Source: a virus
Length of the DNA: 24,924 bases
IMG/VR virus record: IMGVR_UViG_3300030047_000119
Coordinates: 1 to 24,924 of that record
Reading direction: 5' to 3' (one strand)
The position numbers and the translations under genes are program-made. Below the pieces are notes generated by a model, which saw nothing but the letters and a program-made list of their open reading frames with translations, was not told the origin of the DNA and made no database searches. Each line of letters starts with the position of its first letter. The stretch's first letter is position 1. Shown piece by piece: positions 1 through 24,924 of this stretch.

Positions 1-2
1 GC

Positions 3-383
3 AAGGTTGGCGAGAAACATGGGCATAGTTCAGATTATACAGCGATAGAAGCCGTGTTACGGTCATACGGTTGGAAGTATCAACGCAAGATTAGAAATTC
101 TACGCGATCCATAAAGGACGGCCAGAACGCAGTACGAGCCAAGATTGCTAACGCAAGCGGCGAAATTAGTTTATATTGCAATAATATCAACGCGCCCTAT
201 TCGCATAAATCACTTTTAAATGGAAAATTAAAGAAAGGATCCACGTTTTTAGAAGAAGATGACGAATACCAGCATATAGGGACCGCTATTCGATACATGA
301 TAGAGTTCGAGTGGCCGATAGTGCCATATAAACAACCGTTACAACCGCCCCTTAATATACTTACAAATTACAAAAGTTGGTGA
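3..383 (+). CDS. Terminase large subunit, C-terminal end (partial at window edge)
   Basis: The frame is open from the left edge, so this is the tail of a longer gene; the last 126 residues are visible. It would be the ATP-driven DNA-packaging motor and its nuclease, acting at the portal vertex. The visible part has the layout of the terminase nuclease domain end: a Ser-Asp-Tyr-Thr segment near the edge, a Arg-Ser-Ile-Lys-Asp-Gly-Gln-Asn-Ala-Val segment resembling the usual RSVKDRxNAV stretch, then a Glu/Asp run followed by QHIGTAIRYMIEFEWP, the place where terminases carry HxxDAxxY. The expected Asp of that motif is a Thr here. Position directly before the portal gene, as in P22, supports the call. 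The ATPase part lies outside the window, so the identification is by position and C-terminal pattern only. The gene ends 3 bases before the portal start. Confidence 0.75.
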   Translation, partial: KVGEKHGHSSDYTAIEAVLRSYGWKYQRKIRNSTRSIKDGQNAVRAKIANASGEISLYCNNINAPYSHKSLLNGKLKKGSTFLEEDDEYQHIGTAIRYMIEFEWPIVPYKQPLQPPLNILTNYKSW

Positions 384-386
384 TCC

Positions 387-2600
387 ATGGATAATGAAAT
401 CGAGTTAGAAGATTTAGACCTAGAATTGAAGCGAACAAACAAACTAAACGAGGTTTTTAACCGGGCCGTTCGAGCATTTGATAATATTCAGACAGCATGT
501 TATGAGGAGCGCCAACAATGTCTACAGGATCGACGCTTTTGTTGGGTGGCTGGTGCAATGTGGGAAGATTTTTACACCGAACAATTAAGCAATAAGCCCA
601 GGTTAGAAGTTAACAAGGTGCAGCTTGCAGTTACCAGGATTAACAACGAATATCGAGCCAACCGGATCAGTGCGGTATTTAGCCCCGCCGACGGATCCGA
701 GAGCGACGAAACATGTGATAACCTTAATTCACTATACAGAGCGCAACGCAAAGCCAGGGGTACAGAGTTCGGGGATAACGCATTTATGGACAGTATAACC
801 GGGGGTATTGGTGCGTGGCGTTTACGTGCAGAATATGAGGACGAATATGACGAAGATAACGAAGATCAGTTAATAACGTTTGAACCGATATTCGACCCCG
901 AAACATCAGTATATTTTGACTTGAACGCAAAACGCCAGGATAAAGCCGACGCAAAATATTGTTATGTGGTAACGTCCATGGATGCCCAGGAATTTGAAGA
1001 AACCCATAAAACGACCCCCGCGGATTGGCCGAAGAATGATAACCGCTTTTTCGATTGGTGCGTGAATGACGTTGTTTATTTGGCCGAATATTATGAGATC
1101 GAGGAAACCAGCGAGACTTTAAGGTTTTATTATGGTTTGGCCGGGGATGAAATCAAAGTTACCCCGGAAGAATACAGCGATAAGGACTATTTAAGCGAGC
1201 TTGACGCCAAGGGTTACAAGTTAGCCCGGAATCGTAAGATCAAACGCCAGCGCGTTCATAAGTACATCATGAGCGGCGGCGGGATCCTTGAAGATTGCGG
1301 TTATATTGCTGGGCGCTATTTGCCAATAATCATAACATACGGGAAGCGCACCTATATCCAGAATATGGAACGGGCAAGCGGTGTTATTCGTATTTGCAAG
1401 GATAGCCAGCGGTTGTTAAATGTTCAATCTAGCAAGTTGGCGGAGATCGCAAGCGGATCCAGCATAGAAAAGCCCATATTTACTCCCGAACAGGTATTAG
1501 GACATGAAGCGCGATGGGCTAATGATGCTGTTTCAGATTACCCCTATCAGCTTATAAACTTATCGTATGATATTAACGGCCAATTGATACAACCCGGACC
1601 CGTAGGGATGACCAAAAGTCCCGATTTACCCCCGGCGTTGGGCGCGTTGTTGCAATTTGCTAACGACGGTTTAAATGATTTAATGGGTAACCAGGATCAG
1701 GCCGAACAGGTTAAAAGCAATTTATCAGGATTAGCGGTTGAATTAATCCAGGCGCAAATAAGTGTCCAGACAGCCGGTTATATGTCCAATTTTGCGATAG
1801 CTGAAAAATGGGCGGCGCAAGTATGGTTGGAAATGGTTAAAGATTTATATACGCGCGAGGGTAGAAAGTTAAAAGGTGAAAGTGAGGGGGGATCGGCCGA
1901 ACAGATCGATATTAAAAAACCGATAATAGACGATCAAACGGGGACGGTTACTGCTATAAATGATTTTAGCCAATTGAAAACCATGGATATACAGATCGAG
2001 ATAGGCGCAAGTAGCGAGTCCAAGCGGGCAGCAACCGAAAAAGGGTTAATAGGTTTAATGGGACAGATCCAGGACCCCGGAACGCAGGGTATTTTATCTA
2101 ACATGATCCTTGCGAACAGTTCAGGGGAGGGCATGAGCGAATTGCGGCCGTATTTTAGGAAACAATTAATACAACAAGGCGCAATTGAACCGAGCAAAGA
2201 GGAATCCGATAAAATGGCCGAGGATGCCAAGAACCAGCAACCGGAACAGCCAAGCCCAACGGATCAAGCTAACGTTGACTTCTTAACAGCCAGTGCAGCA
2301 GCCGAGCAAGCAAAAGCGGAAAACCTAAAAGCACAGACGGAAAAAGTTAACAAAGAAGCGGAACAGGTTGAAGCGAACACACAAAAGATTTTGAGCGAGG
2401 CCCGGATAAACGAGTTAAAAGCGATCCAGGCAGCGCAACAATTAGACATTAATAAGGCCATGATAATTGATGAGTGGTTAAAGTCACAATTGATAACAGG
2501 CGAACCAGCGGGAGAGGTTGAGCAACCCGGCCAGGAAATGAACGAGCCGCAACCGATGCCAATGGATCAGGGTGCAATGATGCAGGAACCGCCCCAATAA
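387..2600 (+). CDS. P22-like portal protein
   Basis: 737 residues, close to the 725 of P22 gp1. It would form the dodecameric ring at one capsid vertex through which DNA is packaged and ejected. The N-terminal third (residues 1-120) has the typical acidic helical start, then WxxGxxW-type and VNKVQLAVTRINNEYRANR segments characteristic of P22-type portals (the family writes this as N.i...v..v.g..r.nr). The C-terminal region from about residue 600 is Gln/Glu/Ala-rich and strongly helical (AAAEQAKAENLKAQTEKV), matching the long barrel helix of P22 portals, and ends in a Pro/Met/Gln tail. The start ATG is 3 bases after the terminase stop with GGTGA just upstream. It is the first gene of the visible head-assembly block. 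Family assignment is from memory of the sequence pattern, not from a search. Confidence 0.92.
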   Translation: MDNEIELEDLDLELKRTNKLNEVFNRAVRAFDNIQTACYEERQQCLQDRRFCWVAGAMWEDFYTEQLSNKPRLEVNKVQLAVTRINNEYRANRISAVFSPADGSESDETCDNLNSLYRAQRKARGTEFGDNAFMDSITGGIGAWRLRAEYEDEYDEDNEDQLITFEPIFDPETSVYFDLNAKRQDKADAKYCYVVTSMDAQEFEETHKTTPADWPKNDNRFFDWCVNDVVYLAEYYEIEETSETLRFYYGLAGDEIKVTPEEYSDKDYLSELDAKGYKLARNRKIKRQRVHKYIMSGGGILEDCGYIAGRYLPIIITYGKRTYIQNMERASGVIRICKDSQRLLNVQSSKLAEIASGSSIEKPIFTPEQVLGHEARWANDAVSDYPYQLINLSYDINGQLIQPGPVGMTKSPDLPPALGALLQFANDGLNDLMGNQDQAEQVKSNLSGLAVELIQAQISVQTAGYMSNFAIAEKWAAQVWLEMVKDLYTREGRKLKGESEGGSAEQIDIKKPIIDDQTGTVTAINDFSQLKTMDIQIEIGASSESKRAATEKGLIGLMGQIQDPGTQGILSNMILANSSGEGMSELRPYFRKQLIQQGAIEPSKEESDKMAEDAKNQQPEQPSPTDQANVDFLTASAAAEQAKAENLKAQTEKVNKEAEQVEANTQKILSEARINELKAIQAAQQLDINKAMIIDEWLKSQLITGEPAGEVEQPGQEMNEPQPMPMDQGAMMQEPPQ

Positions 2601-2604
2601 TAAC

Positions 2605-2633
2605 TTGATTTTAAAATCAGTTAATTTTATATT
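2605..2633 (+). promoter_or_regulatory. Candidate sigma70-type promoter after the portal gene
   Basis: TTGATT at 2605-2610 and TATATT at 2628-2633 are separated by exactly 17 bases. The match to consensus is 4/6 and 5/6. It lies in the AT-rich gap after the portal stop and would drive the 45-aa membrane protein and the scaffold gene. The -10 box lies in the loop of the inverted repeat listed next. An AT-rich gap can produce such matches by chance. Confidence 0.45.
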
Positions 2634-2648
2634 GTTAACTGATTTTAA
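2611..2648. repeat. Perfect 14-bp inverted repeat around the promoter -10 box
   Basis: TTAAAATCAGTTAA at 2611-2624 is exactly repeated in reverse complement at 2635-2648, with a 10-base loop. A second overlapping palindrome, TGATTTTAAAATCA, occupies 2606-2619, so the left arm can pair in two ways. No U-run follows, so it is a poor terminator. As DNA it looks like an operator for a dimeric regulator; as RNA it could be a stability or processing hairpin after the portal message. Confidence 0.7.
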
Positions 2649-2664
2649 TTAAACGGGGTTTATC

Positions 2665-2802
2665 ATGAGAGCGTTAGAGGTGTTACATGATGTTTTAAAA
2701 ATAGTTGTTGGTTTTATTGCGGTATTGGGTACGGTTTTTTTATTGGCCGCTGTTACCATGTCCGGCCACGAAACAACACAAAGTTTTTTTTTATTAATTT
2801 AA
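2665..2802 (+). CDS. Small single-pass membrane protein, 45 aa
   Basis: A short reading frame between the portal and scaffold genes, with GGGG 7 bases before the ATG. The protein has a short amphipathic start (MRALEVLHDVLK), then one uninterrupted hydrophobic stretch, about residues 14-32 (VVGFIAVLGTVFLLAAVTM), then a polar segment and a hydrophobic end (FFLLI). I recognise no family. A membrane protein inside the head-assembly block is unexpected; it could be a small envelope-acting protein, for example in exclusion or lysis timing, but nothing in the sequence decides this. Support comes from the good ribosome binding site, the use of a gap that has no other gene, and codon choice (TTA leucine, GCG alanine) like its neighbours. 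Confidence 0.6.
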   Translation: MRALEVLHDVLKIVVGFIAVLGTVFLLAAVTMSGHETTQSFFLLI

Positions 2803-2814
2803 CAAGGGTTTAAA

Positions 2815-3666
2815 ATGGACGTTTTAGAAAATGATTTAGATAACGATATTGAGGACGTTGAACTTGACGACCAATTAGACGGCGCGGGCGATCCAGACGA
2901 CGGCGCGGAGTTTGAAATATCAATCGGTAACGATGACGAGTTAACCGACGAGGAAAAAGCAGAAAAAGAGCTTGACGCATTACCGCCTATAAAAGAATTT
3001 AGAAAAGCTTTTAAAGAGACGCAACGCAAAAACCGGGAACTTGCGGCAGAGTTGGAAGCCTTGCGCCAACCGATAACGAACCAGCACGCCCCGGACGTTA
3101 TCGAAAAGCCGACATTGGAAAGTTGCGGGTATGATACCGAAGCCCATGAGGCGGCGTTGGTAAATTGGGTTATACATCAACAAACGGTTACCCAACAGCT
3201 TCAGCAAGAGCAACAGCGGGTTATCGATGCACAAAAAGGTTGGGCTGGGTTAGTAGATTCTTACAAGGGGCAAAAGGCCGCGTTAAAAGTTAAAGATTTT
3301 GACGATGCCGAAGCGGAATTAATAAGCGTTATTGATCCCGAACGGCAGGGGATTATTTTAAAATTTGCCAAGGAGCCCGCGAAACTAATTTATGCGTTGG
3401 GTAAGAATAAATCAAAATTGGAAGCGTTGGCGAAGATAACTGACCCGATTCAGTTCGCATTACAAATGAATGAAATTGAAAGGAGCATTACAGTGACGAA
3501 AAGAACAGCCCCCGAACCCGAGCGGCGTTTGAACTTGGGGACCGGATCAGGCGCGGCGGTTATAAGTGGTAAAACCGACGTGAAACTTGAACGTTTACGA
3601 ACCGAAGCGCAAAAAACAGGAGATTTTACAAAAGTAGCCGCTTATAAGAGAGGGTTGCAAAAATGA
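2815..3666 (+). CDS. Capsid scaffolding protein (gp8-like)
   Basis: 283 residues lying between the portal and coat genes, where P22 encodes its scaffold. Scaffolds copolymerise with coat subunits to form the procapsid and leave before or during packaging. The first 50 residues are extremely acidic (runs of Asp/Glu), residues 55-90 are Lys/Glu/Arg-rich and predicted helical coiled coil, and residues 125-150 are Gln-rich helix. The last 40 residues are basic and end in a EAQKTGDFTKVAAYKRGLQ segment, the kind of C-terminal coat-binding helix seen in phage scaffolds. AGGG precedes the ATG. The stop overlaps the next start by four bases (ATGA), suggesting translational coupling. Scaffolds diverge quickly, so composition and position carry the call. 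Confidence 0.82.
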   Translation: MDVLENDLDNDIEDVELDDQLDGAGDPDDGAEFEISIGNDDELTDEEKAEKELDALPPIKEFRKAFKETQRKNRELAAELEALRQPITNQHAPDVIEKPTLESCGYDTEAHEAALVNWVIHQQTVTQQLQQEQQRVIDAQKGWAGLVDSYKGQKAALKVKDFDDAEAELISVIDPERQGIILKFAKEPAKLIYALGKNKSKLEALAKITDPIQFALQMNEIERSITVTKRTAPEPERRLNLGTGSGAAVISGKTDVKLERLRTEAQKTGDFTKVAAYKRGLQK

Positions 3667-3866
3667 GCGAACTAGAAAAAAAACCAACCCCAAATGATGT
3701 TTTAAGAGCAGCTATGGGGCGACTGGATGATGTTCTGATTATTGGTTTTAAAAAAGGTGAAGCCAGGGATTTTTATTATGCAGGATCCACAGGTAATAAA
3801 GCGACCCTTTTATATTTACTTGAATCATTTAAACATAACTTATTAGCTGGGGCATTTGACGGGTAA
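3663..3866 (+). CDS. Small conserved-looking protein coupled to scaffold, 67 aa
   Basis: Starts inside the scaffold stop codon (ATGA overlap), so it is probably made by re-initiating ribosomes. The protein has an N-terminal helix (PTPNDVLRAAMGRL), a VLIIGFKKGE strand-turn, an aromatic stretch (RDFYYAGSTGN) and a C-terminal helix with LLYLLESFKHNLLAG. This small alpha/beta layout (strand, turn, then a Ser-Thr before a helix) recalls small uncharacterised phage and prophage proteins of similar size, but I cannot name a function. Position between scaffold and coat would allow a head-assembly role. It is the last gene before the 164-base gap that carries the coat promoter. Confidence 0.7.
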   Translation: MSELEKKPTPNDVLRAAMGRLDDVLIIGFKKGEARDFYYAGSTGNKATLLYLLESFKHNLLAGAFDG

Positions 3867-3876
3867 CAATAGATCA

Positions 3877-3905
3877 TTGCCAAAGTAAAAACATAAATCT
3901 ATAAT
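3877..3905 (+). promoter_or_regulatory. Sigma70-type promoter for the coat gene
   Basis: TTGCCA at 3877-3882, a 17-base spacer, then a perfect TATAAT at 3900-3905. Transcription would start near 3912 and give a leader of about 120 bases before the coat ATG. The 164-base gap is the longest plus-strand gap inside the late cluster, fitting a dedicated promoter for the most abundant virion protein. The phage need not rely on the host sigma factor late, but the match is close to ideal. Confidence 0.7.
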
Positions 3906-3967
3906 TGAACAAAAGGCAACCGGTAGCCGTTAAAAAACCGCGAACAAAGCCCCCCGCACAAGGCCCT

Positions 3968-4018
3968 TATAAAATGGCGAGATTAGAAAGGTATAACTTT
4001 TAATCAATCCATTTTATA
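3968..4018 (+). promoter_or_regulatory. Leader hairpin ending at the coat-gene ribosome binding site
   Basis: TATAAAATGG at 3968-3977 pairs exactly with CCATTTTATA at 4009-4018. The 3' arm ends on the A of the Shine-Dalgarno AGGAG (4018-4022), which lies 8 bases before the coat ATG. The loop is 31 bases. It may stabilise the coat message or set ribosome access. Confidence 0.5.
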
Positions 4019-4030
4019 GGAGCGCCAACA

Positions 4031-5317
4031 ATGGCCACGAATAACTTAAATAAACAAATAACGATCCAGTTTGAAAACTTACTGGAATCATTCGACGATC
4101 AATTAGTAATGTCTAAAAACGTTGAAAAGTTCAACGCATCAGGCGAAAGTTTCCAACGATCAAGTGATACCATTTGGCGAACGATCCCAATGATCGCTAC
4201 AAGTCAGAACGGTATTGATGCCACGTCCGCATTTTCAGCAGCCAGCGCCACACAATTGGCCGTTCCCGCGTCAATTGGTTTTCAAAAAAACTCAGTGTTT
4301 AACCTTAATGGGTTAGAACTCCGCGACGCGTTAACCCGCGGCAGCCTGCTAAAAGCGGCAAAGCAAAAACTAGCATCAGACATTAACGTCGCAGTTTCTA
4401 ACGCGGCCGCGTTGCAAGGTACAATCACGATTAAGCGAACCACGGCGTCAGTCGGTTATGATGATTGGGGGCTGGCAAGTGCAGCAATGGATGAACGCGG
4501 CGTATCGATGTTTGAACGTAAAGCAGCGTTAACGCCACGTGATTACAACGCGGCAGCGGGTAACCTGGCATCACGTCAGACAATTAATGATTTGCCCCGT
4601 ACAGCATACGAAAAAGCGCGTATCAATGCTGATATTGCCGGTTTTGAAATGTTTAAACTTGATTATGGTTACAGACAAGCGGCCGCGGCCGGTGTTACTG
4701 TTACTTTAACAAGTGCGGGCCAATATTACACCCCGGCAGCTACTACAACCCAGTCCGACGGATCAGTTACCCCGAAAGAAAACAGGTATCAGGTGATCCC
4801 GATTACTGTAACCAGTGGCACGGTTGCGGTTGGTGATCGTTTTCAATTTGCCGCCAACGTTTGTAACTCGGTTCATCAAATTACAAAAGTAGATACCGGC
4901 CAGCCGATGACGTTCGTTATTAACCGGATCGTAACAGGTGCAGGTGGCACAGGTACGGTTGAAATAAGCCCGCCTATCATAAGCGGCACAGGTGGAACCC
5001 CGGCAGAACTGCAATATAAGAACGTGACAGCTACACCCGGCGCGGGTGCAGCTATTACATTTTTAAATACTGTAGCAGCCCCGGTTAACCCGTTCTGGCA
5101 AAAACAAGCGATCGAAATTATCCCATGTAAATATGAGATCCCAACCGATGCGGGCGTTAATGTAATGACAGGTACGACCGAGAGCGGTATCACATTAACA
5201 ATGTCTTACTTTTTAGACATTAACACTTTGACATTAAAAGGCCGGGTCGATACGTTGTTCGGCGTAGTGGTTAACCAACCGCAACAATGCGGCGTTATGC
5301 TTTTCAATCAAACTTAA
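4031..5317 (+). CDS. Major capsid (coat) protein, P22 gp5-like
   Basis: 428 residues against 430 in P22 coat. It builds the icosahedral shell with an HK97-type fold. Visible similarity to P22 coat includes the N-terminal FQRSSDTIW segment (P22: MQRSSNTIW), the following helix with LELRDAL and AAKQKLASDINVAVSNAAA (P22: LRADDLRD and AARKLANNVELKVANMAA), and DYNAAAGNLASRQTINDLPRTAYEKARINADIAGFE, aligning with the P22 stretch ending VAGFDD. Residues about 225-330 are Thr/Gly/Val-rich beta sequence and correspond to the P22 inserted I-domain, which stabilises the subunit. A strong AGGAG precedes the ATG, and the gene has its own promoter and leader hairpin, as expected for the most abundant virion protein. 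Confidence 0.95.
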   Translation: MATNNLNKQITIQFENLLESFDDQLVMSKNVEKFNASGESFQRSSDTIWRTIPMIATSQNGIDATSAFSAASATQLAVPASIGFQKNSVFNLNGLELRDALTRGSLLKAAKQKLASDINVAVSNAAALQGTITIKRTTASVGYDDWGLASAAMDERGVSMFERKAALTPRDYNAAAGNLASRQTINDLPRTAYEKARINADIAGFEMFKLDYGYRQAAAAGVTVTLTSAGQYYTPAATTTQSDGSVTPKENRYQVIPITVTSGTVAVGDRFQFAANVCNSVHQITKVDTGQPMTFVINRIVTGAGGTGTVEISPPIISGTGGTPAELQYKNVTATPGAGAAITFLNTVAAPVNPFWQKQAIEIIPCKYEIPTDAGVNVMTGTTESGITLTMSYFLDINTLTLKGRVDTLFGVVVNQPQQCGVMLFNQT

Positions 5318-5335
5318 TTTTTATAGAGTTTCATT

Positions 5336-5351
5336 TTCCCATGGATGGGAA
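5336..5351 (+). other. Short hairpin after the coat gene
   Basis: TTCCC (5336-5340) pairs with GGGAA (5347-5351) across a 6-base loop, and the pairing can extend to ATGGAT as a near-perfect palindrome. It lies 19 bases past the coat stop. No U-run follows, so it is more likely a 3'-end stabiliser or processing site than a terminator, and would separate abundant coat message from downstream genes. Confidence 0.4.
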
Positions 5352-5379
5352 CCCCCTTAATTTTCAGGAGTGCAGTAAA

Positions 5380-5490
5380 ATGGCAAAATCACAACCAGTC
5401 ACCAAGCCGGGTATAATTATTATGATCGGAAAAAAGGCCCCCGCAAAAATGCCAAAGGGTAAAGCCCCCGGCAAGAAAAAGGGGTGTTAA
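5380..5490 (+). CDS. Lys/Pro/Gly-rich basic peptide, 36 aa
   Basis: The frame is open upstream to 5287, but the start at 5380 is preferred: it follows AGGAG with a proper gap, whereas the upstream start lies inside the coat gene without a site. The peptide begins MAKSQPVTKPGIIIMIGKK, and residues 18-35 are almost only Lys, Pro, Gly, Ala and Met, ending in Gly-Cys. Net charge is about +11. It resembles short basic linkers or DNA/RNA- or capsid-inner-surface-binding peptides, but I recognise no family. Being directly behind the coat gene, with a good ribosome site, it may be a minor capsid-associated peptide. Confidence 0.6.
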   Translation: MAKSQPVTKPGIIIMIGKKAPAKMPKGKAPGKKKGC

Positions 5491-5491
5491 A

Positions 5492-5683
5492 ATGTTTGTT
5501 TACAGATATCCAGGCGATCAGATTGAATATCTGGAGGGTAAAACCTACGATATTAAGAACGTTGACGACGGCGACGAATTAACCGACGCATTAGTTAACG
5601 GTTGGGCATTATCCCCCGATGAAGCCGAAGCGTTAACCGCCCCGCCAGTAAAAACAACCAATAAAACAAAAGCAGAGGTTTAA
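5492..5683 (+). CDS. Small acidic protein, 63 aa
   Basis: Begins 1 base after the preceding stop, with AAGGGG upstream. It starts with a short beta segment (MFVYRYPGDQIEYLEGKTYDI), continues acidic (NVDDGDELTDALVNGW), and ends in a Lys/Thr-rich flexible tail. The central DELTDALVNGWALSPDEAEAL looks like two short helices. I do not recognise a family. Similar-sized proteins between coat and head-completion genes are often adaptor or decoration proteins, which is inference from position only. Confidence 0.65.
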   Translation: MFVYRYPGDQIEYLEGKTYDIKNVDDGDELTDALVNGWALSPDEAEALTAPPVKTTNKTKAEV

Positions 5684-5686
5684 CCA

Positions 5687-6166
5687 ATGTCAGATAATAG
5701 CGGTTTAAATAGTGGATGGACAAAACTTGACATTATAACGGCCGCTTTTAATGAGATCGGTTTTGCTAATTATTTATATGATATTGACCCGGCGCAATTA
5801 AGCCGGGTTTTATTGCAGCTTGATGGATTAATGGGTACATGGGCGGCTATGGGCGTTAATATTGGTTATCCATTACCAACCGGGCAGATCGGTTCAGATA
5901 TCAACCAGCTTTCTAATTTACCAGCTGCAGCGGTTGAAGCCGCTTACATGAATCTAGCGAAAAGGATCGCCCCGTCGTTTGGTAAAACATTAACCCCTGA
6001 TTCAATAAGCAACGCCAGGGAATCGTTCACGGCGATGCTTTTAAACTTGAGTGTTATCCCCGATAAACAATACCCCGGAACGCTATTGACAGGGGCAGGA
6101 AATAAGCCGTTAAGCCGCGTTTTTAATTCGGGCAATGATTCAACAACCCCAACCGAGATAATTTAA
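5687..6166 (+). CDS. P22 gp4-like tail accessory factor (head-to-tail adaptor)
   Basis: 159 residues; P22 gp4 is 166. gp4 binds below the portal ring and forms the site for gp10 and the tailspikes. The sequence shows the all-helical adaptor pattern: LDIITAAFNEIGF at residues 13-25, then DPAQLSRVLLQLDGLMGTWAAMGVNIGYPLP, AAVEAAYMNLAKRIAPSFGKTLTPD and an ISNARESFTAMLL helix, which is the typical order for this family (D-x-x-x-A-L-x-x-L-x-x-M-x-x-x-W followed by I-A-x-x-x-G-x-x). The C-terminus (residues 127-159) is a Pro/Asn-rich tail with PGTLLTGAGNKPLSR. AGAGG precedes the ATG. The gene lies upstream of gp10 but is separated from it by two extra genes, unlike in P22. Confidence 0.88.
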   Translation: MSDNSGLNSGWTKLDIITAAFNEIGFANYLYDIDPAQLSRVLLQLDGLMGTWAAMGVNIGYPLPTGQIGSDINQLSNLPAAAVEAAYMNLAKRIAPSFGKTLTPDSISNARESFTAMLLNLSVIPDKQYPGTLLTGAGNKPLSRVFNSGNDSTTPTEII

Positions 6167-6167
6167 T

Positions 6168-6632
6168 ATGAGCCAATTTTTAAACGGTAGCCGTTTGCCT
6201 GTTACCCAGTCAGTTGGGGCCGGCGATTTGGTCCCGGTGTTTGTTCAAAATTCAGGGTTAACCATGGCGGCGGCATTTTCGACAATTGCCGCGTTTATTC
6301 AAAGCCTATTAACGTCAGTTTCTAGTTATGTTACTTTTTACAGCGTACCATTGACTGGTGCGACGATCCCTGACAATGGCGCAACTTATAACAAGTGGTA
6401 CATTATCCAGCCAGTCGGGACCATTGCCGCGTTAACAGTGACTTTTCCTGCATACGGTGTGGCGATTGACGGCCAGAAAATAGCCCTAGTTTCAACGCAA
6501 ACAATAACAGCCTTGACGTTAAGCTCGTTAGGTTCAACAGTGATCGGAGCTAACGCGGGATTAAGCCCAACGACCCCGATTAATTTTAAATACAACCAAC
6601 CGCTTAACGTTTGGTTTAGATTTGGATCATAA
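6168..6632 (+). CDS. Beta-rich virion-associated protein, 154 aa (related to the 139-aa protein at 10000)
   Basis: Starts 1 base after the gp4-like stop. The first 30 residues carry a common phage fibre/appendage opening (NGSRLPVTQSVGAGDLVPVFVQNSG), followed by a helix (AAAFSTIAAFIQSLL). The C-terminal half is a beta domain with LTVTFPAYGVAIDGQKIALVSTQTITALTLSSLG and a final NFKYNQPLNVWFRF. That domain has the same order of landmarks as the 139-aa protein after gp10: (F/L)TVT(F/L)P, IDGQ, repeating beta strands, (F)KY/KF and a terminal W(F/Y)R. It is probably a trimeric tail or fibre-base component. No enzyme motif is seen. Function beyond a structural role is not known to me. Confidence 0.7.
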   Translation: MSQFLNGSRLPVTQSVGAGDLVPVFVQNSGLTMAAAFSTIAAFIQSLLTSVSSYVTFYSVPLTGATIPDNGATYNKWYIIQPVGTIAALTVTFPAYGVAIDGQKIALVSTQTITALTLSSLGSTVIGANAGLSPTTPINFKYNQPLNVWFRFGS

Positions 6633-6634
6633 CC

Positions 6635-8584
6635 ATGAAAACCGGAACAATTTTCCCGAACGGCTCAGCCATAATTGAAATGCAGTTAGGCGAAAGCTTA
6701 ACAGTTGATGTTATACATACGGGCATAGCTAAAGTTTACAAGATCGGACCGTTAGGGATTAAACAACCTATGTTGTTTAATCCTATTGTGAATAATAGGT
6801 TTGTTGTAACTTATCCGACCTCAGATGTAGGTGACGGAACAACAACAATTTTTATTGAATCGGTTGGAGCAATAATTGAATATTCTTCAGCGATTGCCCC
6901 GGTTGTAGGAGAAACAATCCCAAAATTGCCAAAATATAGCCCAGTGCCGGCCCTAATAGATGATGCGGTTGGGCGTTGTTATGGGGTTCAACCGTTAACC
7001 CCCGGCGTTGGTAATTACATACCCGGCGACATTTTAACGCTTGTGGGGGGTACAGCCTCCCCAGCCGCGAAAGCTATCGTCGTTGAAACAATGGTAGTTA
7101 GTGCCACTATTGTGGCCGCGGGATCAGGTGGTACGAATGGATCCACAACGTTAACAGGCACAACCGGGACATTTTCCGAGGCATTTTTATTAACTGTAAC
7201 GATTGCCGGGGGTATTTGCACTAGCATAGATTCAATAAAGCGGGCAGGGTCGTACAGCGCCAACCCTACGAACGTATTAATTGAGCCAGTGACTAACGCC
7301 ACATTAACGGGTTGTACGGTTAATGTTGTAATGGGCGTTAAAACTACAAATTTGCAGGATCCAGGTGTTTATTCAGTGGTCCCGGTAGCAGGAACAACCG
7401 TAACAGCGACGGGAGGCACGGGATCTGGCGCAACATATAACGCGGTTTTTTATCCCCCTAAGCCTAAAGTGACATTTAACAGCACCAACGCGGGCGGACA
7501 GTTTCCAGCGTCAACAATTGCTGGTGGTATTAAGATACCGTTTACGGATGCAGCAAGCATTTTTATTTATGATCGAGCCGGTTACACGTTTAAAAAGACA
7601 ACAACCGCTTATGACTTTTATCAGGGGCGGGCAAGTGGTTTAGCGTGGCACACAACAATGAGTTTTACTCATGAGGGTACGATGTTTGAAGTTGTTGGTA
7701 ATGCTAACGATAAGTGGAATTTTTATGTTGATCGAATGGACGGGAAAGGATTTGTTATATTATGCCCGTTATACATCAATATTCCACCGGGGTTAGGTAA
7801 CGATATTTCATTTATTAAAGTCAATTTTGGAACGCGCGGATTTAGGCGCATTACAGCGGTTGGTTATAACGCTTCGTGTGCGGGGTTGGTGATCGAACCG
7901 AATACAACCGTCGGCGCGTTAGATCATACCGTCGATTTTCCCCCATGGGCGTTAATATCCGATTCGTATGGTATACAGCGATGCAACCAATGGTGGGCAG
8001 GTCCATATGATGAATTTGTTAGCAATGTACACGGGGTTTTAATCCATGAATCAGCGGTATCAGGTACGGGGTATAATTCCGGCGCACCCGTTTTTATTGA
8101 CCGTTTACCGAATATCATAGCTTGTAATCCTAAGAATGTTTTGATTGCAGGAAACCTTAACGACGCGATTGGGGCAGCACATACGGCAGCGGTTAAAAAC
8201 TTTTATGCAACCTTGTTTAGCCAGTTACCTAATGCTGTATATTTGATCGTTGGCGGTTGGACACCTGCAAGTAGTTGGTTAGGCGCGTCCATACCGGATC
8301 AGCAAGGAAAAGCGTTAGTTGTTCTTAATGAGTTGAAAAATTATCCGGGGATTAATTGGGTATTTGTTGATCCTACGCGAGGGACCTGCACCAATTCCAG
8401 GGGGATTACGTTTAACGTCGGGCCGCCCCAATGGTTTACCGGAACGGGTTGGGTTGGTGCAACAACCGGTAACGGGAACTTTGATTTTTATGGTAACGAT
8501 TCATCACACCCCAATAGATTAGGTTGCGAATATGCGGGTGCGTTGTTAAGTTTTTCTTTCGTAACATCTCAAAACATGGGTTAA
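6635..8584 (+). CDS. Virion-associated SGNH/GDSL esterase (tailspike-like), 649 aa
   Basis: A modular protein. Residues 1-95 are a small beta domain ending IEYSSAIAPVVGE, like N-terminal domains that anchor phage appendages. Residues 118-272 hold repeats of the type GNYIPGDILTLVGGT and GGTGSGATY found in phage fibres. Residues 278-430 look like a jelly-roll accessory domain. Residues 438-649 are an SGNH hydrolase: block I ALISDSYG with nucleophile Ser444, a block II-like SGTGYNSG, block III GNLND with Asn509, and block V DSSH with Asp622 and His625. Such enzymes remove acyl groups from polysaccharides such as capsule or O-antigen. There is no signal peptide, so it is most likely a virion part. 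It sits between gp4- and gp10-like genes, a place where P22 has nothing. The virion role is inferred; the fold call is strong. Confidence 0.82.
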   Translation: MKTGTIFPNGSAIIEMQLGESLTVDVIHTGIAKVYKIGPLGIKQPMLFNPIVNNRFVVTYPTSDVGDGTTTIFIESVGAIIEYSSAIAPVVGETIPKLPKYSPVPALIDDAVGRCYGVQPLTPGVGNYIPGDILTLVGGTASPAAKAIVVETMVVSATIVAAGSGGTNGSTTLTGTTGTFSEAFLLTVTIAGGICTSIDSIKRAGSYSANPTNVLIEPVTNATLTGCTVNVVMGVKTTNLQDPGVYSVVPVAGTTVTATGGTGSGATYNAVFYPPKPKVTFNSTNAGGQFPASTIAGGIKIPFTDAASIFIYDRAGYTFKKTTTAYDFYQGRASGLAWHTTMSFTHEGTMFEVVGNANDKWNFYVDRMDGKGFVILCPLYINIPPGLGNDISFIKVNFGTRGFRRITAVGYNASCAGLVIEPNTTVGALDHTVDFPPWALISDSYGIQRCNQWWAGPYDEFVSNVHGVLIHESAVSGTGYNSGAPVFIDRLPNIIACNPKNVLIAGNLNDAIGAAHTAAVKNFYATLFSQLPNAVYLIVGGWTPASSWLGASIPDQQGKALVVLNELKNYPGINWVFVDPTRGTCTNSRGITFNVGPPQWFTGTGWVGATTGNGNFDFYGNDSSHPNRLGCEYAGALLSFSFVTSQNMG

Positions 8585-8587
8585 TTT

Positions 8588-10000
8588 ATGCAGGTCCCAA
8601 TATTAAGCGGGGTTTATAGCGATCAGACGGGGGATTATCGGAGTAGTTACCCCGTGAACCTTGTACCAGTGGCACAATCAACGGGGATTAGCGACAGCTA
8701 TTTACGACCCGCCGAAGGATTGGAACGGATAACAGATACCGTCGGAAATGACCGCGGCGGGATCGTTGTAAATGGTGTTTTATATCGGGTTATTGGTAAT
8801 AAATTTGCACGGATCAATGCGGACGGTTCAATAGTCTATTTAGGTGTTATACCAGGCGTGGGACAGTGTTCTTTATGTTACAGTTTTGATATTATTGCAA
8901 TAAGCGCGGTAGGTTTATTGTATTATTTCACGTTAAAAACTAACAGTTTGGCGCAAGTCATAGATCCTTATTTACAGACCTGTTTATATATAAATTGGTT
9001 GGACGGTTATTTTATCAGCACAGACGGAGATTATATAATCACATCGAATTTAAGCACACCAACAACATTCAGCCCATTAAATTATGGATCAAGTGAAGTG
9101 GTACCGGATTCAATTAACAGCTTGCAAGTTTTAAGAAATCATTTATATGCTATCAACCGCTATTCGATCGAACAATTCCAAAATATTGGCGGGCAATTTT
9201 TCCCATTTCAACGCGTTGACGGCGGTTTTATACCCCGGGGCGCGGTGGGTAGTTTTGCCGCTTGCGTGTTTGACGATACCATAGCATTTGTTGGTGGCGG
9301 TCAGAATGAAGGAGTTGGTGTGTGGTTGGCAGCTGATTCAAACATGACTAAGATAAGCACAAGGGAGATCGACGTTCAGTTACAACGTTATACTGACGAC
9401 GAGTTGCAACATATTATCATTGAATCCCGGACCGACAAAAACCATAAATTTTTATATATCCATTTACCCAATGGTTCCTATGTTTACGATGCGGCTGGGA
9501 GCGCTGAATTAAGCACCCCAATATGGTTTATTTTAAGATCAACGTTAACCGGTGAGGGTCCATACCAAGCGTTTAATTTTAACTATGCTTACAACGAATG
9601 GTTTTGTGGAAATCCGATAGCAAGCGGGTTAAATAAATTGAGATCTGATATCGGCGGGCATTATGGCGCGGCGGTTGGTTGGGAGATCCAAACAGGGATT
9701 AGTTATAACGGCGGGCAAGGTGGCATTTTTCACGAAATTGAAATTATGTGCTTAACTGGCCGCGTTGAGAACATGAACGCGGATCCGATGCTATGGACCA
9801 ATTACAGTAACGACAGCGGCGCAACGTGGAGCAATATTAGAACAAGGCGGGCCGGTAGGTTGGGTCAACGTGAAAAGCGTTTAAACTGGCTACAATGCGG
9901 CGTTATGAACGATCGACGGATCCAACGAATAGGCGGAACCAGTGACAGCCATTTGACCATAACCGCTTTAGAAGTCCGAGCCGAGGCATTAATTAATTAA
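8588..10000 (+). CDS. P22 gp10-like packaged-DNA stabilisation protein
   Basis: 470 residues; P22 gp10 is 472. It forms the hexameric tail hub that closes the portal channel after packaging. Visible features: the N-terminal PILSGVYSDQTGDYRSSYPVNLVPV, RPAEGLERI and NGVLYRVIGNKFARINADGS, which is a strand-rich propeller opening typical of this family, followed by FISTDGDYIITSNLSTPTTFSPLNYGSSEVVPDSI (the family pattern of a d..yi...n..dp..f.......ae..pD.i) and LYAINRYSIEQFQNIG. The C-terminal part has NDSGATWSN and RRAGRLGQREKRLNWLQCG (family: R..G..G.Y..RviwrrlG). These are strong recognisable landmarks. The stop overlaps the next start by one base. Confidence 0.92.
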   Translation: MQVPILSGVYSDQTGDYRSSYPVNLVPVAQSTGISDSYLRPAEGLERITDTVGNDRGGIVVNGVLYRVIGNKFARINADGSIVYLGVIPGVGQCSLCYSFDIIAISAVGLLYYFTLKTNSLAQVIDPYLQTCLYINWLDGYFISTDGDYIITSNLSTPTTFSPLNYGSSEVVPDSINSLQVLRNHLYAINRYSIEQFQNIGGQFFPFQRVDGGFIPRGAVGSFAACVFDDTIAFVGGGQNEGVGVWLAADSNMTKISTREIDVQLQRYTDDELQHIIIESRTDKNHKFLYIHLPNGSYVYDAAGSAELSTPIWFILRSTLTGEGPYQAFNFNYAYNEWFCGNPIASGLNKLRSDIGGHYGAAVGWEIQTGISYNGGQGGIFHEIEIMCLTGRVENMNADPMLWTNYSNDSGATWSNIRTRRAGRLGQREKRLNWLQCGVMNDRRIQRIGGTSDSHLTITALEVRAEALIN

Positions 10001-10419
10001 TGAAAATTTTAACCCCCTCAAACAGTCAATTATCAACGTTTTTAAACTCTAACGACCTAATAAACCGGTTTATTAATCTGTTTGCAGTTGCCAGGAATGA
10101 GCAACAATTAAGCCTTAAAAATATTAAAGTGGTTCCGGTTGACGGGGGTAGTTATGACGTAATAGAGAGCGGGCAAAGTTTATGGTTGGAATTTTCCCCA
10201 ACGTCAGTAATAACGGGAGGATTCACTGTGACATTGCCAAACGTTGATAATTTAATCGACGGGCAGGAAGTATTTTTAACGACAGTTTACACAATCAACC
10301 CTATATTATTATTAAGCCCAGGAGCGGCGTTTAATATGGGTTTTACTTCATTAGCGGCCAACGCGGCCGGGGTGAGGTTTAAGTTTTCCAAAGCAAGCGG
10401 AATATGGTACAGAATGTGA
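10000..10419 (+). CDS. Beta-rich tail protein in the gp26 position, 139 aa
   Basis: Starts on the last base of the gp10-like stop (TAATG), so it is translationally coupled to it. In P22 this place belongs to the tail needle gp26, but this protein is shorter and has no long heptad coiled coil, so I do not call it a needle. Residues 1-40 are helical (STFLNSNDLINRFINLFAVA); residues 41-139 are a beta domain with GGFTVTLPNVDNLIDGQEVFL and a terminal RFKFSKASGIWYRM. The domain matches the C-terminal half of the 154-aa protein at 6168 in landmark order, so the two are probable paralogues. It may be the trimeric tip or plug of the tail, which is inference. Confidence 0.7.
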   Translation: MKILTPSNSQLSTFLNSNDLINRFINLFAVARNEQQLSLKNIKVVPVDGGSYDVIESGQSLWLEFSPTSVITGGFTVTLPNVDNLIDGQEVFLTTVYTINPILLLSPGAAFNMGFTSLAANAAGVRFKFSKASGIWYRM

Positions 10420-10925
10420 AAATCACAAAAAAACAACAAAAAACTTTAAAAAACCATAACCGTGCGTTAACCGTCCAACGCAAAAAAGGGGATAAACTTG
10501 AGCGGTTTTTAATTGATAACGTTAAGCCAGAAACTTGCCCGGTTGAGCATTTTTTTACCGATAATAATAACGGTTTAGATATCATGGCGCGGGCATTTAC
10601 GATCCCGGCCGGTATTGTTATAACCGGCGCGTTATATTCTATTGAATGTTTTTGGTTATTGGCCCGCGGCCGTTTGCGGATCGTTGAGGGGGATTTAACA
10701 CGCGATATTGAAGCCGGGGAATTGTTAAAAAATTCGGTAGGTACAAAAAACAGCATGTACGCTTATGAAGATAGCACATTGTACGGATTTGTACCGAACC
10801 CAACAAACAGCCGCAACCTTGAAAATATTGTTAAAAAAGTAATTAAACAGCCTTATAATGAATTATTAGGTGAACCGGCCAACAAACAAGCGTTAACGTG
10901 GGACATTACACATGATTTTACATAA
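10404..10925 (+). CDS. Cupin-like protein, 173 aa
   Basis: Residues 1-45 are very basic (MVQNVKITKKQQKTLKNHNRALTVQRKK). Residues 65-140 look like a single cupin/beta-barrel domain: AFTIPAGIVITGALYSIECFWLLARGRLRIVEGDLTRDIEAGELLKNSVGTKNSMYAYEDSTLYGF, with the usual IPAG turn, a G-R-L-R-I strand, an E-A-G-E turn and a closing strand. The metal-binding His pair of enzymatic cupins is absent, so a structural or binding role is more likely. Two starts are possible: ATG 10404, which overlaps the previous gene by 16 bases, or GTG 10416 in a GTGA overlap. In gene order and length it falls where P22 has gp14, a minor protein, but I cannot show homology. Confidence 0.65.
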   Translation: MVQNVKITKKQQKTLKNHNRALTVQRKKGDKLERFLIDNVKPETCPVEHFFTDNNNGLDIMARAFTIPAGIVITGALYSIECFWLLARGRLRIVEGDLTRDIEAGELLKNSVGTKNSMYAYEDSTLYGFVPNPTNSRNLENIVKKVIKQPYNELLGEPANKQALTWDITHDFT

Positions 10926-12468
10926 AATTTTAAAACCATTTTTATGGATCCTTACGGGATGCCGCTTTGATTTTTTTGGGATCAGTGCTGGAACCGCTTT
11001 AAGCGTTGGGGTAGGTGCGGCCGGTGCGTTGGGTAACGGGTTAGCTAGTTCGAGCGCGGGCAGGGCGGGACAAAAAGCATCATGGGCCGCCTATATGCAA
11101 CAACTAGCGGCAATGCAGGGAGCTAGTAATGCTAATGAGCGAAATGCGACCGTTACACGGGATCAGAGCCAAGCATATAACCAGTATGCTTACGATCAAA
11201 CAGGGCAGCTACAAGGGCAAATGTACGGGACCGCCCTGGAAGGAAACAATCAGGATTCTAATTACTGGAATCAAGCTAATGCCCAGGGCTTGCAGTATGG
11301 AACCGACGCAATAAACCAAAGTTACAAGGCATTAATGGGCGGCGCTGGTGGATCGCGCGACGCGTTGAATAATGCCATAAATCAATCGTACGGCGAACAA
11401 ATGAACGCGGCCGGTGGATCACGCGACGCGTTGAATAGTGGGGCAACCGGCGCATATAATGCTCAAATGGGTGCGGCAACCGCCAGAGATGCCAATTACA
11501 ACGCGGCGTTTAAAGGTATACAGGGTTATTTTGATCCGTACATGCAAGCCGGAACCGGCGCATTGAGTAGTCAACAAGCTCTAATGGGTTTAAGCGGTAA
11601 AGCAGCCCAGGATGCCGCTTTTACAGGGTTACAGAATGGCCAATATGCAGCGTTGGCTAAACAAGGCGAGAATAGTCTATTGCAGAATGCAGCGGCAACA
11701 GGCGGGGTGCGGGGCGGCAATACAGCGGCCGCGTTGGCCCAATTCAGACCGGCCATGATGCAAAACATAATTGACAAGCAAACGGCGAACCTTGCTGGTA
11801 TGTCTAATCAAGGTTTAAGCGCGTCCAATTCATTGGCTGGTTACAGGTCCGATTTAGGAAACCAGTTAGCGGGGGTTAATGCGGATAGGGGTAATTTTGG
11901 CGCAACTTATAAAACAGCGTTAGGAAATAACAACAGCAATTATGCGTTAAGGGTCGGCGATTTAGGCTCGGCAAAATATACCGGGATCGGTAAAAATAAC
12001 AGCGATTATAACTTAAGGGCAGGAGATTTAGGATCACAAAAAGCAACACAATTTGGCGGTTTAAAAACAGCCAATGCGAATCGTACCGCTGAAATAGGTA
12101 GCCAATGGATCAAAAATCAAACAGCGTTAACCAATCAAAATTACTCTAATCAATTAAACAATTATCTATCATACATTAACGGCAACCGTCAGAACGCTAT
12201 TGATTACAGCAGCGGGACCAACGGTTATCAAGCTCAGTTAATGCAACAATTAGGGCAAGCCGGCGCAAACCAAGCGCAACAAGCGGGAGGTTATAACCAA
12301 TCGAGCGCGTTGGGTTGGGGCAATGCGTTAGGTCAAGGTTTAGGCGCGTTATCTGGTTTATTTGGTGGTGGTTCGGGCGGAGGTGGTGGTTCGGGCGGAA
12401 GTTCAGGTAGTTGGGGCGTACCGAGCGGGTACGGATCAGGCGGTTATGGTTTTGCAGGATTACATTAA
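10912..12468 (+). CDS. Probable ejection (internal virion) protein with 22-residue repeats, 518 aa
   Basis: The start overlaps the previous gene by 14 bases. The N-terminus is hydrophobic (residues 1-20, with a Cys, then AGTALSVGVGAAGALGNGLA), suggesting membrane interaction. Residues 135-200 are three 22-residue units, the first two sharing NQSY and GGSRDALN. Residues 205-300 hold FDPYMQAGTGALSSQQALMGL and AAATGGVRGGNTAAALAQFRP, a pattern frequent in podovirus DNA-transfer proteins. Residues 339-404 are three more 22-residue units with (R)xGDLGS. The end is a Gly/Ser-rich tail. Such proteins are ejected with the DNA and help form a channel across the host envelope. Placement between gp10-like and lytic-transglycosylase genes fits the P22 gp7/gp20/gp16 region. 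Confidence 0.72.
   Translation: MILHKILKPFLWILTGCRFDFFGISAGTALSVGVGAAGALGNGLASSSAGRAGQKASWAAYMQQLAAMQGASNANERNATVTRDQSQAYNQYAYDQTGQLQGQMYGTALEGNNQDSNYWNQANAQGLQYGTDAINQSYKALMGGAGGSRDALNNAINQSYGEQMNAAGGSRDALNSGATGAYNAQMGAATARDANYNAAFKGIQGYFDPYMQAGTGALSSQQALMGLSGKAAQDAAFTGLQNGQYAALAKQGENSLLQNAAATGGVRGGNTAAALAQFRPAMMQNIIDKQTANLAGMSNQGLSASNSLAGYRSDLGNQLAGVNADRGNFGATYKTALGNNNSNYALRVGDLGSAKYTGIGKNNSDYNLRAGDLGSQKATQFGGLKTANANRTAEIGSQWIKNQTALTNQNYSNQLNNYLSYINGNRQNAIDYSSGTNGYQAQLMQQLGQAGANQAQQAGGYNQSSALGWGNALGQGLGALSGLFGGGSGGGGGSGGSSGSWGVPSGYGSGGYGFAGLH
11314..11511 (+). repeat. 66-bp (22-codon) tandem repeat, three units, in the ejection-protein gene
   Basis: Three units encode residues 135-156, 157-178 and 179-200. 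The first two share a 24-base stretch differing at one position (11347-11370 and 11413-11436); the third is degenerate. Confidence 0.75.
11926..12123 (+). repeat. Second 66-bp (22-codon) repeat block in the ejection-protein gene
   Basis: Units encode residues 339-360, 361-382 and a degenerate 383-404. Shared residues include NNS(N/D)Y, LR and GDLGS; the third keeps Arg, Ile, Gly, Ser, Gln at matching places. The period equals that of the first block. Confidence 0.7.
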
Positions 12469-12490
12469 AAATTAACGAGGTTAAAATATT

Positions 12491-13258
12491 ATGGCGAATT
12501 TAATACCAGGCGTTAGCCAAGGTTCGGACAGCACAGTGAGCAATGTGAATATAGGCGCACCAGGTTTAACTACCACAGCTAAACCGCTAAACAACAATGT
12601 AAGCGGGAACGGTGTGCCATTACCAGCGATTAAGCAACCGTTAACAGGTGGGCAAGTTACCGGGGGACCTACCCCCATACCAGGTGCCGGACTACCTGGT
12701 ACACAGTTACCACTTGCGCAGAAACCTGCAACACAGTTGCCGGCTTATACGATCCCACGGCCCCCAAATGTATTCCAGGGACAGGCAAATAACTGGCGTA
12801 CTAGTTATCATCCATTAGTGGCGGAAGCATTACAAAACGGGCAACAATTACACCCGGCGTTGTTGCACCCAACCGTTAATGATGCAATGCTCGCTAACCA
12901 ACCGCTGCACCCCGCGATTGTTCAAGCGATCCAGACGGGGCAACAATTACACCCTGATATTGTTCACACATTACAGCAAAGCATAAGCGGACCAGCAGCG
13001 CAACCGTTGAACGGATCCCCCGGTTATGGTAACCAGGGACGCGGTTTTGAGGGTGGACAGGCGACCGGACAACCGATGCAAACTTACGGAAATAACACGC
13101 CCCGCCCCCTTTATTATGGTCCCGGTTATGGTAATCAGGGAAGAGGTAATGAGGGCGGCGGGCTTTTTCAAGGCGGACCGCAACCAGCACAGACGCCTAA
13201 TGTTTTTCAAGGTGGACCGCAACCAGTAGCGAACGGGTACAACTTCAAAGGTTTATAA
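12491..13258 (+). CDS. Pro/Gln/Gly-rich repeat protein, 255 aa
   Basis: Low-complexity protein without a recognisable domain. Residues 1-100 are Pro/Thr/Gly-rich. Residues 107-167 are four 14-residue units beginning His-Pro (consensus HPxVxxALxxGQQL) with a 5-residue insert after the first. Residues 177-223 contain two copies of PGYGNQGRGxEGG, and residues 226-245 two copies of FQGGPQP. It has no signal peptide or membrane helix. It sits between two probable ejection proteins in an unbroken run of tightly spaced genes, so it is likely an internal virion protein or an assembly factor. GAGG is 13 bases before the ATG. Because it is repetitive it could be a flexible spacer or a binding array. 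Confidence 0.7.
   Translation: MANLIPGVSQGSDSTVSNVNIGAPGLTTTAKPLNNNVSGNGVPLPAIKQPLTGGQVTGGPTPIPGAGLPGTQLPLAQKPATQLPAYTIPRPPNVFQGQANNWRTSYHPLVAEALQNGQQLHPALLHPTVNDAMLANQPLHPAIVQAIQTGQQLHPDIVHTLQQSISGPAAQPLNGSPGYGNQGRGFEGGQATGQPMQTYGNNTPRPLYYGPGYGNQGRGNEGGGLFQGGPQPAQTPNVFQGGPQPVANGYNFKGL
12809..12991 (+). repeat. 42-bp (14-codon) HP repeat
   Basis: Encodes units at residues 107-120, 126-139, 140-153 and 154-167, each opening His-Pro. Two contain the phrase GGGCAACAATTACACCC-like wording (near 12840 and 12939), showing recent duplication. Confidence 0.7.
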
Positions 13259-13261
13259 AAA

Positions 13262-14572
13262 ATGAGCGATTTATTAGACCCTAGTACGATTATAGCGAAC
13301 AGCCTACAAAACCCTTTTAAAATGGGGTTTGATAACGTTAACGCGGTACGGGATAGCATAGAGGAACGGGATAAACTAGCACAACGCGACGCGGATTTAC
13401 AAGCCTTGAGCGAAAATCATAGCCCTAAACAAATTTTAAACTTAGTTTTGAAATATCCCGAGTTGAGCGGGCATATAAAAACAGCTTTCGAGGGGTTTGA
13501 TACTAACGAGCAAAAGCGGCGCGTTGATGCTACCATTCCAATTTATAGCGCGGCGTTGGCGGGTAGAATGGACGTGGCCAAAAAGATGCTAGAAAAACAA
13601 GCGTTAGCATTAGAGAATAGTAACGGCGATCCAGAAGAAGTAGCGCGGTTGCGTGATTTTGCAGCCATGGCAACCGAGGATCCAGAGAGTTTTAAAAATT
13701 ATGCTGGAATGAGTTTAGCTCATGGTATGGGCGCGGATAATTTTGGTAAAACGTGGCTGGATCAGACGAAAGCGGAAAACGTTAACCAATTGACCCCTTA
13801 TCAAATTTACTCAGAAACCGCCAAGGGTAAAAAAGATGTAGCAGACGCGGCAACAAAAGAGGCGGTATTACCATTTGCAGCAGATACAGCAGCGGCCGAA
13901 TTACAAAACAAACAGTACGCGTTAACCGATACGAAAGCAGATAATGAGGTTAACGCGTTAAATGCGGCCGTCGGTGTTCAAACTAACACGTTAAAACAAC
14001 GTGAATTAAATCAGAATTTAAGCATTAAGGAGCAGGAACGGCAACAAAAGCAATTAGACGGGGCGCAAGCGTACGAAACCGCAAACAGTACAATCGAGGG
14101 TGTTAAAAGTAGGTTAATGGACGCGTTAAGCGATCCAGCGTTAAAAGCGTCGCCATGGCAACGAAAGTTATTTAACGGGGTCCCGGGATCCCCTTATAAA
14201 ACTTTTGACCAAAAGCTTGCGACTATTCAAACAATGAACCTAATTCCAACATTGGCAGCGGCAAAAGCGGCGGGGTGGACAGGTTCAATGTCAGACAAGG
14301 ATATGGAACTGCTAAAGAGCGAACTTGACAGTTTAGATACGGCCCTAGATTCAAAAGAACTAGAGAAACATTTAACCAAAATCCATACAGTGTTAAGCGT
14401 AGCGCAAAAACGAAGCGCGAAATATGCGAAAAAATCCGAGCAATTAGGAATGTTGCCGGCCGGAACCGTAGAACCAACCGCCCCGGATAATAACGCTATA
14501 ATGAGCATATTGATACAGAACGGCGCAACCCCCCAGGAAGCGGCCGAATTTTTACAAAGCAGAGGTCGTTAA
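13262..14572 (+). CDS. Probable helical ejection protein, 436 aa
   Basis: Almost entirely helical and charged, with long Ala/Gln/Lys/Glu segments (for example EVNALNAAVGVQTNTLKQRELNQNLSIKEQERQQKQ, about residues 220-260), likely coiled coil. Residues 280-395 have the layout seen in phage internal virion proteins: a segment ending in LPTLAAAKAAGWTGSMSDKDMELLKSELDSLDT, followed by a helix of about 30 residues. There is no enzyme motif. It sits directly before the transglycosylase fusion (stop TAA immediately followed by ATG), in the place of P22 gp20. The C-terminal NNAIMSILIQNGATPQEAAEFLQSRG resembles a UBA-like three-helix packing motif, which is an impression only. Confidence 0.68.
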   Translation: MSDLLDPSTIIANSLQNPFKMGFDNVNAVRDSIEERDKLAQRDADLQALSENHSPKQILNLVLKYPELSGHIKTAFEGFDTNEQKRRVDATIPIYSAALAGRMDVAKKMLEKQALALENSNGDPEEVARLRDFAAMATEDPESFKNYAGMSLAHGMGADNFGKTWLDQTKAENVNQLTPYQIYSETAKGKKDVADAATKEAVLPFAADTAAAELQNKQYALTDTKADNEVNALNAAVGVQTNTLKQRELNQNLSIKEQERQQKQLDGAQAYETANSTIEGVKSRLMDALSDPALKASPWQRKLFNGVPGSPYKTFDQKLATIQTMNLIPTLAAAKAAGWTGSMSDKDMELLKSELDSLDTALDSKELEKHLTKIHTVLSVAQKRSAKYAKKSEQLGMLPAGTVEPTAPDNNAIMSILIQNGATPQEAAEFLQSRGR

Positions 14573-17038
14573 ATGGATGCCCCTAAAAGTTACAAGGATC
14601 CGATTTATAATCTAATTGACCAGCAAGTAGAAAGTCGCGTCGGTTTGCCGGCGGGTTTATTGTCTAGCGTTCGGTTACATGGGGAACGATCAAACGCGGA
14701 TCAGGTTAGCAGCGAGGGGGCGCGTTCGGTTTATCAAATTATCCCGAAAACCAGGAAATCGGTGTTAAAAAAGTACGGTATTGATGCTTATTTAAGCCCT
14801 CATAATGCAGCGATGACAGCCGCGTTATTATTAAAGGAAGCGCAAGACAGGAACGGTGGTAACCCGGCCGAAGCGGTTGCAGAGTACGTTGGCGGCACAG
14901 ATCGAAAAAACCATGGACCAGTGACTAAAAGTTATGTTAATCGGGTAATGTCAGCATTAAACCCGATCGTAACCGCTAACGCGGCCGAACGTCCCGAGAT
15001 CGACCCGGCGAAAATATTAGCTGACTTCCAAAGCTGGAAAGCAGCGAAGCAACCCGAACAGGTACAACCCGAGCAAGCGCCAGCGATCCCCCAACCGGAT
15101 CAGGGCGGCAGCGATCCCAACGACCCGGCGAAAATATTAGCAGACTTTCAAGCATGGAAAGCGGCGAAGCAACCGCCCCAACCAGCCAAAGAAACCGCTA
15201 TAGGTAACCCGTTAACCTTAAACCCATATCAGGCGTTAAGTATGGGCGCGGGCGTTATCAATAACGCGTTAAGCCCCCAGGATGACCAACCAGCGGCCGA
15301 AGGTGATCGGATCGGGCAGCGTATGGCGCGAGATATCACCGACATTGGACAGGGGGTTATAAATACAGTAAGTCATCCGTTAGATACGGCCGCTAATTTG
15401 GCCGGGGTTATTCGTGGCGGTATGCAGTCAGCTTTACCGGATTCAGTTACTAACGCATTAATAAAACAAGGTATAACCCCCGACGCGCGGCCGCAGTTCC
15501 AAGCCATGGCGCAAGATTTAAAAAACAGTTATGGATCCCCGGAAGCGATCCTAAAAACGGCACATGATCGACCAGTAAGTACAGCTCTAAACGTGCTAGG
15601 TTTGGCTGGTGGTGTGAAGTCGTTAATGTCAGCAGCACCCCGCGAAGTTGCGAGCGTTGCCCCGTTAGTTGATAGTTGGACCGCACCCGGCACAGCGTTA
15701 GAGAGAACAGCGGCGGTTAACGCCAACAACGCGGCCAGGAACGCAAGCGCGGCCGGTGCGAGTTTAAGCGAACAGGCCGCGGCAAGCGGTATAAATCCCG
15801 AAATAACCAAAATAATCCAAGCCGGCGAACAAAATAACTTATTGAACGAAACCGCGACGGTCCGCCATATGGCGGCACATAGTTTACCAGTTCCGATAGA
15901 GTTAACCGAGGGGCAAGCGTTAGACGATGCCGCACGCATGTCAATTGAAAAGAACAGCCGGGCAAAATACCCGCAGATAGGGGAGCGTTTAGACCAACAA
16001 GACGCGGGTTTACATGCTAATTTAGACGCTATTCACGAGCGAGCCGCCCCGGATATATTCGGGGGTTCCCATATTGACGATGGCCAGGGAGTAATTGATG
16101 GTTATAAATTATTAGATAACGATTTAAAAACAGATATTCGAGGTAAATATAAAGCATTAGCCGACGCGAACGGAGGAGCATTGCCAATTGACACAAACCA
16201 ATTTATTGGGGCCGCAAGTCAAGAGTTAACCCGAACAATGCGGGGCGCATTTTTACCGAGTAAATTAAAAAAGGTTTTAGTTAATTTACAAGAAAACGGG
16301 GTTATGAGTTTCGAACAGTTTGAGAACTTACGAACGATTTTAGCGAGTGAAGCCCGCAAACTTGAAATAAAAGGGGATGGCACAGCTTTGCACGCGGTTA
16401 GAATAGTACGGGACGCATTAGAGAACGCGCCATTATTACCTGGAGCAACCCAGGATATGAAAAGTTTAGCAGATACCGCCAGGGCGGCCGCAAAAAACCG
16501 TTTTAGCATGTTAGAGAGGGATCCGGCGTATAAGGCGGCGGTTAACGATAAGGTTGCGGCCGATGATTTTATCCAAAAATTTGTTATTAACGGTAAGCGT
16601 AAAAATTTAGAAACCATGGTTGAACATTTAGCCGACGACCCGTTAGCCATTCAATCAATGAACAGCGGTGTAATGCGGGCATTAAAAAAAGCGGCGTTTA
16701 GTAAAAATGGATTCAAGGCCGACACCTACAGAAAAGCATTGAATCATTTAGAACCCAGGTTACAGTCTATTATGAACCCGGAGGACTTGAACGACTTGGG
16801 TAAAGTGGCCGACGTTGGCGATTGGATAAAGGCACAAAAATCCAGCGGATATGTTAATAATTCAAATACATTCACGGCATCATTAGGTGATAAAATAAAC
16901 AAAGGATTGACTCATATCCCAGGGATCGGCCCCGTCGTAGAAATGGGACTTGACGCAAGGTTGCGGGCGATTGAAGAACAATCTATAAACAACGCGTTAA
17001 AACCCGGCGCGGGGATCATTAACAATTACGGATTATAA
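14573..17038 (+). CDS. Ejection protein with N-terminal lytic transglycosylase domain, 821 aa
   Basis: Residues 15-130 are an SLT-type muramidase: GLPAGLLSSVRLHGERS with probable catalytic Glu38, then GARSVYQIIPKT (the family's GAxGLMQxxPxT), a helix with NAAMTAALLLKEA and AEYVGGTDRKNHG (family: aYN.G). It would open peptidoglycan locally so phage DNA can cross the cell wall. Residues about 144-200 hold two copies of DPAKILADFQ(S/A)WKAAKQP, 40 residues apart. The remainder is long helical sequence with Ala-rich stretches, typical of P22 gp16- and T7 gp16-type proteins that leave the capsid with DNA. Glu38 sits in GERS rather than the usual ES. It follows two probable ejection proteins and precedes the tail fibre. 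Confidence 0.8.
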   Translation: MDAPKSYKDPIYNLIDQQVESRVGLPAGLLSSVRLHGERSNADQVSSEGARSVYQIIPKTRKSVLKKYGIDAYLSPHNAAMTAALLLKEAQDRNGGNPAEAVAEYVGGTDRKNHGPVTKSYVNRVMSALNPIVTANAAERPEIDPAKILADFQSWKAAKQPEQVQPEQAPAIPQPDQGGSDPNDPAKILADFQAWKAAKQPPQPAKETAIGNPLTLNPYQALSMGAGVINNALSPQDDQPAAEGDRIGQRMARDITDIGQGVINTVSHPLDTAANLAGVIRGGMQSALPDSVTNALIKQGITPDARPQFQAMAQDLKNSYGSPEAILKTAHDRPVSTALNVLGLAGGVKSLMSAAPREVASVAPLVDSWTAPGTALERTAAVNANNAARNASAAGASLSEQAAASGINPEITKIIQAGEQNNLLNETATVRHMAAHSLPVPIELTEGQALDDAARMSIEKNSRAKYPQIGERLDQQDAGLHANLDAIHERAAPDIFGGSHIDDGQGVIDGYKLLDNDLKTDIRGKYKALADANGGALPIDTNQFIGAASQELTRTMRGAFLPSKLKKVLVNLQENGVMSFEQFENLRTILASEARKLEIKGDGTALHAVRIVRDALENAPLLPGATQDMKSLADTARAAAKNRFSMLERDPAYKAAVNDKVAADDFIQKFVINGKRKNLETMVEHLADDPLAIQSMNSGVMRALKKAAFSKNGFKADTYRKALNHLEPRLQSIMNPEDLNDLGKVADVGDWIKAQKSSGYVNNSNTFTASLGDKINKGLTHIPGIGPVVEMGLDARLRAIEEQSINNALKPGAGIINNYGL
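15002..15172 (+). repeat. Direct repeat with 120-bp period inside the transglycosylase gene
   Basis: Stretches beginning at 15002 and 15122 are near-identical over about 50 bases, encoding DPAKILADFQSWKAAKQP and DPAKILADFQAWKAAKQP. The differences are mostly silent, so selection has kept the peptide. Confidence 0.8.
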
Positions 17039-17042
17039 AATC

Positions 17043-18518
17043 ATGTCACAAGCTATATTAAACCCTTTTACACCTTATTTAGGGGCCGACGGCCAACCGC
17101 TACAGAACGGTAAGTTATACGTTGGGGTTGCGGGTAACATTGCCGAAACCGCACCATTGACAGTTTATTGGGATCGAGCGTTAACCCAACCAGCGGCGCA
17201 ACCCTTAACATTGCAGAACGGGTTTATAACATTTGCAGGCGGGCCCTCGAATGTGTTTTTTAGCGCAAGTGATTACAGTTTAACTTTAAAAGATCACAAT
17301 GATGTTAATGTTTTTAGTATTTTATCGGCCCAGGCGGGAGGGTTTACGGATCAAGTTGTGACCGTCCCAACAATCCCAGTCAGCAATGATAATTTAATAC
17401 AAAACTCTAATTTTGAATATAATCAGTTGGGCGTTAGTGGAACGGTGACATTGTCAGCTAACCAAGCCGGCCATGATTGGTGGTATGCGGGATCGGGCGG
17501 CTGTACTTATACATTTACGACCAGTCTTGGCGTAACTACTGTTACAATAGTTTCCGGTACGCTTTACACCCAGGTTCCAGGTTTTAGGGCATTTAGCCAA
17601 ACTTATTGGCTAAGTTGGAATGGAACTGCACAAGGTCGCGTTGGTGCAGGAGTTTATGGAACACCTAGAGCGGTTACTTTAGTCGGTGGGGTAACAATCA
17701 ATATTGAGTTCTCAGCGGGGACGTTGAGTCAGGTCCAGTTAATTGTATCTAGTTCGACTATAGCTTGGAAGTCTGGTAACAACATATATCGGGCAGAAAT
17801 GGGAATACAATCGAGCAACCGTAATCTGATTATAAATAGCGGTTTCACGGTTAATCAGGGCGGCCTAAATATGGTCGGAGCGGCCGTAACATTGGGAGCT
17901 ACAGCGGTTGCAAACGACGTGTGGCGTGCGGGAGCGGCCGGTGTAACGTATCAAATTATCCCAAGTTTATCACTATCGAGGAACGGAATAAACATAACAG
18001 CGGGATCCTTAACACAAACAGTTGAATCATGGGAGGAAATTAAAATAAGCGGGAATTATGTACTATCATGGAGCGGAACCGCTAGTTGTAAAATTTACGG
18101 CACGACATTTACGAATGGTTATGCTTTTATATCCATGAACTATTATACCAACGTGGTTCTTGAATGGTTGCCCGGTACAATGTGGAATCCAACATTGACG
18201 CTAGGGGATAACATTGTGCCATATGTGCCAGAATTGCAGGTGGTTGAACTGTTAAGGTGTTATAGGCACAGACAATCTGTAACATTTAGCGAGCAGGTTT
18301 ATGGATCGGCAGGTATGGATTCAATTCGTTATAGAAATTTGCCCGTACCATTGCGATCAGCAAGCCCAACATTGACAATATTAACAGGGCCGACGTATGT
18401 TAACGCGTCAGCTTTTAACGTATTACCTTCCACTCAGTATATTAAAGAGGATTTTATAGTTACCGCTTTAGGGGTTGCTCGTGCAACCGCCACATATATG
18501 CTTGATGCGACTATTTAA
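17043..18518 (+). CDS. Tail fibre / tailspike with P22-like head-binding domain, 491 aa
   Basis: Residues 1-100 resemble the P22 tailspike head-binding domain in layout: NPFTPYLGADGQPLQNGKLYVGVAG, PLTVYWDRALTQPAAQPLTLQNGFI and DYSLTLKDHNDVNVFS. Two copies of a sugar-binding-type module follow, opening with NLIQNSNFEYNQLG (from residue 117) and NLIINSGFTVNQGG (from about residue 262); each continues with a W-rich stretch (HDWWYAG, NDVWRAG). The C-terminal ELLRCYRHRQ and LPVPLRSASPTLTI are a common phage fibre ending. It would bind a host surface glycan. No lyase or hydrolase motif is seen, so it may be a receptor-binding rather than a degrading spike. It lies between the ejection proteins and the lysozyme. 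Confidence 0.8.
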   Translation: MSQAILNPFTPYLGADGQPLQNGKLYVGVAGNIAETAPLTVYWDRALTQPAAQPLTLQNGFITFAGGPSNVFFSASDYSLTLKDHNDVNVFSILSAQAGGFTDQVVTVPTIPVSNDNLIQNSNFEYNQLGVSGTVTLSANQAGHDWWYAGSGGCTYTFTTSLGVTTVTIVSGTLYTQVPGFRAFSQTYWLSWNGTAQGRVGAGVYGTPRAVTLVGGVTINIEFSAGTLSQVQLIVSSSTIAWKSGNNIYRAEMGIQSSNRNLIINSGFTVNQGGLNMVGAAVTLGATAVANDVWRAGAAGVTYQIIPSLSLSRNGINITAGSLTQTVESWEEIKISGNYVLSWSGTASCKIYGTTFTNGYAFISMNYYTNVVLEWLPGTMWNPTLTLGDNIVPYVPELQVVELLRCYRHRQSVTFSEQVYGSAGMDSIRYRNLPVPLRSASPTLTILTGPTYVNASAFNVLPSTQYIKEDFIVTALGVARATATYMLDATI

Positions 18519-18522
18519 CATT

Positions 18523-18972
18523 ATGAACACTATATTGATTGAACATCTAAAACGATGGGAGGGGTGCAAATTAACCGCCTATCAAGATCAAGGCGGCGTT
18601 TGGACGGTGGGCGTAGGTTGCACCGGTCCGGACATTAAAAAGGGCGTTAAATGGACGCAAGAAAAAGCAGATAGCGAACTAAACCGAAGGGCAGCCGAAG
18701 CGTTAGCCGATGCCGTCAGGTTATCCCCTATTTTAGAAACCGCGAATGAGTCCCGTCAAGCGGCGGTTGCGTCGTTTATTTTTAATGTTGGGTTAGGAAA
18801 TCAAAAGCGGATCGGGTATATTTATTCGACTTTTAGAAAAAAAATCGACGCGGGCGATTGGATCGGAGCGGCCGAACAGATTAAAAAATGGAACCGCGTA
18901 TCCAGTGTTGTTAACAATGGATTAATAAACAGGCGACGGATTGAAGCCCAGTTATTATTAAAAAAGGTTTAA
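18523..18972 (+). CDS. Endolysin, T4-type lysozyme (GH24)
   Basis: Start at ATG 18523 gives 149 residues; the upstream frame could begin at TTG 18475 or ATG 18505, but those lie inside the fibre gene and add no domain. The catalytic layout Glu-8-Asp-5-Thr is intact: Glu13, Asp22, Thr28 in WEGCKLTAYQDQGGVWTVG. It cleaves the muramic acid - glucosamine bond of peptidoglycan. Other family landmarks are FIFNVGLG (residues ~83-90), the AEQIKKWN helix and the C-terminal GLINRRRIEAQLLL. There is no N-terminal signal-anchor sequence, so it is a cytoplasmic lysozyme that needs a holin to reach the wall. It is followed by two small membrane-protein candidates. Confidence 0.93.
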   Translation: MNTILIEHLKRWEGCKLTAYQDQGGVWTVGVGCTGPDIKKGVKWTQEKADSELNRRAAEALADAVRLSPILETANESRQAAVASFIFNVGLGNQKRIGYIYSTFRKKIDAGDWIGAAEQIKKWNRVSSVVNNGLINRRRIEAQLLLKKV

Positions 18973-18975
18973 TAA

Positions 18976-19197
18976 ATGGATAATTCCATAACGGAGAGCT
19001 TTTCGCAATTTGGATTAAACGGGTTAATAATAGGCGCGTTATTTGCATTTATTTATTTCCTAGTCAAGTTACATTCAAGCGAGCGCGCTGAGTGGTTAGC
19101 AGCTTACACCGAAGCTACAAAAGTAGCAGATAGCCGACAAGCGGAAACCAATGCTATACTTGCGCGGATAATTGAGCGGCGCGAAAATATAAGATGA
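18976..19197 (+). CDS. Single-TM protein, holin candidate, 73 aa
   Basis: Begins 3 bases after the lysozyme stop, with AAGG upstream. One membrane helix at about residues 14-35 (GLNGLIIGALFAFIYFLVKLH) follows a short polar N-terminus, then a charged helical C-terminus rich in Glu, Arg and Ala. This layout is that of BhlA-like holins, or of a short inner-membrane spanin, though spanins are usually longer. It probably helps the lysozyme cross the inner membrane. The stop overlaps the next possible start by four bases. Confidence 0.6.
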   Translation: MDNSITESFSQFGLNGLIIGALFAFIYFLVKLHSSERAEWLAAYTEATKVADSRQAETNAILARIIERRENIR

Positions 19198-19235
19198 GAA
19201 TAATTTTATCAACGTTTGACAAAAAAGAGGAAAAA

Positions 19236-19466
19236 ATGAGTATATTTTCAGTTTTACAAAAAGGCGTATCTGTAAGTAATCCAACGACATATAAAAAAGT
19301 TCAACAAGTGTTAACGCTTGTAGGATCGGCGGGGCCGCTTATAGCGGTTTTTAACCCGACGTTAGCCCAGTATGTTACCCCTGATAATTTGGCGGCGCTA
19401 GGTGCGTTCGTTGGTGGGCTTAACATTTACATGACAACCGCAACAACTGACAAAATTGGATTTTAA
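19236..19466 (+). CDS. Small hydrophobic protein, second holin candidate, 76 aa
   Basis: The frame is open from 19194, but ATG 19236 is preceded by AGAGG at the right spacing and the upstream 14 codons look like spacer. The protein has two moderately hydrophobic stretches: residues 22-35 (VQQVLTLVGSAGPLIAVF) and 48-65 (LAALGAFVGGLNIYM). It has few charges. This matches small phage proteins next to lysozymes that are annotated as putative holins, but it is not diagnostic. It is transcribed with the lysozyme and the single-TM protein. Confidence 0.55.
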   Translation: MSIFSVLQKGVSVSNPTTYKKVQQVLTLVGSAGPLIAVFNPTLAQYVTPDNLAALGAFVGGLNIYMTTATTDKIGF

Positions 19467-19469
19467 AAT

Positions 19470-21128
19470 ATGAAAAGTAAAACATTAATTATTGCTTTAT
19501 TGGGTTTTTTGCCATTGGTAGCCATGGCCGGACCTGATTTAATAGTGACAGCAACCGCTTATGATGCACCTACGCAAAAATTTAGCGCGACGTTGAAAAA
19601 CGTGGGTACGACCGCGATCACGCCAAGCCAAAAAATAAGCGTGCGTTATTATGTTGACGGTGTAGAGCGTTCGTATGGTAGCGTAACGCAAGTATTAGCA
19701 GCGGGAGCGTCGGTTAATATTGGAAGCGTCCCCCTGTATACGATCCCGGCAGGAACTTATACCCTTGACACATGGGCAGATCCGACGTTATTAATTGCAG
19801 AGGATGACGAAACAAACAACCATTTAGTTGTTGTTGTTGACCGCACCCCGCCAACGTCGGTAATAACAGCACCAACGACCGGATCGACATTATCCGGATC
19901 CACTGTAAATTTAGCAGTAACTTCAACGGATGATATCGGGGTCGTTGGCGTACAGTTTAAGCTTGACGGTGTTAACATTGGAGCTGAAGAACATCAGTTA
20001 CCTTATGCCATTGTTTGGGATTCAACAACCGTAACCGATGGGCCGCACGTATTAACGGCATTAGCTAGAGATGCAGCCGGGAATACTACAACAAGCGCCA
20101 ATGTTAACGTTACAGTTGATAATACGGTTGCAGTTGATGATTATGCTATTCAAGGTTTTGCCAAAGTTGCGAATGTAACAGGTGGCGCAGGTGGTACAGT
20201 TTACACGGTAACAAACGGCGCAAACAGCGGGACTAATTCACTTTATGATTACATTAACCGGGCCGGGGCGCGTACGATCAAGTTTACGCCAGGATTAACG
20301 GCCATAATATCAATGCCGCCAGCGTCAGCAACCTCCCCGTTTATGTACTTGCAAAACGGAAATGTTACACTTGACGGTAAAGATGCAGATATAACAATCA
20401 CAGGAGCGTCGATCAATACCAATGGTAAGTCCAACATTATTATTAAGAACATGACGTTTAAGGATAATATCGCAGACGGCAGCGCGGTTCAGATAGATTG
20501 GGGTAGTTATAACGTTTGGGTGGATCATAATACGTTCAGCGGACAGACCTCAGGTAGTACGTCAGGCCAGCCTATTGCAGTATGGAATCATTCAACGACC
20601 GGCCTTGATGGATCAACCTCAGAATTAACAGGCGTAACGTTAAGCTGGAACCATTACAAAGCGGTGAATAGCCGAGCGGTGTTAACGGGTAGCGAGTCAC
20701 ATAATACCGGAAACACGGTGGTGTTACCGACCCGGATTAGTTCACATCACAATTGGTATGATAACTGCACATCACGCAACCCAAGGGCGCATAGTAAAGG
20801 TTCAACAATTCACGAGTGGAATAACTACGCGTCGGCTAATTGGAGTGAATCCCCTATAGCGATCAGCCAGGGGGCCGCGTATTATGGTCAAGGTAATATA
20901 TACGAACCGCTTGGTAGCATTAAGCAGATAACAGTTAACCACGATTACTATTACCCAACCGACGTCGGCTTAGGTAATAAATCAGTTGGCACATACTTGT
21001 TGAACGGCGCGACAATACCGGATTATGGAACTTTTCCCATGGATCGGATAACGTATACGCCGACGGTTGAAACAGCCGACGCAGTTCTAAAAGCGCGCAT
21101 CATTGCCGGGGCCGGTGCGAATAAGTAA
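19470..21128 (+). CDS. Secreted modular pectate lyase (signal peptide, CARDB, Ig-like, PL1 beta-helix), 552 aa
   Basis: Residues 1-20 form a Sec signal peptide (MKSKTLIIALLGFLPLVAMA). Residues 22-125 are a CARDB-like domain (PDLIVTATAYDAP ... DDETNNHLVVVVD). Residues 128-218 are a bacterial Ig-like domain (PPTSVITAPTTGSTL ... DAAGNTTT). Residues 222-552 match polysaccharide lyase family 1: AIQGFAKVANVTGG at its start, a repeated beta-helix, VWVDH at 349-353, VTLSWNHYK at 389-397, and HHNWYDNCTSRNPRAH at 426-441 with the likely catalytic Arg436. It would cleave polygalacturonate or a related uronic-acid polymer by beta-elimination outside the inner membrane. It is the last late gene, after the lysis cassette. 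Codon use looks like the rest of the phage. A tailspike role is unlikely because of the signal peptide. Confidence 0.85.
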   Translation: MKSKTLIIALLGFLPLVAMAGPDLIVTATAYDAPTQKFSATLKNVGTTAITPSQKISVRYYVDGVERSYGSVTQVLAAGASVNIGSVPLYTIPAGTYTLDTWADPTLLIAEDDETNNHLVVVVDRTPPTSVITAPTTGSTLSGSTVNLAVTSTDDIGVVGVQFKLDGVNIGAEEHQLPYAIVWDSTTVTDGPHVLTALARDAAGNTTTSANVNVTVDNTVAVDDYAIQGFAKVANVTGGAGGTVYTVTNGANSGTNSLYDYINRAGARTIKFTPGLTAIISMPPASATSPFMYLQNGNVTLDGKDADITITGASINTNGKSNIIIKNMTFKDNIADGSAVQIDWGSYNVWVDHNTFSGQTSGSTSGQPIAVWNHSTTGLDGSTSELTGVTLSWNHYKAVNSRAVLTGSESHNTGNTVVLPTRISSHHNWYDNCTSRNPRAHSKGSTIHEWNNYASANWSESPIAISQGAAYYGQGNIYEPLGSIKQITVNHDYYYPTDVGLGNKSVGTYLLNGATIPDYGTFPMDRITYTPTVETADAVLKARIIAGAGANK

Positions 21129-21148
21129 AAACTAAGTTGTAAAACTAG

Positions 21149-21171
21149 AAAGGGGCCGTTATGGCCCCTTT
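21149..21171 (+). terminator. Intrinsic terminator closing the late region
   Basis: AAAGGGGCC (21149-21157) pairs with GGCCCCTTT (21163-21171) around a GTTAT loop, followed by TTT and ATT. It lies 21 bases after the pectate lyase stop, between convergent transcription units. On the minus strand the U-run is weaker, so it may act in both directions but mainly on plus. Confidence 0.9.
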
Positions 21172-21179
21172 TTTATTGC

Positions 21180-21326
21180 TTAAGATAAATGGTTATACAT
21201 CCCGATCCCAATGATCGAGAAAATAACCGCGTCAATTATGAATATATACGTCCATACAAGACGTTTTAATTTAGGTGAGGGGGTTGTGTCATAATCGTCG
21301 AATAAATCATTATATTTTTTCATCAT
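21180..21326 (-). CDS. Tiny single-TM protein, 48 aa
   Basis: Read on the minus strand from ATG at 21326. AAAAGG lies 5 bases before the ATG. The protein is MMKKYNDLFDDYDTTPSPK followed by LKRLVWTYIFIIDAVIFSIIGIGMYNHLS: a charged N-terminus and one membrane helix at about residues 24-43. It is the last gene of the minus-strand cassette, and its start lies inside the end of the 41-aa gene, so it is probably coupled to it. I recognise no family. It ends only 9 bases from the late terminator, and its orientation fits a unit shared with the exported proteins. Confidence 0.6.
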   Translation of the reverse strand: MMKKYNDLFDDYDTTPSPKLKRLVWTYIFIIDAVIFSIIGIGMYNHLS

Positions 21327-21435
21327 TAAGCCTTTTATAGTATTTTAGTTTACCGAGTAACCGGCGAAGTTTGTAATAATTATCAAGCCGCTTTTTAGCA
21401 CCTAATAATCCGAATTTAAAAATAAGCCCGTTCAC
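21310..21435 (-). CDS. Tiny basic protein, 41 aa, GTG start
   Basis: The GTG start overlaps the stop of the upstream exported protein in a GTGA, a classic coupled arrangement. The protein is MNGLIFKFGLLGAKKRLDN followed by YYKLRRLLGKLKYYKRLNDEKI; about a third of residues are Lys or Arg, and residues 14-38 would form an amphipathic basic helix. No family is recognised. It overlaps the start of the 48-aa gene by 17 bases. It could be an RNA- or membrane-binding peptide; the call rests on gene organisation rather than similarity. Confidence 0.45.
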   Translation of the reverse strand: MNGLIFKFGLLGAKKRLDNYYKLRRLLGKLKYYKRLNDEKI

Positions 21436-21962
21436 TTTATCCCGTACCGCTTATCATATTGAGCTTGCAACGCGGCCAACCGTTCAAGGGATTTAGCTTT
21501 GATTTTAGCCGCGTTTATGGTTGGGTTTGATTGGGGGCAAGGGCGATCAGTTAACAGGTAAGCGGCCCGAATGATCGGATCCGTACACATGACGATCCGA
21601 GCCGCTTCCATATCCCCCAGGTTAGCCAGTAATTGGGCATTTTGGCGCAAGTTGCAAGGATCCGATTCAATAGACCGCCCCAACGAGAACGCGCCACCAG
21701 CGAAGCCAGCACCGACGGATACCCCGCCTTGACAGGTTATCAGGGAGCCAGGAATAGCCGGGGCGTAAGCCGTACCAACAGCCCGCGACAGATCGACAGC
21801 CGGAGACGCGGCATTATGCCCAAAGTCCTGCACGATAACCGCTCCCGATTGACTACCAGCGGCTGAATTGCTTTGTTGTTCGGCGTGAGCATTACCGAAT
21901 AGCGATAGAACGATCACAACCGCGACAAAAAAGTATGATCCGAATAAATAAATATGTTTCAT
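21432..21962 (-). CDS. Exported four-cysteine protein, 176 aa
   Basis: Start chosen at ATG 21962 because residues 1-27 (KHIYLFGSYFFVAVVIVLSL then FGNAHA) make a signal peptide; the open frame reaches back to 22073, but that overlaps the upstream gene. The mature protein has four Cys (77, 103, 126, 142), probably two disulfides, a Gly-rich core around residues 79-94, a RSIESDPCNLRQNAQLLANLGDMEAARIVMC helix pair and CPQSNP, then a basic C-terminal helix (AAKIKAKSLERLAALQAQYDK). This Gly-rich plus D-x-x-C plus M/V-C plus P-C-P pattern recalls uncharacterised exported proteins in many podoviruses, from memory. It is likely periplasmic or surface-associated. Role unknown. Confidence 0.72.
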   Translation of the reverse strand: MKHIYLFGSYFFVAVVIVLSLFGNAHAEQQSNSAAGSQSGAVIVQDFGHNAASPAVDLSRAVGTAYAPAIPGSLITCQGGVSVGAGFAGGAFSLGRSIESDPCNLRQNAQLLANLGDMEAARIVMCTDPIIRAAYLLTDRPCPQSNPTINAAKIKAKSLERLAALQAQYDKRYGIK

Positions 21963-21972
21963 GGCGGCGAAC

Positions 21973-22308
21973 CTATTTAATAGGATAAACGACGTGACCT
22001 GAAACCTCAGACCCGCCGAACGTGCCGCCAACGAAAGCCCCCGAAGCCCCAGGGATCGCAAAACTTGACCCATAACTACGAGTCGTTGTTATGGTTTGGG
22101 ACGCGATGCCATGGGGGGTCCTAAACGCGTCGGCGGTTGTTTTTATACCCGCCCCGGCGTTGACCGATACCGACGTATTTGAACCGCCAGCGATATTGGA
22201 GCCAACTGAGGACGCGACCCCGAAATCAAACGCGGCGTTATGAGCGTCGGCCGGCGCATAAACAACCGCCAGGGATAACAAAAGACAGACTAACGAGATA
22301 ATTTTCAT
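21973..22308 (-). CDS. Exported Gly/Ser-rich protein, 111 aa
   Basis: Residues 1-22 form a signal peptide (MKIISLVCLLLSLAVVYAPA then DAHN); GGAG lies 7 bases before the ATG. The Cys at position 8 lies inside the hydrophobic core and is not followed by a lipobox, so it is not an obvious lipoprotein. The mature part is Gly, Ser, Thr and Ala-rich (VASSVGSNIAGGSNTSVSVNAGAGIKT) with little charge and alternating beta-type sequence, ending SEVSGHVVYPIK. It precedes the four-cysteine protein by 10 bases, so the two are probably made together and may interact outside the membrane. I recognise no family and no enzymatic motif. Confidence 0.7.
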   Translation of the reverse strand: MKIISLVCLLLSLAVVYAPADAHNAAFDFGVASSVGSNIAGGSNTSVSVNAGAGIKTTADAFRTPHGIASQTITTTRSYGSSFAIPGASGAFVGGTFGGSEVSGHVVYPIK

Positions 22309-22369
22309 TTTAATGCTCCAAAGTTTAAAGTTGAGTTTTTTACTGCGAATTAATTACAACACAGACTGA

Positions 22370-24268
22370 TTATTGAGTAAAACTATTAATTGTTTTAGCG
22401 GCGGTGGAAATGTACCAATTATAATTCAGATCAGCCGGTAATGAATCCGGCAATGTCATCAGCGGTCGGCAAGTTTCAGACAGTGAAACCAGATTACCCG
22501 CTTTAGTTTGAATATGGCCGGTTGAAGTGGTTGAATAATACCAACGAACGACTTTACCTAGATATTCATAACGGGCCGCCAATGCCGTTAAAAGATCGTT
22601 ATAGTCGTTTATCCCGTATTGTTCACACAACGACGCGGCCAGCTTTTTAGATGGTTTTTTAGGGATCGGTGGATAGTTTGAGAAATAACCGCCCCCCGGC
22701 CCTGTAGCATCCCAGGATCCGGCAACCTTGCGAACCGAAACAAATTGCCGGATATCTTTACAGTTATAAACGGTTAAAGCGATCGGTGTTTGATTAGTTA
22801 AATATTCGATGATAGCAATATTAACAATATTGGCCGTCGGTGAGGGCCAGGAACCCCCAACCGGTTCAGGCGGCGCAAAACAGCCTTTTAACTTAACGGA
22901 TCCGTCGGTTTTAATTGCAATATAATTGTTAACGTCTCGGGAGTAAACGGCGGTGTATTCTGTTTCTTCTATTTCAAAGCCGGTTAATTTTTCCCAATTT
23001 TTAATGATATCGTAGACCAGCCACAACATTGCATTATCAACGTTTAACACTATTCCGTCAGTATTTGCCGAAATAACCGAAATCCCACAAAGTTCGAGAG
23101 TTTCAATTAACATTAATATTGCTAATTGCCCAGTTAACGTAACTTGTATTAATTCGGTTGGAGCGTAGAAAATAGAATACTTTGAGCCTAATTTACCGAA
23201 TGTCCCATTAAGCACGATTTTCAACATATCAGCTTGTTTTTTATCGCCGCTATGTTTTGCGGTGATCCTGGTATCACGCCAACCCCTATATATTGGCATA
23301 AAATCACCTTTTAATTGGATCGGTTCAATATCATTATTTATCATAATAGCGGGGTAATAACTGGCTACATCAAAATCTTTTAACGACCGCGTATCAGTTT
23401 TATGATAACTAACATTAGTTTCTTTTGAGTGTAACCCCCCAATGCCCATTTGATAACAGGTTGATCCGATTTTTAAATCATAATCACTTAACGCTTTAGG
23501 AAGATCAACCGCCCCGCTTTTACTTATAACAAAAGGGTTTGTTAATAATTCTAGGATTGGGAGCGAGTGAAATTTAACCCAGTCGGGTGGGCGATAATAA
23601 AACTCCAATCCGACTGGGTAACTAGGCGTAGCTGTTTTTTTGTTCAATTCATGTTTGAAAACTGATTCAGCAATTTGAGCATCAGATTTTGACCGGAGAT
23701 CCATGCCGTATTTATCCCCCATAGCGGCGCGGAGTTTTATTTGAGGTTTGAATTTTTCGTAAGCCTCCCGCGTTATACGTAAATCGTTGTAACAATATTC
23801 ACGAAGTAAAAAAGTTTCTACAAAATTTAAACGATTTGTCGGGTTAAATGGTAGATCCTGCAATGTTTTAGTATGCAGTTTTCCCCCGTACATTTTCAGG
23901 CTATTTTGACCCGGTAGCAATTCGATCAAGTCTATATGATCTAAATTAAAATTATCCTTAATACCCCAGTTTCTTAATAAATCCCAATGGCACACCCCGT
24001 ACACGATAAGGTCGTCGGATGCCCCTTTCAATTGTTCGTTAGTGCAACCAGCTAGAGCGAGCTTTAATATTGGCAAGTCGTAAGAGATCCCGTTAAAAGA
24101 TATCAAGGTATATTGTTTAAGGGCAGCAAGTAACCCGACAGTATCCAATGTCTCATTTTCAAAACGTTCAAAATATTGGCCATCGTCAAAAGCACATAAG
24201 AAATAATTTGGGTAAACTTCAATATCAAAACATTTTGTTAACGGATAATTTAGCACATCATTTTCCAT
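22370..24268 (-). CDS. Family B DNA polymerase with 3'-5' exonuclease
   Basis: 632 residues with a full set of motifs. Exonuclease: Exo I FDIE (Asp15, Glu17), Exo II NGISYD (Asn59, Asp64), Exo III YCYND (Asp162). Polymerase: motif A DVASYYP (Asp300), motif B KIVLNGTFG (Lys350 to Gly358), motif C SANTDG (Asp404), and a KLKG segment at 459-462. Motifs A and B are only 50 residues apart and B and C 54 apart, so the TPR1 and TPR2 insertions that define protein-primed polymerases are missing. It would be the replicative, proofreading enzyme of the phage. AGGGG precedes the ATG. The first residue of the motif C Asp pair is Asn402, a variant seen in some phage enzymes. P22 itself has no polymerase gene. 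Confidence 0.93.
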   Translation of the reverse strand: MENDVLNYPLTKCFDIEVYPNYFLCAFDDGQYFERFENETLDTVGLLAALKQYTLISFNGISYDLPILKLALAGCTNEQLKGASDDLIVYGVCHWDLLRNWGIKDNFNLDHIDLIELLPGQNSLKMYGGKLHTKTLQDLPFNPTNRLNFVETFLLREYCYNDLRITREAYEKFKPQIKLRAAMGDKYGMDLRSKSDAQIAESVFKHELNKKTATPSYPVGLEFYYRPPDWVKFHSLPILELLTNPFVISKSGAVDLPKALSDYDLKIGSTCYQMGIGGLHSKETNVSYHKTDTRSLKDFDVASYYPAIMINNDIEPIQLKGDFMPIYRGWRDTRITAKHSGDKKQADMLKIVLNGTFGKLGSKYSIFYAPTELIQVTLTGQLAILMLIETLELCGISVISANTDGIVLNVDNAMLWLVYDIIKNWEKLTGFEIEETEYTAVYSRDVNNYIAIKTDGSVKLKGCFAPPEPVGGSWPSPTANIVNIAIIEYLTNQTPIALTVYNCKDIRQFVSVRKVAGSWDATGPGGGYFSNYPPIPKKPSKKLAASLCEQYGINDYNDLLTALAARYEYLGKVVRWYYSTTSTGHIQTKAGNLVSLSETCRPLMTLPDSLPADLNYNWYISTAAKTINSFTQ

Positions 24269-24286
24269 AATAACCCCTGTAAAAGC

Positions 24287-24306
24287 GGGCAGGTATCACC
24301 CTGCCC
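24287..24306 (-). terminator. Weak attenuator-like hairpin before the polymerase gene
   Basis: GGGCAGG (24287-24293) pairs with CCTGCCC (24300-24306), 6-base loop. Read on the minus strand the hairpin is followed by GCTTTTA, a short U-run, and lies between the 161-aa gene and the polymerase. It could lower read-through into the polymerase. Confidence 0.5.
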
Positions 24307-24313
24307 TATTAGA

Positions 24314-24799
24314 TTATATCATGAAGCCGGATAACCGTAACGCGTCGTCAGTCCAACCGCTTGCAATGTACTGTTCATAAGTATAAGCAGCGGCGGTCGT
24401 CATTTGTTTAGCCGGTGGCGGTGCAGGGTGCGGGGCGGGTGGTGGTGGCGGTGGATCCATTGAAGCGGCGGTTTGGGCTTGCATAGGGGCCGGAGCGTTT
24501 ACTTGGTGAGTAGTTATAACCGGTGCGGCCGCGACGTTGGGCGGTATAACCAGAGATTCAATGTTAATGGTGTTTACGTCAATAGTGTTAACTATACGGC
24601 CGTCAGGATGATAACCAACGAAAACAACCGCCAGCGGGTTAATAAATACCCCCGGCGTATGTGAACGCGCCCCCGGCTTCATGACATTGGCAGCTACGGA
24701 AACTTGAACCGCTACAAAATCCCCCGGCATGATAGCATCAGGTTGAGTTAACATTTGGCGTTTGAGATCACATAACAACGGGGCCCATGATTGAGACAT
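24314..24799 (-). CDS. Polyproline linker protein in the replication region, 161 aa
   Basis: Residues 1-95 form a beta-rich domain (PGDFVAVQVSVAANVMKPGAR, GVFINPLAVVFVGYHPDGRIV) that could bind nucleic acid or protein. Residues 96-137 are an Ala/Pro linker with DPPPPPPAPHPAPPP. The end, TYEQYIASGWTDDALRLSGFMI, is a compact helical tail of the type found at the C-terminus of phage proteins next to replication genes (from memory, a (I)xAGWTDxxLxxxGxM phrase). The linker-plus-short-tail design recalls SSB-like proteins whose tails dock partners, but no OB fold can be claimed. It lies directly upstream of the polymerase and shares its operon. Function unknown. Confidence 0.68.
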   Translation of the reverse strand: MSQSWAPLLCDLKRQMLTQPDAIMPGDFVAVQVSVAANVMKPGARSHTPGVFINPLAVVFVGYHPDGRIVNTIDVNTINIESLVIPPNVAAAPVITTHQVNAPAPMQAQTAASMDPPPPPPAPHPAPPPAKQMTTAAAYTYEQYIASGWTDDALRLSGFMI

Positions 24800-24801
24800 T
24801 G

Positions 24802-24924
24802 TTATGATCCAATTACCAGGGTGGCCGTGTTGATCGCATGGCCGTTTTCCGACGGTGTTTGGTATGGTTGAATCCCCATCCTTAATTTTCCAGCTAAAAG
24901 CGGGCGTATTGATGACACCAGGAT
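24802..24924 (-). CDS. C-terminal end of an unidentified gene (partial at right edge)
   Basis: Open from the right edge on the minus strand to a TAA at 24804-24802: the last 40 residues, ending GHAINTATLVIGS. The stop is 2 bases before the ATG of the 161-aa gene, so it is the preceding gene of the same operon. The fragment is too short to identify. Confidence 0.6.
   Translation of the reverse strand: MLVSSIRPLLAGKLRMGIQPYQTPSENGHAINTATLVIGS

Follow-up and report, generated by a model that had tools for sequence, protein, structure and literature searches.

The phage depolymerases known so far are mainly tailspikes, which act on the particle. Phage lyases with signal peptides have also been reported: in the Cellulophaga phages Ingeline and Nekkels, proteins that have a signal peptide and a lyase domain for pectin or alginate are proposed to aid entry or progeny escape (PMC8776804). 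Polysaccharide-degrading genes on virus contigs are already well known, and a soil viral chitosanase that was shown to be active has been read as an auxiliary metabolic gene (PMC9485262). On the bacterial side, VexL (6fi2, PL1 subfamily 13), the Vi-antigen lyase of Achromobacter denitrificans, acts on the organism's own capsule, and the title of 6fi2 and a reference cited in PMC9597891 describe it as a periplasmic depolymerase. VexL is reported to be metal-independent, PfPL1 is proposed to be so, and the VexL structure was obtained with a trisaccharide product of N-acetylgalacturonic acid (PMC11229556). WceF of Pantoea stewartii, whose gene adjoins EPS genes, is an exported beta-helix enzyme working on bacterial EPS (PMC7949094).

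The window analysed here, a stretch of 24,924 nucleotides of viral DNA (IMG/VR record IMGVR_UViG_3300030047_000119), encodes a PL1-family protein that is comparable to these systems in part. Like VexL, it has a PL1 beta-helix and the RNPRA motif; unlike it, VexL is bacterial, has no CARDB or Ig-like domain, is 19–29% identical and stands apart from the phage clade, which is separate and deep. Ingeline and Nekkels differ from the window phage in being flavobacterial and siphovirus-like, and the likeness is one of description, tblastn against GenBank phages giving no match. The gene at the tailspike position of MW202475 is, like the window gene, annotated in a phage as a pectate lyase ("pectate lyase superfamily"), but its product has a head-binding domain and no signal peptide, and the two proteins share no significant similarity. 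WceF resembles the window protein as an exported beta-helix enzyme, but is a Tat-exported trimeric hydrolase with a tailspike fold, not PL1 (PMC7949094), and the soil chitosanase, another polysaccharide-degrading enzyme on a virus contig, belongs to GH75 and acts on chitin/chitosan (PMC9485262). The initial annotation of the window treated a phage depolymerase with a signal peptide as an exception to the rule; the Cellulophaga lyases weaken this implied uniqueness (PMC8776804).

The lyase gene and the late operon

The features of the operon end are as follows.

17043..18518, plus strand, tail protein with a P22-tailspike-like head-binding N-terminus (N-terminal 98 aa, compared with tail proteins of relatives)
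18475..18972, plus strand, lysozyme-type endolysin (Phage_lysozyme E 2.5e-28; phrog_7 endolysin E 9.9e-45)
18976..19197, plus strand, holin candidate with one hydrophobic (TM) segment, hydropathy 2.68, and a charged C-terminal part
19194..19466, plus strand, small protein of 90 aa (shorter from an internal ATG), second lysis candidate, directly upstream of the PL1 gene
19470..21128, plus strand, PL1-family lyase gene, predicted exported; intact ORF with ATG start, 552 aa
19470..19529, plus strand, predicted Sec signal peptide, residues 1–20, cut between A20 and G21 after AMA: MKSKTLIIALLGFLPLVAMA followed by GPD
19533..19826, plus strand, CARDB domain, residues 22–119 (PF07705, E 3.9e-10, 40.3 bits, cut-off 22.7)
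19851..20060, plus strand, Ig-like domain Big_7, residues 128–197 (PF17957, E 8.6e-12)
20139..21125, plus strand, PL1 beta-helix catalytic domain, residues 224–552 approximately (PF00544 match and AlphaFold2 model)
21147..21173, plus strand, intrinsic-terminator-like hairpin at the operon end, with a stem of 12 pairs and a T run after it
21432–21962, minus strand, small gene of 176 aa if read from the internal ATG at 21962, with a strong signal-peptide-like start and a match to phrog_20531 (function unknown)
21973–22308, minus strand, small exported-type gene of 111 aa beyond the terminator, with a strong signal-peptide-like start

The rightward late operon runs from a transglycosylase-type ejection protein through the tail protein, lysozyme, holin candidate and small ORF to the PL1 gene and the hairpin. 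The PL1 gene, starting 3 nt past the stop of the preceding gene, is the last of the operon, and the genes beyond run leftward. Neither the holin candidate nor the small protein after it has a family match in Pfam or PHROG. The hairpin is the longest found in a scan whose count is about the same as in shuffled sequence.

The N-terminus of the PL1 protein shows the n-, h- and c-regions of a substrate of Sec and signal peptidase I by a simple home-made score: a basic n-region, an 11-residue hydropathy of 2.82 and an A-X-A (AMA) site. By the same score, this combination is unique to the PL1 gene among the plus-strand late genes of the window. The two minus-strand genes have signal-peptide-like starts as well, so that predicted exported proteins are grouped at this site, encoded on both strands.

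GC (0.463) and GC3 (0.427) of the gene are close to those of its neighbours and its codon score falls among those of the other late genes; a very recent import, of which these values give no sign, is rejected. An identical protein is encoded on a 35,572-nt contig (L005) and on a 4,184-nt contig, and this identity in two further contigs rules out both an artefact and an assembly join. The near-identical L005 differs from the window at 33 sites in 12226–24924 (12.7 kb) and at 1 site in the first 14.2 kb, an unevenness which suggests recombination or mixed strains.

Most of what the initial annotation read from the letters thus holds: the Sec signal peptide as a prediction, the order CARDB, Ig-like and PL1, the place at the end of the late operon after lysozyme and holin candidates, and the neighbour-like base and codon use. 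The gene itself is real and has homologues in two other phage lineages besides the identical copies.

Family, fold and active site

The core of the PL1 match covers residues 304–469 (Pectate_lyase_4/PL1, PF00544; E 6.5e-15), and its 55.8 bits against the curated Pfam cut-off of 24 place the protein in PL1. The AlphaFold2 model of this domain alone, made from an 11-sequence alignment that itself consists of PL1 proteins, is of moderate confidence (pTM 0.79, mean pLDDT 68.6); the full-length model from a four-sequence alignment reaches pLDDT 40. The PDB fold search gave 27 matches at E <= 0.001, every one a PL1 enzyme with the right-handed parallel beta-helix of PL1 type, in agreement with the fold first proposed for this gene. 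VexL comes first in the fold search (E 8e-11, TM 0.67), with pectate lyases close behind, and it is also the first solved match by sequence (E 3.9e-12), followed by the pectate lyase 3vmv (E 2.4e-10). Since pectate lyases, namely 3vmv and 7xks, are nearly equal to VexL by sequence and fold, the evidence for a capsule substrate is indirect.

20772..20789, plus strand, active-site stretch SRNPRA, residues 435–440, with R436 aligned to PelC R218

PelC R218 is the catalytic Arg of PL1 enzymes, and PelC D131 the catalytic Ca2+ ligand. R436 and P438, forming the R-x-P of the catalytic Arg, are invariant in the 11-sequence alignment. The stretch RNPRAHSKG is identical across three phage lineages, and its VexL counterpart is RNPRAQ. 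The position of PelC D131 is Ser in all three phage lineages and Asp in L015, L043 and L044–L049, and the phage proteins therefore do not have the Asp of a Ca2+-dependent PelC-type enzyme; the Ser, taken alone, is not diagnostic.

The tree sets the phage clade apart, with a deep PL1 branch of length 1.47 to itself. VexL groups with L034 only. The nearest to the phage clade by path are L033 and then the VexL-like L034, and there is no supported neighbour; the clade does not cluster with VexL, the enzyme of PL1 subfamily 13. By fold, sequence, R436, the Ser at the D131 position and the tree, the window protein belongs to PL1 but is neither a demonstrable member of the VexL subfamily nor a Ca2+ enzyme of the PelC type. 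The name "pectate lyase" given to it initially has no support from this separate deep branch.

Homologues in other phages

In the virus collection, the PL1 catalytic domain is found in only two other phage lineages, at 70–79% identity; whether scanned by alignment or by three conserved DNA motifs, the collection gave the same three lineages every time. Two further candidates from the DNA-pattern scans, L020 and L021, were rejected as false matches within tape-measure-like genes. Plasmids gave weak matches only (27–35% identical), and among GenBank phages there is no tblastn match to the PL1 protein and no megablast match to the window.

One of the two lineages, L009, is a T4-like phage by its gp43-type DNA polymerase, UvsX and DnaB-type helicase. 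Its protein of 612 aa carries FN3-type domains ahead of a PL1 domain 79% identical to that of the window and has no recognisable signal peptide at the N-terminus, so export is not universal in the clade. Immediately upstream of this lyase lies a Mom-family DNA-modification gene (L009:8389–9039, E 1.2e-32). The other, L010 (the same phage is also recorded as L011 and L012), has head and adaptor genes of a different type. Its lyase gene sits in the virion/late region, with coding ends overlapping both neighbouring genes, and encodes 463 aa: a signal peptide (MWKIIALLLLSFQAFA followed by D), CARDB and a PL1 domain 70% identical to the window's, the N-terminal parts of the two proteins being about 43% identical. 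Two genes upstream there is a short secreted/lipoprotein-like RadC/JAB protein (L010:8713–9144, E 4.7e-7). Big_7 is absent from both the L010 and L009 homologues.

DNA likeness between the compared loci, including the window and L010, is restricted to the PL1 gene. Between the phage lineages, dN of the PL1 domain is 0.16–0.23 and dS is 1.0, 3.4 or saturated (not computable), which indicates an old divergence under purifying selection and shuffling of the domain onto different N-terminal parts. These values bear on the idea that the protein is a catalytically dead carbohydrate-binding or adhesion protein, using the PL1 fold for binding only. The replaced Asp at the PelC D131 position, the CARDB and Ig-like domains and the long branch would fit it, but the catalytic Arg and the surrounding stretch are invariant despite the high or saturated dS, and VexL is reported to be active without metal (PMC11229556); a dead enzyme is hardly to be expected here.

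Another phage group (L044, L045, L046, L048 and L049) has classical PL1 proteins of DRMPRVRFG type in a conserved gene neighbourhood; they have PL1 from the start codon, without a signal peptide, and a long C-terminal part after it.

The phage and its tail protein

Portal, coat, head closure and ejection proteins and the gene order of the window are of the P22-like podophage type. The nearest named relatives, with portal identity of 44–48%, are two Manatee Spring phages and Pseudomonas phage PfAn1, that is, phages of a freshwater spring and of Pseudomonas fluorescens. In their annotated stretches examined, no comparable lyase gene is found at this place; together with the lack of any match among GenBank phages, this makes the PL1 gene an accessory gene of this phage. 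The family B DNA polymerase encoded on the minus strand at 22370–24268 has about 42% identity to its counterparts in enterobacterial phages of the Seurat/CAjan type. To judge from these similarities, the genome is a mosaic, with a Seurat/CAjan-type polymerase inside an otherwise P22-like phage, and the relatives of portal and polymerase hint at a gammaproteobacterial host.

The N-terminal 98 aa of the tail protein at 17043–18518 are 41% identical to the tailspike-position protein of MW202475 and 31% to the PfAn1 tail protein. Its product, not the PL1 protein, is likely to be the virion adsorption protein by this similarity: another gene takes up the adsorption position, and no means of attaching to the virion is visible in the PL1 protein. 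Where a tailspike would have its N-terminal head- or tail-binding domain, the PL1 protein has a signal peptide and CARDB, and with a separate tail protein in place its gene does not look like that of a tailspike.

The PL1 protein could still be a virion-associated depolymerase whose N-terminal hydrophobic stretch is unused for export. Its late gene near a tail gene would suit this, as would the usual form of phage beta-helix depolymerases, which is the tailspike, the T4-like homologue without a signal peptide and the PL1 proteins of the other phage group that begin with the lyase domain. However, the head-binding domain belongs to 17043–18518, two lineages have a clear signal peptide, and neither the window nor the L010 protein matches a PHROG structural family (the L009 match falls on its FN3 part). 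We consider a virion protein very unlikely.

Bacterial relatives and their gene context

Among about 760 Pseudomonadota genomes, taken as two overlapping samples, there are only two matches to the phage profile at E <= 1e-12; a PF00544 search of 150 Pseudomonadota genomes matched only in the centre genome itself. L033 is a large surface-type protein adjoining a Wzc-like chain-length kinase gene. Around L034, the VexL relative, are genes of the epimerase, glycosyltransferase, Poly_export, Wzz-like and ABC-2 membrane types. As read from their genes, both settings (two cases) are those of capsule/EPS biosynthesis, not of pectin use. Around the classical PL1 homologue L015 of Marinomonas, the genes have no EPS functions (one case).

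With VexL as the best solved relative and the Pseudomonadota matches beside capsule/EPS genes, "pectate lyase" is probably a misleading name. A bacterial acidic slime coat is more probably the target than plant pectin. Of the two roles offered at first, clearing of capsule or biofilm for progeny is favoured by VexL and the EPS neighbours, and the auxiliary metabolic gene is less favoured. As such a gene, it would secrete a lyase digesting plant or algal pectin and give carbon to the infected cell. The PL1 family, true pectate lyases close by sequence and fold, and the signal peptide are in line with this, and phage pectin lyases have been so discussed, as a possible by-product (PMC8776804). 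But the late position after the lysis genes would leave little time for carbon gain, no gene for pectin uptake or GalA metabolism was noted in the window, the nearest bacterial relatives sit in capsule/EPS settings, and the PelC D131 position is not Asp, a difference that alone decides nothing. A role in pectin digestion thus seems unlikely.

The lyase might instead act on nascent capsule, as VexL does, either within the periplasm or on the infected cell's surface, so that the receptor is lost, superinfection is controlled and progeny do not stick to debris. The signal peptide agrees with this, and so does the description of VexL, in the title of 6fi2, as a periplasmic depolymerase. Yet late rather than early expression is poorly suited to exclusion, the capsule as receptor is an assumption, and the accessory Ig domains look more extracellular; we hold this role to be distinctly improbable.

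Proposed role

Late expression beside the lysis genes, the signal peptide and the non-virion architecture fit a soluble enzyme that is stored in the periplasm or exported and freed around lysis. The best explanation as a whole, to which we assign a probability of roughly 0.55, is a late-made, Sec-exported or lysis-released soluble PL1 lyase for acidic capsule or EPS. In this scheme, a phage-specialised PL1 lyase would be produced late in infection and, to judge from its signal-peptide-like sequence, carried to the periplasm by the Sec pathway, to be freed at lysis, or earlier given further export by the host. Its most probable substrate would be an acidic polysaccharide containing uronate, from the capsule or EPS of the host and of neighbouring cells, cleaved, by homology, through metal-independent beta-elimination at R436. 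CARDB and Big_7 may serve as spacer or binding modules. The depolymerase activity would thus be present in a soluble form, apart from the virion tail protein, and thinned EPS round the lysing cell could let progeny spread and reach new cells.

A broader proposal, possible but on balance doubtful, is that the three lineages represent a clade of soluble, Sec-exported capsule lyases peculiar to phages, kin to bacterial capsule/EPS-locus enzymes and exchanged between unrelated phages as a catalytic cassette with interchangeable fronts; late in infection these would remove the coat from the dying cell and from cells nearby, as diffusible, virion-independent enzymes. Within the searches made here, a distinct phage-only PL1 clade appears to be new, as do, by sequence comparison, its occurrence, with front modules exchanged, in three different phage lineages, and its tie to capsule lyases rather than pectinases.

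If the proposed role is right, a late soluble exported lyase is a second phage route through capsules and biofilms, next to the tailspike. The action of such a lyase would extend to cells not infected by the phage, and it would be usable as a phage-free enzyme. Furthermore, auxiliary metabolic genes labelled "pectate lyase" in viral metagenomes may in some cases encode capsule lyases; conclusions on viral effects on carbon cycling would then change.
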